In this document: positions 1-64,000 of the stretch, piece after piece
Position numbering within the stretch: position 1 is the first letter of the stretch
Layout of the letters: each line of letters opens with the position of its first letter
Assembly (NCBI RefSeq): GCF_002954405.1
Contig: NZ_MQWC01000004.1
Location: 3,412,668 to 3,476,667, forward strand
From: Salinibacter sp. 10B
GTDB lineage: Bacteria > Bacteroidota > Rhodothermia > Rhodothermales > Salinibacteraceae
Reading direction: 5' to 3'
Length of the DNA: 64,000 bases
Made by a program: the position numbers and the translations under genes
Notes under the pieces: generated by a model
What the model was told of the DNA's origin: nothing
Databases searched by the model: none
Seen by the model: only the letters and a program-made list of their open reading frames with translations

Positions 1-544
1 CGTGCATCGAGTAGGTATCGAGCACCCAGGCCATAATCTGCTCGTTCGTGTTCATGTCCGGGGCGGGAATGTCCTTATCCGGCCCGAATACGTCGAACAG
101 GTCGGCGGTGTAGCGCCGGGTCAGTCGCTCCAACTCTTTCGGGCTCATCTCGGACGGATCACACACAATGCCGCCCTTGGCTCCTCCGAAGGGCACGTCG
201 ACCAGGGCACATTTCCAGGTCATCCACCCCGCCAGTGCCTTGACCTCGTTCAGCGTCACGTCCGGTGCGTACCGAATGCCCCCCTTGCTGGGCCCAAGCA
301 CGTTGTTGTGGATCACGCGGTAGCCCTCAAACACCTTCACGCGGCCCGAGTCCATTTCGACCGGCACGGACGTAATGTGAATGCGGGAGGGGCGGCACAG
401 GTATTCGTAAAATCCCGGATTGAGCTCCAAAATTTCGGCCGCAACGTCGAACCGCTCCATCATGGACTGGAAGGGGTCGTCGTGGTCGATCGGGGCCGGT
501 TCACGGTACACCGCAGGTTCGTGAACATCGAAACTGAAAGGCAT
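1..544 (-). CDS. gdhA: Glu/Leu/Phe/Val dehydrogenase family, N-terminal part (probable glutamate dehydrogenase), runs off the window
   Basis: Reading the minus strand from an ATG at 544 gives an uninterrupted frame (starts [16 protein letters not shown]) that leaves the window at base 1, so about 181 N-terminal residues are visible. The dimerisation/substrate domain is clear: [17 protein letters not shown], then [19 protein letters not shown], then the signature [10 protein letters not shown] with the catalytic lysine, then [19 protein letters not shown]. Family members convert glutamate to 2-oxoglutarate and ammonia (or the reverse) with NAD(P) in the cytoplasm. The Rossmann domain lies outside the window, so cofactor and substrate preference cannot be read. 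It is divergent from ileS, with a 383-bp spacer between them. Confidence 0.9.
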
Positions 545-927
545 GACAGGGGATAGCTGGTGCGCAGAAACGACGGAGTGTTCAAGGCATCGTTACCCTT
601 CGAAGGGAAGGGGGGACCACGATGGGATAGCTTCTTCCGAACGATTGGAAGCGGTTGCGGTTGCCCGCGTCGACGGTTCGCTCACGTCTTCTCGATGTAT
701 TTTCGAAGTCGTTCATCCGCCGGCAAGGGAGCGTGCCTCTTTGGTTTGGGGAGGAGGCGGTCTGCGAGACCAGACTGGAGCGGACGGAGGAAGGCAGACA
801 GCGGATTTTCGGGGCTGATCGGTTTCCGACGGCAATATCTCTCCAAAAACCAACGAACATCCACCCGCGCCGCGTCGTTGGTACCGGCTGTTGACGCGAG
901 ACTCTATCGAATCCCCGACGATCCCCG
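545..927. other. Non-coding divergent spacer between gdhA and ileS
   Basis: No convincing reading frame is seen here. It must hold the promoters of the two divergent genes. I looked for a T-box-like leader before ileS and did not recognise one, nor a clear -35/-10 pair. Confidence 0.5.
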
Positions 928-3900
928 ATGGCGCAGTTCGAAACCCCCGATCAAGTCAATCTCCCCGCCCTCGAAGAGACGGTCCTCGACTGGTGGGACG
1001 ACCAGAACGTGTTCGAGCGCAGTATTGAGGAGCGCGAAGGGCAGCCTACGTATACTTTCTATGAAGGGCCGCCCACGGCCAACGGCAAGCCCGGCATTCA
1101 CCACGTACTGGCCCGGGCCATCAAGGACATTTTCTGCCGGTACAAGACCATGCAGGGCTATCAGGTGGCCCGTAAGGCGGGGTGGGATACCCACGGACTG
1201 CCCGTCGAGATTGAGGTAGAGGAGGAACTGGGGCTCGAAAGCCGGGCGCAGGTTGAGGAGTACGGCATCGAGAAGTACAACGCCGCCTGCCGCGAGAGCG
1301 TACTGGAGTACAAGGACCTCTGGGACACGCTCACCCAGCGAATGGGCTACTGGGTGGATCTCGACGACCCCTACGTGACGTTCGAGACCGACTACATCGA
1401 GACCGTCTGGTGGCTCCTCAAGCAGATCGAGGAGGAAGACCTGCTCTACAAGGGGCACAAGATCCAGTGGTACAGCCCCGGTTCGCACACCGTCCTCTCG
1501 TCGCACGAGGTGAGCCTCGGCTACGAAGAGACGCAGGACCCGAGCGTGTACATCCGCTTCCCGGTGGCCGGGGAAGAAGATACGTACTTCCTCGCCTGGA
1601 CCACGACGCCGTGGACGCTCATCTCCAACACGGCGCTCGCGGTGGGGCCGGACCTCACCTACGTCAAGATTCACCACGAGGACCCGCACCAGGGCCCCGA
1701 GAAGCTGATCCTGGCGGAGGCCCTGCTCGACGACGTGATCGACGAGGACTATACGGTGGAGGAGACACTCTCGGGCGAAGAACTGATCGGGCGCGAGTAC
1801 GAGCCGCTGTTCGACTACTTTACCGATCGGGCCACGCCGGGCGAGGACGCCTGGTACGTCCTGGATGCCGACATCGTCTCGACCGAAGAAGGCACCGGCA
1901 TCGTGCATATGGCGCCGGCCTTCGGTGAAGAGGATCACGCAGTGGCGCAGGAGAAGGGACTTCCGCTCTTCAATCCTATTGATAAGGACGGCGAGTTCAC
2001 CGAGGAGGCGCCGCTGGTTGAGGGCATGTGGTTCAAGGATGCGGACAAGACGATCACCGACGACCTCAAGCGCCGTGGGCGCCTCTACAAGCACGAGACT
2101 TACCTCCACAACTACCCGCACGACTGGCGCAAGGGCACGCCCCTGATGAGCTACCCGGTCGAGAGCTGGTTCATCGAGACCACCGAGCTCAAGGACCGGA
2201 TGGTGGAGCTCAACGACACCATCAACTGGCAGCCCGAGGCCATCGGCGAAGGACGCTTTGGCGAGTGGCTGGAGAACAACGTGGACTGGGCGCTCAGCCG
2301 CCGCCGCTACTGGGGGACGCCACTTCCGGTGTGGGAGAGCGACAAGGAGGACTCCGACTACTACGAGGTCATTGGCTCGGTGGCGGAACTGCGCGAGAAG
2401 TGCGGCGACCAGCTGCCCGAGGACGATGACGAAATCGATCTGCATCGCCCGTTCGTGGACGAGCTGACGTGGGAAGGGCCGGAGGGCGGCACCATGCGCC
2501 GCGTGCCGGACCTGATCGACGTGTGGTTCGACTCTGGCGCCATGCCGTACGCGCAGTGGCACTATCCCTTCGAGAACGAGGAGGCGTTCGAGGCCAACTT
2601 TCCGGCGGACTTCATCGCCGAGGGCGTGGACCAGACACGCGGCTGGTTCTATTCGCTCCACGCGATTGCGACCCTCATCTTTGACGACGTCGCCTACGAG
2701 AACGTGGTCGTCAACGGCCTCGTGCTCGACGAAGAGGGCAACAAGATGTCGAAGTCGAAGGGCAACACCGTGGAGCCGTTCGAGGTGATCGACGAGTACG
2801 GGGCCGACGTGGTGCGCTGGTTCATGATGAGCAATGCGCCGCCCTGGGAGAATCTGCGCTTCAGCGAGCGGGGGCTGCGCGACCTGCGTCGCACGTTCTT
2901 CGGCACTCTCGAAAACGTCTACAGCTTCTTCGCCACCTACGCCAACATCGACGGCTTCACCTATCAGAAAGATCGGATGCCCGTCGACGAGCGTCCGGAG
3001 CTCGACCAGTGGATCATCAGTCGCCTACACACCACCACGCAGACAGTGGAGGAGGCGCTGGAGGAGTACGACCCGACGACTGCGGCCCGGGCGGTCGAGG
3101 GCTTTGTGGAGGAACTCTCGAACTGGCACCTGCGCCGCTCGCGGAGCCGCTTCTGGGCGTCAAAGAAGAGCGAACAGAACGGGCAGCCCGGACAGCCCAG
3201 CTCGGCTGGACAAGGCGGAACCGTGTCGGCCGAGAAAAAGGAAGCGGCCTACCAGACGATTTACGAATGCCTGGAGGCCACGGCCAAGCTCATGAGCCCA
3301 ATTGCGCCCTTCTTCGGGGAGTGGCTCTACCGCACGCTCACAGACGTGACCGGCAGCGAGACCGACTCGGTACACTTGGCGTCGTTTCCCGAGGTCAGCA
3401 AGGAAGAGCGCGACGAAGCGCTGGAGCGTCGCATGGGCCTGGCCCGCTCCATCGCGTCCAGCACCCTCTCACTGCGCAATCAGGCCGAGATCAACGTCCG
3501 GCAGCCGCTGCCGCGGATTCTGGTCGTGACGGGCACCGGCGTGCCCGAAGCGGAGGTAGAGCAGGTGAAGGACATCATTCTGGATGAGGTGAACGTCAAA
3601 GAGATCGAGTACGTAGAGCACAGCAGCGAGGTGGTGAGCCGCTCGGCGAAGCCCGACTTCAGCCGGCTCGGTCCGCGCCTTGGCGACCTCGTGAAAGAGG
3701 TCAACCAGAAGGTGCGTCAGCTCGACGACGAGACGATCAACGAGTACGTAGAGACCGGCGAGCTTATGCTCACCGTTGACGGCGAGGAGGTCGAGCTTGG
3801 CCCCGACGATCTCATCATTCAGAGTGAGGGCATTGAGGGCTGGCTCGTGGAGCAGGAGGGCGACGTGACAGTGGCCCTCGACACCGAGATCACGCCCGAG

Positions 3901-4194
3901 CTGCGGGCTGAGGGGCTTGCCCGTGAGGCAGTGAAGCGCATTCAAAACCTCCGCAAGGATGCCGGTTTTGAGGTGACTGACCGGATCGAGATTGCGTATC
4001 ACGGCTCCGATGCCATTGCGGAGGCTGTAGCGGAGCACACCGACTGGATCCGGAACGAGACGCTGGCCCTGGAGTTGCAGCCGTCCGCTCCATCTCAGCT
4101 GTCAGGGGAGGCCGTCGAGTCGTTCGAGATTGGCGATGAGCAGCTGACCATCGGCGTTCGGCGCGCTGATCCTGGTGAGGCGGTAAGCGCCTAA
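928..4194 (+). CDS. ileS: Isoleucyl-tRNA synthetase
   Basis: Charges tRNA-Ile with isoleucine in the cytoplasm (class I synthetase, 1088 aa). The HIGH-type motif is GIHH at residues 56-59 after NGKP. The KMSKS loop is NKMSKSKGNT near residue 605. The editing (CP1) domain between them keeps the TTTPWTL threonine-rich motif, and the anticodon-binding domain fills the C-terminal third. A short Gly/Gln/Ser-rich insertion sits at about residues 750-768, in the anticodon-binding region. The length and the lack of a C-terminal zinc finger fit the eukaryote-like IleS type common in Bacteroidota. The ATG at 928 directly precedes conserved sequence (MAQFETPDQVNLPALE). It is followed by dksA/traR and lspA, a common Bacteroidota order. 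Confidence 0.97.
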   Translation: MAQFETPDQVNLPALEETVLDWWDDQNVFERSIEEREGQPTYTFYEGPPTANGKPGIHHVLARAIKDIFCRYKTMQGYQVARKAGWDTHGLPVEIEVEEELGLESRAQVEEYGIEKYNAACRESVLEYKDLWDTLTQRMGYWVDLDDPYVTFETDYIETVWWLLKQIEEEDLLYKGHKIQWYSPGSHTVLSSHEVSLGYEETQDPSVYIRFPVAGEEDTYFLAWTTTPWTLISNTALAVGPDLTYVKIHHEDPHQGPEKLILAEALLDDVIDEDYTVEETLSGEELIGREYEPLFDYFTDRATPGEDAWYVLDADIVSTEEGTGIVHMAPAFGEEDHAVAQEKGLPLFNPIDKDGEFTEEAPLVEGMWFKDADKTITDDLKRRGRLYKHETYLHNYPHDWRKGTPLMSYPVESWFIETTELKDRMVELNDTINWQPEAIGEGRFGEWLENNVDWALSRRRYWGTPLPVWESDKEDSDYYEVIGSVAELREKCGDQLPEDDDEIDLHRPFVDELTWEGPEGGTMRRVPDLIDVWFDSGAMPYAQWHYPFENEEAFEANFPADFIAEGVDQTRGWFYSLHAIATLIFDDVAYENVVVNGLVLDEEGNKMSKSKGNTVEPFEVIDEYGADVVRWFMMSNAPPWENLRFSERGLRDLRRTFFGTLENVYSFFATYANIDGFTYQKDRMPVDERPELDQWIISRLHTTTQTVEEALEEYDPTTAARAVEGFVEELSNWHLRRSRSRFWASKKSEQNGQPGQPSSAGQGGTVSAEKKEAAYQTIYECLEATAKLMSPIAPFFGEWLYRTLTDVTGSETDSVHLASFPEVSKEERDEALERRMGLARSIASSTLSLRNQAEINVRQPLPRILVVTGTGVPEAEVEQVKDIILDEVNVKEIEYVEHSSEVVSRSAKPDFSRLGPRLGDLVKEVNQKVRQLDDETINEYVETGELMLTVDGEEVELGPDDLIIQSEGIEGWLVEQEGDVTVALDTEITPELRAEGLAREAVKRIQNLRKDAGFEVTDRIEIAYHGSDAIAEAVAEHTDWIRNETLALELQPSAPSQLSGEAVESFEIGDEQLTIGVRRADPGEAVSA

Positions 4195-4268
4195 TCCTGT
4201 GTACTTGCGGTTCGCCCTGTCCGGAGCAGCCCAATTTTCGTTCAGGCAGACATGTTCTTTTAAAGCCC

Positions 4269-4700
4269 ATGGCGACTGATAGTCCAACCCCCAATTCCTC
4301 GTCCGATACAATGAGTGGAGAAGAAAGAGAAACGCCCTTCTCCGACGAAGAGCTCGAACACTTCAAGGATCTCTTGCTCCAGCGCCGGAAGGAGGCAAAG
4401 GAGGAAATTGAGCAGATGCGCGAGCAGGTGGAGGAGGCCAAAGAGCAGTCCGGTGACAATACGGCCTACGGGGTCCACATGGCCGATGCAGGGACCGATG
4501 CGATGGAGCGAGAAAAGCTCCATCTCATGATTGCTCGTCAACAAAAGTATATCGGATATCTGGAGCGCGCCCTCGAGCGCATCGAGAATAAGACGTACGG
4601 CATCTGTCGGGTAACCGGTGAGCCCATCGCCAAAGAGCGACTGGAGGCCGTTCCCCACACCGAAATCTCAATCGAGGCGAAGCGACAAGAAAAATCCTGA
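4269..4700 (+). CDS. DksA/TraR-family transcription factor with a degenerate zinc finger
   Basis: 143 aa. Residues about 25-75 form an acidic coiled coil (FSDEELEHFKDLLLQRRKEA onward). A DAGTDAMEREK segment follows, and the C-terminus has the DksA/TraR fold signature YGICRVTGEPIAKERLEAVP. Family members bind RNA polymerase in the secondary channel and tune transcription initiation. Only one cysteine of the usual four zinc ligands remains (the C of YGICR), so metal binding is unlikely. Such cysteine-poor forms are usual in Bacteroidota. The start at 4269 is 74 bp after ileS. An in-frame ATG at 4311 (MSGEERETPF) is a possible alternative. Function by family; target genes unknown. Confidence 0.9.
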   Translation: MATDSPTPNSSSDTMSGEERETPFSDEELEHFKDLLLQRRKEAKEEIEQMREQVEEAKEQSGDNTAYGVHMADAGTDAMEREKLHLMIARQQKYIGYLERALERIENKTYGICRVTGEPIAKERLEAVPHTEISIEAKRQEKS

Positions 4701-4962
4701 GTTTGTGAGTTTGGGCGTGTGAGCGTGTGGGAGTCCCGTCCCGCGCGAGCATGAGCGAATCATTTCCACTTCCCTGAAGCGGTGGAGGCGCGGTTGAAAT
4801 ATCCCGTGCGAGTTTCTTCGCTAAGCGATCCGCCGTTCCCTGAACCGGGGCCGGCGGACATTGTCTTCCCTTTTTCCATTCGGGTCATGTGAGTGCGCAC
4901 TGCAATTGAGTCACGCTGTAGCGTCCCGCACCCCCACACTCCGATACCCACATACCCAAATC

Positions 4963-5700
4963 ATGCGTGTTCTCTGGCTTTCCGCTGTTGTTGTTCTCCT
5001 GGATCAGGCCACCAAGGTGGCCGTGCTTCAATTTGTTGCGCCTCGGGCGGGGATCACCCACTCGATTCCTCTCGTCGGTGATTGGCTACGGTTAACCTTT
5101 ACTGAGAATCCGGGGATGGCATTCGGCATTACGATTGGGCCGCCGGGAACGGTAACGGTTCTTTCGATGATTGCAACGTGTGCGGTGGCGGTGTACATCT
5201 ACTGGGTGCGAAACGCCTACGCCCCGTTTCGGTGGAGTCTGAGTCTCATTTTTGGGGGGGCCATCGGCAATGTCATTGACCGCGTCTTCTACGGGGTTCT
5301 CCTCGACTACGGAACCTGGTTTACCGGCCACGTCGTCGACTTTATCCATGTAAGTCTCTGGAAAGGGTTTATTCCCAACGTGGTGCCGCTCATTGGCGGG
5401 GCGTACATGGAGCTCTTTCCCATCTGGAATGTGGCCGATATGGCCATCGTGATTGGGGTGGTCGGGGTGCTTTTCTTTCACCGTACGTTCCACGAACGGC
5501 GCTTGGCGGAGCAGCAAGCGGAACCGTCCGGCGGCGAGTCGGCAGCAGGGGAGACGACCGAGGAGGACAATGGAGACGCTTCGCCTTCCGGAAAGGGGGC
5601 GGCGTCGTCCGGATTCGATGACGACACGGCTACACCGGAGGACGTGTCGGTTTCGGCGGATGAGGACTGGCCGTTCGACGAGCAATCGAAAGACGACTGA
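4963..5700 (+). CDS. lspA: Lipoprotein signal peptidase (signal peptidase II) with acidic C-terminal tail
   Basis: Inner-membrane aspartyl protease that removes the signal peptide from diacylglyceryl prolipoproteins. I chose the ATG at 4963 because the first membrane helix starts there (MRVLWLSAVVVLLDQATKVA); a longer frame from 4861 begins with TTG and adds an unconserved leader. Catalytic aspartates are D126 (HVVDFIHV) and D159 (NVADMAIV), with the conserved GGAIGNVIDRV loop before them. Residues about 182-245 are an extra hydrophilic tail rich in Glu/Asp/Ser/Gly that most LspA proteins lack. The many lipoproteins in this window (14388, 17438, 23414, 34543) are expected substrates. Confidence 0.95.
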   Translation: MRVLWLSAVVVLLDQATKVAVLQFVAPRAGITHSIPLVGDWLRLTFTENPGMAFGITIGPPGTVTVLSMIATCAVAVYIYWVRNAYAPFRWSLSLIFGGAIGNVIDRVFYGVLLDYGTWFTGHVVDFIHVSLWKGFIPNVVPLIGGAYMELFPIWNVADMAIVIGVVGVLFFHRTFHERRLAEQQAEPSGGESAAGETTEEDNGDASPSGKGAASSGFDDDTATPEDVSVSADEDWPFDEQSKDD

Positions 5701-5709
5701 GGCTGTGGA

Positions 5710-6108
5710 TTAGGTCGGACGGGGGGACGTCACTGCAATGGCACGCAACAGATGGGTTGCGTACACAGCCCCCACAGCGGCAATCACAATGACACCGTAT
5801 CTGCTCACGGGGGCACCGGGCGACGAGGTGTTATTCCTGTTTTGGGGGAGGGAGGCGGAGAAGCGGGGCGACTGTGGACATAATTCCGTCCATGACGGGA
5901 CGGCGGGCTCTTGTAATGGGGCGACTTCAGGCGGCAGGCGGACAGCGCCTGTTCGTTGAGGCGGAGCGCCTGGCAAGCAGGGAGACCGGGTCACGAAGGA
6001 CGTTCGGGGGGCGGGAACGGATTGGGCCTGAGCACGGAGGGGCCAGACACCGGCCAGCCACAGACCCAGAAGGAGGAGGGGGAGTCGAGATTCCGGAAGC
6101 GGCCACAT
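5710..6108 (-). CDS. Small exported/membrane protein of unknown function
   Basis: 132 aa from the ATG at 6108. The start gives a plausible signal sequence: MWPLPESRLPLLLLGLWLAG followed by an Ala-Gln-Ala site near residue 28. The middle is Pro/Ser rich. A hydrophobic segment near the C-terminus (YGVIVIAAVGAVYATHLL) looks like a membrane helix. A longer reading from 6273 would place the signal peptide internally, so I reject it. I recognise no family. It is convergent with lspA, whose stop is 10 bp away, and divergent from lepA. Confidence 0.55.
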   Translation of the reverse strand: MWPLPESRLPLLLLGLWLAGVWPLRAQAQSVPAPRTSFVTRSPCLPGAPPQRTGAVRLPPEVAPLQEPAVPSWTELCPQSPRFSASLPQNRNNTSSPGAPVSRYGVIVIAAVGAVYATHLLRAIAVTSPRPT

Positions 6109-6374
6109 GAATGAGGGCAAAATGAGAAGAGATGGCCCGGCGTGGGAAGGAGCGAAAAGGAATAGCAAGATGGCGTTTTGACGAGTCGGATCGAATACGT
6201 GAGAATACGAGCCGACGTTCTCAGACGACCAGCGGGCGAGTTGTGCAACGTGCGTCCCCCTTGTCCGTAACATCGGCTATGCACAAATGGGAGGAGTCAT
6301 TCGTAGGTGACATTCGACGAATTCCTACCCGTCCCGCCCCTCGCTGCACGTGTTACTGACGGAGCGCTGCGTTC

Positions 6375-8183
6375 ATGCCTGACCTGTCGAAGATCCGAAA
6401 TTTCTGCATCATTGCGCACATCGACCACGGGAAAAGTACCCTGGCCGACCGGCTCCTGGAGCGTACCGGGACCATTACCGAGCGTGAAATGAAGGAGCAA
6501 ACGCTCGACGACATGGACCTGGAGCGCGAGCGGGGGATCACCATCAAGAGCCACGCCGTGCGGATGACGCACACGGCGGATCGGACCGACTACACGCTCA
6601 ATCTTATCGACACGCCCGGGCACGTCGACTTCACCTACGAGGTGAGCCGGGCGCTCAAGGCCTGCGAAGGAGCCATTCTGCTCGTTGATGCGTCGCAGGG
6701 GATCGAAGCGCAGACGATCTCAAATCTATGGCTGGCCCTGGAGCAAGACCTGGAGATCATACCGGTGATCAATAAAGTGGATCTGCCGGTGGCGCGGCCC
6801 GACGAGGTGGCACAGGCGCTGGAGGACCTGATTGGTGAGCCCGCCGAAGACATCCTTCAGATCAGTGCGAAGACCGGGGAGGGTGTCGACGAGATGCTTG
6901 ATATGCTCATCGATCGCATTCCGCCTCCGTCCGGCGATCCGGAGGCTCCCCTCCGCGCCCTCATTTTCGACTCCATCTACGACTCGTACCGCGGGTCCGT
7001 CGTATACGCCCGTCTCTTCGACGGAACGCTTGATAAGGGCGACACGATGAAATTCATGGCGACCGACAAAACGTACGACGCCGAGGAGCTGGGCATTCTT
7101 CGGATGGGACGCCAGAAGGTGGAGACGCTCACGGCCGGGGATGTGGGCTACGTCATCGGCTCTGTGAAGGACATTCAGGACACACGGGTCGGCGACACGA
7201 TCACGCTGGCCGATAATCCGGCCACGGAGCCGATTCCGGGCTTCGAAGAGGTGAAGCCGATGGTTTTCAGCGGCATCTATCCCACCGACACCGACGACTT
7301 CGAAGAGCTGCGCGGGGCGCTCGAAAAGTTGGCCCTCAACGATGCCTCGCTCACGTACGAGCCGGAAAGCTCTGCGGCCCTTGGCTTTGGCTTTCGGGTC
7401 GGCTTTCTGGGCCTGCTGCACATGGAGATCATTCAGGAGCGCCTGGAGCGGGAGTTCGACCTCGACCTCATCACCACGGTGCCGAACGTGGAGTACCACG
7501 TGGAGGTGAAAGATCAGGACGACTACGTGATGGTGGACAGCCCGGAGGACATGCCCCACTACGGCGACATCGAGACCGTCTACGAGCCGTACGTGGAGGC
7601 CGACATCATTACGCCGAGCGACTACATCGGCAACATCATTCAGCTTTGCGAGGACCGGCGCGGCGAGTACGGCAATCAGCGTTGGCTCGACAGCCAAACC
7701 GTGAAACTGGAGTATGAGCTGCCCTTGGCCGAAATTGTCTTCGACTTCTACGACAACCTGAAGAGCGTCAGCCGCGGATATGCCTCCTTCGACTACGAGT
7801 TTGTCGAATACCGCGAGAGCGATCTCGTCAAGCTCACGATCCTCATCAACGAGGAGCCGGCCGATCCGCTCTCAACCATCGTGCATCGCGACAAGGCCTA
7901 TGAGGTGGGGCGGAAGCTGGCCAAGAAGCTGAAGGATGTCATCCCGAAACAGCTCTTTGAAGTCCCGGTGCAGGCGTCGATTGGACGCCGCATCGTGGCC
8001 CGCGAGACCATTAAGGCCCGGCGCAAGGATGTGACCGCTAAGTGTTACGGCGGGGACGTGAGCCGGAAGAAGAAGCTCCTCGAAGAACAGAAGAAGGGCA
8101 AGAAGCGGATGAAGCAGATGGGCGAGATCGATGTACCGCAGGAGGCCTTCCTCGCCATCCTTTCGATGGACGAGGATGATTAA
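6375..8183 (+). CDS. lepA: Elongation factor 4 (LepA), ribosome back-translocase GTPase
   Basis: 602 aa, standard length. GTPase motifs are in order: G1 AHIDHGKST (near residue 15), the switch region [10 protein letters not shown]3 DTPGHVDF, G4 NKVDLP and G5 SAKTGEG. Domains II, III and V follow, and the LepA-specific C-terminal domain ends with [20 protein letters not shown]. LepA binds ribosomes and affects elongation and initiation under ionic stress, which fits a halophile. The ATG at 6375 matches the family N-terminus ([19 protein letters not shown]). A secreted-protein gene and lepB follow on the same strand. Confidence 0.97.
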
Positions 8184-8235
8184 TCCCAGTGGCCGTTCCT
8201 ACTGGAGCGCGACGAATCGACGCCTCGCAACGGAT

Positions 8236-9165
8236 ATGACGAATCCCACCTGCCCAGTATTGTGGAGCCCCCTGTGTCTCCAAGAACACGGGGGGTGGGG
8301 GATGATCGTCCTGATGATGATTGCGAGCCTCAGCGCGGCAGAGCCGCTGCAGGCACAGACTAGAGCCGACCGGGCCGCTCAGGATTCGCTCTCTCTGCTG
8401 GAGCGGTATCAGCGGGCGCGCATCCGGCTGCTGGCGCGAGAAGTGCTTTCGGGATCGCGTCCGCTCCGGGTGTTGCCGCCCAAGACCCTTCCGACGCAAG
8501 CTCCCCCGCTTGTGGCCACGGCCGCGGCGTCCGACACGTCCACGACAGTCGACGCGCCCCCGCCTTTTCCCCTGGACGACGTGCGACGGGTGCGGGATCT
8601 GGAGCGCTCCTGGTTCCTGGACCGATACAGCAACGTCGAGTGGGCCTACTACGGAAGCGGAACGCGCATTAATTTCATCGACACGGCACGTACGCGCGAC
8701 CTCCGCGCTCGTCTGCAGGCCCAGTTTGGGGATCCCACCCGCACGTTTGCGGACGTCTACTCCAACGAATGGGCACGGGCTCCCGACAGCACGCGCGAAG
8801 AGCCGATTCAATTTTCCTACTGGTTCGTCGTGAATGGCGGGCTGCCGGTGCGCGTGACGGACGTTGACGGGCAACAAGGGCGAGGGCTTATTGTATCTAC
8901 CCGCCGATCGCACCGCGACCGACTTCCCGCCCTCCGGGCCGCTCTGCTCGAGCCTCTACGCGAGGGCGAGCGGGCGCCCTACGTTGATTACGTGTACGTG
9001 GAACAGACGAACCATTATTTCCGGGTCGGTTTTGACGGCCAGGACTTTTTCCGCGAACGCATCTCCCGTTTTGACATTGTATCGGGACGGCGGCCTCGGT
9101 TGGATGCACGCGACACGAACTCTTCCCCTGAGCGGGCATCGAATCCGGCGCCCTCGTCTCCCTAA
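8236..9165 (+). CDS. Exported protein of unknown function between lepA and lepB
   Basis: About 309 aa from the ATG at 8236. ATGs at 8176 (overlapping the lepA stop) and 8302 are also possible. A hydrophobic signal segment, MIVLMMIASLSAAEPLQAQT, ends in a plausible Ala-x-Ala-type cleavage site, so the protein is probably periplasmic or envelope associated. The mature part has a low-complexity Pro/Ala/Thr stretch, then a folded-looking region with many aromatic residues (WFLDRYSNVEWAYYGSGTRI and YVDYVYVEQTNHYFRVGFDG). No catalytic motif was recognised. Codon use matches the neighbours. It is probably co-transcribed with lepA and lepB. Confidence 0.75.
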   Translation: MTNPTCPVLWSPLCLQEHGGWGMIVLMMIASLSAAEPLQAQTRADRAAQDSLSLLERYQRARIRLLAREVLSGSRPLRVLPPKTLPTQAPPLVATAAASDTSTTVDAPPPFPLDDVRRVRDLERSWFLDRYSNVEWAYYGSGTRINFIDTARTRDLRARLQAQFGDPTRTFADVYSNEWARAPDSTREEPIQFSYWFVVNGGLPVRVTDVDGQQGRGLIVSTRRSHRDRLPALRAALLEPLREGERAPYVDYVYVEQTNHYFRVGFDGQDFFRERISRFDIVSGRRPRLDARDTNSSPERASNPAPSSP

Positions 9166-9207
9166 TTCCCCACCTGATCAACGATCCCTTTGTCCAACTC
9201 CATCGAC

Positions 9208-10458
9208 ATGTCCACCCGCGACCGTTCGCACCGGGATTCCGACGACGAAACGCCCCGAGAAAAGGGAGAACTCCGCCAGTGGGCCGAAGCCTTCATTGTC
9301 GCTTTCGTCGTCGTCTTGATCATCCGCACGCTTTTCTTTGATCTCTTCCGAATCCCGACACCCTCAATGGAGGAGAATCTGCTTGTGGGGGACTATCTTT
9401 TTGTGTCGAAGCTCCACTACGGCACGCGGATGCCGATGAGTGTGGGGGTTCCCTTCACCTCTATCTACATGCCCGGCGTTTCTTTTCCGTACACCCGTCT
9501 TGGAGGGTTCTCTGAGGTGCAGCGGGGAGACCCGATTGTGTTCAATTTTCCGCCAAAGGAGGGGCCAATCGATCGGAAGGTGCACTACATCAAACGCGTG
9601 ATCGGCATGCCGGGAGAGAAGATCGCAGTGCGGGACAAGGTTGTGCACGTCGGGGAACGTTCCCTGCCCCTGGGACGCGGCATGCAGCAGTACTGGAGCG
9701 TGAGGAAGTCAGACCCTCGCTACCAGATTCCTCGCAATCGCATGGAGGAAATCGGCATTAGCGAGGTGAAGCCTACGCAAAGCGCTACGACGATCCGGAT
9801 CCTGGCCACCCCTGCGGCAGCACGCCAAGTGCACTCGTGGTCGTGGGTCGAATCGGTGGAGCCTTACATTTTCCGAAACTCGAACTACGGGGATTTGATG
9901 TATCCCTCCGGACGAGGATACACGCCGGACAACTATGGGCCGGTTCGCATTCCCAAAAAAGGGGAGACCATCACTCTCACCGATAAGAACTGGTCTGTCT
10001 ATAAGCCAGTGATTGTGCGCTATGAGGAGCGGGATGCTCGTCAGATGACCGATTCGACCTTTGCGATCGAAGGCGAGCGTACCACCACGTATACATTTCA
10101 GCAGGACTATTTCTTCGTGATGGGGGACAACCGGGACAATTCTGAAGACAGCCGGTTTTGGGGGTTCGTGCCGATGGATCACGTGGTGGGGAAGGCAATC
10201 ATCACGTACTTCTCTTGGGACCACCAGGCGTGGATGCCCCGCTTTGGGCGGATTATGAATCCCATTGAGGACGACGAGGTCTTCCGGGATCAGACGGTCA
10301 TGCAGCAGCTGTCGGATTCGGCGACGGTGGAGCGTCGTCCCGGGAACCGTCGTTCACCTCGTCGGGGGACTGCTGAGAAGAGGGCGCCTTCGTCTTCACG
10401 GGCGACGACGGCGAGCACAGCCTCGGCAGACGCAAACCAGATTTCCGGCTCGAAATGA
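9208..10458 (+). CDS. lepB: Signal peptidase I
   Basis: Membrane-anchored serine protease that cleaves signal peptides of secreted proteins. With the ATG at 9208 the protein is 416 aa; a TTG at 9190 would add six residues. One N-terminal membrane helix (AFIVAFVVVLIIRTLFFDLF) precedes the nucleophile S53 (IPTPSMEEN) and the general base K129 (HYIKRVIGMPGEK). The box E motif FFVMGDNRDNSEDSRFWGFV is intact. A long insert between the boxes and a Ser/Ala/Arg-rich tail make it larger than E. coli LepB, as is common in Bacteroidota. Its stop overlaps the start of the ArsR gene (ATGA), so the two are probably translationally coupled. Confidence 0.95.
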   Translation: MSTRDRSHRDSDDETPREKGELRQWAEAFIVAFVVVLIIRTLFFDLFRIPTPSMEENLLVGDYLFVSKLHYGTRMPMSVGVPFTSIYMPGVSFPYTRLGGFSEVQRGDPIVFNFPPKEGPIDRKVHYIKRVIGMPGEKIAVRDKVVHVGERSLPLGRGMQQYWSVRKSDPRYQIPRNRMEEIGISEVKPTQSATTIRILATPAAARQVHSWSWVESVEPYIFRNSNYGDLMYPSGRGYTPDNYGPVRIPKKGETITLTDKNWSVYKPVIVRYEERDARQMTDSTFAIEGERTTTYTFQQDYFFVMGDNRDNSEDSRFWGFVPMDHVVGKAIITYFSWDHQAWMPRFGRIMNPIEDDEVFRDQTVMQQLSDSATVERRPGNRRSPRRGTAEKRAPSSSRATTASTASADANQISGSK

Positions 10459-10799
10459 CAGATCAACTCAATACCGAATGCGATGGAGACGGGGCCCTGG
10501 AAGAGGGGGTGCCGAACGAGGTCGTTTTGACCCCGACCGTGCAGCTTCTCAAGGGATTTGCGGACGACACGCGTCTTCGCATCCTATGCTTGCTGCGAGA
10601 CCGAGAGGTCTGCGTCCATGAGATCGTCGACGCGCTCGACATGAGCCAGTCCGCCGTGAGCCACCAGCTCCGCGTGCTGCGAGACGCGCGTCTCGTATCA
10701 CACCGTCGGGACGGGCGCCACGTCTACTACCGTTTGGCCGACGACCACGTGCGGGAGATGCTGGAAAATGCGCTGTCGCACGGGGCCGAGAACGAGTGA
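10455..10799 (+). CDS. ArsR/SmtB-family metal-sensing repressor with alpha5 zinc-type site
   Basis: 114 aa winged-helix repressor. The core is TPTVQLLKGFADDTRLRILC with the recognition helix MSQSAVSHQLRVLRDARLVS and wing RRDGRHVYYRL. The C-terminal helix carries D96-x-H98-x10-H109-x2-E112, which is exactly the alpha5 ligand pattern of SmtB/CzrA/ZiaR-type sensors for Zn(II) (also Co(II)). The alpha3 region keeps one cysteine (EVCVHEIV), not a full CxC site. It overlaps lepB by four bases, an unusual place for a metal sensor. Its likely target is the palindrome at 11146-11161 in front of the ICMT-like gene and metal ATPase. Metal identity is inference. Confidence 0.92.
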   Translation: MTDQLNTECDGDGALEEGVPNEVVLTPTVQLLKGFADDTRLRILCLLRDREVCVHEIVDALDMSQSAVSHQLRVLRDARLVSHRRDGRHVYYRLADDHVREMLENALSHGAENE

Positions 10800-10839
10800 G
10801 GCGTGAAGCGTGAGAATCCGTCTGGCGGACGTTCTATAG

Positions 10840-10857
10840 GCTCCGCCTTCGCGGAGC
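10840..10857 (+). repeat. Short stem-loop after the ArsR gene
   Basis: GCTCCGC-cttc-GCGGAGC, a perfect 7-bp stem with a 4-nt loop, 41 bp after the stop. No T-run follows, so an intrinsic terminator is only possible. The remainder of 10800-11145 holds nothing else I can name. Confidence 0.4.
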
Positions 10858-11145
10858 TCGTGCACGAGGTCTTCTGTATGCGTCCAATTATTTCACTTCA
10901 GACCGAATTTGGACGCTGGGGCTCGGCGTTCACGTCTGTGTGTGTGCGAGGACGGGCGCAGTGTCCTCGACCTTGACGCTCTGAAGATGTATCTTCCGTC
11001 CCCAGTGTGACAGGGACGCGGGAGCACCAGATGGGACTGGCCTGGCCATCCAGTTTGAGAACAAGGGGCCTCTGCTTTTGGAAGTGATCGGTTCGTTTCA
11101 GGATGGGTCTGTACGAAACAATCTATGTTCTCTCTATTCTAACAA

Positions 11146-11161
11146 ATGAACATATGCTCAT
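11146..11161. promoter_or_regulatory. Probable ArsR/SmtB operator
   Basis: ATGAACATATGCTCAT is a 16-bp inverted repeat with one mismatched pair, in an AT-rich stretch that stands out from its GC-rich surroundings. It resembles the TGAACA-NN-TGTTCA core of SmtB-type operators. It lies 19 bp before the ATG of the ICMT-like gene and upstream of the metal ATPase. The ArsR gene with a matching alpha5 sensor site lies about 350 bp upstream. Assignment by motif and context. Confidence 0.6.
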
Positions 11162-11179
11162 ACATTGACAGGTAGTCAG

Positions 11180-11696
11180 ATGGCGATCGTGTTTGGGAGC
11201 ACACTGGCGGTCACGCTTCTGCTGGACCTCACGGTGCTAGTGACGCTGGCTGTTCCGTCTCTGCGCATCTGGCCGCCGCCCGGACGGCAGACGTGGCAGT
11301 ACCGGGGCACGTGGACGCTCTTCTCCCTCGCCTTCGTTGGGGTTCTCGTCGTGGGCGGGCTCGATGCCGGAAGTTTCGGGCTGGATCGCCAGCTACGCGA
11401 TGGGCTCCATCGGGCACCGCGCGGCTCTGGGGCTGGAGGCCGAGTTGGTCACGGAGGGGCCGTACGCGATCTCTCGAAATCCGGGCTACGTCGGTGACCT
11501 CCTGCTGATGATTGGGTACGTCGTGCTGACTGACTCGCGATTGGCGGCAATCGTCGCGGCCGTAGGCGCGATTTGGTTCATTCTCGCTCCGTTCGCCGAG
11601 GAGCCGTGGCTCGAAACGCAGTACGGGGAGGCCTACCGCCGCTACAAGGAGTGCCATCCCCGCTTTCTCGGGGTCGTTTCGGACGTAGATCGATGA
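11180..11696 (+). pseudogene. Isoprenylcysteine carboxyl methyltransferase-like membrane protein, frameshifted
   Basis: Two overlapping frames together make one ICMT/PEMT-like protein. The first, from the ATG at 11180, gives two membrane helices (MAIVFGSTLAVTLLLDLTVL and TLFSLAFVGVLVVGGLDAG). It then turns into non-conserved sequence near 11375. The second frame, shifted by one base, carries the family signature AELVTEGPYAISRNPGYVGD, more membrane helices and EEPWLETQYGEAYRRY up to 11696. The family segment between the halves also looks shortened, so a small deletion is more likely than programmed frameshifting. Sequencing error cannot be excluded. It sits between a metal operator and a metal ATPase and was probably part of that unit. 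Confidence 0.75.
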
Positions 11697-11810
11697 CCTC
11701 ATCCGCCATCTATGTTCACGCAATACGCATCACGCAATACGTCCTGCTGAGAGGAGCACTGCCTCAGAAGGACCGCAAAAGCGCCGCACCACAACGCACC
11801 GAGACGAACC

Positions 11811-14279
11811 ATGTCCGACCGCATTCAACTCGACCTTCCGATTCTTCTGCCCGATGTGCCGGACGCCAAAGATGCGTGCGTGGAGCGGCTCACGACAAGC
11901 CTGCAGGGGCACGCCGGCATCGATCGGGCGCACGTGGCCCCGGCCGAGAACGGGACCGCGGACCGGCTCTGCGTGCACTACGATCCGGAGACGATCTCGC
12001 TGTCGCGCATCCGGCAGATGGCCAAGAGCCTGGGCTCTGAGATCACCGACCAGTACGGGCACCTCGTTTGGGGCGTCGAGGGCATTTCACACCCCCGTCG
12101 GGCGCGGACCATCGCCAAGCGTCTGCGCCGAATCGAGGGGGTGGTGGAGGCGGAGGCGAGTGCCAGTGAGCGGATCCGCGTGGAATTCGTCCGATCGGCG
12201 GTCAGCGAGCAGGCGATTCGGGAGACGCTGCGCTCGATGGGCGTTCGGGTTCGCGGTGACGTGATTGACGTGCGCGACGTAGGAGCAGGCGGGCATCATC
12301 ATGAAGAAGAAAATCATGATCACGATCATGACCACGGTGGGATGTTTGGCGAGCAGACCGAGTTGATCTTTGCGATTCTGTCAGGTCTCTGTGTTGTCAC
12401 CGGATTCGGGGTCTCGTTCGTAGGAGCTGTGCCGGGATGGGTCGCTGTTTCCGTATATGGGGTCGGGTATTTCTTCGGCGGGTACTATACGGTCCGCGAG
12501 GCCGTCGACGCCCTTCGAGTGGGCGAGTTTGAGGTCGACTTTCTGATGCTGGTGGCGGCTGTGGGGGCAGCAGTACTTGGAAAATGGCTGGAAGGAGCGT
12601 TTTTGCTCTTCCTCTTTTCGCTCGGCCATGCCCTGGAGCACTACGCGATGGGACGCGCCCGGCAGGCCATCGAGAGCCTTGCGGAACTGGCCCCCGACAC
12701 GGCGCTCATCCGACGGAATGGGGAGGAGGTGGAGGTGCCAGTCGAGAAGCTGGCGGTGGGCGACACCGTGCTCGTAAAGCCCGGCGCACGCATCCCGGCG
12801 GACGGCATCGTGGTGGAGGGGGAGAGTGCCGTTGATCAGTCGCCCGTGACGGGGGAGAGCGTGCCCGTTGACAAGACGCCGGTCGACGATCCCGGCGCGG
12901 CGATGGAAGCCCCCGACACCCTGGGCGCCACGCATCGGGTGTACGCTGGGACGATCAACGGAAATGGTGCCATCGACGTGCGCGTGACGGCCCCCTCCGA
13001 CGAAACGACGATCTCCAGGGTCGTGCAGATGGTGACGGAGGCGGAGGCCGACAAATCGCCCACCGAGCGGTTCACCGACCGCTTCGAGCGCATCTTCGTC
13101 CCCTCCGTCCTGGGCCTCGTGGTGCTTCTGCTCTTTGCCTGGGTGCCCCTCGACGAGACATTTGCCGACAGCTTCTACCGCGCGATGGCCGTACTCGTGG
13201 CCGCCAGCCCGTGCGCCCTGGCTATTGCTACGCCGAGCGCCGTTCTCAGCGGCGTTGCACGCGCCGGACAGAGCGGTGTGCTCGTGAAGGGGGGCGGCCC
13301 GCTTGAACAGCTCGGCCGCCTGGGGGCAGTGGCCTTTGACAAGACCGGCACCCTCACCGAAGGCGAGCCGCGCGTGACCGACGTGTGGCCTTATGACGAT
13401 ACGTCCGAAGCCGACCTTCTGCGCGCCGCTGTCGTTGTCGAGCGCCTCAGCGACCACCCGCTGGCGGAGGCCGTCGTCCAGTACGGAGAAGAGCACCTGG
13501 ACGACACGGGAGCGGCTGCATCCGACCTGGAGAGCGTAACGGGGCAGGGCGTCAAAGCCACGGTGGACGGCGAGCCCGTCTACGTGGGGAAGGACGATCT
13601 CTTTGACGAGAAAGGTGATCTGAGAGTGCCAGGTCCGCCTCTTCCCGAGCCCATCCGTGAGCAGGTGGAATCGTTGGAGTCGGAGGGCCGGACGACGATG
13701 ATCGTGCAGAAGGGCGAACGCTACCTTGGCGTGATTGGGCTGTCCGATGCGCCCCGAGAAGAGGCAGCGGCGATGGTAGAGCGCCTACGGGACCTCGGCA
13801 TCCGGCGCATGATCATGATTTCGGGCGACAACCAGCGCGTGGTGGATGCCGTGGCAGCCCAGCTAGGGATCGACGAAGCACGCGGCGATTTGTTGCCCGA
13901 CGATAAGGTGACGGCGGTACAGCAGCTCCGAGAGGAGGAAGACGTGGCGATGGTGGGCGACGGCGTGAACGACGCTCCGGCCATGGCGAACGCATCGGTC
14001 GGCATTGCAATGGGCGCCGCCGGGTCGGACGTGGCATTGGAGACGGCCGACGTCGCCTTGATGGCCGACAAACTCGATCCACTCCCCTTTGCGGTTGGGC
14101 TCTCGCGACGGACCCGCCGCGTCATTCGGCAGAACCTGTGGCTGGCGCTAGGCATGGTCGCGATTCTCGTGCCGGCTACGATCTTCGGTTTGCAGATCGG
14201 GCCCGCCGTGGTGCTGCACGAAGGGTCGACGCTCCTCGTGGTGGGCAATGCGCTCCGGCTGCTGGGATACGAAGCGTAA
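11811..14279 (+). CDS. P1B-4 type heavy-metal transporting ATPase (Co/Zn/Fe efflux candidate)
   Basis: 822-aa inner-membrane P-type ATPase. The N-terminus has two ferredoxin-like HMA-type regions (about 5-80 and 82-155) that lack CxxC, then a His/Asp/Glu-rich metal loop at 161-176. Catalytic parts are the actuator VTGES (346-350), phosphorylation DKTGT with D510, and hinge MVGDGVNDAPAMANAS. The transport site in M6 is SPC (466-468, in AASPCALAIATP), not CPC, and M8 has HEGST (803-807). SPC plus HEGxT defines the P1B-4 class, which moves Co2+, Zn2+, Cd2+ or Fe2+. It follows an SmtB-like operator and an ICMT-like gene. The substrate is not settled by sequence. Confidence 0.93.
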   Translation: MSDRIQLDLPILLPDVPDAKDACVERLTTSLQGHAGIDRAHVAPAENGTADRLCVHYDPETISLSRIRQMAKSLGSEITDQYGHLVWGVEGISHPRRARTIAKRLRRIEGVVEAEASASERIRVEFVRSAVSEQAIRETLRSMGVRVRGDVIDVRDVGAGGHHHEEENHDHDHDHGGMFGEQTELIFAILSGLCVVTGFGVSFVGAVPGWVAVSVYGVGYFFGGYYTVREAVDALRVGEFEVDFLMLVAAVGAAVLGKWLEGAFLLFLFSLGHALEHYAMGRARQAIESLAELAPDTALIRRNGEEVEVPVEKLAVGDTVLVKPGARIPADGIVVEGESAVDQSPVTGESVPVDKTPVDDPGAAMEAPDTLGATHRVYAGTINGNGAIDVRVTAPSDETTISRVVQMVTEAEADKSPTERFTDRFERIFVPSVLGLVVLLLFAWVPLDETFADSFYRAMAVLVAASPCALAIATPSAVLSGVARAGQSGVLVKGGGPLEQLGRLGAVAFDKTGTLTEGEPRVTDVWPYDDTSEADLLRAAVVVERLSDHPLAEAVVQYGEEHLDDTGAAASDLESVTGQGVKATVDGEPVYVGKDDLFDEKGDLRVPGPPLPEPIREQVESLESEGRTTMIVQKGERYLGVIGLSDAPREEAAAMVERLRDLGIRRMIMISGDNQRVVDAVAAQLGIDEARGDLLPDDKVTAVQQLREEEDVAMVGDGVNDAPAMANASVGIAMGAAGSDVALETADVALMADKLDPLPFAVGLSRRTRRVIRQNLWLALGMVAILVPATIFGLQIGPAVVLHEGSTLLVVGNALRLLGYEA

Positions 14280-14387
14280 AGACGAGGAGAGCAGCGGCGC
14301 GTGGGCGACAATTGGCAAAGTCGACGAGGGCGCCCACTTTCGCAGGAGCCACAGGCTCCCACGTGCATGAACACTCAGACGCAAACG

Positions 14388-14816
14388 CTACTCACACCGG
14401 AATCGGTGCCACTGCTTGGTTACCGGCTCGGCGGTGCAGGTCCCTTCAATGTTGCAGAGCACGCCGATCGAGTCGGGAGGGACTACTGTCCGGGACGTAG
14501 GGGCTGTTACGTACCCTCGAGCGGGCCAGAGCCCCTCACCCGACCAGGCGCAAAGCACATTAGCCTCGCGGTCATAGCGAAGGTAGTCCACGCCGAGGTC
14601 GAGCATGAGACTGCGGGCCTGGGCGTTGCCGGTATTGCGGAGCCAGAAGAGGGAGGAGTCGGATTGCGCTTTGGCCTGCGCAACGGCGCGCTGCACGAGC
14701 TGGTTATACTGCGCGGGGGCCTTCGACGGGGGCGTGGGCGGTTGGCACCCCACGAGTCCCACCGCGAGAAGGGCGGTCAGCACGCCCGGCACAAACGACG
14801 AAGAGGAGAACGGCAT
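14388..14816 (-). CDS. Small lipoprotein downstream of a TonB-dependent receptor
   Basis: 142 aa. The signal peptide has a lipobox (ALLAVGLVGC), so it should be lipidated and processed by the LspA encoded in this window. The mature protein begins QPPTPPSKAPAQYNQLVQRA, has an Ala/Gln-rich helix, and then a compact region with three more cysteines (VLCAWSGEGLWPARG, VLCNIEGTCTAEP). No family was recognised. Its start is 11 bp after the receptor's stop, so the two are almost certainly one transcript. It may be a surface or periplasmic partner of the receptor; that is inference from position only. Confidence 0.8.
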   Translation of the reverse strand: MPFSSSSFVPGVLTALLAVGLVGCQPPTPPSKAPAQYNQLVQRAVAQAKAQSDSSLFWLRNTGNAQARSLMLDLGVDYLRYDREANVLCAWSGEGLWPARGYVTAPTSRTVVPPDSIGVLCNIEGTCTAEPVTKQWHRFRCE

Positions 14817-14827
14817 AGCGGAGAGGC

Positions 14828-17131
14828 TTACAGGGTCAGATTCACGCCGACGCGAAAGGAGCGGCCCGGTCGGGGAAGCCCCAGTCCAATGTAGACCGTT
14901 TCGTCGGTCAGGTTTTCGCCGCGAAGGTATATGCTCCCTCCAACAACGTCCGTGAAGGAGGCCAGGTCGTAGCTGAGGCGGGAGTTCAACAAGACGGAGG
15001 GAGAAGAGGGGAGGGTTACAAACACGTTTTCCTCATTTCGAGCGTACACGCCGCCGGTGTATCGAGCCTGTCCCGTGAGAGAAAGCCCAAACGAGAAGTC
15101 GTACGACACCGTGCCGGTTCCCAGCCAGGACGGCTTCTCGTCGAGTCGCTGGACGCGGCCGTTTTCCGTAATGCCCCTGGGGTGAGACCACGTCACATTT
15201 CCGTCTAGCAGGAGTGCGTCCGTCGGGGTCCAGCGGACCGTCGTTTCGAGGCCATAGATGCGTGCGCCCTGCAGGTTGATGCGTCGTTCCTTCAGGGTAT
15301 CATCGGGCGTTAGTGTGCTTCTTTGCCCGACGCTACACGCGTCAATTGGGGCTTGAAGACGGACGGTGCACTTTCCAATCGTGTTCTTGACTCGATTAAG
15401 GAAAGCGGTGGATTCGACGGAGAAGGACGCCGTCCGACGCTCAATGCCGATTTCCCCAATCCAGGCGGTGACGGGTTTGAGGGTTGGATTGGGCACAAAC
15501 TTTCCGATGGCCGCACCATAGAGCTCACGCATTGTGGGAAACCGGCTCTTGCGCCCCGCTGCCGCACGGAGAGCCCATCTCTCTGACAGGTCGGCACGCA
15601 CTCCGGAGGTAAGCCCCCAGGCGTAAAACGGATCGCGCTCCGGAAACGGGCCTGTCTCCGGGTAGTCCGCTCCGTCGAGATTGACGCCGGCTGAAACCTC
15701 GATCTGCGAATGGACCTGGGCGTTGTATTCGAGGCCCGCGCTAACGATGTGTTGCTGAAAGACTGTTGTTGAGTCGGCCGAGGAATCCGACGGTCCATTA
15801 GGAATGGTCGTCTTCTCGTGCTGGCTCGTAAGCCCATTGACCGCCAGCGTGAGGCTCCCGAGGGGGAAGTTCTGGGTGCCGATCAGGCGTGCCCCCGCCG
15901 TGAGGTCGCGTCCCTGCTGCGTGCTCACCAATTCGTTGTACTGAACACTGCGATAGTCGGCAATGTCCTGGGCAAAACGACTTCCCCACGCGGCCCCTCG
16001 AACCGACGTGTTCGTGCCGAGGGGCGTCTGTCCGCTCAAGATCAGGGTGGACTTTTGCCAGAGGGGATATCGCCAGTAGCGCGACTGTGCATCCGTGGCG
16101 TTTCCTTCCGGTGCCACTCCTTGCTCTGCATTTACGTGGAGGAGCGACAGTCCCATCTGTCCTCCGTCAGCAAAGCGGTAACTCGCCCGTCCAAAGCCGC
16201 TAAGCAGCCGTCGGTCGGTATTCACGCGGCGGTCGTCGAGGGGTTGGTTGTTTTCGAGGGTGGCGTTGCGGGGAAGCGGCTGGTCGCCCCGGGCCGAATA
16301 TTGAACGGCAGCCGTGTAGTCCCATTGCTCCGTGCGTCCCAGGTGGGTGACCGTGGCACGCCGTTGGTCGGCGGTGCCGACGGCCCCGGTCAGTTCGGTT
16401 TTTCGTCCCGGTGCGTCGAGCGTGCGGGATTGGAAATTGACGGCGCCGCCGAGGACGTTGGCGCCGTACCGAATGGAGGGCACGCCCTTCGTGACTGTAA
16501 TCTCCTCAACCACACTCGCCGGAATGAGGCTAATATCCACCCGATTGTCCCAGGGGATGTTGAGGAGGGCCCCATCGAAGAACTGACCGACCTGGCGGTC
16601 GCCCGCGTTCCGGAAGTAGAGAATGGTCTGTCCCCGCGAATTCGTCTGCACGTGAGTGGCCGGCACCAGCGGCGCCAGTTCCGAGACATCTGCCGCATCC
16701 TGCTGCTCAATGGTGCGTGCGTCAATGCGCTGGACCGTAGAGACGGACTGGGTTGTTCGTCCTTGGCGGCCGGCAACGACAATTTCGTTCAGCGAGTACC
16801 GGCGAGGAGCAAGCGCGAGGGAGAGACGCTGCGTTTGCTCCGCCTGCACCACAATCGATTGGCCTTGGGTCTGAAACCCGAGAGCGGACGCCTCAATGCG
16901 GTATTGGCCCGGGGCAACGCGAAGCTGAAACGTTCCGGTCGAGTCTGTGCTTGTGCCCCAGCGCTGGTCGTCTTGTCGCAGCACGACATTGGCGCGGGGC
17001 ACAGGCGTTTCCGTGCGGGCCTCTACGACCGTTCCGCGAACCGTCCCGGTCTGTGCTTGGGTGTGTTCGGTCCCGAGTCCGAGAAGGAGGACCGCGAGAA
17101 TAACGAGTTGGCCGAGCGTGGGGGGATGCAT
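14828..17131 (-). CDS. TonB-dependent outer-membrane receptor
   Basis: 767 aa. The signal peptide is MHPPTLGQLVILAVLLLGLG with cleavage near AQAQT. A carboxypeptidase-regulatory-like beta-sandwich follows (about 28-115, GTVRGTVVEARTETPVPRAN), typical of Bacteroidota receptors. The plug domain is about 130-240 (EITVTKGVPSIRYGANVLGG). A 22-strand barrel ends in an aromatic-type terminal strand (RSFRVGVNLTL). Such receptors import siderophores, vitamins or other large solutes using the TonB proton-motive system. The substrate cannot be named. The adjacent lipoprotein and the promoter-proximal inverted repeat at 17266-17292 suggest a regulated uptake locus. No SusD partner is adjacent. Confidence 0.93.
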   Translation of the reverse strand: MHPPTLGQLVILAVLLLGLGTEHTQAQTGTVRGTVVEARTETPVPRANVVLRQDDQRWGTSTDSTGTFQLRVAPGQYRIEASALGFQTQGQSIVVQAEQTQRLSLALAPRRYSLNEIVVAGRQGRTTQSVSTVQRIDARTIEQQDAADVSELAPLVPATHVQTNSRGQTILYFRNAGDRQVGQFFDGALLNIPWDNRVDISLIPASVVEEITVTKGVPSIRYGANVLGGAVNFQSRTLDAPGRKTELTGAVGTADQRRATVTHLGRTEQWDYTAAVQYSARGDQPLPRNATLENNQPLDDRRVNTDRRLLSGFGRASYRFADGGQMGLSLLHVNAEQGVAPEGNATDAQSRYWRYPLWQKSTLILSGQTPLGTNTSVRGAAWGSRFAQDIADYRSVQYNELVSTQQGRDLTAGARLIGTQNFPLGSLTLAVNGLTSQHEKTTIPNGPSDSSADSTTVFQQHIVSAGLEYNAQVHSQIEVSAGVNLDGADYPETGPFPERDPFYAWGLTSGVRADLSERWALRAAAGRKSRFPTMRELYGAAIGKFVPNPTLKPVTAWIGEIGIERRTASFSVESTAFLNRVKNTIGKCTVRLQAPIDACSVGQRSTLTPDDTLKERRINLQGARIYGLETTVRWTPTDALLLDGNVTWSHPRGITENGRVQRLDEKPSWLGTGTVSYDFSFGLSLTGQARYTGGVYARNEENVFVTLPSSPSVLLNSRLSYDLASFTDVVGGSIYLRGENLTDETVYIGLGLPRPGRSFRVGVNLTL

Positions 17132-17265
17132 AAACGATCGGCTGTGCTGGTGAAGATGAAAATGTCGTCTCCTGGTGCCAGTGGCTACCCGTTGGGACAG
17201 GCCGGAGCAAGGGGGCTAAAATGCTCGCAGTCGTTTTTCCCGCCCAGTACAGCATCGTTTATAAT

Positions 17266-17292
17266 CAAAACAGCTTCTTAGAGACTGTTTTG
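17266..17292. promoter_or_regulatory. Perfect inverted repeat upstream of the TonB receptor, possible operator
   Basis: CAAAACAG, an 11-nt spacer, then CTGTTTTG. The pair is perfect over 8 bp and lies 135 bp upstream of the receptor start at 17131. On the minus strand TATAAA follows shortly, so the repeat would overlap the -35 side of a promoter. The rest of 17132-17437 is AT-richer than its surroundings and has no gene. A role as an operator is inferred. Confidence 0.4.
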
Positions 17293-17437
17293 AGTTGACA
17301 CGATCGCATTTTAGGCTGAGCGTAACAACCGCAGATCGTCGAGATGCGTCTGGAGTGAGGGCTTCCGAACTATTATTGGTCCCCCATCGGCGAAACACCT
17401 CTCCGATTTTCAATCCGACCAAAAATCAAAACGTCCC

Positions 17438-18019
17438 TTACTCGGTGCTCCCGGTTTGCTCTTCCATCTGCAGGCCCGGGGTTCCTCCTACGCCCTCCAG
17501 TGCCTCGGTCATGCTGATGGCCGTTGGGCTGTCGGTGCGCGGGAAGCGAACCGGCGTGATCATGTAGCTGCTCGGAAGTTGGGTTGGCGCGCGCGGAATG
17601 GAGGTCCCTCGAACGGTCGCCCATACCTTACGGGTGGTGCGCTCATACTGGCGCTGGAGAAGACGCCGGTCGGTAATCATTGCTCCGTAAATGCGGTGCA
17701 GCGTACGGTGGGCACTCTCCCCCGTCAAGCGATCAGCCTGCTCGCGGTGTTGGGCAAGCACCGCCTCGTGGGAGGCAATCAGCGACCGATAGCGTTCGGC
17801 GAGGGCCCGCAGCGTATCCGTCGATTCGGCGGCCGATTCGAGGCGGCGAAGGTCCGACTGGGCCCGTCCAAGATCCTGCTCGATTTGCTGGACCGTCTGC
17901 TGAATTGCATTATAGGTCTTCTGCTCGGACTGGTAGCCGGCGTCGCCGTAGGTGCGGCAGCCTACGAGTAGCAGGGCCCCTGCAAGAAGGACGGCGACGG
18001 GGAACGAGGAACGGGTCAT
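17438..18019 (-). CDS. Lipoprotein with helical coiled-coil middle, unknown function
   Basis: 193 aa from the ATG at 18019 (MTRSSFPVAVLLAGALLLVG, then the lipobox cysteine). A longer reading from 18100 would bury the signal peptide and is rejected. After the lipid anchor there is a Gln/Arg/Glu-rich helical stretch (YNAIQQTVQQIEQDLGRAQS onward) of coiled-coil character. A Pro/Thr-rich C-terminal part contains SSYMITPVRFPRTDSP. No family was recognised. It is the first gene of a minus-strand group with the TonB receptor, but the 306-bp gap to the receptor suggests separate transcription. Confidence 0.75.
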   Translation of the reverse strand: MTRSSFPVAVLLAGALLLVGCRTYGDAGYQSEQKTYNAIQQTVQQIEQDLGRAQSDLRRLESAAESTDTLRALAERYRSLIASHEAVLAQHREQADRLTGESAHRTLHRIYGAMITDRRLLQRQYERTTRKVWATVRGTSIPRAPTQLPSSYMITPVRFPRTDSPTAISMTEALEGVGGTPGLQMEEQTGSTE

Positions 18020-18429
18020 GGCCAAGCGCGGGCGGTGAGTGGGCGAGTACATGTTTGGAGGAGTGCGGGCAGCCAGCGGGAATCGCATCGGAATGCACAA
18101 GGCATCGTCCGGGTTGCGAATGCCTCAGAGAACCGGAACGAGGACGCACGCAGGCGGAATTCGATTCCTGCAGCCCATATTCGGGGACTGGCCGTAAGAG
18201 ATCCACGAAAAATAAGGTGCGCGATGCGCGGGAGTGTTTCAACGGCTCCGGTGCGGACTTCCGCTCTTTTCACGCGCGAGAGGCGTCGTCCGTTCGTGAA
18301 ACGATCCTGCCCGCAGAGAAACACCCCGTGTAGCCGGATGGTACTCATTCCGGAACGGGGAGTGCCTACCGAGTGCTTGTTGTTCCTCGACCGTCCCGTC
18401 GTTTCCTGCACCGGCTTCCCAATGGTTCA
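18020..18429. other. Divergent spacer without a recognised gene
   Basis: About 410 bp between a minus-strand lipoprotein and the plus-strand DUF4175-like gene. Frames crossing it give arginine-rich translations without conserved features. I see no structured repeat here; it should contain two divergent promoters. Confidence 0.4.
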
Positions 18430-21400
18430 ATGAGTGAGCAGACGGCCCGCCTCGTCGATCGTCTTCGCGCCCGGTTACAGCAGACCACTCGCCGCATGAC
18501 GTGGGCGGAACTCGCGTTCGGGGCTGCTGTCGCCGTAGGCACGGTTGCAGGAGGGTGGGGCTTGGCGGCTCTACTCGAAGCGACGTTTTGGCTCGGCACG
18601 GCGGCCCGAACGGCTCTTGCCGCCGCCGTTGGCAGCGTTACGGTTGGGGTTGGGGCAGCTCTTCTTGCCCGCCCGCTCGGACGATTGATTGGCCTGCTTC
18701 CCGGTCCCTCCGACCAGGAGGTTGCCCGAAAGGTTGGGAATCATCACCCGCACGTGGCGGATCGGCTGGTGAACCTGCTTCAGCTGGCAGAGGGCGAGCG
18801 GAGCCATGCTCCGGCTCCGTTCGTCGACCGAGCCGTCCAGAATCTGGCGGAGGACCTGGATGACGTATCGTTCGACGAGGTGGAGAACTTCGGACGAGCA
18901 CAGCGGGCCCTTCGCCTCGCCTCGCTTCCCCTGGCCGGGGTTCTGGCGTTTTTGTTGATTGCTCCCTCGACCTTCCTAAATGCATCGGAGCGCCTTCTAG
19001 CCCCGGCTACCGAATTTGACCGGCCGGCCCCCTTCGAGCTCTCCGTGGCACCGGGCAGCGTGCGTCTCGTGCGGGGCGATTCCCTCGAGATTACCGTTCG
19101 GGCAAGGGGGGCTGCTCCGACCGAGATGACCCTGGAGCGCCGGACGGAGGCGGGGGCTGCTCCCGAGCAAATTTCGCTTCGTCCGGACTCGACCGGCACG
19201 TTTCGTCATTCCGTTCCCACTGTTCGGACGGCCTTCGAGTACCGGGTACGAACGGCCCCAGTCCAGACGGACTGGTACCGCGTAGAGGTGGCCAGGCGGC
19301 CGCTGGTGCGGCGTCTCCAGCTTACGGTTACGCCTCCGTCCTACACCGGCCTTCCCAGCCGCACGCTCGATCCGAACGTGGGCGACGTCGCCGGGGTGCC
19401 GGGGACCCAGGTAACGGTCGAGGCCGCGCTTGGGGGGCCGTCCGTCGAGAATGCGCGGCTCGTCTTCGACAACGACGATACGCGTCTACTGGAGGTGCGG
19501 GACGGAACGGCGCGCGGGCGCTTCTCGCTGCAGCGAGAGGGAACGTACCACCTGCGCCTCGAAAGCACGGCGGGCACCGACAATCGGGACCCGATCCAGT
19601 ATCAGATGTCGCTGCAATCGGATGCCCGACCGTCCGTACGCTTCTTACAACCGACCGGCCCCACCGACCTGACCGATGCCCTCCGGCAGCCCCTTCGCGT
19701 ACAGTTGAGCGACGACTACGGCTTTACGCAGGCGAAGCTCTACTACCGGCTTTCCGAGCAGCGATTTGGGGAGGAGGAGGCGTCGTACTCGTCGATAACG
19801 CTCCCGCTGCCGAGTCCGGGCCAGACCAGTCAGACGATCGCACACGAGTGGTTGCTGGCGCAGGATACTGGGCTCGACCCGCAGCCGGGAGACGTGATCT
19901 CCTACTACGTGCAGGCCTGGGACAACGACACGGTGAACGGACCCAAGAGTGGGCGCACGACCACTCAGCGCCTCCGCATGCCGTCCGTTTCCGAGCAGTA
20001 CGACCAGTTGAACGAGACGGAGGAGCAGGCGGGCGAGCAGATGGAAAAGCTCCGCCAGCGCTCCGACTCGGTCCAGCAGCAGTTTCAGCAGCTGCGTCGG
20101 GAACTGCGTCGCACACGGGAGGCCGACTGGCAGGATCGACAGCAGCTCCAACGCATCCAGCAGAAGCAGCAGTCGATGGACAGGGGCGTCGAGAAGCTGT
20201 CGAAGCAGATGCAGAAGATGAACCGCCAGATGCAGCGAAATGGCCTGTCGAGCTCCGACTTGAGCAAACAGTTTCAGGAGCTGCAGCGCGTAATCGAAGA
20301 GATTCAGTCCCCCGAGCTACAGCAGGCCCTGCAGCAGCTGCGGAAGGCGATGCAGAACAACAACCTGCGCCAGATGCAGCAATCGATGGAAAAGGTACAG
20401 AAGAGTCAGGAATCGTACCGCAAGCGACTGGATCGGACCCTCTCGCTCTTCAAGCAACTGAAGGCGCAGCAAAAGCTTGAAGAAATGGCGCGCCGCGCTG
20501 GAGAGATGAGCGAGCTGCAGAAGAAGCTGCGGGAAAAGACACAGGAGCGAATGAACGAGTCGGCGGGCGAACAGACCAGTGCCGAGGAGCAGCGGGCCTC
20601 TGAGCAAGAGAAGGCAGGGAAAACGTCGTCTGACGCCACGCAACCGTCTGCCGATTCCACCCGAGAGGCACGGCAGCAGGCTCCTTCTTCGGATTCGACG
20701 GCCCGGTCTGGCCAGCAGCGGGACGGGCAGGATCCACAGCAGAACCGAAATCGACAAGCGGGAGCCCAACAGACGGGCGGGCAGCAGCAACAGGCCCAGC
20801 AGAGGGCCGGCCAAAACGAAGACCTAGCGTCTGAGCAGGAGCGGGCGGCGAAAAAGATGAAGGAGTTGCAGGAGGCCCTACAGAAGGCCCGGCAGGAGAT
20901 GAAGGACGTACAGTCGGCCCCTCAGAAGCAGCTCCAGCAGATGAACCAACAGCTCCAGCGGCAGAACCTGCCGCAACAGATGCAGCAGAACAGTCAGCAG
21001 CTCCGGCAGAACCAGTTGCAGGACGCCCAGCAAGGCCAGCAGCGGATGCAGCAGTCCCTGCAGAAGATGCAGAAGCAGCTATCGCAGATGAAGAGCCAGA
21101 TGCAGGGCCAGCAGCGACAGATTAACCTTGCCGGTCTTCGCACCGCCCTCGAAAATACTCTTCGTCTCTCCAAGCGTCAAGAGTCACTCCGCACCACGAT
21201 CGACGATCTTGCGGCGGAGGGGCCGACGCTGCGCTCCTATGCCCGGGACCAGAAAGTCCTCTCGGATGGACTCAAAACAGTGACCGACTCCCTCGAGTCG
21301 ATTGCTGAGCGGGTGCCCCAGATGACGAAGGAGGTACGAAAGAAATCGGGCAATGCGCTCCGAGCGATGGAAACGGCCATGACGGCCCTGGACGAGCGCA

Positions 21401-22095
21401 ACGCCAGCCGGGCCACCGGGCATCAGAAGACCTCGATGATGCACCTGAACGAGCTGGCAATTCTCATCTCCGACCTCCTAGAGCAGCTGCAGAACCAGCA
21501 GGGGTCCGGCAGCGGCATGTCGATGCAGCAGATGCGCCAGCAGCTGCAGCAGATGTCCGGTCAGCAGCAGAAGCTCAATCAGCAAATCCAGCAGCACCTG
21601 AACAACGTGAAGGGACAGCGTCTGACCCCGGACCAGGCGAAGCGCCGAAAGGAGTTGGCCAAGCAGCAGCGCCGCATCAAGCAGCAGCTCCAAAATATGG
21701 AGGTGGGCAGCGAGGCGAAACAACAAATTATGGGCGATCTTCAGAAGATCGCTGAGCAGATGGAGAAAAGTGCACAGGAGCTCGATCAGAGGCGCCACTC
21801 GCGAGATCTTGTCGAGCGCCAGCAACAGATTCTTACTCGGCTTCTCAACGCTCAGAAATCCCTCCGTACCCAAGGGAAGCAAGAGCAGCGGCAGGGGCGA
21901 CGATCGGAGGACGAATACGATCGGAACCGGCCGGGCGAGCTTCCGCAAACGGAGGAGGCCGACCAGCTGCGGCGAGACCTGATTCGTGCTCTGGAAATGG
22001 GGTATAGCTCCGATTACGAGGAACTCATCAAGCGCTACTTTGAGCTTCTGCAGCAAGAGGAACCGACCACACCAGCCGATTCCGCGGGCTCGTGA
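18430..22095 (+). CDS. Giant membrane protein with Gln-rich coiled coils (DUF4175-like)
   Basis: 1221 aa from the ATG at 18430 (MSEQTARLVDRLRARLQQTT); an upstream start at 18373 adds unconserved sequence. Two membrane helices lie at about 25-50 and 53-75, and a third hydrophobic segment near 160-180. An Ig/beta-rich periplasmic region (about 190-540) includes PSYTGLPSRTLDPNVGDVAG. From residue about 540 to 1100 it is extremely rich in Gln, Lys, Arg and Glu, arranged as long coiled coils (MQQMRQQLQQMSGQQQKLNQ is typical). Length and order match the large DUF4175-type proteins of Bacteroidota. Cellular role unknown; an envelope scaffold is a guess. Expected location is the inner membrane with a large periplasmic part. 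Confidence 0.8.
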   Translation: MSEQTARLVDRLRARLQQTTRRMTWAELAFGAAVAVGTVAGGWGLAALLEATFWLGTAARTALAAAVGSVTVGVGAALLARPLGRLIGLLPGPSDQEVARKVGNHHPHVADRLVNLLQLAEGERSHAPAPFVDRAVQNLAEDLDDVSFDEVENFGRAQRALRLASLPLAGVLAFLLIAPSTFLNASERLLAPATEFDRPAPFELSVAPGSVRLVRGDSLEITVRARGAAPTEMTLERRTEAGAAPEQISLRPDSTGTFRHSVPTVRTAFEYRVRTAPVQTDWYRVEVARRPLVRRLQLTVTPPSYTGLPSRTLDPNVGDVAGVPGTQVTVEAALGGPSVENARLVFDNDDTRLLEVRDGTARGRFSLQREGTYHLRLESTAGTDNRDPIQYQMSLQSDARPSVRFLQPTGPTDLTDALRQPLRVQLSDDYGFTQAKLYYRLSEQRFGEEEASYSSITLPLPSPGQTSQTIAHEWLLAQDTGLDPQPGDVISYYVQAWDNDTVNGPKSGRTTTQRLRMPSVSEQYDQLNETEEQAGEQMEKLRQRSDSVQQQFQQLRRELRRTREADWQDRQQLQRIQQKQQSMDRGVEKLSKQMQKMNRQMQRNGLSSSDLSKQFQELQRVIEEIQSPELQQALQQLRKAMQNNNLRQMQQSMEKVQKSQESYRKRLDRTLSLFKQLKAQQKLEEMARRAGEMSELQKKLREKTQERMNESAGEQTSAEEQRASEQEKAGKTSSDATQPSADSTREARQQAPSSDSTARSGQQRDGQDPQQNRNRQAGAQQTGGQQQQAQQRAGQNEDLASEQERAAKKMKELQEALQKARQEMKDVQSAPQKQLQQMNQQLQRQNLPQQMQQNSQQLRQNQLQDAQQGQQRMQQSLQKMQKQLSQMKSQMQGQQRQINLAGLRTALENTLRLSKRQESLRTTIDDLAAEGPTLRSYARDQKVLSDGLKTVTDSLESIAERVPQMTKEVRKKSGNALRAMETAMTALDERNASRATGHQKTSMMHLNELAILISDLLEQLQNQQGSGSGMSMQQMRQQLQQMSGQQQKLNQQIQQHLNNVKGQRLTPDQAKRRKELAKQQRRIKQQLQNMEVGSEAKQQIMGDLQKIAEQMEKSAQELDQRRHSRDLVERQQQILTRLLNAQKSLRTQGKQEQRQGRRSEDEYDRNRPGELPQTEEADQLRRDLIRALEMGYSSDYEELIKRYFELLQQEEPTTPADSAGS

Positions 22096-22204
22096 GGGGA
22101 GTGATGAGACAGCGCGCGGTTCGTCCGCCCTTCGTGGACCGCCACCGAGAAAACAATATTTTCACGGTCTTGACGATGGTATCCGTGTTTAACCGGGCTC
22201 TACG

Positions 22205-22233
22205 TTGATTCTGGAGGTCCCCACCGGTATACT
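22205..22233 (+). promoter_or_regulatory. Sigma70-like promoter for the 22454 gene cluster
   Basis: TTGATT, a 17-bp spacer, then TATACT. This is a good match to the housekeeping consensus with ideal spacing, in an AT-rich patch. Transcription would start near 22240, giving a leader of about 210 nt. The remainder of 22096-22453 holds T-rich runs but no gene I can support. Confidence 0.5.
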
Positions 22234-22453
22234 ATTATGCTTCGTTTTTTATCAGAAGTCCGTTTGCTGCCACTACGCCTTTTTTCGTTTGGGGACACAC
22301 GCCCGCTCATGCATTCCTTCCGGTGCGGGTGTGTCTGTGAGGCCCCGGCGTTTGCAGGAAAGTGATCGGTCGTAGAAGGCTCCGGGGCGCGAAGCACTCG
22401 GAGCGGGTTCGTTTTCCGGTCAGTTCATTCATTCCAAGCTTGCCTTCGTTCGT

Positions 22454-23224
22454 ATGGCTCAATCCAGACGCGTTCTTTTCGTCGCCGGTGAAGTTACGCC
22501 TTTTGCCGAAACCTCTTCGATCGCATCTCTGGCTCGAATGCTTCCCGAGCAGTTGCAGGGTGCGGGGGATTTTCAGGCCCGCGTCATGATGCCATGTTAC
22601 GGCACCATTGACGAACGAGAGCACAACCTGCACGAGGTTATTCGCCTATCGGGCACCGACGTGCCAATGGGAGATGACACCGAAACGCTCATCGTGAAAG
22701 TGGCCTCTGTCCCCGATGTGCGACTGCAGGTCTACTTCATGGATCATGAGGCCTACTTCGGCGACGGCAGTCTCTCGGTGGACGAGAACCGGCCCTCGTT
22801 CGATGATGTCTTCCGTCGCGCGCTCTTCTTCAACCGAGCTGCCCTCGAAACCATTCAAAAGCTTCGGTGGGGGCCCGACTTCATTCACTCGCTTGGATGG
22901 ATGGGAGGGCTCCTTCCCCTTCTTCTTGAATCGGAATATGGGGACCGAGAACATCTAGGCAGTCCCCAGTCGGTCTTCACCCCCGACGACCAGGACCCGG
23001 GAACCTCCGTTCCTGCTGATTTGGCCGCGAGCATGGGGCTTTCGATTGACGGGAGCGCCTCTTCAACCGTCTCGGAGATCGGATTCCAGCACGCCGACGC
23101 ATCCATTCTTCCGCCGGGGATCCCTGCGGTGGATGGGGCGTCCCAGTTTGATGCCGATGCTACGAAGCACGGGACTCAGCTTGCGTCGCTCTACGATCAA
23201 ATGCTGAGTGAAGTCCCTGCGTAG
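22454..23224 (+). CDS. Glycogen/starch-synthase N-terminal-domain-like protein, probably non-catalytic
   Basis: 256 aa. It resembles only the N-terminal (GT5 catalytic) Rossmann domain of glycogen synthase: RRVLFVAGEVTPFAETSSIA, then VMMPCYGTIDEREHNLHEVI, then VYFMDHEAYFGD, DDVFRRALFFNRAALE and PDFIHSLGWMGGLLPLLLES. The GT-B C-terminal half is absent. The ADP-glucose-binding KTGGL motif near residues 18-22 is replaced by ETSSI, so synthase activity is unlikely. Short proteins of this type occur in Bacteroidota next to DUF4270 lipoproteins, as here (23414). Perhaps it acts as a sugar-nucleotide or envelope regulatory partner; function unknown. Confidence 0.75.
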   Translation: MAQSRRVLFVAGEVTPFAETSSIASLARMLPEQLQGAGDFQARVMMPCYGTIDEREHNLHEVIRLSGTDVPMGDDTETLIVKVASVPDVRLQVYFMDHEAYFGDGSLSVDENRPSFDDVFRRALFFNRAALETIQKLRWGPDFIHSLGWMGGLLPLLLESEYGDREHLGSPQSVFTPDDQDPGTSVPADLAASMGLSIDGSASSTVSEIGFQHADASILPPGIPAVDGASQFDADATKHGTQLASLYDQMLSEVPA

Positions 23225-23413
23225 CGGCGTGTCGTCCAGAAACACCCTGCTTTACGGGGACATTCATCGTAGGGCTTTTCTTCCCCAAGCACGATTACGA
23301 GGGGGCTGCAGAGCGATGGGCAGCTTTCTCTATGGTCGTCGCCCGACGGGAAGAATAATCGTGGGGGGACGGTCGTTTGCTGTGTCCTGCCCTTTTGGAA
23401 AAGGACCGTGTCT

Positions 23414-24754
23414 ATGAAGTATACCCGCCTCGCAACCGCGGCGATCTGCGGTGCTGTACTGCTCTTCGTCGTTAGTGCCTGTTCGGACCTCACCGGCGTG
23501 GGGTCGGAGGTCGGCGATCCCCTGGAAGGAGGGGATCCGGAGTCGTTCGAGCTCCTGGCCGACAGTCTTGCGGGGAATACGCTCCCGGCCGCCACGGGCT
23601 ATGCGATCCCGGCCGTTGCTCCGCCCGACCAGCGCCGGACGTGGCGTTTTCTGACGGGTCGAGTCGATGATCCGCTCGTGGGACAAATCCGGGCGGACGG
23701 ATATCTGGACCTCGATTCGACGGATGCCGTGCCGGAGGCGATTCAGGGTGCCGATCCCGATACGCTGCAGGCCGAGCTTCGCCTCACGACTACGTACCTG
23801 CATGGCGACTCTTCATCGACGCTGCAGGTTGAGCTCTATGACCTCGCGCAAGAAGTGGAAATGAGTCGGGCGCCGGCCGACACGACATTTGAGACGGAGG
23901 GTGGGCCCATTACTACCGGCTCGATTTCGCCCACCGACTCGCTCGTCACCCTTTCGTTGCCGTCGTCTTGGATCGCGGAGCACCAGGGCACCCTTCTGAA
24001 TCCCTCGGCCAACCTGGAGGACAACTTCTATGGGTTGAAGGTGGCGCCGACGAATGGAAACGTGGTGGTCGGGTTTGAGTACCGTACGGCTCAGCTTCGC
24101 ATCCGCACCGATAGTCGGAGTCGATCGGTCGACTACCAGCTCGACCAGGCCTTCACTCACATTGAGGCATCCGGAAGCCCAAGCGTTTCGCCGGATGAGG
24201 GCTCTGAGGTGTTGCTCGATGGAGTAGGGCGCGGGCTTTACATGAGCTGGAGTGACAGCCAAGTGCTCGACTCGCTTCGGGAATCAAATACCCCCCTCAA
24301 CCGGGCCGAAATTACGGTGCCCATCGACACGATACAGACACAGGCCTCTCTTGAGGGAATGCCCGATTCGTTCGTGCGGCCCCTTCCGAGCGGGTACCGC
24401 ATTCGGGCCGTTCGGAGGCCGAGTAGTCCAGCGTGTAATCAATTTGGGCTCTTCGTACTGCCGGAGTCGGCTCAGACGTGCCTGATTCCCACCAATCCCG
24501 ACTGGGTTCCCTCGGCGGCACGAGCCGCATCCGATGTTGCGTTCTCCATTTTTAATCGCGGAGTCGCCGAACCGCTGGCCTTTTCCTCGTTCCGGGTGGA
24601 GCTGGCCGAGCGGACGACGGCCTCTCCGTCCGACCGTGAAACGGTACGGCGAGGACTTCCCAGCACGCTTCCGGCGATCGTACGCACCGACGCCCCGGCA
24701 GGAGGAGATACAGACATCCTGCCCCGGGTTACGCTGGTGGTGACCCCCCTGTAG
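23414..24754 (+). CDS. DUF4270-like lipoprotein
   Basis: 446 aa from the ATG at 23414. The signal peptide ends in a lipobox (LLFVVSACSD). The mature N-terminus DLTGVGSEVGDP is followed by a beta-rich protein with many Asp/Ser/Thr residues (RQPVGQ-type core: FLTGRVDDPLVGQIRADGYL). The lipidation, the DPxxG repeats near the start and the position after a short glycogen-synthase-like gene all fit DUF4270 proteins of Bacteroidota. It is probably anchored in the outer membrane. The biochemical role is unknown. It probably shares transcription with the genes at 22454 and 24814. Confidence 0.7.
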   Translation: MKYTRLATAAICGAVLLFVVSACSDLTGVGSEVGDPLEGGDPESFELLADSLAGNTLPAATGYAIPAVAPPDQRRTWRFLTGRVDDPLVGQIRADGYLDLDSTDAVPEAIQGADPDTLQAELRLTTTYLHGDSSSTLQVELYDLAQEVEMSRAPADTTFETEGGPITTGSISPTDSLVTLSLPSSWIAEHQGTLLNPSANLEDNFYGLKVAPTNGNVVVGFEYRTAQLRIRTDSRSRSVDYQLDQAFTHIEASGSPSVSPDEGSEVLLDGVGRGLYMSWSDSQVLDSLRESNTPLNRAEITVPIDTIQTQASLEGMPDSFVRPLPSGYRIRAVRRPSSPACNQFGLFVLPESAQTCLIPTNPDWVPSAARAASDVAFSIFNRGVAEPLAFSSFRVELAERTTASPSDRETVRRGLPSTLPAIVRTDAPAGGDTDILPRVTLVVTPL

Positions 24755-24813
24755 CAGCCTCCCTCAGCGAGGCGTTCGTTCTGCTGTCTTGGAGCAAACT
24801 CGAAATTGTGGTT

Positions 24814-26175
24814 ATGTCGCTGTTTTCGTCCCGCGGTGTTGTGTGGAGTGGCGTCCTGGTCGTCCTGCTGTTCTTGGGAAGTGCCGGGCCGGTGCACGCT
24901 CAATCCAACGGCGACGGGTCCATCTACTCCCGCTTCGGCCTGGGAACTCTACAGGACTTTTCCTCCTCCCAGAGCCAAGCGATGGGCGGTGGAGCCTATG
25001 CCCTTCGCAGTCTCAACTACAACGCCATGGGCAACCCGGCTCTGTGGAGCGATCAGATTTTCACTCGCCTCTCGGCCGGGGTCGGGGTCCAGCGCATTGC
25101 CGCAAGTGATGGGGGCAATCCGACGAGCTACCTCTCTTCTGGGCAGATCGAAGCGGTTCAGTTTAGCTTTCCGCTCTACGATCAGACCCTTGGAGTGGGC
25201 CTGTCGTTCCAGCCGTACACACAGCGCAATTTCCGGACGCGAAAGAACGGACGCCTCGATCTCCAGGTCTCCCCCCCGAGTTCATCCGACGACGGGGTGG
25301 CAGAGGTGCCCTACGATGTCAACTTTCGGGGCACCGGCGGCCTTCATCGGTTCCGGGGCGGGCTGGGGTATCGCGTGACAGACTTTCTGCGGGTTGGGGC
25401 CAGCGCCGATGTGGTCTTCGGCATCATGGAAAGCAAACGGAGCACGGAGTTTGGCAATGTCCCCATTCGCGACGTAACGACCTCCGACCGGGTGCGTCTG
25501 GTCGGGGTCGGGGGAACGGTCGGGGCCCATCTGGCGCTGAACAACGTCTTTCAGAGTGACGATGCGTTCTCAGTTGGAGGAGCGGTGATGCTCCCGACCA
25601 CCCTGAACGGCACCCGCGTGCTGACGCTTGCGGAAGGCAGTCCCATCGCGTCCGATACTCTGTCCTCAGTGGACGGCGACGTGTCGCTTCCCTGGCGCAG
25701 TCGGTTTGGGGTGGCGTATCAGCCGAATGCGCGCTGGACCTTCACGGCGGACGGGCTCTACGAGCCCTGGAGCACCTTTACCACGACGTTCCAACAGGGC
25801 GGGACCTTTGCACGCTCGTTTCCGGTGGGCGGCACCGGCACCCTCACCGATCGCTGGCGCGCTTCGGTTGGGACGGAGGTGATGCCGGCTGGCACCGACC
25901 AGCTTGCGGGCTACCTTGCGAGAGTGGCCTACCGGCTGGGGGCCTACGTCGAACGCATGTACGTTCGGCCGAACGGCACAACCGACCTCGATACCTATGC
26001 GGTTACGGGGGGGGTAAGCTTGCCGACCTCTCTTTCTGGCACGCGGATTGACCTAAACCTCACTGCCGGTACGCGGGGCACCACGTCCGGCTCGCTCGTG
26101 AAGGATACCTTTTACGGGGTCTCTCTTCACGTGAACTTCGGTGAACGCTGGTTCCAAGAACGTAAGCTGCGATAA
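24814..26175 (+). CDS. Outer-membrane beta-barrel protein (Bacteroidota type)
   Basis: 453 aa from the ATG at 24814. A signal peptide ends near VHAQS. The mature protein opens with GDGSIYSRFGLGTLQDFSSS, then SQAMGGGAYALRSLNYNAMG, a start seen in Bacteroidota outer-membrane barrels of the FadL/OMPP1-like sort. Alternating hydrophobic strands continue to the end (TFYGVSLHVNFGERWF). A role in outer-membrane passage or assembly is possible; no substrate is evident. It follows the DUF4270-like lipoprotein by 59 bp and precedes a secreted TPR protein, so the four genes look like an envelope cluster. Confidence 0.75.
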   Translation: MSLFSSRGVVWSGVLVVLLFLGSAGPVHAQSNGDGSIYSRFGLGTLQDFSSSQSQAMGGGAYALRSLNYNAMGNPALWSDQIFTRLSAGVGVQRIAASDGGNPTSYLSSGQIEAVQFSFPLYDQTLGVGLSFQPYTQRNFRTRKNGRLDLQVSPPSSSDDGVAEVPYDVNFRGTGGLHRFRGGLGYRVTDFLRVGASADVVFGIMESKRSTEFGNVPIRDVTTSDRVRLVGVGGTVGAHLALNNVFQSDDAFSVGGAVMLPTTLNGTRVLTLAEGSPIASDTLSSVDGDVSLPWRSRFGVAYQPNARWTFTADGLYEPWSTFTTTFQQGGTFARSFPVGGTGTLTDRWRASVGTEVMPAGTDQLAGYLARVAYRLGAYVERMYVRPNGTTDLDTYAVTGGVSLPTSLSGTRIDLNLTAGTRGTTSGSLVKDTFYGVSLHVNFGERWFQERKLR

Positions 26176-26306
26176 TTGCTCTGATGCCGGTCCTGTGTTT
26201 CCGCTGCTGACCCTACGCAGCGGACGCATGTGGGCAGGCGGAACTCCCGAAACCCGCCCGTAGGCGTCTAGTCTAACTGTCGTGGCCTGTACAATATATA
26301 AGACAG

Positions 26307-27674
26307 ATGAACACTCCCGATATGTCCCCTGCCGACCGTTTTTCGTCTCTGTTAACGCATGTCCTTGGGCTGACGCTTGGCCTTCTGATGCCGTTGAGTT
26401 TGATCGGTCACCCTGCTCAGGCGCAGGACTCCGGCCCGAGCAAGCAGCAGAAGGCGATGCATTACAGCCTTTACTACGAAAGCTTTAAAAACGACGAATT
26501 CCAGAGTGCGAAGAGCGACCTGGAGTGGATGATTGAAAACGCGCCCGGATTTCCGGACGGGGGCGACCGCAACTACCGCCGGTACTTTGAGCTCTACGAA
26601 GGACTTGCAAAGAAAGCAAGCAATGAGGAGAGCCGCCGGGCCTATCTCGACACGGCCGCTACGGTTCTCGCCACGGCGCCCAAAAAGATGGAGGAGCTCG
26701 GGCTCACGTACAGCGAGTACTCGTGGGAAATCCGAAAGGGACGATTCCTCCAACAGCATCAGGATGCCCTTCCGGACCTGAGTACGGATGCACTGAAAGA
26801 CTATCGGGTCCATTACAAAAACGCGTTTGAGCTTGCGCCGAAGGAGGTCGATCCCTACTACATTCAACAGGTGCTTCGGGGATATCTCGAAAACAACAAT
26901 CAGCAGAAGGCCCTCGACTTCGTAGAGACGGTCGAGTCGAAGCGGGGAGACGACGAGGAGGTGCAAAAGATTCTTGCCTCTGTCCGAAACGATATTTTTG
27001 GGAAGAACCCGCAGGCAAAAGTCAAATATCTGGAGAAGCAGATGAAGGCATATCCGGACAGTGCCGGGGTCATGCAGTCGCTCTTCGATGCGTACGTACA
27101 GCAGGGCAACATTGAGAAGGCGTCGAAGCTTGCCCCCAAGCTCATGGAGACCGACCCGCCGGCCGAGACGGTGCGAGAAATTGCCGAGATGCGATTGGAG
27201 GACGGACGTCCGAAAGCGGCGCTCGAAGCCTACAGCCAGGCCGCCGAGCAGGGGGCAGAGCTGAAGGCCGAGGATTACTTCAAGCGCGGACAGGCCTACC
27301 AGCAGATGAACAGCTTCTCGAAGGCCCGTCAAGAGTATCGGAAGGCACTCGATGCGGACCCCGAATTTGCGCGGGCTCTCATCGGAATCGGCGACCTCTA
27401 CGCTCGGGCCGTCAATGAGTGCAGTGGCGGGGAGCTCAGCCGGAAGGACAAGGCTGTGTACTGGGCGGCCGTGGACAAGTATGAGCAGGCCATCGGGGTA
27501 GATTCCTCGATTGAGTCCATTGCCAACAATAAGATCCAGAGCTACCGCAAGGTATTTCCCACGCAGGAGGACATCTTCTACCGGGAAGATTGGGAGCAGG
27601 GCGGCAGCTTCACCATCGATTACGGCTGCTACTCCTGGATCGGAGAGACGACCACTGTCCGCCAGGCACCGTAG
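26307..27674 (+). CDS. Secreted TPR-repeat protein
   Basis: 455 aa. A signal peptide ends at about residue 40 (HPAQAQD). TPR units cover most of the mature protein; the clearest are AELKAEDYFKRGQAYQQMNS and SKARQEYRKALDADPEFARA. The end, KVFPTQEDIFYREDWEQGGS followed by a TIDYGCYSW-type segment and GETTTVRQ, is a recurrent C-terminus of Bacteroidota secreted TPR proteins. It probably scaffolds an envelope complex with the preceding outer-membrane genes. A strong terminator follows at 27731. Confidence 0.8.
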   Translation: MNTPDMSPADRFSSLLTHVLGLTLGLLMPLSLIGHPAQAQDSGPSKQQKAMHYSLYYESFKNDEFQSAKSDLEWMIENAPGFPDGGDRNYRRYFELYEGLAKKASNEESRRAYLDTAATVLATAPKKMEELGLTYSEYSWEIRKGRFLQQHQDALPDLSTDALKDYRVHYKNAFELAPKEVDPYYIQQVLRGYLENNNQQKALDFVETVESKRGDDEEVQKILASVRNDIFGKNPQAKVKYLEKQMKAYPDSAGVMQSLFDAYVQQGNIEKASKLAPKLMETDPPAETVREIAEMRLEDGRPKAALEAYSQAAEQGAELKAEDYFKRGQAYQQMNSFSKARQEYRKALDADPEFARALIGIGDLYARAVNECSGGELSRKDKAVYWAAVDKYEQAIGVDSSIESIANNKIQSYRKVFPTQEDIFYREDWEQGGSFTIDYGCYSWIGETTTVRQAP

Positions 27675-27730
27675 CTTTGCATCGGAGCGGACGTACCGAT
27701 CTGCGATTATGGATTGAGGACTGATCATTG

Positions 27731-27765
27731 AGGCCGGCGAGTGTTCGCACTCGTCGGCCTTTTTC
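27731..27765 (+). terminator. Intrinsic terminator after the TPR gene
   Basis: AGGCCG-g-CGAGTG, a ttcg tetraloop, CACTCG-t-CGGCCT, then TTTTC. Stem of 12 paired bases with one internal mismatch and a T-run, 56 bp after the stop. Confidence 0.85.
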
Positions 27766-27802
27766 GTTGGGGATGGGGGTTCGATCGGATCGGGACGTCC
27801 CC

Positions 27803-27832
27803 TTGTACTTTTCCCCCCTGTTCGCCTACATT
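27803..27832 (+). promoter_or_regulatory. Possible eno promoter
   Basis: TTGTAC, an 18-bp spacer, then TACATT, about 100 bp before the enolase ATG and directly after the upstream terminator. Moderate match to the housekeeping consensus. Confidence 0.4.
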
Positions 27833-27933
27833 GAGGGCGGTTTCGGAACCGGCGGACCTTGTCCGGAAACGACGACGGTCGGCCGGTGTCTCCATACGTT
27901 TTCATCACCCTGCTTCGGACGATCTCAGCACCT

Positions 27934-29223
27934 ATGGCTTCCATTCAATCCGTCATTGCTCGTCAGATTCTGGATAGTCGCGGCAACCCTACGGTTGAGG
28001 TGGATGTGACCACCGAGGACGGCGTACTGGGCCGAGCGGCCGTGCCGAGCGGGGCGTCTACGGGGGAGTATGAGGCCGTGGAGCTCCGAGACGAAGACCC
28101 GGACCGTTTTCGAGGAAAGGGGGTCACCAAGGCCGTGCACAATGTGAACGCGACCATTGCACCGGAACTGGAGGGCCGAAGCGTACTGGAGCAGGTGGCA
28201 ATTGACCGGACGCTTCTCGCGCTCGACGGGACGGAAGACAAGTCGGAGCTTGGAGCAAATGCACTGCTGGGCGTCTCCCTCGCGACCGCCAAGGCCGCTG
28301 CCGCTACGCTTGGCCTTCCGCTCTTCCGGTACGTGGGGACGGCTCGAGCCTCAACGCTGCCGGTTCCCCTCATGAACATCCTCAATGGAGGGGAGCACGC
28401 GGACAACAACGTCGACATGCAGGAATTCATGATTGCGCCGGTCGGCCCGTCGTCCTTTGCCGAGGTGCTGCGCGTTGGCGTGGAGGTCTTTCACACCCTC
28501 AGTGGTGTACTTCACGACCGGGACTATAGCACGGCGGTGGGCGATGAGGGTGGCTTTGCCCCCGATCTCCGGTCTAACGAGGAGGCAATTGAACTCGTGG
28601 TGGAGGCCATCGAGGCGGCCGGATTTACCGCGGGCGAGGACGTGTTTGTAGCCCTCGACCCTGCGACCGCCGAGATGTGTGAGGACGGCGAGTACGTGTT
28701 CTGGAAGAGCGACCCTGGCAATCCCCGCTCCTCCGAAGAGATGGTGGAGTATTGGAGCAACTGGGCCGACGAATATCCCATTCTCTCCATCGAGGACGCG
28801 ATGGACGAAGACGACTGGGCGGGCTGGCAGATGCTGACGGACGCCATTGGAGACACGGTGCAACTCGTGGGGGACGACCTCTTTGTGACGAACACCGAGC
28901 GCCTTGAGCGTGGCATTGACGAGGGATGCGGCAATTCGATTCTGGTAAAACCCAACCAGATCGGGACCCTGACTGAAACCCTCGACGCGGTGGAGATGGC
29001 TCATAAGAATGGGTTCACGGCGATCCTGAGCCACCGGTCCGGGGAGACGGAGGACACGACCATAGCGGATCTGGCCGTCGCCCTCAGTACCGGACAGATC
29101 AAAACGGGATCGGCGAGCCGCAGCGACCGTGTCGCGAAGTACAACCAGTTGCTGCGTATCGAGGAGCAGCTGGGCGCAGCTGCCGAGTTTCCGGGCCTCG
29201 ATGCCTTTCCGCTCACGAGCTGA
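27934..29223 (+). CDS. eno: Enolase (phosphopyruvate hydratase)
   Basis: Interconverts 2-phosphoglycerate and phosphoenolpyruvate in glycolysis/gluconeogenesis. 429 aa from the ATG at 27934 ([20 protein letters not shown]), which is the family start; an upstream start at 27859 is not conserved. Motifs: [14 protein letters not shown], the flexible loop region, NMQ-type [12 protein letters not shown], proton-acceptor region [10 protein letters not shown], metal ligands [11 protein letters not shown] and VGDDLFVTN, catalytic lysine region [11 protein letters not shown], then SHRSGETED and [10 protein letters not shown]. All Mg2+ ligands appear present. It is followed 12 bp later by ftsB, a classic pairing. 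Confidence 0.97.
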
Positions 29224-29235
29224 TTCCCGTTCACC

Positions 29236-29538
29236 ATGCGTATTCCCTGGCCGACCTCGAAGAAGAGCCTCCGCCGCTGGCTCATCGGAGGGGGAGTGTG
29301 TGCCCTTCTCATCTGGATTGCCTTCTTCGACAGTCACAGCCTGCTCCGGCGCTACCAGTGGCACCAGGAGTACGATCGCCTCTCGACTGAGAATGAGCAG
29401 CTCCGTCAGGACATCCGGCGCCTGCGGAAAAAGCTGGACCGGCCCCTCTCCGACTCTCTTATTGAGCGGATTGCTCGAGAGGAGTACGGCATGAAACGCC
29501 CGGACGAAACCATCTACCGACTGAAGGAAAGCAAATAG
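29236..29538 (+). CDS. ftsB: FtsB/DivIC septum-formation initiator protein
   Basis: 100 aa. One membrane helix (about 17-34, GGGVCALLIWIAFF) is followed by a coiled coil (HQEYDRLSTENEQLRQDIRR) and the conserved end ERIAREEYGMKRPDETIYRL. FtsB/DivIC proteins bridge FtsL and FtsQ in the divisome at midcell. The gene lies directly after eno, as in many bacteria. Length and order of parts are normal. Confidence 0.9.
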   Translation: MRIPWPTSKKSLRRWLIGGGVCALLIWIAFFDSHSLLRRYQWHQEYDRLSTENEQLRQDIRRLRKKLDRPLSDSLIERIAREEYGMKRPDETIYRLKESK

Positions 29539-29625
29539 AGTCTGTTCGACGGAGTGGTCGCCCGTTCGGCGAGGGGGATTGTCGTTCCACCAATACTGTC
29601 ATACGCTCGTCCTGCCCGTTGTCTT

Positions 29626-30594
29626 ATGAGTTCGTACGCCGTCGGCATTGACCTTGGAGGCACAAACCTCAAAGCGGCCCTCGTCCACCGCGAGAATGGA
29701 ATTGAGGAGATTACCCAACGACCGACGGAGGCCGACCAAGGGCCTCAGCACGTCGTCGATCGCATCGCAGCTCTGGCTGATGAGTTGCGAACGCAAGCCC
29801 CTGCGGAGATTCGGGGGATTGGCATTGGGTCGCCCGGAGCCATCAACTGGGAGCGCACTACGGTCACGCGTCCGCCGAATCTACCGGGATGGGATTCGGT
29901 CAATCTTACGTCGCTGCTTCGGGAGCAGCTCGGCGACGTTGCTGTCATTCTCGAGAATGATGCAAACGTTGCGGGGCTCGGCTCAGCCTTTCATGGGGCC
30001 GGCCGCTCGGTCGATTCCTTCATCATGGTCACGCTGGGCACGGGCGTTGGTGGAGCCATCATTTACAACAATAAAATTTTCCGAGGGAGCACCGGGGGGG
30101 CGGCCGAAATTGGGCACATGACCATCGATTACGAGGGACCGTACGCCAACACGGGTGTGGCTGGGGCCATCGAAGGGTACATCGGACAGAAGTTTCTGTC
30201 CGACCATGCGCGCGACCGGCTCGTGAATTATCCGGATAGCCTTTTGCACGACCTCGTGGATGGCGACCTCGAGCAACTCAATCCTCGCATCTTGTATGAG
30301 GCCGCTAGCGAGGGAGACGAGGCTGCCGAGCGCATTCTGGCCTGGGCAGGGCACAAACTCGGATGTGTTTTGGGGGCGGCCATCAACCTGCTCGACATCC
30401 GGACCGTTGTGGTGGGCGGAGGGGTGTCCGCAGCGGGGGACTTCATTCTGGAGCCGGCACGGGAAACGTTGCCCAACTTCGTGATGCCCGGCCTGCGGGA
30501 CGATGTCACCATTCGGCAGGAAGTACTGGGCAATGAGGTTAGTCTTCTGGGGGCAGCCCGCCTGGCCTTTGAGGGACGCGAGGCGCATGTTTAG
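29626..30594 (+). CDS. ROK-family sugar kinase (glucokinase-like) lacking the zinc-finger cysteines
   Basis: 322 aa from the ATG at 29626. The phosphate-binding loop is YAVGIDLGGTNLKAAL (residues 4-19). The catalytic aspartate is D112 in ILENDANVAGLGS, followed by VTLGTGVGGAIIYNNKIF. The sugar-contact EIGH is at 161-164. The ROK signature normally continues with a CxCGxxGCxE zinc site, but here it reads YANTGVAGAIEGYIG with no cysteine, so structural zinc is probably absent. Likely a glucokinase acting in the cytoplasm, in keeping with the glycolytic neighbour eno; other hexoses or N-acetyl sugars are possible. A transcriptional-repressor role is unlikely because there is no helix-turn-helix domain. 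Confidence 0.85.
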   Translation: MSSYAVGIDLGGTNLKAALVHRENGIEEITQRPTEADQGPQHVVDRIAALADELRTQAPAEIRGIGIGSPGAINWERTTVTRPPNLPGWDSVNLTSLLREQLGDVAVILENDANVAGLGSAFHGAGRSVDSFIMVTLGTGVGGAIIYNNKIFRGSTGGAAEIGHMTIDYEGPYANTGVAGAIEGYIGQKFLSDHARDRLVNYPDSLLHDLVDGDLEQLNPRILYEAASEGDEAAERILAWAGHKLGCVLGAAINLLDIRTVVVGGGVSAAGDFILEPARETLPNFVMPGLRDDVTIRQEVLGNEVSLLGAARLAFEGREAHV

Positions 30595-30727
30595 TCCCAA
30601 TTGGTACGTGCTGTAGTATAGGGACGTATGTGCAGATCCTTGGGGATACTCTCCTCCCCCAGGAAAACGGCACCGTCGTTGCTCTTGATTGCACTTAGTG
30701 GCCAGACTTGTTCTAGGCAATCGCGGG

Positions 30728-30820
30728 GGCCAGAGCCCATCCAGTTGACCAATTTAAGCCAGACTGTACTTTAGGTGGGCTCTAAGTCGGGATTGGACAT
30801 CTAGATGTTCAGGAGCGACG
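30728..30820 (+). repeat. Two-hairpin intergenic element, copy A
   Basis: Order: GGCCAGAGCC, a stem GAGCCCA (30733) pairing with TGGGCTC (30776), then GGACATC/GATGTTC hairpin (30795-30810), then AGGAGCGACG. The same order of blocks is found at 48398-48472 inside a MITE-like element, with a compensatory change in the first stem. Similarity extends weakly upstream to a GCACCG at about 30669. It lies in the 706-bp spacer between the ROK kinase and lptD, which has no convincing gene. Confidence 0.55.
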
Positions 30821-30975
30821 ACGAGAATCATGTCTCACGCCGCAACAGAGTCGTGCGCTCCGTCCGTCGCGCCAGTCGTTCAATGGTGTAGAGACGCACC
30901 CGTTTTCAGTTGCGCTCGTCTCCACAGCCGCTGTCGATGTTCTCGCAGCCCGAGCACAGGTCGGAGCGGATGCAC

Positions 30976-31005
30976 GTAGCATTCGCATATGTAGCATTCG
31001 CATAT
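30976..31005 (+). repeat. Perfect tandem duplication of 15 bp
   Basis: GTAGCATTCGCATAT occurs twice head to tail, followed by an imperfect partial third unit (AGAGCAT). Non-coding as far as I can tell. Confidence 0.8.
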
Positions 31006-31045
31006 AGAGCATAACGCTAGTGGTCAGTCAAGATGAGGGAGGGGG

Positions 31046-31080
31046 ATGCCGAATTGAACACGCTGTGTTGAATGCGGCAT
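31046..31080. repeat. Long near-perfect hairpin upstream of lptD
   Basis: Arms of 16 nt starting ATGCCG and ending CGGCAT pair at 14 of 16 positions around a GCT loop. There is no adjoining T-run on either strand, so it is not a standard terminator. It sits 220 bp before the lptD start. Confidence 0.6.
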
Positions 31081-31300
31081 TCTGCGGCCTGAATACAGTC
31101 TACTGGCCATCGTTCTATCGACATGGAAAACGTTGCGCACCACTAGAGCACAATGCGCAATCCCGGGCCGGAGGGGCGAACGGGGAGCCGCGTTTTTCCA
31201 TAGAGTCGGCAGGGAGAGAATCTTCACCGAACCCTCTCTGCTGTTGGAAGTAGGGGGGATTCAAAGCAGTTGTGGTTCTTTGTTGCTCTTCGCCGCACCA

Positions 31301-34300
31301 ATGGCACCGCGCGGGCCCTCAGTGACCTCGCACAACCGTTTCGACGAGACCTCCTCCCGGGGGGGGATCCGATCCGGTCTGCTCCGTTGGGGCAACCGGA
31401 CGGGACGTGTGTATGATTGGGGGGAGGGCGAGCGGCAGCAGGAGCGGCATCGTCTCCGCGTCAGGCGAGTGGCACTCGCGTGTGTCTTCCTTCTCTTTGG
31501 GATTGTACAGGGCGTATCGGCTCAGCAGCGTCCCGACACTACAGCAAATCCCCCTCCGTCTCGTTCCACGTCGGCGGTCCCTGACAGTGTGCAGCAAGGA
31601 GCCTCGCGGACCGGGTCGTCCAGCAGTGCGCGACCATCGGGAATGCCGGGGACTGCGGGGGGAGAAAATGCAAACGCCGTATCCTTTTCTGCACGAGACT
31701 CATTGGTGATTCGGACTGACAGCAGCGGGGGCAACTACGGCACCTTGCACGGGAACGCTCGCATGTCCTATCAGGGGGCGTCGCTGAAGTCCCGGATCAT
31801 TAAGATGAACTTCCAAACCAGTACGATGGAAGCCACGGGGCCACCCACTGATACGGCACAGGGGGGGCGTCCCGTCTTTAACCGGGGAGCAGGGCAGGGG
31901 AGCAGCGGTGGGTCGGGGGGCAGGGGAGGCGGGGCACAGTCCTTTACCGGCGAGGTGCTCTCGTATAATCTTAGCACAAAGCGGGGGCGGGTGGTGGACG
32001 CCCGCACGCAGCGGCGGGATGGATATGTGCAGGGCGGGGCGGTAAAGATGTATGAGGACAGCACTCTGTTCGTGCGAGGGGGCACCTACACAACCTGTAA
32101 CTGTCCGCCGGACGTGACGCCCTCGTACTCGTTGCGCTCCAAGGAGATGAAGCTAGCGGAGAAGTGGGTGTATACCGGTCCGATTCAACTTTACCTCTTC
32201 AACGTTCCCACCCCGCTTTGGCTCCCCTTTGGGTTTCTACCCAATGTGCAGGGACGGCGAAGTGGACCGCTTCCTCCGGAGTACGGCGAGGACAATAAGG
32301 GGTTTTATCTCCAGAACTGGGGCTGGTACTTTGCCCTGAATGACTACACGGATCTGACCCTTCGGGCGAGCGTCTGGTCGAAGGGGAGTTATGAGATCCG
32401 GCCCCGCTTCCGGTATCGGAAGCGCTACGAGTACAACGGAAACTTTCAGCTTACGTACCGGCGGGTGCGCATCGGGGAGCCCGAAGACCCGAATCCCGTT
32501 CGCCGACACGAGGGCCAACTGCGCTGGAACCACAGTCAGGATCTCTCGCCGACCGCCTCATTGAACGGAGACATCAATCTCGCCACGTCGAGCGACTTTG
32601 CTCGTCGCAACAGCGACAACTACGACGATGCCGTTCGGCAGGACGTGTCCTCCTCCGTCAACTACCGCAAGAGTTGGCCGAACGGGGGGCGGCAGTTTAA
32701 CCTGAACGCCAGCCAGAGTCAGCAATTTCAAAGCGGCGAGGTGCAGATGACTCTGCCGAACCTGGGCTTCTCCCAGAACTCTTTCAAGCCCTTTAAGCAG
32801 GAGCAGCGCGTAGGGGACGAGCGGTGGTACGAGAAGCTTACGACCTCCTACCAGCTCGACGTGCGGAACCGATACAACTTTACCCCGCGCGATCCACAGC
32901 AGTTGCGAGAACGCGGCGACTCGACCCTCGCAGATTCGGTGGCCCGGGCCGATATTAGCTGGTACGAGGCGCTGGGGAACCGGGAGAAGTACCGATTGGC
33001 CACCGGCGACGACCGGTTGTACGACTTCGAGGCGACCCACCGCATTCCGCTCAATATGTCGTTTCGGGTGGACCGGTACAATCTCTCGCTCTCGCCAAAT
33101 GCGAGTTACAACTCCACCTGGTACCTCAACACCGTGCGCCGCTTTGCAGAGCGGGATTCCACAGGCGGGGTCGGGGAAATCAAGAAGCGCACGGTTCCGG
33201 GCTTCTACGCCCGCCGCAACTTTAACACGTCGTTTTCGGCGAGCACAGAGCTCTTTGGGACGTTTCCCGTGGGCGTGGGTCCGTTTCAGGGCCTGCGCCA
33301 CCGTCTCAATCCGTCCTTGTCGATGAACTACCAGCCCAACTTCAATGCGCCGTTCTGGGGGCGAACACGGCTCCTTCGGTTCAAGGATGGCACCCCAGTG
33401 CCCCCCGACTCAGTGCAAGGGGGGCGCCGGTACGACATTGTCGGGGGGAATTTCGTTCGCAACAGCACAAAGCAGTGGAGCCTCAACTTCTCGCTCCGCA
33501 ATGTTTTCGAGACCAAGCGCATTCGCTCCGATACCACGTCCAGGCAGCGCTCGGAGACGGTCCAACTGCTAAATCTGGACATCACTGGTCTCTCGTATAA
33601 TTTTGCTGCCGACTCCTTTCGGGTGGGCAATAACATTGGCCTGAACGCTCGTACGAAGATCGATCCGTTCAATATCTCTGTGCAGTCGAGCTTCTCGCCT
33701 TATGCCCTTCGGGCCCGGTCGCGGGGCGACCAGCGTACGTTTCGGCGTATCGATCGGCTCATGGTGGCGGAACGTCCACTCACGCCGGTGCGCCTGACGA
33801 GATTCGATGTGAGCATGAGTGCCGACTTTTCGGGTGGCGATCAAGGGGGGCGCCGGCAATCCCAGCGGGGGCGGCGAAGCGGACAAGGATCGCAGAGGCG
33901 AGGGCAGGATCCGTCGTCCGCGCAGATCACCGAGCTAAGTTTGCCCTGGAGTCTAAATTTCAACTTTAACTATGGACTCCAGAAACCCCGGAAAAAGGTT
34001 ACGAATCGTACGGCAACGCTCGGGGTAAGCTTTACACTGAACGTGACGCCGCTTTGGCGGGTGCGAGGCAACACGGGCTACGACTTTATTCAAGGAGAGC
34101 TTTCAACGACTCGGATTAACATCGGGCGCAGCCTGGGATGTTGGAATATGTCGTTCCACTGGGTGCCGTTCGGTCGATATCAGAAGTACGGCTTCAACCT
34201 TCAGGTTAGCAGTGGGCAGCTGTCGCAACTGCTCCAACTCCAGATTCCGAACCAGGGCGGCGAGGGGCGGCTTGGAGGCTTTGGACAGCAGCTTCGCGGC

Positions 34301-34354
34301 ACGGTGCAGGGCGCTGCGGGGGCTGGGGGCATGGGAGGAGGCAGTCGCTTCTAA
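31301..34354 (+). CDS. lptD: LPS-assembly protein LptD (Bacteroidota type), outer-membrane barrel
   Basis: About 1017 aa with the ATG at 31301. The signal segment RRVALACVFLLFGIVQGVSA lies some 50 residues in, so the true start may be later. An OstA-like periplasmic domain follows (DSLVIRTDSSGGNYGTLHGN, then SRIIKMNFQTSTMEATG) with a Gly/Ser-rich insert. Two cysteines (TTCNCPP) come before the conserved VYTGPIQLYLFNVPTPLWLP and the segment FGFLPNVQGRRSGPLPPEYG. The remainder is a large barrel ending in SFHWVPFGRYQKYGFNLQVS. LptD inserts lipopolysaccharide into the outer leaflet with LptE. The C-terminus is Gly/Gln-rich. Confidence 0.88.
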   Translation: MAPRGPSVTSHNRFDETSSRGGIRSGLLRWGNRTGRVYDWGEGERQQERHRLRVRRVALACVFLLFGIVQGVSAQQRPDTTANPPPSRSTSAVPDSVQQGASRTGSSSSARPSGMPGTAGGENANAVSFSARDSLVIRTDSSGGNYGTLHGNARMSYQGASLKSRIIKMNFQTSTMEATGPPTDTAQGGRPVFNRGAGQGSSGGSGGRGGGAQSFTGEVLSYNLSTKRGRVVDARTQRRDGYVQGGAVKMYEDSTLFVRGGTYTTCNCPPDVTPSYSLRSKEMKLAEKWVYTGPIQLYLFNVPTPLWLPFGFLPNVQGRRSGPLPPEYGEDNKGFYLQNWGWYFALNDYTDLTLRASVWSKGSYEIRPRFRYRKRYEYNGNFQLTYRRVRIGEPEDPNPVRRHEGQLRWNHSQDLSPTASLNGDINLATSSDFARRNSDNYDDAVRQDVSSSVNYRKSWPNGGRQFNLNASQSQQFQSGEVQMTLPNLGFSQNSFKPFKQEQRVGDERWYEKLTTSYQLDVRNRYNFTPRDPQQLRERGDSTLADSVARADISWYEALGNREKYRLATGDDRLYDFEATHRIPLNMSFRVDRYNLSLSPNASYNSTWYLNTVRRFAERDSTGGVGEIKKRTVPGFYARRNFNTSFSASTELFGTFPVGVGPFQGLRHRLNPSLSMNYQPNFNAPFWGRTRLLRFKDGTPVPPDSVQGGRRYDIVGGNFVRNSTKQWSLNFSLRNVFETKRIRSDTTSRQRSETVQLLNLDITGLSYNFAADSFRVGNNIGLNARTKIDPFNISVQSSFSPYALRARSRGDQRTFRRIDRLMVAERPLTPVRLTRFDVSMSADFSGGDQGGRRQSQRGRRSGQGSQRRGQDPSSAQITELSLPWSLNFNFNYGLQKPRKKVTNRTATLGVSFTLNVTPLWRVRGNTGYDFIQGELSTTRINIGRSLGCWNMSFHWVPFGRYQKYGFNLQVSSGQLSQLLQLQIPNQGGEGRLGGFGQQLRGTVQGAAGAGGMGGGSRF

Positions 34355-34542
34355 ACAGGGACACGTTGCTTGCGTCCGGACACGCGGGAAATGGGGGCAG
34401 CCCGTGTGCGGGAGATCGGCGAGAGATTGCAGGCCAGGAACCCTGGTGTTGTCTGACGCCCACTCTCCGTAACGGAGGGATCCCGATCAATGCAAGCAGG
34501 TTGTAAAATGCTCCAGTCTCACGCCCCAGTCGGAGCATCGGC

Positions 34543-35301
34543 ATGTGCATTGTTCGCTTCTTATGTACTGTTTCCATCGTTCCGCTCCTCCTCATTGGTT
34601 GCGAGGATTCGAGGTCGGAGTCAAAGGACCGCACCTCCGTTACCAGCACTGCTGCCTGGAGTTATGAAGGACCAACCGGACCGGATCAGTGGGCGACCCT
34701 GTCCGACGCCTACGCGGCTTGTGATGGAGCGGAGCAGTCCCCCATCAATCTGGCAGGGGCAGAGGCTCCTGACGCTCCCAGTACGCTCAGCACCTCATAT
34801 TCTACGCAGCCGGGCGAGGTCGTGGATACGGGGCATGCCATTCAGGTGAACACCACCGGTGGGGAACTCACCCTCGACGGGACATCCTACGAGTTGCAGC
34901 AGTTTCACGGGCATACGCCGAGTGAGCATACGGTGAACGGCACTAGGTACGCCGCGGAGATTCATCTCGTGCACACGGCTGGGGATCAGCAATTGGCCGT
35001 ACTCGGCATTTTGGGGGAGGAGGGGCCTGAAGATCATCCCGCGCTGGAGGACTGGGGTAAGGGGCGTGGTACCACGCTTGCAGTGAACGCCGGTCGTCTA
35101 CTTCCCGATCGGCAGAGCTACTACACCTACGATGGATCGCTCACCAGGCCGCCCTGCAGCGAAATCGTGCGCTGGATCGTGATGGATCATCCGATCCAGA
35201 TCTCCAAAGAGCAACTGACGACGCTTCGTGCGCAGCACGACGCCAATACCCGGCCGGTACATCCTCTCGGCGACCGGCGGCTGGTGTACGTGGGGCCGTG
35301 A
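34543..35301 (+). CDS. Alpha-type carbonic anhydrase, lipoprotein
   Basis: 252 aa. The N-terminus MCIVRFLCTVSIVPLLLIG plus C20 forms a lipobox, so the enzyme should be lipid-anchored and face the periplasm. Zinc ligands are H122 and H124 (QQFHGHTPSEH) and H141 (AEIHLVH). The substrate-pocket signature EQSPINL near residue 65 and the later YDGSLTRPPCSEIVRWIVMD are intact. It hydrates CO2 to bicarbonate. The usual aromatic between H122 and H124 (FHFH) is glycine here. Alone on its transcript as far as can be seen; the next gene starts 42 bp downstream. Confidence 0.92.
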   Translation: MCIVRFLCTVSIVPLLLIGCEDSRSESKDRTSVTSTAAWSYEGPTGPDQWATLSDAYAACDGAEQSPINLAGAEAPDAPSTLSTSYSTQPGEVVDTGHAIQVNTTGGELTLDGTSYELQQFHGHTPSEHTVNGTRYAAEIHLVHTAGDQQLAVLGILGEEGPEDHPALEDWGKGRGTTLAVNAGRLLPDRQSYYTYDGSLTRPPCSEIVRWIVMDHPIQISKEQLTTLRAQHDANTRPVHPLGDRRLVYVGP

Positions 35302-35342
35302 GGGCCGTTGTCTGTTTTTTTGCATGAGTGTGCTCCCGATCG

Positions 35343-36497
35343 ATGAGTGTCGACTCGCTCTCTACGCCTTGCCTTTTGGTCGAGCGCGACCGCCTACAGC
35401 ACAATCTCACCCAGATGCAGGAGCGGGCGTGTGTGAACGAGGTGGCCCTTCGACCTCACATCAAGACGCACAAGTCCGTGCCCCTAGCCCGACGACAGCG
35501 GACGGAGGGGGCGATAGGGGTGACGGCGGCCACGGTGAAGGAAGCAGCAACGTTTGTGAAAGCGGGGGCAGACGACGTTCGCATTGCTTTTCCCGTGACC
35601 GGGCCGGACAAGCATGAGCAACTGGCTGTTTTGCAGCAGTCGGCCCGCCTGTCGTGCACCGTTGACTCTGCGGTGGGGGCCGAGCAGGTCTCCGCCGTGC
35701 ATGCGGCCCGCGGCCGTCCGCTGGATGTGCTCCTGGAGGTGGACGTGGGGCATGGACGCTGTGGTGTGCGCTGGGACGAGCCCGAGGCAGCCGTGCGCCT
35801 TGCCCGTCGAATCCTCGACCTCCCCGGGGTGAGGCTCACTGGGATTCTCACCCATGCCGGGCAGGCCTACGACGGCCCGTCCGGATCCGAGTCCGAAGCA
35901 GAGGCGCTGCGACGTGCGGCCCGGCACGAACGCGATCGCATGCTCCGGGTGGCAGCACATCTGGCGGACGCCAACGTGCCCGGGGGCGAGTCCGAGACGT
36001 TCGAAATCAGCATTGGCTCCACCCCCACGATGGCTGCCTTTCAAAACGCGGAGCACGACGGGGTCCGGATCACTGAAATTCGTCCAGGAAACTACGTGAT
36101 GCACGATGCCATGCAGGTAGCGCTCGGGGCTGCAACCCTAGACGAGTGTGCGCTCACGGTTTTGACGACCGTCGTAAGCACAAAGGAGCGCCCCGATGGC
36201 CCAGATCGGGCATTCGTGGATGCAGGCAAGAAGGTGCTCACGACGGACACCGGGTACGGCACCGATGGATATGGAATCGTATTGCGCGATGCGTCGTCCA
36301 TGACGCCCCATCCGGATCTCCGCGTGGCCCATCTATCCGAGGAGCACGGCTGGCTCGAAGGCCCAGGAGCGACAAGGCTGTCGGTGGGGGACCGATTGCG
36401 CATTGTGCCGAATCATGCCTGTGTCACCGTGGCTACCCAGCCGCGATTCTACGTCGTGGAGAACGAACGGGTCGTGGACACGTGGGGCGTTTCGTAA
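35343..36497 (+). CDS. Fold-III PLP enzyme: D-serine dehydratase / D-threonine aldolase-like
   Basis: 384 aa from the ATG at 35343. The N-terminal alanine-racemase-type barrel holds the PLP lysine K41 in RPHIKTHKSV. GVTAATVKEAATFVKAGADD and VDVGHGRCGVRW follow, and a C-terminal beta domain ends with the metal site PNHACVTV. His-x-Cys at that place is the zinc pair known from vertebrate and yeast D-serine dehydratases, whereas classical D-threonine aldolases have His-x-Asp. I therefore favour D-serine (or related 3-hydroxy-D-amino acid) breakdown. Cytoplasmic; no obvious pathway partners nearby. Confidence 0.8.
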   Translation: MSVDSLSTPCLLVERDRLQHNLTQMQERACVNEVALRPHIKTHKSVPLARRQRTEGAIGVTAATVKEAATFVKAGADDVRIAFPVTGPDKHEQLAVLQQSARLSCTVDSAVGAEQVSAVHAARGRPLDVLLEVDVGHGRCGVRWDEPEAAVRLARRILDLPGVRLTGILTHAGQAYDGPSGSESEAEALRRAARHERDRMLRVAAHLADANVPGGESETFEISIGSTPTMAAFQNAEHDGVRITEIRPGNYVMHDAMQVALGAATLDECALTVLTTVVSTKERPDGPDRAFVDAGKKVLTTDTGYGTDGYGIVLRDASSMTPHPDLRVAHLSEEHGWLEGPGATRLSVGDRLRIVPNHACVTVATQPRFYVVENERVVDTWGVS

Positions 36498-36738
36498 GTC
36501 GGGCCGGGGAGAGGGACAGGCCGTCCGTCAGGCCTCCCGATTTATGCCTCGCGACGGCGGTTCTGTTCCAATCTTGCGCCACCGACGCGCCCCGTTGAGG
36601 GGGCATAGGATCACCCAATGAGTATGGAAATTTGTAATATTGTGTTCATCGCACGTTCAATGTGTTGAAGGCGTTCCCTCAGTCCTCCTCTTTCTTGACT
36701 TTCAGACTCCATTGGTCACTGTCAACCGATCCACGTCA

Positions 36739-37119
36739 ATGATTCGCTATCGCACGCAGGAGCGGGCGCCGCATCTCCTTTTTGAGCTTACGGGCAAGGT
36801 GGCCGGAAAAGACGTGCGACAGGAGTTGGCCGATCTCCCGGACGTTCTTGCCTCTCTGCCTTCAGACTTCGTCGTTCTGGCGGTGTATCCGGAGGTGATC
36901 CTTTTCGAGGCAGACGCCATCGGACCGCTGTTCTACTTCATTACCCACATTTTCGATGCCGATCCAGGACTCTGCGTGTTCGTAGATGGCGGCCAATCGC
37001 CCCATCCAGGGCTTCGGGCGTTTATTGAGAAGATTGGGCTTGAGGAACAGGTCGCGTTTGTTCCGTCCCGCGAAGAGGCTGATGTGCGCATTCGGGCCTT
37101 CGTGCGGTCCCGCATGTAG
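36739..37119 (+). CDS. Small conserved-looking protein, possibly STAS-like
   Basis: 126 aa from the ATG at 36739 (MIRYRTQERAPHLLFELTGK). The pattern of a short beta strand, an Asp-Leu-Pro-rich turn, hydrophobic strands (DFVVLAVYPEVILFEADAIG) and helices resembles a STAS/SpoIIAA-like fold, but no phosphorylatable motif is obvious. It has no signal peptide. It lies between a PLP enzyme and cca on the same strand. The family call is tentative. Confidence 0.6.
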   Translation: MIRYRTQERAPHLLFELTGKVAGKDVRQELADLPDVLASLPSDFVVLAVYPEVILFEADAIGPLFYFITHIFDADPGLCVFVDGGQSPHPGLRAFIEKIGLEEQVAFVPSREEADVRIRAFVRSRM

Positions 37120-37238
37120 TCTCCGTTGGGGGTTCCCCCGCAAATTGCGGGCAAAATTGCCGTCCCCGCCGAACGAACCGGTCGTCCGTGGCGTCTGTAC
37201 AGTTCGCGCCCGACGATTCCGACTCACACTGCTTCGGC

Positions 37239-38924
37239 ATGACGGAGGTTCGTTCCTACGACGACATTACGACGCTGGCTGATCAACTCCGGGAGGTTCC
37301 CTACGAGTCCATTCTGCGCACGATTGGCCGGGTGGCCGAGCGGGAGGACATTGAAGCCTACGCCGTGGGTGGTATGGTGCGTGACGTGCTGCTGGGGCGT
37401 TCCACCACGGATCTTGACTTCGTGACCGTGGGGCCGGAAACGGGCATCGAGCTAGCCGAGGCGGTGGCCGACGAGTTGGGCGGGCACACCGCCCACGTGT
37501 ATCCGAACTTCGGCACGGCCGCCATCCGGATCCCGGCGGAGGAAGCCCTCCCCGAGGGACATACGGACGACGCCCTCGTGCTGGAATTTGTAGCCGCACG
37601 CAAGGAGAGCTACCGCTCCGACTCGCGGAAGCCCATTGTAGAGGATGGGACGCTGGAGGACGATCAGTATCGACGCGACTTTACCGTTAACGCCATGGCG
37701 ATTCACCTGTCGCCAAAGCGATTCGGAGAGCTCATTGATCCGTTCGATGGGCGACGCGATCTGGAACGACAAACCATCGAGACCCCGCTCGATCCGGAGG
37801 AGACGTTTCAGGACGACCCGCTCCGCATGATCCGAGCGGCCCGCTTTGCGACCCAGTTGGAGTTTCGCGTGTCCGATCGCGTGTTCGACGCGATGGGAAC
37901 GCAGGCGCACCGCGTTGAAATTCTCAGCCAGGAGCGCATTACGGAGGAGCTGCACAAGATGCTGGAGGCAGATACTCCTTCGATCGGCTTCAAGATGCTG
38001 GAGGCGTCCGGGGTGCTTGAACACTTCATGCCAGAACTGCAGCGCTTGAAGGGGGTCGACGTGGTGAATGGGCGCGACCACAAGGACAACTTCTATCATA
38101 CGCTTGAAGTACTCGACAACGTGGCTGAGCGCACGTCGGATCGACCGGGCGAAGAGACGCGCTGGCTCCGTTGGGCGGCCCTTCTCCACGACATCGCCAA
38201 GCCGGACACCAAGCGCTTTGATCCGGAGAACGGTTGGACCTTTCACGGACACGAAGATAAGGGCGCTCGCATGATCCCCGATCTCTTTCGCAAATGGCGC
38301 CTGCCGACGGACGAGCGGATGGACTATGTGCAGAAGCTCGTGCGCCTGCACCTGCGTCCCATCGCGCTGGCAGACGAGGACGTGACCGATAGTGCCGTGC
38401 GACGCTTGCTCTTCGAGGCGGGCGACGACATTGACGACCTAATGACGCTGGTGCGCTCAGACGTCACGTCCGGAAATCCGCGTCGGCGTCGGCGCTATCT
38501 CAATGCGTTCGACCGTGTGGAGGAGAAAATGGAGATCGTGGAGGAGAAAGACCGCCTCCGCAACTTCGAGCCGCCGGTGGACGGCTACGAAATCATGGAG
38601 ACGCTCGGCATTGAGGAGGGGGTGGCGGTGGGCATTGCCAAAACGTGGATTCGCGAGGCCATTCTCGACGGCGAGATTGCGAATGAGCACGACGCAGCCT
38701 ACGATTACCTCATGGGGATCAAGGACGAAGCCCTGCGCCGGGGGGAGCTCTTTGACGCCATGCAGGACCGATTGACAGGGCGGGAGAACCGCGCGATGGG
38801 GGCGATCAAGGAAACGGTGTTCGAGGATCCCGATCTGCCGGACGAACGGGAGGCGGCGCTGGATTATCTGGAGGGGGTGAAGGCAGAGGTGTTGTCCGAC
38901 GGCACCGACGAAGAGAGCGCCTGA
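37239..38924 (+). CDS. cca: CCA tRNA nucleotidyltransferase with HD domain
   Basis: 561 aa from the ATG at 37239. The nucleotidyltransferase head has YAVGGMVRDVLLGRSTTDLD with the GG turn (44-45) and D58-x-D60 metal aspartates. RRDFTVNAMAIHLSP and DPLRMIRAARFATQLEFRVS follow. An HD phosphohydrolase-type domain is centred on LLHDIAKPDT, with a preceding HxxxN-type NFYHTLEVLDNV. A C-terminal extension (about 430-561) continues as acidic helices. It adds or repairs the 3' CCA of tRNAs in the cytoplasm. A poly(A) polymerase role is possible for this family but less likely. Confidence 0.9.
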   Translation: MTEVRSYDDITTLADQLREVPYESILRTIGRVAEREDIEAYAVGGMVRDVLLGRSTTDLDFVTVGPETGIELAEAVADELGGHTAHVYPNFGTAAIRIPAEEALPEGHTDDALVLEFVAARKESYRSDSRKPIVEDGTLEDDQYRRDFTVNAMAIHLSPKRFGELIDPFDGRRDLERQTIETPLDPEETFQDDPLRMIRAARFATQLEFRVSDRVFDAMGTQAHRVEILSQERITEELHKMLEADTPSIGFKMLEASGVLEHFMPELQRLKGVDVVNGRDHKDNFYHTLEVLDNVAERTSDRPGEETRWLRWAALLHDIAKPDTKRFDPENGWTFHGHEDKGARMIPDLFRKWRLPTDERMDYVQKLVRLHLRPIALADEDVTDSAVRRLLFEAGDDIDDLMTLVRSDVTSGNPRRRRRYLNAFDRVEEKMEIVEEKDRLRNFEPPVDGYEIMETLGIEEGVAVGIAKTWIREAILDGEIANEHDAAYDYLMGIKDEALRRGELFDAMQDRLTGRENRAMGAIKETVFEDPDLPDEREAALDYLEGVKAEVLSDGTDEESA

Positions 38925-39142
38925 TACAACCGCCAAGGAGGGGGACGAGGATACTGACATCGGCGCTCTCCGTCTCTCGACGACGCTGAAGCCCTGAATC
39001 GCGTTGCTGCTTCGGGGCGAGCGTGTAGTTCCCGTCGGGAGACGCGGAATACGGAGGGGAGCGACGGGTCTTTTGACGTTTCCCCGCGTATGAAAATGTC
39101 CGACTGCTTGATCTATTTTTCCCATCCGCTTCTCAGTCCCGA

Positions 39143-40375
39143 ATGGGATCTCCCGATTCTTCTTCCTCCTCCTCCTTCCTTCGTTCCAACTCGTCGGGAG
39201 GCTCAAAAGAGCGATTCGTCCAGCATCTTCACCCGGCCGATCTTCGGGGGGCCGCGCAACTTGCGACGGAGGCGACCCTCGGGGCGACTCGTTTGGTGGA
39301 GGCTATGCACGCCGCCGTGTTAGCCGCCGTCACGCCTGGGGCACCCGCTCCAGATTCCCACACCACCGGGCTCACCGGATGGATCTACCGCGCCGTGCGG
39401 GGAATCGCCCGCCTATCGGGGCGGAGCGCGACGTGGGCATTGGAGATCCTCGAACAAGGCCAGGGCCCTGCGCCACGGCCGGACACCGAGGCGCGCCAGC
39501 GACTCCTCGCCATCCTCAATGGAGTCGTGGGCGATCACCTCGCCGCGTCCAACAGTCCGCTTGCACAATCCTTTTCGTTACACGCTCCGGATGGGCGTCG
39601 ACTCGATGTCGAGGCGCCGAGGGCAGCGGGCGAAGCGCCCCTCGTCGTCTTCGTGCACGGCTTGTGCCTTAGCGATCGGGACTGGGGGCGTGCGGGGGGA
39701 GAGGATGCCGGGATCATTGAGGCAGTCCCGGCTGCCGTCGATGGCACTGCCGTTCTCGCGCGATACAACACTGGCCGGTCAATCCGGGAAAATGGGCAGG
39801 CGCTGGCCGAGCATCTGGAAGCGTGGATCAATCGGGCGGCCGGTCCCTCCCGGATCATCCTCATTGGACACAGCATGGGGGGACTGGTGATCCGTCGTGC
39901 GGTTTGTCACGCGCGCCGGACCGCTGCTCGCTGGTCCAGGCTCCTCACAGAAATCGTATATCTGGGCACTCCCCACCGCGGCGCCCCCCTCGAACAGACC
40001 GGAGCGTGGATCGAAAAGCAGCTTGGTCGGTTTCGCGTCACCACTCCTCTCGCCGGCCTTGCCGATCTTCGGAGTCGAGGCATTCAGGACCTGCGACAGG
40101 GAGCTAGCGCCTCAGACACTCCGTCTTATTCCTCGTCGGCGCAGCGCGACGCCCCTCGTGCCCTCTACGTCGCGGCCGCGTTAACGTCCGATCATCAGGC
40201 CCGAGACGTGATCGGCGATGGCCTTGTGCCTGTCTTCAGTGCCCTTGACCGTCCGGCTGGATCAGAGGCGAAGACTCACCGGATTGTCGAGGGATGCGGA
40301 CATTTGGACCTGCTGCATGAACCCGTCGTTGCAGAGCATCTGTGCCGCTGGCTGTCGACGCCAGAAAACTCGTAA
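39143..40375 (+). CDS. Alpha/beta-hydrolase (lipase/esterase-like)
   Basis: 410 aa. The N-terminal 30 residues are Ser-rich and hydrophilic; about 30-160 is helical. From residue 165 the hydrolase core is plain: VVFVHGLCLSDRDW (oxyanion HG at 172-173), nucleophile elbow GHSMGGLVI with S244, TPHRGAPLEQTG, an acid candidate in GDGLVPVFS and a histidine in VEGCGHLDLLHEP. There is no signal peptide, so it is probably cytoplasmic or membrane associated. TPHRGA resembles PGAP1/triacylglycerol-lipase-type enzymes. Substrate unknown. It lies downstream of cca, apparently as its own unit. Confidence 0.82.
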   Translation: MGSPDSSSSSSFLRSNSSGGSKERFVQHLHPADLRGAAQLATEATLGATRLVEAMHAAVLAAVTPGAPAPDSHTTGLTGWIYRAVRGIARLSGRSATWALEILEQGQGPAPRPDTEARQRLLAILNGVVGDHLAASNSPLAQSFSLHAPDGRRLDVEAPRAAGEAPLVVFVHGLCLSDRDWGRAGGEDAGIIEAVPAAVDGTAVLARYNTGRSIRENGQALAEHLEAWINRAAGPSRIILIGHSMGGLVIRRAVCHARRTAARWSRLLTEIVYLGTPHRGAPLEQTGAWIEKQLGRFRVTTPLAGLADLRSRGIQDLRQGASASDTPSYSSSAQRDAPRALYVAAALTSDHQARDVIGDGLVPVFSALDRPAGSEAKTHRIVEGCGHLDLLHEPVVAEHLCRWLSTPENS

Positions 40376-40611
40376 TGCCAATCCCTTGCGGTGTGTGGAG
40401 GCGCGGCCGACCTTCTCCAGGGGACAAAAGCAGTCCCTCAACTTGCGGCGGCTCCGTCCAGCGACATCTCTGGGGGACTCTCCATGTACAAGAAGAAGCA
40501 GACCCGCCACCGCACCGGTCTGCGCCTTTCCAGATGGAGCGAATCAGAACTCCCGGCGGATTTTGGGTAGAAGCGGCGCATCATCCATCTTCGGGAACAC
40601 CGGCGGTTAAA

Positions 40612-40645
40612 CAGAAAAGACCCGCTCCGGGATCGGAACGGGCCT
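40612..40645 (-). terminator. Intrinsic terminator of cspA
   Basis: On the minus strand GGCCCGTTCC, loop, GGAGCGGGTC, then TTTTCTGTTT, about 60 bp after the cspA stop. The opposite strand also has short Ts, so it may act on the 39143 transcript as well. The rest of 40376-40704 has no gene I can support. Confidence 0.75.
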
Positions 40646-40704
40646 TTCGCTTCTGTCACCGACGGGCGATGCATCCCAGAATGTCCGAGAAGCATCGCCT
40701 GCGG

Positions 40705-40932
40705 TTAAAATGCAGCACTGCTCTCGTCGGCCGGGGCAGCGTTGAGGGCGCTAAGGCCCTTTTCCGTCTGCTCAACTTCGTACTCGAGCGTCTGGCCTTC
40801 CTGCAGGTCGTCGCCAGAGGTCATGCCCGAGATGTTGTTTGCGTGGAGGAAGACGTCCTCACTTCCGTCAAGCGGCTCAATGAAGCCGAATCCGCGAGAG
40901 GTATCGAAAAACTTAAGCTTGCCCTTTTGCAT
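40705..40932 (-). CDS. cspA: Cold-shock-domain protein (CspA family)
   Basis: 75 aa single cold-shock domain. RNP1 is SRGFGFIEPLDG and RNP2 is EDVFLHANNI. The start MQKGKLKFFDTSRGFGF is the family start. Binds single-stranded RNA/DNA as an RNA chaperone. The tail (LNAAPADESSAAF) is short and acidic. It has its own terminator on the minus strand. It faces a long decayed spacer upstream, which must hold its promoter. Confidence 0.93.
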   Translation of the reverse strand: MQKGKLKFFDTSRGFGFIEPLDGSEDVFLHANNISGMTSGDDLQEGQTLEYEVEQTEKGLSALNAAPADESSAAF

Positions 40933-41636
40933 GTAGGTGTATCCGTTCTGTATTGGAAATGCCTCACCCCTAAGTGACGATCCGGCAACGAGGCGAGACT
41001 CCTACTCGGCAGGGGGACACTACGTGATGACGCAGTTGATGTACTCGGTGCACCCGCCATTCCGTCCGCGGTTTCCTGAGAATCATATTTGAGCCTCGTC
41101 TTCATGAAGTCGTCTTCTACGAGTGCTTTCCAGGGACAGTCTGCTCCTACAGGCTCCTCTAGCGGCCACTGGACGAGGATACCGACACTTCTGTTGCAAC
41201 GACCGGGCTGGGGGCGAGCCCGGTGAAGTACCTGGGTTGGGAAGACGGACTTCCTTCGCTGAGTGGACGGCCCTCGATTTGGACGAGCGGATTGAATGGA
41301 TGTTAGACCGACCAATCTGTGAAGAAGTCTACGACGATCGTCTCTGTGCACATGGTAAACGGTCTCCGCTTCCCTGATAAATTGTTTCGGCCCTGTCGAA
41401 CAGATTGGTATCGGCCGTCTTCGTGATCTGGACGGTGGGCATTCTCATGGTGCTTCGAGAGTTCGGCTTACGACAGAAGACGGTTTTCCTTGCCTCGTAG
41501 GACGACGATCCAGAGGGCTCCAGGTGCTGAGGGAGGATTTTCCGCGAGGTGAGCACTGAGATCCCGTTTCTGCAGCAGGTCGTCCACCTTCAGGGGGCGT
41601 TGGGACGGCCGTCGAGAACACGAACGAGGTTGTCTG
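40933..41636. other. Decayed spacer with possible gene fragments
   Basis: No intact gene. One plus-strand stretch (about 41220-41350) reads SFAEWTALDLDERIEWMLDR and EEVYDDRLCAHG, which looks protein-like. On the minus strand about 41500-41600 reads KVDDLLQKRDLSAHLAENPP. Both are short and lack starts, so I treat them as possible remnants. Adjacent genes downstream are also broken. Confidence 0.35.
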
Positions 41637-42134
41637 ATGGCCCAGTGTTCGCGTCATTTTCCGAGCGAATCAAGGTTCTCTTTTTATGCCACCACAGCCG
41701 ATCGGCCGATTCGAACCGCCAGTGTCGTGTTTTTCGATCTAGAGACGACCGGCCTGCGTCCCGACCGCGGCGCCCGCATTACCGAGATGGCCGTGGTCGA
41801 TCAAGAGTGCATTCGGTTCGACTGGGCGGCCGACGCCGAGCCGCCGTCCGACGCGGACGCTCTTTTGGACCCTGGTCGACGCAGGCAGGTGGACGACAGT
41901 ATCGGACGTGGGCGTGCAGCGACTGCGATGGAACGGCGGATGAGAGCGCCTCCGGCGGGCGGGTTCGGGTTTCTTTCGTTTCTGCAGGCTCAAGACTACT
42001 TTCGGGACTCCCTTCGGCTGCAGCGGCCGTCCGTTCTTTGTTTCGGGGCAGGACTCTACTGGCCCGATCTGGACGAATACGTGAGTGTGCGTTCAATTCT
42101 GCACGGGCGCCAGTCGGCCGAGCACCAGTCGTGA
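41637..42134 (+). pseudogene. Chimeric remnant: DEDD exonuclease start plus DUF2442-like end
   Basis: A continuous 165-codon frame that does not look like one protein. Residues about 29-53 read SVVFFDLETTGLRPDRGARI then TEMAVVD, a clear DnaQ/ExoI-type motif DxExTG. No Exo II or Exo III motif follows. The middle is Arg/Ala-rich and unlike any domain. The end, GLYWPDLDEYVSVRSILHGR, resembles the C-terminus of DUF2442 proteins, which usually occur next to DUF4160 in toxin-antitoxin-like pairs. Decay by deletion joining two genes is the simplest explanation. Confidence 0.45.
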
Positions 42135-42173
42135 TCTCTTCTTGCTTTTCGTTTGTTGCAGAAGCTCTTTTCG

Positions 42174-42470
42174 ATGGATCCTTCCGAGTCGAAGCATGAG
42201 AAGTTCGTGTCCGGTCTTCAGAATATGGAGGGGGCGCCCTGTGTCGTGTGCGAGGATGGGACCCTTTCAATCTCGACCTTCACGAAGACCCGAATGCAGG
42301 ACGACACGACGCTCATCGTGAGGGATGTACCTGCCCTCCTCTGTGAGGACTGCGGCGACGTGACCTATACGCGGGCAATTGGGGCACGGCTGGATGAATT
42401 GTTGGAGACGGCGGTAGATGCTGACGAGAATACTGTTGTTCGATCCTTCAGGGATTCGGAAGACACGTAA
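42174..42470 (+). CDS. YgiT/MqsA-type zinc-finger antitoxin-like protein, apparently orphan
   Basis: 98 aa from the ATG at 42174 (a start at 42153 is also possible). It has two CxxC pairs, CVVCEDGTL and LLCEDCGDVTY, with the intervening DTTLIVRDVPA typical of YgiT-type zinc fingers found in MqsA-like antitoxins. The C-terminal helix-turn-helix of full MqsA is not evident; the tail is a short acidic helix. The usual partner toxin (MqsR or DUF4258) is not seen on either side, only gene fragments, so it may be a relic or act alone. Confidence 0.7.
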   Translation: MDPSESKHEKFVSGLQNMEGAPCVVCEDGTLSISTFTKTRMQDDTTLIVRDVPALLCEDCGDVTYTRAIGARLDELLETAVDADENTVVRSFRDSEDT

Positions 42471-42613
42471 TTTCGATGAGGGGCAGATGAGGGGCACGGC
42501 ACCGACTCATTGGAGCTTTGCTTTTTTTTGCTCCATAATCTTTGTTCATTTCTGTGGCTTCAATTCACACTTCATTTCATTCCAAGCGCGGAATGTCTGC
42601 TCGCCGAAGGTGA

Positions 42614-42645
42614 CTCCGCACAGCCAAACATGTTTGGCAGCGGAG
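42614..42645. repeat. Strong palindrome/hairpin between the antitoxin-like gene and mutS2
   Basis: CTCCGC, aca, GCCAAACATGTTTGGC (a perfect 16-bp palindrome), a, GCGGAG. A total of 14 paired bases with one small bulge. Another small hairpin, CCCCGTTC-c-GAATGGGG, follows about 10 bp later. No T-run adjoins. The rest of 42471-42886 has no gene I can support. Confidence 0.6.
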
Positions 42646-42886
42646 ATAGGCCCCGTTCCGAATGGGGAGTTGTGAAGGTGGAATTGGGAATGGCTTGAGA
42701 GCGAACGATTTTATTTTCAGGGGAGGACTGGGACTCGCTCTACGAATCTGTCGGTTCGCGCCCATTCGAAATTTGCCCTTCGGCAGTCGATATCGCCTCG
42801 CCGATCCCCACGCACGCTCGGAGCACGATGGGAGGAAAGGGCAGGGAGTCACCACCTCAGATCGAGCGTGAATCCGAAGGAAGGCC

Positions 42887-45370
42887 CTACGACAGGTCCA
42901 CCTTCGTGACCCCGGCCCCCCCTTCTTCGATTGGCGCCTTTCCGAAGTCGGTGATGTCAGAGCGCTCGTTGAGTAGGTCGTGCAGGGCCGAGCGGAGCGC
43001 CCCGGTGCCTTTGCCGTGGAGAATGTCGACCGTGTCGAGGCCGGCGGCAATCGCGTCGTCGAGGAAGTGCTGCACATTGTGCCGGGCTTCGTCCACCCGT
43101 TGTCCGCGCACGTCGATCGACGGGCTCGCCTCCAGCGCCGCCAGCGTGGAGTCGCCGCTCGTCTTCGTTTGCGGCTCTTCCTGCTTCGGCCCGCCCACCT
43201 TTGTGAGTCGATCGAGCGTCACGCGCATGTGCATCGAGCCCATGATGACGACCGCCTCGCCGTCGTCAATCTCCTGCACCTCCATCTCCGTGGAGCCGTC
43301 GTCCACCACCACTTGATCGCCCTCGTGGATCGGCGCGTCGGGATCGCGGTCCACCTGCCCGTTGGACTCCTCAGGAGCCTCATCTTCCGGGTCAGGGGCA
43401 TCCGGCGCCGACGCCGCGGCTGCGGCCTCCTCCCGATCTTCCGCCAGATCCTCTTTGTACGCCTCTAGCTTCTCGCGCGCCTCCTGGGTTGCTTCCGATT
43501 CGGCCTGGGCTTCCTTAATCTCCTTGATTGTGCGCTCAATGCGGGCATTGGCGTCTTCCACAATGCGCTCGGCTTCCTCGAGGGCTTGTTGGCGAAACTC
43601 CTCCCGTTCTCGCTCCAGCTTGCGACGCTTCTCCTCATGTCGCTTCTGTTCCTGTTCGGCTTGTTCTCGTGCCTTCCGCGCCTCGTAGAGCTCGTCTTCC
43701 AGCTCCTGCGTTTGCTTTTCGAAGGTGGAGATGAGGTTTTCCATGGCCGTCTTTTGCTCGCCGGCCAGCGTGCGGGCACGGTCCAGCAGGTTCTCCGACA
43801 GGCCCATGCGCTGGGCAATTTCGAAGGCGTAAGAGGAGCCCGGCACGCCTTCCTGGTAGCGGTACGTAGGGCGCAGGGTCTTCTGGTCAAATTCCATTGA
43901 TCCGTTTTCGACCCCCTCTGTTTCGTGAGCGTACACCTTGAGGGTGCCGTGATGAGTGGTCGCAATGGTGCGCGCCCCGGCCTCGTTCAGGCGTTCCAGC
44001 ACCGCCTGGGCCAACGCGCCGCCCTCATCCGGATCCGTGCCCGTGCCCGCCTCATCGATGAGAATGAGCGTGTTCTCGCCGGCCTCGTTCAGCATGTGCC
44101 GCAGGTTCGACACGTGCGAGCTGAAGGTCGACAGGTCCTCTTCGATCGACTGCTCGTCCCCGATGTCGGCCATAATTTGGTCGAACAGCGGGAATGAGGA
44201 GTGCGGGGCTACAGGGATGGGCATTCCGTACGCCAGCATCAAGGAGAACAGGCCGACCGATTTCATCGCCACAGTCTTCCCGCCGGCATTTGGCCCGGTA
44301 ATGACGAGCGTGCGAAAGTCATCACCAATGCCCATGTCGAGCGGGACCACCTCGCGGGGCGGGATGTCGTCTTCCCCGGTGGATCGTCCTTCGGTTTCGG
44401 TCGCGTCGTCGAGGGTTTGGAAGTGGAGCTCTAGAACAGGATTCCGGCCCTCGTGGAGGTCGATAATGCCGTCGTCGTTCAGTTTCGGCACCACGGCGTC
44501 GAGGCGATTTGCCAGGCGGGCCTTGGCCTGCAGAAGATCGAACTGCCCCGCGGCTTTCAGGTTGTCTTCCATCGCCTCCGTTTCTCGGCGGATGTGGGTG
44601 GTGGCTTCCCGGAGGATGCGCTCAATCTCGCGCTGTTCGGCGCTTTTGAGCTCGCGCACCTCATTGTTGAGCTCCAGGCACTCGGCGGGCTCAATGTACA
44701 CTGTCTGCCCGCTGGCGGACGTGTCGTGCACGAAGCCTTCAACCTTCCGCTTTGCTTCGGACCGCACAGGAATCACCATGCGTCCCCCGCGGATAGTGGC
44801 CTGATCTTCGGTGGCGTAGCCTTGATTGATGGCGGTGCGAAGGGCGTCGTCGAGCGTACTGCGAAGCTTGCGCTCCTTTGCCCGGATCTGACTCCGCAAT
44901 CGCTGCAGCTCCGGCGAGGCGTCGTCGCGGATGCTACCGTCTTCGTCCAGAATGGAGGCGATGTGCTCTTCCAGATCCGGAAGAGGCGTGATGCGCTCGA
45001 CCGCTGCGGCGAGGGTTGGGTAGTCGTGGTCGCGCTGTTCGAAATAGTTCTTCAGCCGCCGCAGGGAGATGATGGTAAGGCGCACGGCCTTCAGGTCTTC
45101 CGGATCGACGAACGCCTCCTCGGGCGCGGCCCGGCGCAGCACGTCGCGCAGGTCGAAGAGGTTGCTCAGAGGCACTGCGTCGTCGTACTGAAAGGCCGCC
45201 TGGAGCTCTTCTACGCGCGTGAGCTCCGTTCGCAGCCAGTCCAGCGTGCGGGCCGGCTGCATACCGTCCAGACGCTCGTGCCCGATCGGGGTTTTGACCT
45301 TGCCCTCCAGCCGATCGCGAATGACATCGAAGCCGAGCTTTTCTTCCAGCCCGTCCGGATACGTGTCCAT
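42887..45370 (-). CDS. mutS2: Endonuclease MutS2
   Basis: 827 aa from the ATG at 45370 (MDTYPDGLEEKLGFDVIRDR). A start at 45397 would lie inside a terminator and is rejected. The order is core/lever helices, then an ABC-type ATPase with Walker A ITGPNAGGKTVAMKSVGL, Walker B LILIDEAGTGTDPDEGGALA and ATTHHGTLKVYA. A long charged coiled coil (about 530-680) comes next, and the C-terminal Smr nuclease domain has SIDVRGQRVDEARHNVQHFL and ILHGKGTGALRSALHDLL. MutS2 lacks the mismatch-recognition domain. Family roles are suppressing homologous recombination and, in some bacteria, splitting collided ribosomes. Confidence 0.95.
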   Translation of the reverse strand: MDTYPDGLEEKLGFDVIRDRLEGKVKTPIGHERLDGMQPARTLDWLRTELTRVEELQAAFQYDDAVPLSNLFDLRDVLRRAAPEEAFVDPEDLKAVRLTIISLRRLKNYFEQRDHDYPTLAAAVERITPLPDLEEHIASILDEDGSIRDDASPELQRLRSQIRAKERKLRSTLDDALRTAINQGYATEDQATIRGGRMVIPVRSEAKRKVEGFVHDTSASGQTVYIEPAECLELNNEVRELKSAEQREIERILREATTHIRRETEAMEDNLKAAGQFDLLQAKARLANRLDAVVPKLNDDGIIDLHEGRNPVLELHFQTLDDATETEGRSTGEDDIPPREVVPLDMGIGDDFRTLVITGPNAGGKTVAMKSVGLFSLMLAYGMPIPVAPHSSFPLFDQIMADIGDEQSIEEDLSTFSSHVSNLRHMLNEAGENTLILIDEAGTGTDPDEGGALAQAVLERLNEAGARTIATTHHGTLKVYAHETEGVENGSMEFDQKTLRPTYRYQEGVPGSSYAFEIAQRMGLSENLLDRARTLAGEQKTAMENLISTFEKQTQELEDELYEARKAREQAEQEQKRHEEKRRKLEREREEFRQQALEEAERIVEDANARIERTIKEIKEAQAESEATQEAREKLEAYKEDLAEDREEAAAAASAPDAPDPEDEAPEESNGQVDRDPDAPIHEGDQVVVDDGSTEMEVQEIDDGEAVVIMGSMHMRVTLDRLTKVGGPKQEEPQTKTSGDSTLAALEASPSIDVRGQRVDEARHNVQHFLDDAIAAGLDTVDILHGKGTGALRSALHDLLNERSDITDFGKAPIEEGGAGVTKVDLS

Positions 45371-45395
45371 TGTCGAAGTGCGCGTGTCCAGGTAC

Positions 45396-45435
45396 AAAAA
45401 AAAGCCGCTCGCTTCCTCTTTCGGAAACGAGCGGC
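45396..45435 (-). terminator. Intrinsic terminator after the nucleotidyltransferase gene
   Basis: Minus strand: GCCGCTCG, a 16-nt loop able to pair further (TTTCCG/GGAAG), CGAGCGGC, then eight Ts. It ends just before the mutS2 start, so mutS2 must have its own promoter in or near this spot. Confidence 0.9.
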
Positions 45436-45523
45436 GTCGATCCTTGCTCCAACGAGTGCGCGGCTCAGGCCGAACACTCAGCGATTGACACTCGAAATTC
45501 GTCGTTCGAGTGAGGCCGGGTCC

Positions 45524-46540
45524 CTAGCTGCGCAGTTCCACGTTCATTTGGGAGTGGTCGCCCACGTTGAGTTTTTGAAGTTTCTGTCGGACGGCCGCAT
45601 GGCGCCCGATCACCGAGTCGGCGAGTACGCTGTTTTCGACCCGACCCTCCTGGAAGATGATGCTGTCCCGGATGACGGTGTTCTTTACGGTGGCTCCGGT
45701 TTCGACGGAGACGTGTGGGCCGACGACGGAGTTTTCAATTGTCGCGTCTGGGCCAATGTACACCGGGTCGTGGATCACGCTGTTCTTGACCGTGCCTTGA
45801 TGCAGGTCGTCGGACTCGCGGTCGAGGATCCGGCCGGTCGTTTCGAGAAGAGCAGGGATGGTACCGCAGTCCATCCAGGCATCCACCTCGGCGGTCGTAA
45901 ACACATCGCCCTTCTGGAGGAGCCGATCGAGCGCATCGGTGAGCTGATATTCACCGCCGGCCCCCATCAGGTCGTTCTCCATCAGGTAATCGATCTCCGT
46001 CTTCAAATCCGCCAACTCGCGGATGTAGTAGATCCCGATCAGGGCCTCGTTGGAGATTGGGTCGTCGGGCTTTTCGATGAGTTCGGTGACCGTTTCGCCG
46101 TCACGCACCGCGACACCGAAGCGGCGCGGATCGTCGACCTCTTTCACGAACGCGACCACGTCGGCCTCGTCGTCAATCTCAATCTCGTCGTCGCGGTGGA
46201 AAAGAGTGTCGGCAAAGACCAGCACGCCGTCGCCCTCCAGGTGCTCGTCGGCGCAGCCCACGGCGTGTGCGGTGCCGAGCGCTTCGTGCTGGACCGGAAA
46301 GTGCGCCTCCATGCCCCGCTCCTCACAGATCGCTGTGAGCTGATCGCGGATGTCCTGGCCGAAGTCGGGCCCAAGCACAAACACGCCTTCATCCGGCACG
46401 TCGGGGAGCACCTCGGCGAACGTGTCGACGATGCGTTCAACGAGATTGCGGCCTTTGACCGACAGCAGCGGCTTGGGGGTCACGTGGGAGTGGGGCCGAA
46501 CGCGGGTGCCGCGGCCGGCCATGGGAACGATCAGTTTCAT
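45524..46540 (-). CDS. Sugar-phosphate nucleotidylyltransferase with left-handed beta-helix tail
   Basis: 338 aa. The nucleotide-binding signature is at the start: MKLIVPMAGRGTRVRPHSHV followed by TPKPLL. Further sites are EALGTAHAVGCADEHLEG, VFADTLFHRDD and a substrate-binding EKPDDPISNEALIGIYYI. From about residue 250, hexapeptide-like repeats (VYIGPDATIENSVVGPHVSV) form a beta-helix. It activates a sugar 1-phosphate as an NDP-sugar (glucose-1-phosphate thymidylyl/uridylyltransferase type) for surface polysaccharide synthesis. The exact sugar and nucleotide cannot be read from sequence. It is a single-gene unit with its own terminator. Confidence 0.88.
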   Translation of the reverse strand: MKLIVPMAGRGTRVRPHSHVTPKPLLSVKGRNLVERIVDTFAEVLPDVPDEGVFVLGPDFGQDIRDQLTAICEERGMEAHFPVQHEALGTAHAVGCADEHLEGDGVLVFADTLFHRDDEIEIDDEADVVAFVKEVDDPRRFGVAVRDGETVTELIEKPDDPISNEALIGIYYIRELADLKTEIDYLMENDLMGAGGEYQLTDALDRLLQKGDVFTTAEVDAWMDCGTIPALLETTGRILDRESDDLHQGTVKNSVIHDPVYIGPDATIENSVVGPHVSVETGATVKNTVIRDSIIFQEGRVENSVLADSVIGRHAAVRQKLQKLNVGDHSQMNVELRS

Positions 46541-46642
46541 AGGCAGAGCGATGACTTGCTGTGAATGGAACGGTGAAACGACCCCGGTGCTCGTCTTCGG
46601 GGCCGGGCTGGGCCGATAGTATGAGGCCCGTCCTGACGAGTG

Positions 46643-47086
46643 TACCTCCTGCTAACAATAACCAGCTTTAGGGGCGAATGCCAGTCCGCGAGGATCGGTT
46701 CACCAAATTGATGCAACGAGTTCTAAACGTCCAATTTACTGGTCATCTCCGTATACTGGAAACTCCTCTTTTCTGGAGCCGATCCTGCTCTGACGTTCTC
46801 ATCGGGCGGATATTCCCCCTCCAGATGCCTTTTGAGGAGGGAGTGGAGATATCGGCACATGCGTTGTATACTCACAGCGGTACACAATGCCGGTTGGTTG
46901 CGTGTCCCGTCTGACAATGTGCCCCGGACTGTTCGAACGGACAGGAATTTTGAGGGACGGATGGAGGCAACGAGCTTCGGGAAGGCTCCCATTCTTCATT
47001 CGGGGGCCTCGGGGCGGATCGTTTTTATCTTTCGGTTATTCGCAGAAACACGCGCGGCCCCTGAGGCTACTTTAGCAGGGAGGGTA
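46643..47086. repeat. Non-coding segment bounded by inverted repeats (possible decayed mobile element)
   Basis: The left end TACCTCCTGCTAA (46643) pairs with the right end TTAGCAGGGAGGGTA (47072-47086), allowing two single-base insertions. The roughly 440-bp interior has no intact gene; one minus-strand stretch reads MCRYLHSLLKRHLEGEYPPD. No clear target duplication is visible. The whole spacer 46541-47303 lacks a supported gene. Confidence 0.4.
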
Positions 47087-47303
47087 TTTTGAGTGGGCCT
47101 GCACGACTCCGTCGTACATTCCCATGCTCGTCCGAGCCATCCGTTGATTTTCAGGTGCCGTCGGGGTCGATGGGGCCTTAAAGGGGATGCGGCGGGACCG
47201 CGAAGAGCCAAAGCGACTATAGAACGTACCCGTTGAGATCGATGAGCAGGCTCATCAAGCGTTCTTCCTACCCTTTTTCTTCGAGTAGAGTGCTTCGACA
47301 TCC

Positions 47304-48224
47304 ATGACTGCAACCGTCCAAACCAACATGCGAACACACATAACCCGCTGGGCCGCTGCGGCCCTCACCGTTGCCCTCATTGGGGGCATTGGACCTGTCT
47401 CGGCCCTTGCCCAGAACGGAGGCGGCAGCTCTTCGGGGTCGGGCGCTGCCAAGAAGGAGAAGATTCAGCAATTGAAGAAGTCGTTCCGCTCGGGGCTTCA
47501 GGCGGCCAAGGCCAACGAGTCCACCCAGGCATACACCCAGCTCGAGCAGGCGCTTCAGCTGGCACAGGACATCGGTCATGATGGGGCGACCACCAAGATT
47601 ACCGGCTACCTCCAGAAGCTTCCGAAGAACTGGGGAAACACTGCCATCGAGAATGAGAACTGGGGGCAGGCCCTCACCCACTTTGAAAAGGGAGCGAAGT
47701 ATGCCCAGGACGATGCCTACATGTACTACGGGAAAGGGCTTGCGCTCGTGAACATGGACAGTACCCAGTCGGGACTGAAGACGCTTCGGCAGGCGATCGA
47801 GGTTGGGAATCGGACTGGAAATACCCGGGTGTCCGACCTTGCGACGTCTCGCATCCGAGACGAGTTCTTAGCCAAGGCGTCCAAGGCGCTCAATGCGCAG
47901 AACCCGACGACCGCGCAGGCGGATACGGCGCTGGCGACTCTCGACCGGATGGGAGAGTACGTGGAGCCGAACGCCTCGTCCATGTACTACCGGTCGCGCG
48001 CGCTCTTCGAGAAGCAGCAATTCCAGCAGGCGATTGATGCGGCTGAGCAGGGGCTCGACATGCACCAGGGCAGCCGGAGCGATGCGGCCAAGTACCACTT
48101 CATTGTGGCGGAGTCCCAGATGAAGCTTGGCAGCAAAGAGACGGCGTGCCAGCGGTTCGAGCAGGCGTCCTTCGGAGACTACAAGGCGCGGGCGGAGCAC
48201 TACCTCAAGAACGATTGTCAGTAG
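47304..48224 (+). CDS. Secreted TPR-repeat protein
   Basis: 306 aa with the ATG at 47304; an ATG at 47328 (MRTHITRWAAAALTVALIGG) would also give a good signal peptide, cleaved near SALAQN. Several TPR-type helix pairs follow: AYTQLEQALQLAQDIGHDG, WGQALTHFEKGAKYAQDDAY, MYYRSRALFEKQQFQQAIDA and ETACQRFEQASFGDYKARAE. Probably a periplasmic protein-interaction scaffold. It is monocistronic, closed by a strong terminator at 48269. No partner is evident. Confidence 0.8.
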   Translation: MTATVQTNMRTHITRWAAAALTVALIGGIGPVSALAQNGGGSSSGSGAAKKEKIQQLKKSFRSGLQAAKANESTQAYTQLEQALQLAQDIGHDGATTKITGYLQKLPKNWGNTAIENENWGQALTHFEKGAKYAQDDAYMYYGKGLALVNMDSTQSGLKTLRQAIEVGNRTGNTRVSDLATSRIRDEFLAKASKALNAQNPTTAQADTALATLDRMGEYVEPNASSMYYRSRALFEKQQFQQAIDAAEQGLDMHQGSRSDAAKYHFIVAESQMKLGSKETACQRFEQASFGDYKARAEHYLKNDCQ

Positions 48225-48268
48225 TCTCCAATCGCCCGGTCCGGTCGGCTGGATCCAACGTAGCAACA

Positions 48269-48307
48269 GGGCCTGTGCCTCCAGTCCGGAGGGACAGGCC
48301 CTTTGTT
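48269..48307 (+). terminator. Intrinsic terminator of the TPR gene
   Basis: GGGCCTGTgCCTCC, loop AGTCC, GGAGGgACAGGCCC, then TTTGTTGTT. Long GC-rich stem 45 bp after the stop. A MITE-like element is inserted at its 3' edge. Confidence 0.9.
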
Positions 48308-48315
48308 GTTGACGG

Positions 48316-48610
48316 CCTACCTACCGGACAGTTTGCTCAGAGCACCGAAAAATCTTCTCCAGCCGTCGCTCCAGACCCCGATCTAGGCCATCTAGATGGC
48401 CAGAGCCTATCTGACCTACGAATTTATAGGCTCCAAATCAAGTTTGGACATCTCGGATGTCCAGGAGTGACGTTAGGGAACCGGGAAATCGTTGGTGCAC
48501 TTTTGAGCAGTTTCGCTCATAGGTAGCGATCTCGAAAGAAAGATCAGCGGAATCGCCAGAGATTTTTCGGTGCCCACAACCGCGAAATTGAAAAGTGTCC
48601 GGTAGCTAGG
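48316..48610. mobile_element. MITE-like non-autonomous element, 295 bp, with target-site duplication
   Basis: Outer terminal inverted repeats: CCTACCTACCGGACA (48316-48330) and the complement of TGTCCGGTAGCTAGG (48596-48610), 14 of 15 matching. Inner arms: GCACCGAAAAATCT (48342-48355) and AGATTTTTCGGTGC (48560-48573), perfect over 14 bp. TTGACGG occurs directly on both sides (48309-48315 and 48611-48617), which is the mark of insertion with a 7-bp duplication. No coding capacity. Internal palindromes are GGCCATCTAGATGGCC (48386-48401) and GGACATC-tcg-GATGTCC (48446-48462). It lies between the terminator of a TPR gene and the convergent ruvA. The mobilising transposase is not in the window. 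Confidence 0.8.
48398..48472 (+). repeat. Two-hairpin intergenic element, copy B (inside the MITE)
   Basis: GGCCAGAGCC, a stem GAGCCTAT (48403) with ATAGGCTC (48426-48433), GGACATC-tcg-GATGTCC (48446-48462), then AGGAGTGACG. Same order as 30728-30820. In the first stem the T-A pair here is a C-G pair there, and the loop is shorter (15 versus 36 nt). Confidence 0.55.
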
Positions 48611-48711
48611 TTGACGGCATGAATAGACGCGCGAGGGACACGTGTACTTGCCAGTCACAGATTGGACGGACGGGGCCGCACGCGACGACGAACGGCGATG
48701 CACGACGCCGG

Positions 48712-49320
48712 CTAGTCTTGGCTTTCCTTGAGGGCGCGTTGTGTGAGCTCGTCGGCAGATTGAATGCCGGCATCGTCGCGGAGGACGGCCCGGATGGCAC
48801 GCTCGGCATCCGCCTTGCTGAGCCCAAGTTCGGTGAGGGCCTTCAAGGCATCGGCGCGCGCCTCGGCCCGGGCCTGAGAGCCGCCGCTGATGGGAGAGGA
48901 GTCTTCAAATACATCCAGGTCCGCAAAGCTGTCGCGGAGCTCCACGACGAGCCGATTTGCCGTCTTGCTGCCCACGCCTGAGATTTCGGTGAGGCGGCTC
49001 GTGTTCTCATCCATGACGTGATCGCGCAGCTCAGACGGCTGCATTGACGAGAGCGCCGAGAGCGCTAGTTTGGGGCCCACTCGCGACACGTCGGTCATCG
49101 TCTCGAAAACCTTGAGTTCAGCCTTCGTGGCGAAGCCGTAGAGCGCCTCCTTGTCCTCGCGAAGGTAGTGATAGGTGTGGAGGGTCACGTCCTCGTCGGT
49201 TTCGGGCAGGCGCTTGTATGTGGAGGTCGGCACATGGACACGATAGCCGAGGCCGCTGACGTCCACGAGGGCGGTCTCAGGGGTTTTGTCGACGAGTGTG
49301 CCGGAGACGTAAGCGATCAT
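48712..49320 (-). CDS. ruvA: Holliday-junction branch-migration protein RuvA
   Basis: 202 aa, normal length. Domain I is an OB fold (MIAYVSGTLVDKTPETALVD with GLGYRVHVP). Domain II has two helix-hairpin-helix motifs, VSRVGPKLALSALSSM and TEISGVGSKTANRLVVELRD. Domain III (about 150-202, ADALKALTELGLSKADAERA) contacts RuvB. RuvA binds four-way junctions and loads the RuvB motor during recombination repair. RuvB and RuvC are not adjacent here. Confidence 0.96.
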   Translation of the reverse strand: MIAYVSGTLVDKTPETALVDVSGLGYRVHVPTSTYKRLPETDEDVTLHTYHYLREDKEALYGFATKAELKVFETMTDVSRVGPKLALSALSSMQPSELRDHVMDENTSRLTEISGVGSKTANRLVVELRDSFADLDVFEDSSPISGGSQARAEARADALKALTELGLSKADAERAIRAVLRDDAGIQSADELTQRALKESQD

Positions 49321-49427
49321 TACGGGTGTGCGTGTGGAAGTGTGTGGGTCTGTAAGGTTGAACGTAAGGAAGGGGTAAGCCCGAAGGAGTACAGCTTCAC
49401 ATTACACGTACACACCTTCCGGGCAAT

Positions 49428-51128
49428 TTAGCGAGGAAGAGGCCGTTCAGAGGCGAGAGCTTCACCGGCCTCCCGGTCCCACTGCATGACGATCGGAATG
49501 CGGCGGCCGATCCCGAACGCCTTCTCCGTGACGCGGAGGCCGGGCGGGGCCTGACGACGCTTGTACTCGTTCCGGTCCACCAGTCGGAGCACGTCCCGCA
49601 CGAGATCCTCGTCGAGGCCGGTTTCGCCGACGATGGTGCCCAGCTCCTTCTTCTTTTCGACGTAGCGCTCCAGAATGGCGTCGAGGGTTTCGTACGGAGG
49701 CAGCGAGTCGGTGTCCTTCTGATTCTTCCGCAGCTCGGCACTCGGCGGTTTGTCGATGGTGTTCTGAGGAATGACGTCCGTGTCGGCCCGCTCGTTGATG
49801 TAGTGGGCGAGCTTGTAGACGCGCGTTTTGAGCACGTCGCTAAGCACGGCCACACCGCCGTTCGTGTCGCCGTAGAGGGTGACGTAGCCCACGGCCATTT
49901 CGCTCTTGTTGCCGGTGGAGAGAAGGAGGTGCCCAAACTTGTTTGAGAGGGCCATCAGTGTTACGCCGCGGGCGCGGGACTGAATGTTCTCCTCGGCCAC
50001 GCCCGGCTCCGTGTCGGCAAATTCGTCGGCGAGCATCGTGTCGAAGGCGTCGACGGCCGGCTTGATCGGGATCTCCTTGAACTCGATGCCGAGGTTGTGG
50101 GTCAGAGCTTCTGAGTCGGTAATGGAGCCCTCCGATGAGATTTCGGACGGCATGGTGACGCCGACGACACGATCGGGGCCCAGGGCGGCGGTGGCCAGAG
50201 CGCAGGTGACCGCCGAGTCGATGCCGCCGGAAAGTCCAACCAGTGCCTTGTCGAAGATCCCGGTCTTTTCGTAATAGTCGCGGATGCCGAGGACCAGAGC
50301 GTCATGCAGATCGGCGATCGGGTCCCGCTCGGTTCGGCAAGGGGACACGGGGGCGTCAGTATCCCAGAAGAGTAGGTCTTCCTCGAAGGAGGCGGCGCAC
50401 TCCACCTGCGTGCCGTCGGCAGTGTGGATGCGGCTGTCGCCGTCGTAGATGATTTCAGTGTTGGCACCTACCTGATTGCAGAGGAGGAAGGGGCGCTCGT
50501 GGCGGCGGCAGATGTGCTTCACGAGATCGTCGCGCACCGCGTGCTTGCCGATGGAGAACGGCGATGCGCTGAGGTTGATGAAGAGGTCGGGGTCGCACGC
50601 GCCAATTTCCGCCACTGGATCGCACTCGTAGCGGTGGTTGCCTGCGTAGCCTTCGGGACGGTGAACATTCCACATGTCTTCACACACGTGTACCCCGAGC
50701 CGCAGTCCGCGCCACTCGATCACGCGCCGTTCCTCTGCGGGCTCGAAATAGCGGTCCTCGTCGAAGATGTCGTACGTCGGGAGCAGGGTTTTGGCAACGT
50801 GGTCCTGCACCTGTCCGTTTTCGAGGAGAAGCGCGGCGTTGTAGAGCGGTTTTCCGAACTGGTCGGGATTGGGCACGGGGGCCCCCAGTAGTACCCCAAG
50901 ATCGGACGGGAGCTCCTGTGCAATCCGATCCACAGTTTGCTGCGCCGCCTTCCGAAAGAATGGATTCTCCAGCAGGTCCTGAGGGGGGTACCCGGTCACC
51001 GAAAGCTCCGGAAAGACGACGAGGTCGGCGCCCTGGTCGTGTGCCTGCCGGGCGTAGCGAAGAAGGAGTTGTCGGTTGCCGTCCAGGTCCCCGATGGTGG
51101 GGTTGATCTGGGCGAGGGCGATCTTCAT
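49428..51128 (-). CDS. nadE: Glutamine-dependent NAD+ synthetase
   Basis: 566 aa from the ATG at 51128 (MKIALAQINPTIGDLDG); a start at 51173 is upstream of the conserved beginning. The N-terminal nitrilase-type glutaminase domain has its triad E41 (VFPELSVTGYPP), K113 (AKTLLPTYDIFDEDRYFEP) and C149 (VHVCEDMWN). The C-terminal synthetase domain carries the P-loop VGLSGGIDSAVTCALATAAL and later STGNKSEMAVGYVTLYGDTN. It amidates nicotinic-acid adenine dinucleotide to NAD+ using glutamine-derived ammonia. Downstream of it on the same strand is ruvA, about 108 bp away. Confidence 0.96.
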   Translation of the reverse strand: MKIALAQINPTIGDLDGNRQLLLRYARQAHDQGADLVVFPELSVTGYPPQDLLENPFFRKAAQQTVDRIAQELPSDLGVLLGAPVPNPDQFGKPLYNAALLLENGQVQDHVAKTLLPTYDIFDEDRYFEPAEERRVIEWRGLRLGVHVCEDMWNVHRPEGYAGNHRYECDPVAEIGACDPDLFINLSASPFSIGKHAVRDDLVKHICRRHERPFLLCNQVGANTEIIYDGDSRIHTADGTQVECAASFEEDLLFWDTDAPVSPCRTERDPIADLHDALVLGIRDYYEKTGIFDKALVGLSGGIDSAVTCALATAALGPDRVVGVTMPSEISSEGSITDSEALTHNLGIEFKEIPIKPAVDAFDTMLADEFADTEPGVAEENIQSRARGVTLMALSNKFGHLLLSTGNKSEMAVGYVTLYGDTNGGVAVLSDVLKTRVYKLAHYINERADTDVIPQNTIDKPPSAELRKNQKDTDSLPPYETLDAILERYVEKKKELGTIVGETGLDEDLVRDVLRLVDRNEYKRRQAPPGLRVTEKAFGIGRRIPIVMQWDREAGEALASERPLPR

Positions 51129-51409
51129 AGGTGCAAGTGGGAAAGAAGTCGGCGCGAGCAGAACGAGTATCACACACGCCCGGTGTCGTCAGTGCGTTCC
51201 GGAGAAGACGATCGATCTACCGGGGGGGCAACATTCGACTGCAAGAGCCTCCGATTCAGTGCAGAAGGGGACAAGCGTCATGAGGACTCCTTTCCAGGGC
51301 CAGAGCCTGGGGAGGTCATTCTCACAGTTGCGGAAGTCCCGTTCCGGAATGCGCTAGTGACGTTATATTGCGGGTCGTCGTGTGTATCGAGAAAAACGGA
51401 CCCCCGACG

Positions 51410-52055
51410 ATGGCCCATGAGCCAAATCATGACGATCCAGATCATGACAATCCAGATCGTCACGATCGCCAATCGATTCGGCTGCCGGAACACGATTACC
51501 GGTTGCCCGGAGCGTATTTTGGAACCACGTGCACCGCCGACCGACAGTGTCTATTCGGTACGGTAGAGAATGGGCGGATGCGGTTAAACGATTACGGTCG
51601 AAGTGCTGCGGAGAAATGGCAACGGACGGAATCGGGGCGGGATCGGGTCGTCGTAGATACGTTCATCGTGGTGCCAAATCATACTCACGGCGTCATTGTC
51701 ATCACGGAACCACGGCCGATACGGAGACCGATTCCACCGATCAATCACCGTCTGTATCCGACGATGATGCCGGAAATACACATGGGTAGGGCTCATCGCC
51801 GATGAGCCCCTACTACCATGGTGAAAAACCGGACCGAACGTTCGGTGGGGCCATTGCCGGGTCGTTGTCGACCATCATGCGCCAGTTCAAATCGATGGTG
51901 ACGAAACGCATCAACCGATTGTGGGACACATCAGGGGCCGACGTGTGGCAACGACATTTCTACGGACGGCGGACGAACTGGATCGGATCTGGCGATACAT
52001 TCGCCGAAACCTGGCCCAATGGCATCGGGAGCGGAATCGTCCCTCCGAGAGGTGA
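51410..52055 (+). pseudogene. REP-associated tyrosine transposase (IS200-like Y1), broken by two frame changes
   Basis: Three successive frames make up one family protein. Frame 1 from the ATG at 51410 has RQSIRLPEHDYRLPGAYFGT, CTADRQCLFGTV and the HUH-type histidine pair in VVPNHTHGVIVI. It stops at 51805. Frame 2 resumes with TFGGAIAGSLSTIMRQFKSM and VTKRINRLWDTSGADVWQRH. Frame 3 (about 51958-52055) supplies the tyrosine helix LDRIWRYIRRNLAQWHRERN. The first break coincides with the palindrome at 51786-51813. The N-terminus has a degenerate repeat encoding HDDPDHDNPDRHD. Upstream, 51129-51409 holds no other gene I can support. Confidence 0.8.
51786..51813. repeat. REP-like palindrome inside the broken transposase gene
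   Basis: GTA-GGGCTCATCG-c-CGATGAGCCC-c-TAC: a perfect 10-bp stem with a single-base loop and GTA/TAC ends. It lies exactly where the first reading frame stops and the second begins. Confidence 0.7.
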
Positions 52056-52089
52056 GGGGGACATGAGCGGGACAGCCGACGGGAGAAGA

Positions 52090-52629
52090 TTATGCCTTCC
52101 CCGTATCTACGTCTCTCAGCAATGCCGGGTCGAGAGCGGGAGCCTCCGGCGAGGCGTGCAGGACGGACACGTCGCCCGTCGATTCCATCACGACGGCTCG
52201 CACCTGCTCTAGCTGTGTGACGTTGGCCTCGCGAAGTTTGGCCCGCAGGTCGGCTTCCGTCATGTTTGCCCGGCGTAGATTGCCGGACAGCACTGTGGAG
52301 CCGTTCATGAGCAGGAGCGGCGTATTGTCGAGGAGACCGGTGACGCCGGGGAGGCGTTTTCGAAGGTTTCCAACCACGAACTGGAGCCCGAAGAGCGTGC
52401 CCAGAGCGACGGCCCCCTCCAGCAGCGTGGGTTTTTGCCAGAGCGTGACGCTGGCCAGCACCGACCCGATGGCGATGGTAATTGCGAAATCGAATCCGCT
52501 CATTTTCGAAAAGCTGCGGAGTCCGACCAGCCGGGTGTAGAGGATGAGCAGAACATACAGCGCGACCGCGGAGAGGATCACCATGAGGGCCGCGTCGCCC
52601 TTTGCCCAAATCCAGGTCCAGTCCATCAT
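52090..52629 (-). CDS. DUF421/YetF-like membrane protein
   Basis: 179 aa from the ATG at 52629 (MMDWTWIWAKGDAALMVILS); a longer frame from 52818 is unconserved. Three membrane segments: ALMVILSAVALYVLLILYTR, FAITIAIGSVLASVTLW and LLEGAVALGTLFGLQFVVG. Between them is LVGLRSFSKMSGFDFAITIA, the usual YetF signature. The cytoplasmic domain has TPLLLMNGSTVLSGNLRRAN and MTEADLRAKLREANVTQLEQ. Function of the family is poorly known. It ends 35 bp from the broken transposase. Confidence 0.88.
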   Translation of the reverse strand: MMDWTWIWAKGDAALMVILSAVALYVLLILYTRLVGLRSFSKMSGFDFAITIAIGSVLASVTLWQKPTLLEGAVALGTLFGLQFVVGNLRKRLPGVTGLLDNTPLLLMNGSTVLSGNLRRANMTEADLRAKLREANVTQLEQVRAVVMESTGDVSVLHASPEAPALDPALLRDVDTGKA

Positions 52630-52824
52630 GTGTGCGTGCGGTTCAACGAAGGAGACACAGGAGTGCGAACCGGCACAAGATCCGGTTTCTGAGCCCAACC
52701 TCGGCACGGTCTCGGGGTTTCCGGGTGATTGGTAGAACGTTATTTCAGCCGTGTGGCTGTGTCTACCTATCGGGAAGCCTGTGTGGCAATCCCGGAGTTT
52801 AATTCCCAGCCATGACAACGATTT

Positions 52825-52853
52825 GTAGTGCCGTTGGACTTCAACGGCGCTAC
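52825..52853. repeat. REP-like palindrome
   Basis: GTAG-t-GCCGTTG, loop gactt, CAACGGC-g-CTAC: 11 Watson-Crick pairs plus one G-T pair. It shares GTAG/CTAC ends with the palindrome at 51786 and lies about 770 bp from the broken transposase. The rest of 52630-53053 has a small GAAGTC/GACTTC repeat near 52921 and no gene. Confidence 0.6.
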
Positions 52854-52959
52854 GGATGCCGCTTCATTCAACGCAGGAACGGACGTTTTCCTCTCCTGCG
52901 AAGGCAGGGACTCTTCGTACCTGAAGTCTACAACTGGACTTCGTATTCCCTGATAGAAA

Positions 52960-52994
52960 CAAAAAATACCCGACTTCCACAGTGGGAAGCCGGG
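52960..52994 (-). terminator. Intrinsic terminator after nuoG
   Basis: Minus strand: CCCGGCTTCC, loop, GGAAGTCGGG, TA, then seven Ts (one interruption). About 60 bp after the nuoG stop, closing the complex I transcript. Confidence 0.85.
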
Positions 52995-53053
52995 CAGGTA
53001 CTCAACAGTCGCGACTAGCAGTCACGCGCTTTGAAGAGGAAGGAATTTGTCTT

Positions 53054-54799
53054 CTACACCGCCTCCCCCGTTTCCACCTCTTCGAGTTGGACGCCCTTCA
53101 GTCCCATCGCGTCGTACGTCGCACCCTCAAAGGCATCGATCTCCGACTGCACTTCATCCATGATCTCCTTCGGCCCCTTCGTGTAGTTCATCTCCACCCC
53201 GAGCTTTTGGGCGATCTCCGGAAGGAGTTCCCAACTGGGCTTGCAGTTGATCTTGTTCTCATCGTTGTGCCAGCGGTCGAATGGCGTGCCGTGCTCGTCC
53301 TCCCGATTGGTGCCCATCTCCATCATGAGGGTGCGGTTCACGCCCTGGATCTCCTTTGCGGGACGCACGCGCTGAGCCCGGCCGTCCTGGTTGACGTAGG
53401 TGCCCACCGTCTCCACCACCATGGCGGCAGGGAGGGCCGCCGTGGCATGGGGCAGGGTCTCGTTCGTCGTATTGTAGTAGTGCAGAACCACGTCTACGTC
53501 CTGGGTCTTCAGGGCCTCGGCGGTGCAGAGACCGGAGCCGACCGGGTCGTCTTCCAGTACGTAGACGAGGTCGTACTTCCCCTTCTCGATGCGCGAGCCC
53601 ACTAGCTCCTCATCGATCGGCTGAATGCCGAGGCGCTCACAGCCCTGAGCGTTGGGCGTCTTGTCGTCCGTGATGAGCCAGTCGTCGCCCGCCCCTGGTT
53701 CAAGGTGGGGGATGTAGCGCGGGGGCTCAGCACCCACCGCCTCCGCGAGCTGCTTGAGCAGGTAGTTGTCCTCAACAGTCGCGTGAGCGGAGCCGAGGAA
53801 GAGGGTGCGCTCCGGGTCAGCGCTGCCAAGAAGGGAGGCGACCTTAGCGAAGGCCTGGTCCCATTGGGCGCCCTTCAGCGTGTCGCTGGTACGGATGTGG
53901 GGGCCATCCGGACGGTTGTCGTTGAACTTGTTATAGACGAGCCGGTCCTCGTCCGGCAGCCAGTGCTCGTTCACCGCCATGTTCTGCCGCGGCGTGATGC
54001 GGAGCACCTGATTGTCGCGCACCCAGTAGTGGCAGTTGGCGCCCGTCGCGTTGGTCGTCGTGATCGACGGGGTGGAGCTCATCTCCCAGATTCGCGCCTT
54101 GAAGCGGAAGTCCGTGGCCGTGAGTGCGCCGACCGGGCAGATGTCGATCGTGTTCATCGAGTACGGGTCGTCGAACGTCTCGCCCGGCGCCGTCATCGGA
54201 TAGTTCTTAACGCCCCGGTTCGTGATCGTGAGCTGACCACTCTCCGACACTTCATCGGTAAAGCGCGTGCAGCGTGTGCAGTTGATGCAGCGCTCGGCGT
54301 CGAGCGTCACGCGCGGCCCCAGCTTTACGCGCTTGGGCTTGTGCACCTTCCGAAACTCAAAGCGCGAGCCCTCCGGCCCGTACTTGTAGGCCTGGATCTG
54401 GAGCGGGCAGTGCCCGGCCTGATCGCAGATGGGGCAGTCGAGCGGGTGGTTGGCTAGGAGGAACTCCAGATTGTCCGTCTGCGCATCGCGCACCTCCTCG
54501 CTGGAGCGGTGGGTTTGGACGACCATGCCGTCGGCCAGGTCGATTGTGCAGCTGGCCTGCAATCCCGGCATGTACTGGATTTCCGGCTCGCCGTCCTCGT
54601 TGAGCTCCACCTCCCCGGTTTCGCGGTCCTTCTTCGGCATGCCTACCTTCACGAGGCATTGCCGGCAGTTGGCCGGGATGGACATGGCGGGGTGGTAGCA
54701 GAAGTGCGGCAGTTCAATGCCCTGGTTCAGGCAGAACTGCAAGAGCTTCTGCTCGCCCTCATATTCGTACGTCGTTCCGTCGATGGTGACGATTGGCAT
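53054..54799 (-). CDS. nuoG: NADH-quinone oxidoreductase subunit G (iron-sulfur)
   Basis: 581 aa peripheral-arm subunit of respiratory complex I. The N-terminal 2Fe-2S ligands are HFCYHPAMSIPANCRQC plus a later ASC. The 4Fe-4S site is HPLDCPICDQAGHCPLQ, followed by a second 4Fe-4S site CINCTRCTRF...ICPVGAL. The molybdopterin-oxidoreductase-like domain (about 220-560) begins GANCHYWVRDNQVLRITPRQ but is short. Electrons pass through it from NuoE/F to NuoB/I. It is separated from nuoF by about 1.9 kb of non-nuo genes. A terminator follows it, and nuoH-N are not downstream. Confidence 0.95.
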   Translation of the reverse strand: MPIVTIDGTTYEYEGEQKLLQFCLNQGIELPHFCYHPAMSIPANCRQCLVKVGMPKKDRETGEVELNEDGEPEIQYMPGLQASCTIDLADGMVVQTHRSSEEVRDAQTDNLEFLLANHPLDCPICDQAGHCPLQIQAYKYGPEGSRFEFRKVHKPKRVKLGPRVTLDAERCINCTRCTRFTDEVSESGQLTITNRGVKNYPMTAPGETFDDPYSMNTIDICPVGALTATDFRFKARIWEMSSTPSITTTNATGANCHYWVRDNQVLRITPRQNMAVNEHWLPDEDRLVYNKFNDNRPDGPHIRTSDTLKGAQWDQAFAKVASLLGSADPERTLFLGSAHATVEDNYLLKQLAEAVGAEPPRYIPHLEPGAGDDWLITDDKTPNAQGCERLGIQPIDEELVGSRIEKGKYDLVYVLEDDPVGSGLCTAEALKTQDVDVVLHYYNTTNETLPHATAALPAAMVVETVGTYVNQDGRAQRVRPAKEIQGVNRTLMMEMGTNREDEHGTPFDRWHNDENKINCKPSWELLPEIAQKLGVEMNYTKGPKEIMDEVQSEIDAFEGATYDAMGLKGVQLEEVETGEAV

Positions 54800-54903
54800 G
54801 TCGGCGGTAAGCGTTAGGCGTTCAGCGTTTGCGTTGGGGCGTCAGTCCGCTCCGGTTCGGCGAGGCAGGCGCATAGAGGAAATTTCCCGAGGGCGCCGTC
54901 AAG

Positions 54904-55533
54904 TCACTCGTGTTCGTCGTCGAAGGAGACATCTAAATAAATCTCGGAGATGGGGAGCGCCGCGTCAAGGGAGGGCAGATCAATTTCTGCGTCAAGTCCG
55001 TCGGTTTCGGTAAAGCGCCAGCTCCCGTCGTCCTGCCGCACGTAGTGCTCGACGTGGGGACGATCCTGGGCCACGAGGAGGTATTCCTGGAGGGAGTCGA
55101 GCTGTCGGTAGCGGGCAAATTTTTCGCCGCGGTCGTAGTCCATCGTCGAGGGGGAGAGCACCTCAAAGACTACGGCTGGGTTGTATAGAAGGTCGCACCG
55201 ATTAGGATCGAGGGCAGGTTCTCCGCAGACGACTACGAGATCGGGGTACGCGTATCGATCCGTCTCGGGAAAGGGAACGAGGATGTCTCGGGAGGCAGTG
55301 CGACATTCCGTCTCCTTGAGTAGAAGCCCGAGTTCACGATCGAGGTTGGACGTAATTGCGCTGTGAGACCAAGTTGCGGCAGCAGCCATGCTAATGAGCC
55401 ATCCATTGACGTATTCGTGCCGTTCCTCGCTTTTTCGCTCGCGTTCAAGGTACTCGGTCGTTGACACCGGTTCGTCGTTGACGACGCGATGGGAAAGGGA
55501 CGGAGGCGGAGCTGGACGAGTTGCAGTAGCCAT
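54904..55533 (-). CDS. Uma2-family (DUF820) restriction-endonuclease-fold protein
   Basis: 209 aa. VSTTEYLERERKSEERHEYV and NGWLISMAAAATWSHSAITS make the N-terminal helices. The PD-(D/E)xK core is DRYAYPDLVVVCGEP followed by NPAVVFEVLSPSTMDYDRGE and KFARYRQLDSLQEYLLVAQD. These proteins are widespread in cyanobacteria and some Bacteroidota and are often mobile; activity is largely untested. Here it is embedded in the complex I gene cluster between nuoF and nuoG, on the same strand, 104 bp before nuoG, which is unexpected. Confidence 0.9.
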   Translation of the reverse strand: MATATRPAPPPSLSHRVVNDEPVSTTEYLERERKSEERHEYVNGWLISMAAAATWSHSAITSNLDRELGLLLKETECRTASRDILVPFPETDRYAYPDLVVVCGEPALDPNRCDLLYNPAVVFEVLSPSTMDYDRGEKFARYRQLDSLQEYLLVAQDRPHVEHYVRQDDGSWRFTETDGLDAEIDLPSLDAALPISEIYLDVSFDDEHE

Positions 55534-55559
55534 ACCCCGATCTTATTGGTCGAGAGTCC

Positions 55560-55770
55560 GGTTCTACAACCTGTACGGGCGTCACCTGCACACCGTTCGC
55601 CGTGAGGCGGAGCGTGTCGTTCTCAGCGCGCAGCGTGCCGGTGGGCGACGGCGGGGGGCGGAATGACGTCGACAGCGTCCATGCGTGTCTCGTAGGTCCG
55701 TTATGCTTCCGGGAGGATCTCGATAGAATTGCTGCAGCCGCCAAGGAGAGGAGGGAGGACTGTCAGAAGC
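55560..55770 (-). pseudogene. Possible lipoprotein remnant
   Basis: One minus-strand frame reads VLLTVLPPLLGGCSNSIEIL, a plausible lipoprotein signal with lipobox, but stops after EA. In the neighbouring frame the sequence goes on as NGPTRHAWTLSTSFRPPPSP and TLRLTANGVQVTPVQVVEPD. A frameshifted small lipoprotein is the simplest reading. The start is unclear and the call is weak. Confidence 0.35.
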
Positions 55771-55797
55771 ACAGGAGGGTCCCCATTTGAAGACGGA

Positions 55798-56187
55798 TCA
55801 TGCTATTTCTGCGGTTGGTGCGTCGGGGGATTCGGGCGCGTCGTCAAACTGGTGCAATAGGGCGTAGAGTTGTTCGAGCTTGGCATTGTGGACGAGCCGA
55901 CGGATGCCGATTCCGGCCCCAGGGAGCACCATGAACATGAACCCGGATGCGAAGTCCAGCCCGGCCCATCCGAGTTGCACGCTGGCAATCAAAAGTGCGA
56001 CAGCGGCAATCATCACGGTGAGGAGGGCCCACAGCCACCACTGGTCTCGACGGAGGATTTCCAGGCGATCGGTGACGAACGAGGAGGGATAGGGCTCGTC
56101 CCAGGAGGTGCGCTGCTCGTAGGTCAGGCGGTCGTACTCGCCGAGGTCGTTGAGGGCCTCCACGATGGAGTCACGAGCGTCACGCAT
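55798..56187 (-). CDS. Two-helix membrane protein, copy 1 of a nuo-embedded family
   Basis: 129 aa. The soluble N-terminus is MRDARDSIVEALNDLGEYDR with a following Tyr/Trp/Pro segment. Two membrane helices lie at about 50-70 (WLWALLTVMIAAVALLIASV) and 74-94. The C-terminal amphipathic helix is NAKLEQLYALLHQFDD, and the tail is acidic. It matches the broken gene at 56254 in the N-terminal (RDxIVxAL..LGE) and C-terminal (QLYxLLxQxD) motifs, and more distantly the gene at 58104. I know no family name. It is in line with the nuo genes and probably on their transcript. Confidence 0.7.
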   Translation of the reverse strand: MRDARDSIVEALNDLGEYDRLTYEQRTSWDEPYPSSFVTDRLEILRRDQWWLWALLTVMIAAVALLIASVQLGWAGLDFASGFMFMVLPGAGIGIRRLVHNAKLEQLYALLHQFDDAPESPDAPTAEIA

Positions 56188-56253
56188 CGGGCCAAGGGGC
56201 GGTTTTACGCTGAGCGGAGATCACGATAGGAAGACCTTGCCAGGAAGGCAACG

Positions 56254-56640
56254 TCAGTGTGTCGAGGTCTCGGCTCCTTCCGAATGGAGGTCGACCTGCT
56301 TCAGAAGGTCGTAGAGCTGCAGTGCCCGTATCTGATCTTCGGCCCACGGGTCGGTGAAGAGCGAGGTGACTGCGAACATACACCCGAATCCAAACAAAAT
56401 CCAGACAAGACATTCGGAATGGGCCAGCCTGCGATTCCTAGGCCGCCGGTAACCCCGACCAGAAGCATGAGGACGAGGAGGGGGGGCAATCGCAGTCGCC
56501 ACCGTAGACGCTTGGATCGGTTCCCGATGGCCTCAGGGGGATAGGATTCGTCGGCTCCCCAGACATCCGCCATTTTTGCGCGCTCGCCCAGGGCATCGAG
56601 CGCCTGCACGATGTCGTCGCGCGTCAGGGCGTCGGAATGG
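56254..56640 (-). pseudogene. Two-helix membrane protein, copy 2, frameshifted
   Basis: The first part reads TRDDIVQALDALGERAKMAD and ADESYPPEAIGNRSKRLRWR, then a hydrophobic helix PPLLVLMLLVGVTGGLGIAG. Near 56395 the frame must change to continue with FGFGCMFAVTSLFTDPWAED and QIRALQLYDLLKQVDLHSEG. No ATG precedes the first part (only a GTG at 56609), so the start also seems lost. It begins within about 40 bp of the nuoF stop. A paralogue of the gene at 55798, apparently inactivated, unless the frameshift is a sequencing error. Confidence 0.65.
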
Positions 56641-56678
56641 CGTAGAAAGTCGGTTTTGCTTCTCGTGTGGTGCGGGTG

Positions 56679-58040
56679 CTACTCCGTCGCCGCCACCGCC
56701 GACTGCGCCCCGCCTGACACCTCGGCACTCACGGGGTGGACCGACGGCTTGCACTTCGCTTCGAAGTCCTCGCGGAAGCGCTGCACGGTGTAGCGAACGG
56801 GCCAGGAGGCTGCGTCGGCAAACGCACAGATCGTGCGGCCCTCCATCTGGTCGCAGAGGTCGAGCAGGAGGTCGAGGTCGCGCATGTTGCCCTCGCCCTG
56901 ATCGATGCGGGTGACGAGGTTTTCGAGCCAGCCGGTGCCCTCGCGACACGGCGTGCACTGGCCGCAGCTTTCGTCCTGGAAGAAGTGCGTCACGCGCCGG
57001 AGCCAGGACACCATGTCGGTGTCCTCGTCGAGGATCAGCATGCCGCCGGTGCCAAACATCGTCCCGGCCTCGTTCAGGCTGTTGGAGTTCATGGTGACGC
57101 CCTCGGCCCAGTCGCCCGGAATCGGTGCGGTAGAGGCCCCGCCCGGAATGATGGCCTTGATGTCTTTTCCGCCGCGCACACCGCCGGCCACCTCGTGGAT
57201 AAGGTCGGACATGAGCATCCCAGTGGGGTACTCGTAGACGCCGGGGCGATTGACGTGGCCCGAAATGCCATAGAGGACGGGACCCGGGTGGTCCTCAGCG
57301 CCCGTGTTGGCGAACCAGTCCGGGCCCTTGTCCATGATGAGCGGGACGTTGGCCAGCGTCTCCACGTTGTTGATGGTCGTAGGGCAGCCGAAGATTCCCT
57401 TTTGGGCGGGAAACGGCGGCTTGTAGCGCGGATAGCCCCGCTTGCCTTCGACGCTCTCCATGAGGCTGGTTTCCTCCCCGCAGATGTAGGCACCGGCGCC
57501 CTTGTGAAGCACAATCTCCATCGAGAAGTCCGAGCCCATGATGTTTTCGCCGACGTAGCCCTTCTCGTAGGCTTGCTCGAGCTGGGTGGCCATGTGTGTG
57601 ATCCAGTCGGCGTACTCGCCCCGCACGTAGACGTAGCAGGTATCAATCTGGAGGGCATAGCCCGCGATCAGAATGCCCTCAAACATGAGGTGCGGGTTGT
57701 ACTCCAGAATCTGCCGGTCCTTGAACGTTCCGGGCTCGCTCTCGTCGGCGTTGCAGGCAAGGTAGCGTGGACGCTCGTCCGGCTCCGGCATGAAACTCCA
57801 CTTCATTCCTGTGGAGAAGGCCGCGCCGCCCCGTCCGCGCAGGCCCGACTGCTTCACCGCATCGGTCACGTCGCCGGGCTCCATGTCGCTATCGTCGAGC
57901 ACGCGGCGGAGTTGGTCGTACCCACCGTTCTCCTCGTAGACCTCCAGTTTGTGGAGATCCTGAATGGGGGGGAGGAGCACCCGGTCGTACGAGCGCCAGT
58001 CACCGGCCTTGGACGTGGGGGCACCGTCGGTCGCTTCCAT
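56679..58040 (-). CDS. nuoF: NADH-quinone oxidoreductase subunit F (FMN, NADH-binding)
   Basis: 453 aa. The NADH/FMN site is SGLRGRGGAAFSTGMKWSFM, then NADESEPGTFKDR, then the glycine-rich GAGAYICGEETSLMESVEGK. PFPAQKGIFGCPTTINNVET is the usual loop. The 4Fe-4S (N3) ligands are ESCGQCTPCREGTGW with TICAFADA. It oxidises NADH and passes electrons to NuoG. The C-terminal tail ends in a Glu/Ala/Ser-rich stretch. It is preceded 64 bp upstream by a small membrane-protein gene rather than directly by nuoE. Confidence 0.96.
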   Translation of the reverse strand: MEATDGAPTSKAGDWRSYDRVLLPPIQDLHKLEVYEENGGYDQLRRVLDDSDMEPGDVTDAVKQSGLRGRGGAAFSTGMKWSFMPEPDERPRYLACNADESEPGTFKDRQILEYNPHLMFEGILIAGYALQIDTCYVYVRGEYADWITHMATQLEQAYEKGYVGENIMGSDFSMEIVLHKGAGAYICGEETSLMESVEGKRGYPRYKPPFPAQKGIFGCPTTINNVETLANVPLIMDKGPDWFANTGAEDHPGPVLYGISGHVNRPGVYEYPTGMLMSDLIHEVAGGVRGGKDIKAIIPGGASTAPIPGDWAEGVTMNSNSLNEAGTMFGTGGMLILDEDTDMVSWLRRVTHFFQDESCGQCTPCREGTGWLENLVTRIDQGEGNMRDLDLLLDLCDQMEGRTICAFADAASWPVRYTVQRFREDFEAKCKPSVHPVSAEVSGGAQSAVAATE

Positions 58041-58103
58041 GATTACGTAGGGTTATGAAGCAATGCAGGGGAGATCGTCGAGGCTCCAGTAGAGCCGAAA
58101 ATG

Positions 58104-58529
58104 TTAGGCAGAATCCTGAGTCGCGGTCGCCGCCTCCGTAGCAGTCTCCGCTTCGTGGCCCAGGGCACGGAGGGCCTTATAGGTCTGGAGCTGGTGATGC
58201 CATCGAAGGTACATGTGCACGGCCCAGCCCATCTGGGCGGCAGCAAAGAGGCAGGCCAGGGCCACCGGACTGAGAAACTCAAGAACCGTAAAGCGTTCCG
58301 TTGCCTGGTAGTAGTGGTAGAATGCCGTCGTCGGGAGGGCCACCGAGAGAAGACCCATCGTGATGCCGAGGGCCCAGACCCACTTTCGGGCCTCGCGGAG
58401 CGAGCGCACCTTGCGAGTCGCGAACGTTGCCCAGTCCGGCCCATGCAACTGAGCCTTCTCGTCCTCCGAGAGTCCCCCCAAGCTGTCAATCAGCACCTCA
58501 CGGGCCGACGGCGTTTGTGGAGAAGGCAT
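58104..58529 (-). CDS. Two-helix membrane protein, copy 3, between nuoE and nuoF
   Basis: 141 aa from the ATG at 58529 (MPSPQTPSAREVLIDSLGGL). The N-terminal helix AREVLIDSLGGLSEDEKAQL is followed by a charged stretch (RKVRSLREARKWVW). Two membrane helices are WALGITMGLLSVALPTTAFY and LSPVALACLFAAAQMGWAVH, and the C-terminal helix is WHHQLQTYKALRALGHEAET. It has the same plan as the genes at 55798 and 56254, though it is more diverged. Spacing of 68 bp to nuoE and 64 bp to nuoF places it inside the operon. Not a known complex I subunit as far as I can tell. Confidence 0.75.
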   Translation of the reverse strand: MPSPQTPSAREVLIDSLGGLSEDEKAQLHGPDWATFATRKVRSLREARKWVWALGITMGLLSVALPTTAFYHYYQATERFTVLEFLSPVALACLFAAAQMGWAVHMYLRWHHQLQTYKALRALGHEAETATEAATATQDSA

Positions 58530-58596
58530 GGGGGAAAGAGGCCATAGTAGTGAAGGGGAGGCCACGAGTACACCTCGGGACCGATGCGCAGGGGCA

Positions 58597-59274
58597 CTAT
58601 TCCATATGCTCCGCGCGTGGCTGCGTCTCGTAGGTGGTCGTCTTCTCCACGTCGGTGCGCCGGTTGCCGTCCATCTCGTCCTCATCCTGCGGGAGCGTGA
58701 CGGACGTGAATTCCGGGACTTCGCCCGCCCGCAAGCTCTCAATCAGGTCGTCAATCTTCTCAGGCGTAAGCTGGTGCACGTAGACCCCATTCGAGACCTC
58801 CAGCATGGGGGCCGAGCCGCAAGCGCCAAGACACTCTGCCGCCTGCACGGTGAACATGCCGTCGTCGGTCGTCTCGCCGGCGTGCACGTCCAGCTTCTCT
58901 TCCAGGTAGTGCAGAATGTCGTAGCCACCGCACACCTGGCACGTGAAGCAGGTGCAGACGTCGAGCACGTAGTTCCCCTTCTCCTCCTTGTAGTACTGGT
59001 GGTAGAAGGTGGCCACGCCGTAGGCCTGCGAGAACGTCATGTCCAGCGTCTCCCCGCAGAACTTGATGACCTCCGGCGGCAGGTAGCCGTACTTTTCCTG
59101 GGCCAACCAGAGGACCTTCATGATTGCACCCTGGTCCTCCGGATACTGGTCCTTCCAGGCCTCGATCTGTTCCTGTTCCTCCTCGGTCCACACGAGCTCA
59201 TCATCGGAAAACTCCGGCTCCGGGTCCTGGTCCGGGAGTTCGACGATGGGCTTCTGAATATCAAACTTGGACAT
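58597..59274 (-). CDS. nuoE: NADH-quinone oxidoreductase subunit E (2Fe-2S)
   Basis: 225 aa from the ATG at 59274 (MSKFDIQKPIVELPDQDPEP). The acidic N-terminal 40 residues are extra. The thioredoxin-like 2Fe-2S domain has LWLAQEKYGYLPPEVIKFCG, then VCTCFTCQVCGGYDILHYLE and AAECLGACGSAPMLEV, giving the Cx4C...Cx3C cluster ligands. The C-terminus is also long and charged. With NuoF and NuoG it forms the NADH-input module of complex I. The start codon touches one arm of a stem-loop at 59274-59352. Confidence 0.95.
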   Translation of the reverse strand: MSKFDIQKPIVELPDQDPEPEFSDDELVWTEEEQEQIEAWKDQYPEDQGAIMKVLWLAQEKYGYLPPEVIKFCGETLDMTFSQAYGVATFYHQYYKEEKGNYVLDVCTCFTCQVCGGYDILHYLEEKLDVHAGETTDDGMFTVQAAECLGACGSAPMLEVSNGVYVHQLTPEKIDDLIESLRAGEVPEFTSVTLPQDEDEMDGNRRTDVEKTTTYETQPRAEHME

Positions 59275-59352
59275 TTGCGAATGTCGAGTTTCGAATGTCG
59301 AATTTGGTGCGGTGTCGATGGACGAGCACATTCGCCATTCGACACTCGCAAA
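59274..59352 (-). repeat. Stem-loop in the nuoD-nuoE spacer
   Basis: Arms 59274-59297 and 59329-59352 pair at about 19 of 24 positions (TTTGCGA.TGTCGA....CGAATG in the left arm). The nuoE ATG sits at the edge of one arm. In the mRNA this would fold just before nuoE and could affect its translation or mRNA processing (inference). Confidence 0.55.
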
Positions 59353-59363
59353 TCGAAATTGTG

Positions 59364-60710
59364 CTATTTGTCGGCTTCGCCCATGACGGGGTCTAGCGAA
59401 CCGATGATGATGACGGTGTCCGCCACCAGGGAGCCCTCCATAATGTACTCCATGGCTTGCAGGTTGGTGAAGGAGGGCGAATTCATGCGCACGCGCCAGG
59501 GTCGTCCAGTGCCGTCGGACGTGAGGTAGAAGCCAAGCTCACCCTTCGGTCCCTCCACGGCGTGGTAGGAGTGTGCGCCCTTCGGCGGCACAGTGCCCAC
59601 GTCCGTGTACATGAAGTCGTGAATCATGCCCTCCATGGAGTAATAGACTTCCTCCTTCGACGGATACGCCTCCTTCGCGTCGTCGGAGCGAATGGGTCCC
59701 TCCGTCATGCGGTCGAGGCACTGATTGATGATGCGGACGCTCTGCTTCATTTCATCGAGGCGCAGGAAGTATCGCGCCAGGCAGTCGCCCTCTTCGCGGA
59801 CCGGGATGGTGAAGTCCACCTCATCGTACTTGAGGTACGGCTCGAAACGACGCACGTCGTACGGCACGCCGGAGCCGCGAAGGTTGGGGCCGGTGACGCC
59901 GAGTTCCAGCGCCTCCTCCTTCGTGATGCGCCCCACATCCTTGTTGCGCTCCACCCAAATGCGGTTGCGGTTGAGGAGGGTCTCCCAGCCGTCCACCTCG
60001 TCGAGGAACGAGTCGGTGAAGTCCTCGATCATTTCGATGGCTCGGGCCGACAGGTCGTTGGCCACCCCGCCGATCCGACTGTGGCTTACCGTGAAGCGCG
60101 CGCCGGCGACCTCGTCCATGATGGCATAGATCTCCTCCCGTTGCTGGAAGGTCCAGAGAAACCCGGACACGGCCCCGGCGTCCATCATGCCCACGCCCAG
60201 CCACAGACAGTGGGAGGAGATGCGAGCCAGCTCGCTCATGATCATCCGGATCCACTGGGCCCGCTCCGGCACCTCGATTCCGGCCAGCTTCTCCACCGCC
60301 AGGCACCACGCCACATTGTTGGAGTAGGGCGCCAGGTAGTCCATGCGGTCGGTGTACGGCATGAACTCCTGGTACGTCTTGTGCTCCGCGAGCTTTTCGA
60401 TGCCGCGGTGCAGGTAGCCGATGTCGAGCACCGACTTCTCCACGGTTTCGCCATCGAGCTTCACGACGCAACGCAGCACCCCATGCGTAGCCGGATGCTG
60501 CGGGCCGATGTTGAGGATCATCTCATTTTCCAGCGGATCCATCTCCGCCTTCTGGGTGACGGGCAGGTCGCCGTCGCCCTGCGCGGCCTGCTTCTCCTCC
60601 AGCCATGCGTGTTTGCTTTCGAGGCGCTCGTAGATTTTTTCGTTGTGCTTCGGCCAGAACCGAAAACGGTCGCCAAAGTCGAGCCCCGGGAAATCTGGTG
60701 CTTGGGCCAT
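59364..60710 (-). CDS. nuoD: NADH-quinone oxidoreductase subunit D (49-kDa type)
   Basis: 448 aa. After about 55 extra N-terminal residues the family core begins: NEMILNIGPQHPATHGVLRC, GYLHRGIEKLAEHKTYQEFM, PYTDRMDYLAPYSNN. GVTGPNLRGSGVPYDVRRFE and the end ADTVIIIGSLDPVMGEADK are typical. With NuoB it forms the quinone-reduction site; the HPATH loop is intact. It is not fused to NuoC. It lies between nuoC and nuoE with structured spacers on both sides. Confidence 0.96.
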   Translation of the reverse strand: MAQAPDFPGLDFGDRFRFWPKHNEKIYERLESKHAWLEEKQAAQGDGDLPVTQKAEMDPLENEMILNIGPQHPATHGVLRCVVKLDGETVEKSVLDIGYLHRGIEKLAEHKTYQEFMPYTDRMDYLAPYSNNVAWCLAVEKLAGIEVPERAQWIRMIMSELARISSHCLWLGVGMMDAGAVSGFLWTFQQREEIYAIMDEVAGARFTVSHSRIGGVANDLSARAIEMIEDFTDSFLDEVDGWETLLNRNRIWVERNKDVGRITKEEALELGVTGPNLRGSGVPYDVRRFEPYLKYDEVDFTIPVREEGDCLARYFLRLDEMKQSVRIINQCLDRMTEGPIRSDDAKEAYPSKEEVYYSMEGMIHDFMYTDVGTVPPKGAHSYHAVEGPKGELGFYLTSDGTGRPWRVRMNSPSFTNLQAMEYIMEGSLVADTVIIIGSLDPVMGEADK

Positions 60711-60737
60711 GGTGCGTTGTGCGTTAGAGGGTTGAGG

Positions 60738-60766
60738 GTTGAGCGTTCTGTCGCTGAACGGTCAAC
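60738..60766 (-). repeat. Stem-loop in the nuoC-nuoD spacer
   Basis: GTTGAGCGTTC, loop TGTCGCT, GAACGGTCAAC: 10 of 11 pairs. It begins four bases after the nuoC stop in the mRNA direction and ends 28 bp before the nuoD start. No T-run follows. Confidence 0.6.
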
Positions 60767-60769
60767 CAC

Positions 60770-61474
60770 TCATTCAGAATCTTGATCGACGGGGGGTTCC
60801 TCGTAGCTCTTGCGCGGCTGCGACCCGCGGGCGGCGGCAAAGGGGTCCATCGTGAGATCGCCGTCCGGCGTCTGCGGGGGCAGTGGAAGAGATCCCGGCA
60901 CGCCCAGCTGCGGAAATTCCTTACGGAGCGGATGATACTCGAAGTCCTCGGGCATGTACATGCGCCGGGGATCCGGGTGGTCGACGAATTCGAACCCGAA
61001 CATGTCGTAGGCCTCTCGCTCGTTCCAGTTGGCGGCCCGGTAAATATCCGTTACGCTCGGCACGCGCATGTCATTTTCGTCCACGCGCACCTTGAGCCGG
61101 ATGCGCTTCTGCCGCTCCACGCTCACGATGTTGTAGAAGACCTCAAACCGGTCCTCGTCGGTAAAGCGGTCGATGCCGCCCAGGTCCACGAAATACTCGA
61201 AGTTCTGGTCCTCCTTCAGGAAGCGGCAGATGTCCTGGATCCGTTCCTTTTCGACGTAGACCGTGTCCTCATTGGCATAGCGCTCCACGTCAAGAATGGC
61301 CTCGCCAAATTCGGTGCGGAGAGCGTCAATGACCTCGGGGACCCGCGTGGTATCGTGCGCATGCGGGTTCTCCGTTTCCTGCTCGGGGCGAGGCTCGTCG
61401 GAGGGCGTATACTCGAAACGAAGCTCCTCGGGATCGTTGGGCTCCGAGGCGCGCGGATCGTCAGGGTTGCTCAT
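60770..61474 (-). CDS. nuoC: NADH-quinone oxidoreductase subunit C (30-kDa type)
   Basis: 234 aa. An acidic, disordered-looking leader (about 1-45) precedes the domain. The 30-kDa subunit signature is ANWNEREAYDMFGFEFVDHP followed by DPRRMYMPEDFEYHPLRKEF. FVDLGGIDRFTDEDRFEVFY is the preceding conserved strand region. The C-terminal extension is Pro/Asp/Ser-rich. NuoC packs against NuoD in the peripheral arm. The start at 61474 lies 49 bp after nuoB. Confidence 0.95.
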   Translation of the reverse strand: MSNPDDPRASEPNDPEELRFEYTPSDEPRPEQETENPHAHDTTRVPEVIDALRTEFGEAILDVERYANEDTVYVEKERIQDICRFLKEDQNFEYFVDLGGIDRFTDEDRFEVFYNIVSVERQKRIRLKVRVDENDMRVPSVTDIYRAANWNEREAYDMFGFEFVDHPDPRRMYMPEDFEYHPLRKEFPQLGVPGSLPLPPQTPDGDLTMDPFAAARGSQPRKSYEEPPVDQDSE

Positions 61475-61523
61475 AAGCGTCCGGCGTCTGAGGGGTCACG
61501 AGTGCAGAGCGAAGCGAAGAGGG

Positions 61524-62171
61524 TTAGGCGACCGCCGGTTCTGCCGAGGCGTCCTCGGAGTCTTCGTCGGCCGACCCTTGGGGGAAGTCGAACGCGTGAC
61601 TCGGCGCCTTTGGCTTTTCAAGCTGGCCAGGGAATTTGCTGCTGTTCTCCGGAATAAGGGGCGTCTGCTGGGCGGCTTCGCCGTGGCTGTAGTCCTTTAC
61701 CACGGAATACTCGTTGCGAATCTTCTCCTGGATGTCCAGAAGGGCATGCAGGACCGCTTCCGGACGCGGCGGGCAGCCGGAGATGTAGACGTCGACGGGG
61801 AGGAAGTTGTCCACACCTTGTACAACGCCGTAGCAGCGATGCATGCCGCCCGTAGAGGCACAGGCCCCCATAGCGACACACCACTTCGGGTCCGCCATCT
61901 GGTCCCACACGCGACGGATGGCGTGGCTCATCTTGTAGGAGCACCAGCCGGCCACGATCATGAGGTCGGCCTGGCGGGGCGAAAATCGCATCGCCTCGCT
62001 GCCGAAGCGGGCGGAGTCGTACTTCGGCCCCGCAAAGCCCATCATTTCGATGGCACAACAGGCCAGGCCCATCGGCATGGGCATGAGGGAGTTGGACCGC
62101 GCCCAGTTCAAAATGGCGTCGACCCGAGTCGTAAAGAAGCCTTGTCCGTTGCTTGCGCTGGATCCAGCCAT
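61524..62171 (-). CDS. nuoB: NADH-quinone oxidoreductase subunit B (N2 cluster)
   Basis: 215 aa from the ATG at 62171 ([20 protein letters not shown]). A frame from 62336 begins in non-conserved sequence. The N2 4Fe-4S ligands are the tandem cysteines in [14 protein letters not shown], then [13 protein letters not shown] and [40 protein letters not shown] is also typical. An acidic C-terminal tail (about 190-215) is added. NuoB passes electrons to quinone together with NuoD. Confidence 0.96.
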
Positions 62172-62354
62172 GAGGGTGTGTAGGCAGTTCGGAGGGAGAA
62201 AGCAGTCGGCGGCATCAATCCAGTAGATTGATCCACGCCGCGTTAAATGCCGAGGTTTGGGCCCCTGTTTCACCCCCCATTGGGAAATGCACGCGACCGT
62301 TGAATTCCTCTGGGTCCGTGCAGCCAAAATTCGCACATCGGAGCGTGCCCGTCG

Positions 62355-62729
62355 CTATTGCTCGAAGTCGAGCCCGCCCTTCTTGATGTCGTAGACCAGT
62401 CCCACCAGCAGAATGATTGCGAAGAGGGAGATGACGGCGACCACCCCGAGGCCGGCGCCACTATCGATGAAGTTGTGGAAGCTCGCCGCCCAGGGCCACA
62501 TAAAGACGACCTCCACGTCAAAGACGATGAAGATCATCGCCACGAGATAAAACTTGACCGAGTATCGCTCGTGGGCGCTGCCAACCGGGTCCATGCCGCT
62601 CTCGTAGGGCATTGTTTTCGTGCCGCTCGGGCGGCTGGGGCCGACGTACGCGGCGGCGGCCAGCAGGGTGAGTGCCAGCCCGGTGGCCAGCGCAATCATC
62701 AGAAAAAGGGGCACAAACTCTCCAAACAT
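62355..62729 (-). CDS. nuoA: NADH-quinone oxidoreductase subunit A
   Basis: 124-aa membrane subunit from the ATG at 62729 (MFGEFVPLFLMIALATGLAL). Three membrane helices: residues about 4-27, 62-82 and 93-114. The conserved region YESGMDPVGSAHERYSVKFY precedes IFIVFDVEVVFMWPWA, which carries the acidic residues typical of NuoA. First gene of the complex I cluster. The 183-bp spacer to nuoB holds no gene that I recognise. Confidence 0.95.
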   Translation of the reverse strand: MFGEFVPLFLMIALATGLALTLLAAAAYVGPSRPSGTKTMPYESGMDPVGSAHERYSVKFYLVAMIFIVFDVEVVFMWPWAASFHNFIDSGAGLGVVAVISLFAIILLVGLVYDIKKGGLDFEQ

Positions 62730-62806
62730 GGGCCGGTTGGCATCGGTCGCAAAAGAGTGGCGGGGCCGCCTGTACGGTCCGAATCGACAGACGGTTGGGG
62801 ACAAAT

Positions 62807-62835
62807 ACGGTACGGATTACCCCCCGCGAATGCAA
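62807..62835 (-). promoter_or_regulatory. Possible promoter of the nuo operon
   Basis: Minus strand: TTGCAT, 17 bp, TACCGT, about 80 bp before the nuoA ATG. The -35 is good and the -10 weak. The remaining part of the 297-bp spacer to the next gene has nothing else I recognise. Confidence 0.3.
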
Positions 62836-63026
62836 CGACGCGCTGGGCCTGCGCCCCAAAAAGTGGATGAAGTGCTGGGAAATGGCGGCCGCGAACGTGT
62901 CGCGGGGGCTGCTTGTGGGAGGGAGGCGCCCGATGCCGTGCAGGTCGCCCCGGCGAGGGCCATACGTCTCCCTTCCCCGGCCGCGAAGGAACGGAGGCGC
63001 GTCCGGAAGGCAGCCCGAAGGCACGC

Positions 63027-64000
63027 CTACGGCAACTCGTACGTGAGGCGTCCCATCATCATACGTCCCAACGGCGGCGCCCCGACAAACTCCCGATGTC
63101 GATTGTTGAGGATGTTCTTCCCCGTAACGGTGAGGCTTAGCCCCGGTACCGTGGGAATGTTGTAAGCGAGCCGGACGTCGAGAAGAGTGTAGGGGGCGAC
63201 CGTGCCGACATACGGTCCCGACCGTACAGGGAATCCATCGACATAATGCACTGTGCTTCCGATGGAGACGCCAGCAGGCAGGCCATAGTCGAATCCCCCC
63301 TTTACCTTCAGCGACGGGGCATTCAGGGCCAGGTTGAGGCTGGTGTTGGTCTCATCCAGCTCTTCATTGCTGAAGAAATCGTCGCTCACGTAGGAGACGG
63401 TGCCAAAGGTGGTGAACGTTTCCGTGATATCGACCTCAAGGGAGGCGTCGAGGCCCCAGTACTCTACCTCACCGAAGTTGCGATAGGTAAGGAGGGCGCC
63501 GACCTGGTTGGAGGGGGGCGAGCCGGGGAGAATCGGCTGGTCGGGCTGCACGACGCCCGAAGGGGTTTGGGCAAAGGTCCCCGTTAGAAGGTCGAGCGCT
63601 CGCTGCCGAGAGAGATCGGAGACGGAGAGGAACTGCTGAAAGGCCTGAGATACTGTTGGGGAGTTTGCAAGCTTTTGCTGAAGGTCGGACGAGATGAATT
63701 GTGGGGCAAGGTAGGCGAGGGGAGACTCTACCCGCAGGGGACCCACAAAATCTTCCTTTCGCTCGTAGTATCCGTCGAGGGTCAGGCGGATGCGATCAGC
63801 AATCGTTCCTCGGTATCCGGCCTCAAAAGTTTCCGTGGTCGTTTGCTTCAGGGGCTCAATGTCGGTCGGGCCCTCAACGGCTCGATATCCCATTTCGCTG
63901 TCGTTAGGGATGCCGAGTCGGACGCCTGCTTCCTGCGTGGGCGGCGATGTGAGTTGCGATGCTGGCGTGACGTCGGCTACGGCCCGAAGCAGCTGGGCGT
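63027..64000 (-). CDS. TonB-dependent receptor, C-terminal part, runs off the window
   Basis: The frame is open from the window edge at 64000 to the stop at 63027 (about 323 residues visible). It shows barrel strands and extracellular loops: ETFEAGYRGTIADRIRLTLD, GYYERKEDFVGPLR, FGEVEYWGLDASLEVDITET and a terminal segment NILNNRHREFVGAPPLGRMM ending MGRLTYELP. AGYRG and GLDASLEVDI are typical of TonB-dependent receptors of Bacteroidota. The plug and signal peptide are outside. The substrate is unknown. It is followed on the same strand by nuoA after 297 bp. Confidence 0.88.
   Translation of the reverse strand, partial: AQLLRAVADVTPASQLTSPPTQEAGVRLGIPNDSEMGYRAVEGPTDIEPLKQTTTETFEAGYRGTIADRIRLTLDGYYERKEDFVGPLRVESPLAYLAPQFISSDLQQKLANSPTVSQAFQQFLSVSDLSRQRALDLLTGTFAQTPSGVVQPDQPILPGSPPSNQVGALLTYRNFGEVEYWGLDASLEVDITETFTTFGTVSYVSDDFFSNEELDETNTSLNLALNAPSLKVKGGFDYGLPAGVSIGSTVHYVDGFPVRSGPYVGTVAPYTLLDVRLAYNIPTVPGLSLTVTGKNILNNRHREFVGAPPLGRMMMGRLTYELP

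Follow-up and report, generated by a model that had tools for sequence, protein, structure and literature searches.

A probable MITE with IS4-type ends in Salinibacter sp. 10B and a hairpin core common to several MITE end classes

A MITE is commonly taken to be what deletion has left of a single IS. The MITEs described in bacteria and archaea are non-coding elements of 50–500 bp that share their terminal inverted repeats (TIRs) with an IS and have target-site duplications (TSDs) of matching length (PMC10969869; PMC3119063), and for HqIRS39 of Haloquadratum, mobility of the MITE is reported although the genome lacks a functional transposase (PMC3119063). The IS10 subgroup of the IS4 family comprises IS of 1200–1350 bp with CT ends and 9-bp direct repeats (PMC2266710, Table 1); TSDs of the IS4 family span about one helix turn. 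We analyzed a stretch of 64,000 nucleotides (the window) of the genome of the halophilic bacterium Salinibacter sp. 10B (G000, 4.75 Mb, 10 contigs), in which a block had been read from the sequence alone as a transposed, non-autonomous element. We conclude, with a probability of about 0.9, that this block is a MITE with IS4-type ends. Its mode of movement is that of an ordinary MITE; the unusual part is a core common to MITE classes that need different transposases.

By comparing the element with relatives and with an autonomous IS, we redefined it as a 293-bp sequence with CTA...TAG ends (Table 1). The sequence-only reading had described a block of 295 bp flanked by a 7-bp TSD; the element is real, but these edges are not. 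TTGACGG is present at both edges as part of the longer 9-bp repeat GTTGACGGC, and the duplication had been counted as 7 bp because one extra base at each end had been assigned to the element. The outer inverted repeats, inner arms and internal palindromes described in that reading are all present: the outer arms match at 89% over 19 nt (48316–48334 and 48592–48610), whereas the inner arms match perfectly over 14 nt. Similar inner arms were found, by reading, in the D-type MITEs (the class of the window element, see below) of other genera. The length of the element lies within the range of about 50–500 bp, it has no transposase gene, and the ORF list of the window contains no ORF of at least 60 aa wholly within it.

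The location by a terminator in a convergent intergenic region was likewise borne out. The genes for a TPR protein (+ strand, ending at 48224) and ruvA (– strand, ending at 48712) converge on the element, which begins 14 bp beyond a terminator-like stem (48268–48302). These two genes (47304–49320 in the window) are adjacent only in this genome and in no relative examined; their best matches in relatives are far apart or on separate contigs, so that a rearrangement junction lies between them here.

Table 1. Features of the window element, a second core in the window and partner IS in congeners
Feature	Position	Strand	Basis
Left target-site duplication GTTGACGGC	48308..48316	.	9-mer repeated exactly beyond the right end; arrangement recurs in many relatives
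Probable MITE, 293 bp, non-autonomous, IS4-type ends	48317..48609	+	several copies in G000 and in the genus; TIR and TSD
Left terminal inverted repeat CTACCTACCGGACAGTTT	48317..48334	+	ends shared with autonomous IS L098/L099
Left inner inverted repeat GCACCGAAAAATCT	48342..48355	+	perfect match to 48560–48573
Shared hairpin core GTCGCTCC...GGAGTGAC	48365..48471	+	covariance model R1, E 4.7e-18 (model built partly from the window copy itself)
Palindromic unit GGCCATCTAGATGGCC in core	48386..48401	.	insertion absent from minimal cores, alignment A1
Core stem GAGCCTAT...ATAGGCTC with loop	48403..48433	.	sequence and single-strand fold
Core hairpin TCCAAATCAAGTTTGGA, H2 of minimal core	48432..48448	.	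covarying in alignment A2
Palindromic unit TGGACATCTCGGATGTCCA inserted in 3' arm of core	48445..48463	.	alignment and fold
Right inner inverted repeat AGATTTTTCGGTGC	48560..48573	-	partner of left inner arm
Right terminal inverted repeat AAAGTGTCCGGTAGCTAG	48592..48609	-	arm comparison and ends in relatives
Right target-site duplication GTTGACGGC	48610..48618	.	9-mer identical to the left one
Second, diverged core in window	30678..30819	+	R1 match, 54.6 bits, E 1.7e-12
Partner IS, 1203 bp	G010:C1:2169399-2170601		same ends, perfect 9-bp duplication; ORF split
Partner IS, 1216 bp	G011:C123:68820-70035		same ends, perfect 9-bp duplication; intact transposase

The multiple copies that had been expected are present in the same genome. 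Besides fragments, G000 contains six complete copies, four near-identical (98–100%) and two diverged (77–78%), and three of the four near-identical copies, when aligned, showed 1, 4 and 5 differences per 293 bp. Such close similarity among four copies shows that the element moved recently. Perfect 9-bp repeats flank three of the six complete copies (L001–L003), and the repeat flanking L005 matches at 8 of 9 bases. At L006, one GTAG unit is apparently missing from the right end, and reading the flanks with a 4-bp deletion allowed gave a perfect 9-mer. However, the TSD of L004, one of the near-identical copies, matches at only 6 of 9 bases, which, like the deletion needed at L006, counts against the MITE reading; L004 is possibly a recombination product. 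Elements with these ends also occur in congeners and in further genera of the family (Salinibacteraceae, Rhodothermota), where most of the 9-bp duplications are perfect. The chance of one perfect 9-mer is 4^-9, and many distinct insertions carry perfect 9-bp direct repeats; the element is far beyond chance.

An empty site, proposed earlier as a check, was found for copy L002: in the congener G008, the orthologous intergenic region is element-free. The window site itself offers no comparison: its flanking genes are not neighbors in relatives, and an exact empty site is therefore not obtainable there. The outcome that would have spoken against transposition, namely a single-copy sequence conserved at the site, is excluded. 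A plasmid origin was rejected, a search of the plasmid collection having given no match. As side observations, the right flank of L004 (G000:C4:1767895-1768189) has sequence in common with the left flank of the core element L021, and about 58 sites in G016, a genome from another genus of the family, have IS4-type ends, including core-less MITEs of 145–216 bp and IS fragments at contig ends. The family with IS4-type ends appears to be very active in G016.

An IS sharing the ends of the element, whose existence the sequence-only reading had suggested looking for, was recovered by a pattern search of the family, which gave two complete examples in two congeners (Table 1). The TIR common to the MITE and to these IS is CTAGCTACCGGACAGTTT, and the TSD length is 9 bp in both. 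In G011, the IS has an intact ORF for a DDE transposase of 388 aa, which matched PF01609 (E = 4e-11) and passed the cut-off of NF033591 (NCBIfam IS4_2; 158.9 bits, cut-off 152). The YREK motif (Y(2)R(3)E(6)K) of the partner transposase is incomplete: Y, R and E are present, and the copies that were read have Q or E in place of K. Because of this replacement, we term the IS IS4-family-like. No homologue of the transposase was found in PDB, and G000 contained no cognate transposase, the best match being partial with 32% identity.

In the mechanism that we propose, the 18-bp ends of the MITE are those of this 1.2-kb IS4-family-like IS in sister species. The IS transposase, acting in trans, would recognize the ends, excise or copy the element and join it to a staggered cut, and the 9-bp duplication would follow. 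The target duplications are observed, whereas the enzymology is taken from the IS4 family. Copies in the home assembly, which has no cognate transposase, may be orphaned or may rely on a transient donor. The interior of the MITE consists of the inner inverted repeat and a palindrome-rich core, rather than of a deleted transposase gene.

The central 107 bp of the element recurs with different surroundings. Using a covariance model of 16 examples with a counting threshold of E ≤ 1e-3, we found this core at 38 distinct places in G000. All but one of the 13 genomes of the genus gave a match (12 of 13), whereas the 14 genomes that represent other genera of the family gave none, not even G016 with its many IS4-type ends; within the family as sampled, the core is restricted to the genus. 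A scan of public genomes gave strong matches only in records of Salinivenus iranica, Salinivenus sp. and Bacteroidetes MAGs, and Salinivenus is a member of the Salinibacteraceae. Two candidates for a distribution beyond the family were rejected: the matches in a MAG labelled Chlamydia trachomatis were weak (E 0.003–0.006), and a Deltaproteobacteria contig had no model match. Viral carriage was rejected too, the 20-mer GGCTCCAAATCAAGTTTGGA being absent from viral contigs. The second core in the window adjoins sequence resembling GTGCTAT-type ends.

The core is present in MITEs of at least three classes of ends and duplications (IS4-like, 9 bp; GGCAATCGCAT, 10 bp; GTGCTAT-type, short). Class D, to which the window element belongs, has IS4-type ends and a 9-bp duplication. 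Class E elements are about 200–240 bp with CA.GGCAATCGCAT ends, and seven core-bearing examples (L180, L186, L192, L199, L284, L299 and L311) have perfect 10-bp or 11-bp direct repeats. Classes A/B and C/F have GTGCTAT-type ends, which are mutually related, and CTCTAACAA-type and CTATGAAGT-type ends; some copies in this group show short CTNAG or TNA-like direct repeats, which are provisional as duplications. The ends of A and B share ACGNNT.GTGCTAT. As candidates for an autonomous IS with GTGCTAT ends, five neighboring ORFs were considered and rejected, being host genes rather than transposases. Two cores lie 60 bp apart within a 493-bp stretch with GTGCTATTGAA ends (L189/L246, G000:C4:2193226-2193724), apparently one MITE nested in another.

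Larger cores, including that of the window element, have further palindromic units, GGCCATCTAGATGGCC among them, at differing points. In an alignment of 13 distinct minimal cores (A2), the hairpins H1 and H2 (columns 5–23 and 68–86) were Watson-Crick paired in 182 of 182 pair cells, with no G.T or A.C. Four pairs in each hairpin, eight in total, had changed on both sides, and no half-changed intermediate occurred in the 13 sequences. The covariation score of H1 and H2 was 0.268, which none of 500 shuffles reached, although this control overstates the significance, since the elements that supplied the cores are related. In most copies, the loops of the two hairpins, CTTGA and TCAAG, are complementary to each other (58 of 65 cells). 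A single long rod was rejected as a structure for the core: its own variable pairs scored below their shuffles.

These covarying hairpins, together with the strong single-strand folding of the window core (z = –5.2), would also suit a chromosomal regulatory or structural RNA, or an intergenic repeat of the BIME/REP-like kind, rather than a transposon. As an account of the whole element, this is refuted by the precise ends with 9-bp target duplications, the dispersed near-identical copies, the autonomous IS bearing the same ends and the orthologous site without the element, and we found no Rfam match in 48200–48720 at E ≤ 1; we consider such an origin highly improbable. For the core, the lack of G.T intermediates favors a palindrome at the DNA level over RNA, and we infer that the hairpins reflect replication correction, a cruciform or a single-strand DNA hairpin more than an RNA structure.

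How the core came to lie between such different ends can be answered only tentatively. Most likely, it would have passed between MITEs by recombination via its repeated arms. Two elements, L179 and L208, have unlike ends on their two sides; recombination through the core should give such mixed ends, but because the A and B ends involved are related to each other, they are suggestive only. In the weakest step of the proposed mechanism, selection or the correction of palindromes at replication may then preserve the core as a DNA hairpin or cruciform. We hold this combined account of exchange and upkeep to be possible, at somewhat less than even odds.

Two other histories of the core seem less probable to us. 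In the first, all core-bearing MITEs would go back to a single ancestral element; its ends would later have diverged or been exchanged for others, and the core would simply be its original interior. The A, B, C and F end types do look related, A and B through their shared motif, and several types show the short CTNAG/TNA direct repeats; however, the D ends and the E ends, with their 9-bp and 10-bp duplications, resemble neither those of A/B/C/F nor one another, and in other genera D-type ends occur without the core. We regard common descent as rather unlikely. In the second, the core would be a hairpin module that is mobile in its own right and enters MITEs by insertion, instead of being exchanged by homologous recombination. 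The presence of the same core in at least three end and TSD classes would fit such insertion, as would the homologous ends of core-less D-type MITEs in other genera and the smaller palindromic units that are themselves inserted at several points of the core. However, reading of the flanks showed no direct repeats that consistently border the core, the mixed-end elements suggest recombination, and the sequence adjacent to the core is partly common between classes, which leaves an inserting module doubtful. In its boldest form, which we offer as a speculation with the odds against it, the core would be a selfish or useful DNA-hairpin module that colonized MITEs of at least three unrelated IS types in one genus and grows by palindromic insertions of about 16–20 bp, while palindrome correction or a function as a cruciform keeps its hairpins strictly Watson-Crick.

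Apart from these histories, core-bearing MITEs need different transposases, and their common part is the interior, not the ends. Such a shared interior allows one to ask whether the interior aids the spread or survival of MITEs, for example through host factor binding, a cruciform or transcription insulation, and the core hairpins document, in natural sequences, how palindromes are kept perfect.

Compared with known systems, the partner IS resembles the IS10 subgroup of the IS4 family in length (1203–1216 bp), CT ends and 9-bp direct repeats; it differs from the IS4 family in the Q or E at the YREK lysine, and the window element itself is without a transposase. The window element is like other bacterial and archaeal MITEs, including the HqIRS elements of Haloquadratum, in its size, its non-coding nature, its IS-shared TIRs and its TSD length. 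Unlike MITEs in general, its interior is a hairpin core common to several end classes, for which we found no precedent in the limited open-access literature. BrickBuilt of Porphyromonas gingivalis is also a MITE of repeated internal subunits (PMC4596501). However, the interior of BrickBuilt is a 23-nt tandem repeat (PMC4596501), whereas that of the window MITE consists of palindromic units at varying points of a two-armed core.

Follow-up and report, generated by a model that had tools for sequence, protein, structure and literature searches.

The genes nuoE, nuoF and nuoG specify the NADH-oxidising module of respiratory complex I. In Salinibacter sp. 10B the stretch that they span also contains small genes for proteins with two predicted membrane helices, which raises the question of whether these proteins serve complex I or are passengers among its genes. 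We analysed them in a 64,000-nt stretch of contig NZ_MQWC01000004.1 (positions 3,412,668 to 3,476,667), called the window here, and in genomes of the same class.

The locus and its gene calls

On the minus strand, the genes run in the order nuoB, nuoC, nuoD, nuoE, A, nuoF, C, B, a lipoprotein remnant, a Uma2 gene and nuoG (Table 1). Gene A is separated by 67 bp from nuoE and by 63 bp from nuoF, and A, B and C all fall within 2.3 kb. These positions, the order and the close spacing of A agree with the original prediction, as does the count of two intact copies and one frameshifted copy: A and B are intact, and the two halves of C lie in different frames. The prediction also correctly placed three small genes at the two junctions, but it omitted the intact Uma2 gene and the decayed DUF4920-type gene. 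We infer, again as predicted, that A is likely to be co-transcribed with its nuo neighbours; neither a sigma-70-like promoter nor an above-chance terminator was found in the stretch, and the sigma-70 consensus is poorly suited to this phylum.

Table 1. Features of the nuoE–nuoG region, with positions in the window
Feature	Positions	Strand	Support
nuoE, 24 kDa-type [2Fe-2S] subunit, 5′ neighbour of A	58597-59331	-	PF01257, 158 bits
Protein A, 141 aa, intact, two predicted membrane helices, nuoE/nuoF junction	58104-58529	-	
nuoF, FMN/NADH-binding subunit	56679-58040	-	PF01512, PF10589
Pseudogene C, broken B-type copy, frameshifted, without usual start codon	56254-56627	-	
Protein B, 129 aa, intact, two predicted membrane helices, nuoF/nuoG junction	55798-56187	-	
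Decayed DUF4920-type lipoprotein gene	55553-55742	-	tblastn E 2e-12 to 5e-11, two frames, stop present
Uma2 family putative endonuclease gene, intact, outside the two-helix family	54904-55533	-	PF05685, 110.5 bits
nuoG, 3′ neighbour	53054-54799	-	PF22117, PF10588, PF00384

We did not adopt a longer, 212-residue version of A with its start at the TTG at 58742, since it would overlap nuoE and the G020 orthologue begins MPSPQ. The C-terminal tail of NuoE (NRRxD...TYxTPP-like) is conserved in several families of the order, with or without a gene at the junction. In C, no ATG, GTG or TTG occurs upstream of the conserved N-terminal helix, and its frameshift may stem from an assembly error.

A family of two-helix membrane proteins

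The three genes had been predicted to share a common plan and to be paralogues, and both claims hold. Family proteins, of about 120–280 residues, start with a short amphipathic helix and a charged, presumably cytoplasmic segment; two membrane helices follow, and a basic helix forms the C terminus. Conserved motifs mark the N-terminal and C-terminal helices of B (RDSIVEALNDLGE and EQLYALLHQFDD, respectively) and of C (RDDIVQALDALGE and LQLYDLLKQVD); A is a divergent copy, with AREVLIDSLGG and LQTYKALRAL at these places. When a profile of nine A-type proteins was compared with one of five B-type proteins, they aligned over 117 columns with a score of 66 and a probability of 96.9, against scores of 23–24 when either profile was reversed; none of 60 local shuffles exceeded 34. 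Additionally, a profile made solely of B-type proteins retrieves A as a further match from the whole genome, searched in six frames, at E 0.004. The score above both sets of controls and this retrieval indicate that the paralogy is real. The first half of C shares 38–42% of its residues with B-type proteins (E 1e-7 to 4e-5), and the second half continues in another frame. By these sequence comparisons, A, B and C are one homologous family, rather than three unrelated ones.

The original prediction had also held that none of these proteins looks like a known NDH-1 subunit. Accordingly, neither A nor B nor any of 17 relatives scored above the curated cut-off of a NuoA–N family model. Pfam and NCBIfam gave only weak, scattered, sub-threshold matches of the kind that membrane helices commonly give, and PADLOC models gave no family match, with one weak hit (E 0.009) to one member of 12. 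A 12-member profile found nothing below E 0.27 among PDB sequences, solved complex I chains included; NuoK chains appeared at E 2.6 and 5.7 only, as chance matches. Weak matches in reading frames of 800–900 residues were likewise set aside as chance membrane-helix similarity. A literature search that covered few of the subscription papers dealing with the nuo clusters of Rhodothermus and Paracoccus turned up none that describes these reading frames. The family thus matches no Pfam, NCBIfam, PADLOC or PDB family and appears to be undescribed, although an earlier mention is possible.

A model of A made with AF2 from the single sequence, without an alignment (pLDDT 85.8, pTM 0.70), has two short N-terminal helices followed by long helices at residues 33–76 and 82–140, arranged as a hairpin. 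B, modelled by itself, gave a poor result (pLDDT 64). In fold comparisons, the A model had no clearly specific match, its matches being generic helical hairpins, with a best Foldseek E of 0.64 and a best VIA Z of 8.9 among many unrelated hairpins. A is therefore predicted, with fair confidence, to form a long helical hairpin, and because basic residues flank the helices, both termini would lie in the cytoplasm.

Distribution and inheritance at the two junctions

Within the window's own taxonomic family, sampled by 27 genomes from nine genera, A-type genes occur in 9 genomes and 5 genera, always as a single copy and always at nuoE/nuoF. B-type genes occur in five genomes from three genera, all directly 3′ of nuoF, and sit at nuoF/nuoG in all three genomes whose contig extends to nuoG. 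Retention at two separate junctions, as originally proposed, is thus borne out, with presence that is patchy even inside a single genus. Elsewhere in the window's genus, nuoE and nuoF are 83–129 bp apart in the resolved members; compared with contigs of named genomes, A has a single match, in a Salinivenus MAG (L089). In the window's own genome (4.75 Mb), nothing other than A and B scores E 0.001 or better with a 19-row profile.

Across 245 genomes of the class, we ran a 12-row profile built nearly entirely from A- and B-type proteins, with two sequences from outside nuo. Outside the window's family it gave eight matches that were not part of its training (E 1.6e-9 to 3.1e-5), seven at nuoE/nuoF, in the taxonomic families numbered f5, f10, f12 and f13, and one elsewhere (G187). 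The relatives in these four families are longer, at about 220–280 aa, with added N- and C-terminal parts; one genome (G208) has two family members in tandem at nuoE/nuoF. In another family, f11, candidates at nuoF/nuoG are weak profile matches (E 0.002–0.007), and compared with the A- and B-type profiles, the f11 gene at this junction gives probabilities of 14–69 and scores of 25–34 versus 12–22 reversed. Outside nuo, the broader 19-row profile picks up a dozen or so members, without a common neighbour. Some of these lie in neighbouring pairs (L137, 4621-5559; L124, 2046-2510 and 4163-4462), and the L124 pair flanks a transposase-like frame that is TnpB-like by eye only.

A census of 72 loci, enriched in carriers since some were fetched as hits, shows that carriers are a minority. 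At nuoE/nuoF, two-helix genes occupy 17 loci (two together with Uma2), Uma2 alone occupies 7, 46 are empty or hold another gene and 2 are unresolved, so that 46 of the 70 resolved loci carry neither gene despite the enrichment. At nuoF/nuoG, where the classes overlap, a DUF4920 gene is present at 45 loci (the window's remnant included) and a two-helix gene at 9, with 18 empty or otherwise occupied and 2 unresolved. Contiguous nuo genes in related genomes, with the small genes lying elsewhere, had been named as grounds for rejecting the original prediction. This pattern is found in part: nuoE and nuoF are adjacent without a two-helix gene in most relatives, but there the small genes are mostly missing rather than placed elsewhere.

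Several lines of evidence bear on how these genes evolved. First, in a tree of the family, the A-type sequences form a clade (support 94/93), as do those of the other taxonomic families (100/98), and a single clade for all nuoE/nuoF copies was neither rejected (p 0.23) nor recovered with support, leaving one origin of all these copies possible. That each group is a single clade suggests that the genes have long been passed on vertically at their present sites. Second, A-type pairs have dN/dS of 0.05–0.22, and A is under purifying selection; B-type pairs have dN/dS of about 0.4, with saturated dS. Third, A changes much faster than nuoD and nuoE.

The junctions have other occupants. Uma2 genes stand at nuoE/nuoF in six taxonomic families (f1, f4, f5, f9, f10 and f11; loci L053, L119, L123, L129, L147, L148, L156, L157 and L158); in the window's genus Uma2 occurs at nuoF/nuoG, and a single gap can hold as many as two full-length copies. 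At nuoF/nuoG the usual occupant in the order is a DUF4920 lipoprotein (for example, L119, L120 and L139), which frequently carries a VCQxxGCW motif; the window's copy is decayed. Uma2 (a putative endonuclease) and DUF4920 (here a lipoprotein) share both junctions with the two-helix family in this order, with unrelated sequences, and we know of no tie between either and complex I. Because these genes use the same junctions, junction position is by itself weak evidence of function.

The nuoF gene between the junctions also comes in two types in the window's genus (the window and loci L057–L067). That of the window is 88–96% identical within its type and 77–81% identical to most other genera of the family; the second type is 81–99% identical within itself and 67–72% identical to those genera. 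The nuoD, nuoE and nuoG flanks are about 77–97% identical across nuoF types, and a partial nuoF in G020 is intermediate between them. This pattern suggests that nuoF alone may have been exchanged or accelerated, with boundaries near both junctions. We also considered, and dropped, a past duplication of an A–nuoF unit, which would have left homologues on either side of nuoF and accounted for both nuoF types. The second type occurs only in the window's genus, and the sequences closest to it, apart from its own members, are of the first type in that genus.

A possible role in complex I

The explanation that we tentatively favour is that the two-helix proteins are dispensable, fast-evolving, membrane-anchored accessory or assembly factors of the NADH module. 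Long inheritance within the stretch encoding this module, at two separate junctions that both adjoin nuoF, together with purifying selection, makes an accessory role the best explanation. In such a role, the small protein would be produced together with NuoE and NuoF and inserted in the membrane so that its two termini face the cytoplasm. Its cytoplasmic helices would keep NuoE, NuoF, NuoG or an intermediate in their assembly close to the membrane, and this tethering would raise the yield or stability of the NADH module as it joins the rest of complex I. A helper that is optional and fast-evolving could be freely lost by lineages. The finished module stands far from the membrane, and an assembly or recruitment role therefore fits better than that of a structural subunit of the module. 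It is unlikely, although conceivable, that the proteins make up an order-specific class of assembly factors dedicated to the NADH module and encoded right at the junctions of the genes that they serve, with the copies on either side of nuoF acting at different steps.

Against a helper role, most relatives whose nuo operon is intact lack the genes, B is fast-evolving and C is dead. A quite possible alternative, nearly as likely, is a vertically inherited passenger in a permissive slot, with an unrelated membrane job, expressed through the operon and with the copies flanking nuoF arising by local duplication. The Uma2 and DUF4920 genes at the same junctions (the latter at 45 of 70 resolved nuoF/nuoG loci), the dozen or so members elsewhere, the patchy presence within one genus and the two decayed genes in the window's nuoF/nuoG gap would all be expected of such a passenger. 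By contrast, the detectable members in this genome all lie within nuo, and the strongest profile matches in other taxonomic families occupy the same junction. Moreover, inheritance of each group as a clade and purifying selection on A mean that these genes are more than transient clutter. We rate the accessory role only slightly above the passenger because unrelated genes share the junctions, carriers are a minority and members occur elsewhere.

A third explanation is improbable: that the proteins are structural, supernumerary subunits of the finished complex, bound within the membrane arm or where the two arms meet. Two membrane helices and the position in the operon would suit such a subunit, and there are precedents. 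Thermus complex I has the supernumerary subunits Nqo15 and Nqo16. Paracoccus complex I contains NDUFS4, NDUFS6, NDUFA12 and PIMT, so that bacteria can recruit extra subunits (PMC11522691). The likeness lies in extra, lineage-specific proteins beyond the 14-subunit core; however, the Paracoccus and Thermus subunits are peripheral and have solved structures, whereas the two-helix proteins have two predicted membrane helices and no PDB relative. An integral subunit would not usually be so patchily present or change so fast, and no relative was found among solved complex I chains, the NuoK matches (E 2.6 and above) being chance ones.

Finally, a mobile selfish element that spread by transposition or homing and landed in nuo by chance is highly improbable: three copies within 2.3 kb and a transposase-like frame near some members outside nuo (L124) recall such an element, but the nuo gaps contain no mobility gene, this genome has no near-identical copies elsewhere, its detectable copies all being in nuo, and the nuo copies of each group form clades. 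Of the two roles originally offered, accessory or assembly factor and selfish passenger, the first is thus plausible, given retention at the junctions, and the second, in its mobile sense, finds no support.

Other nuo or nqo operons with extra genes include those of Rhodothermus marinus (nhaD and pcd) and Paracoccus (unidentified reading frames). These genes are likewise non-core and embedded among complex I genes, and we take them to be different gene families. The closest functional analogue of the favoured assembly role, if it is right, would be RavA–ViaA of Escherichia coli, a helper that lies outside the core, binds Nuo subunits and has been proposed to aid maturation of the complex (PMC3893208). 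RavA is a MoxR ATPase acting with a cofactor and encoded outside nuo, and we claim no sequence likeness to the two-helix family.

Because relatives recur at the same two junctions across the order, the family looks like an optional, lineage-specific addition to complex I; because unrelated genes share these junctions and the family has members outside nuo, a role in complex I is no more than plausible. To our knowledge, little is understood of how bacteria put together the NADH-oxidising arm of complex I, and descriptions of dedicated factors are few. A membrane-anchored family beside nuoE, nuoF and nuoG in several taxonomic families would be a direct candidate for an assembly factor. If the proteins are instead passengers, the locus would offer a well-resolved case of a highly conserved operon gaining, keeping and losing small genes at fixed slots.
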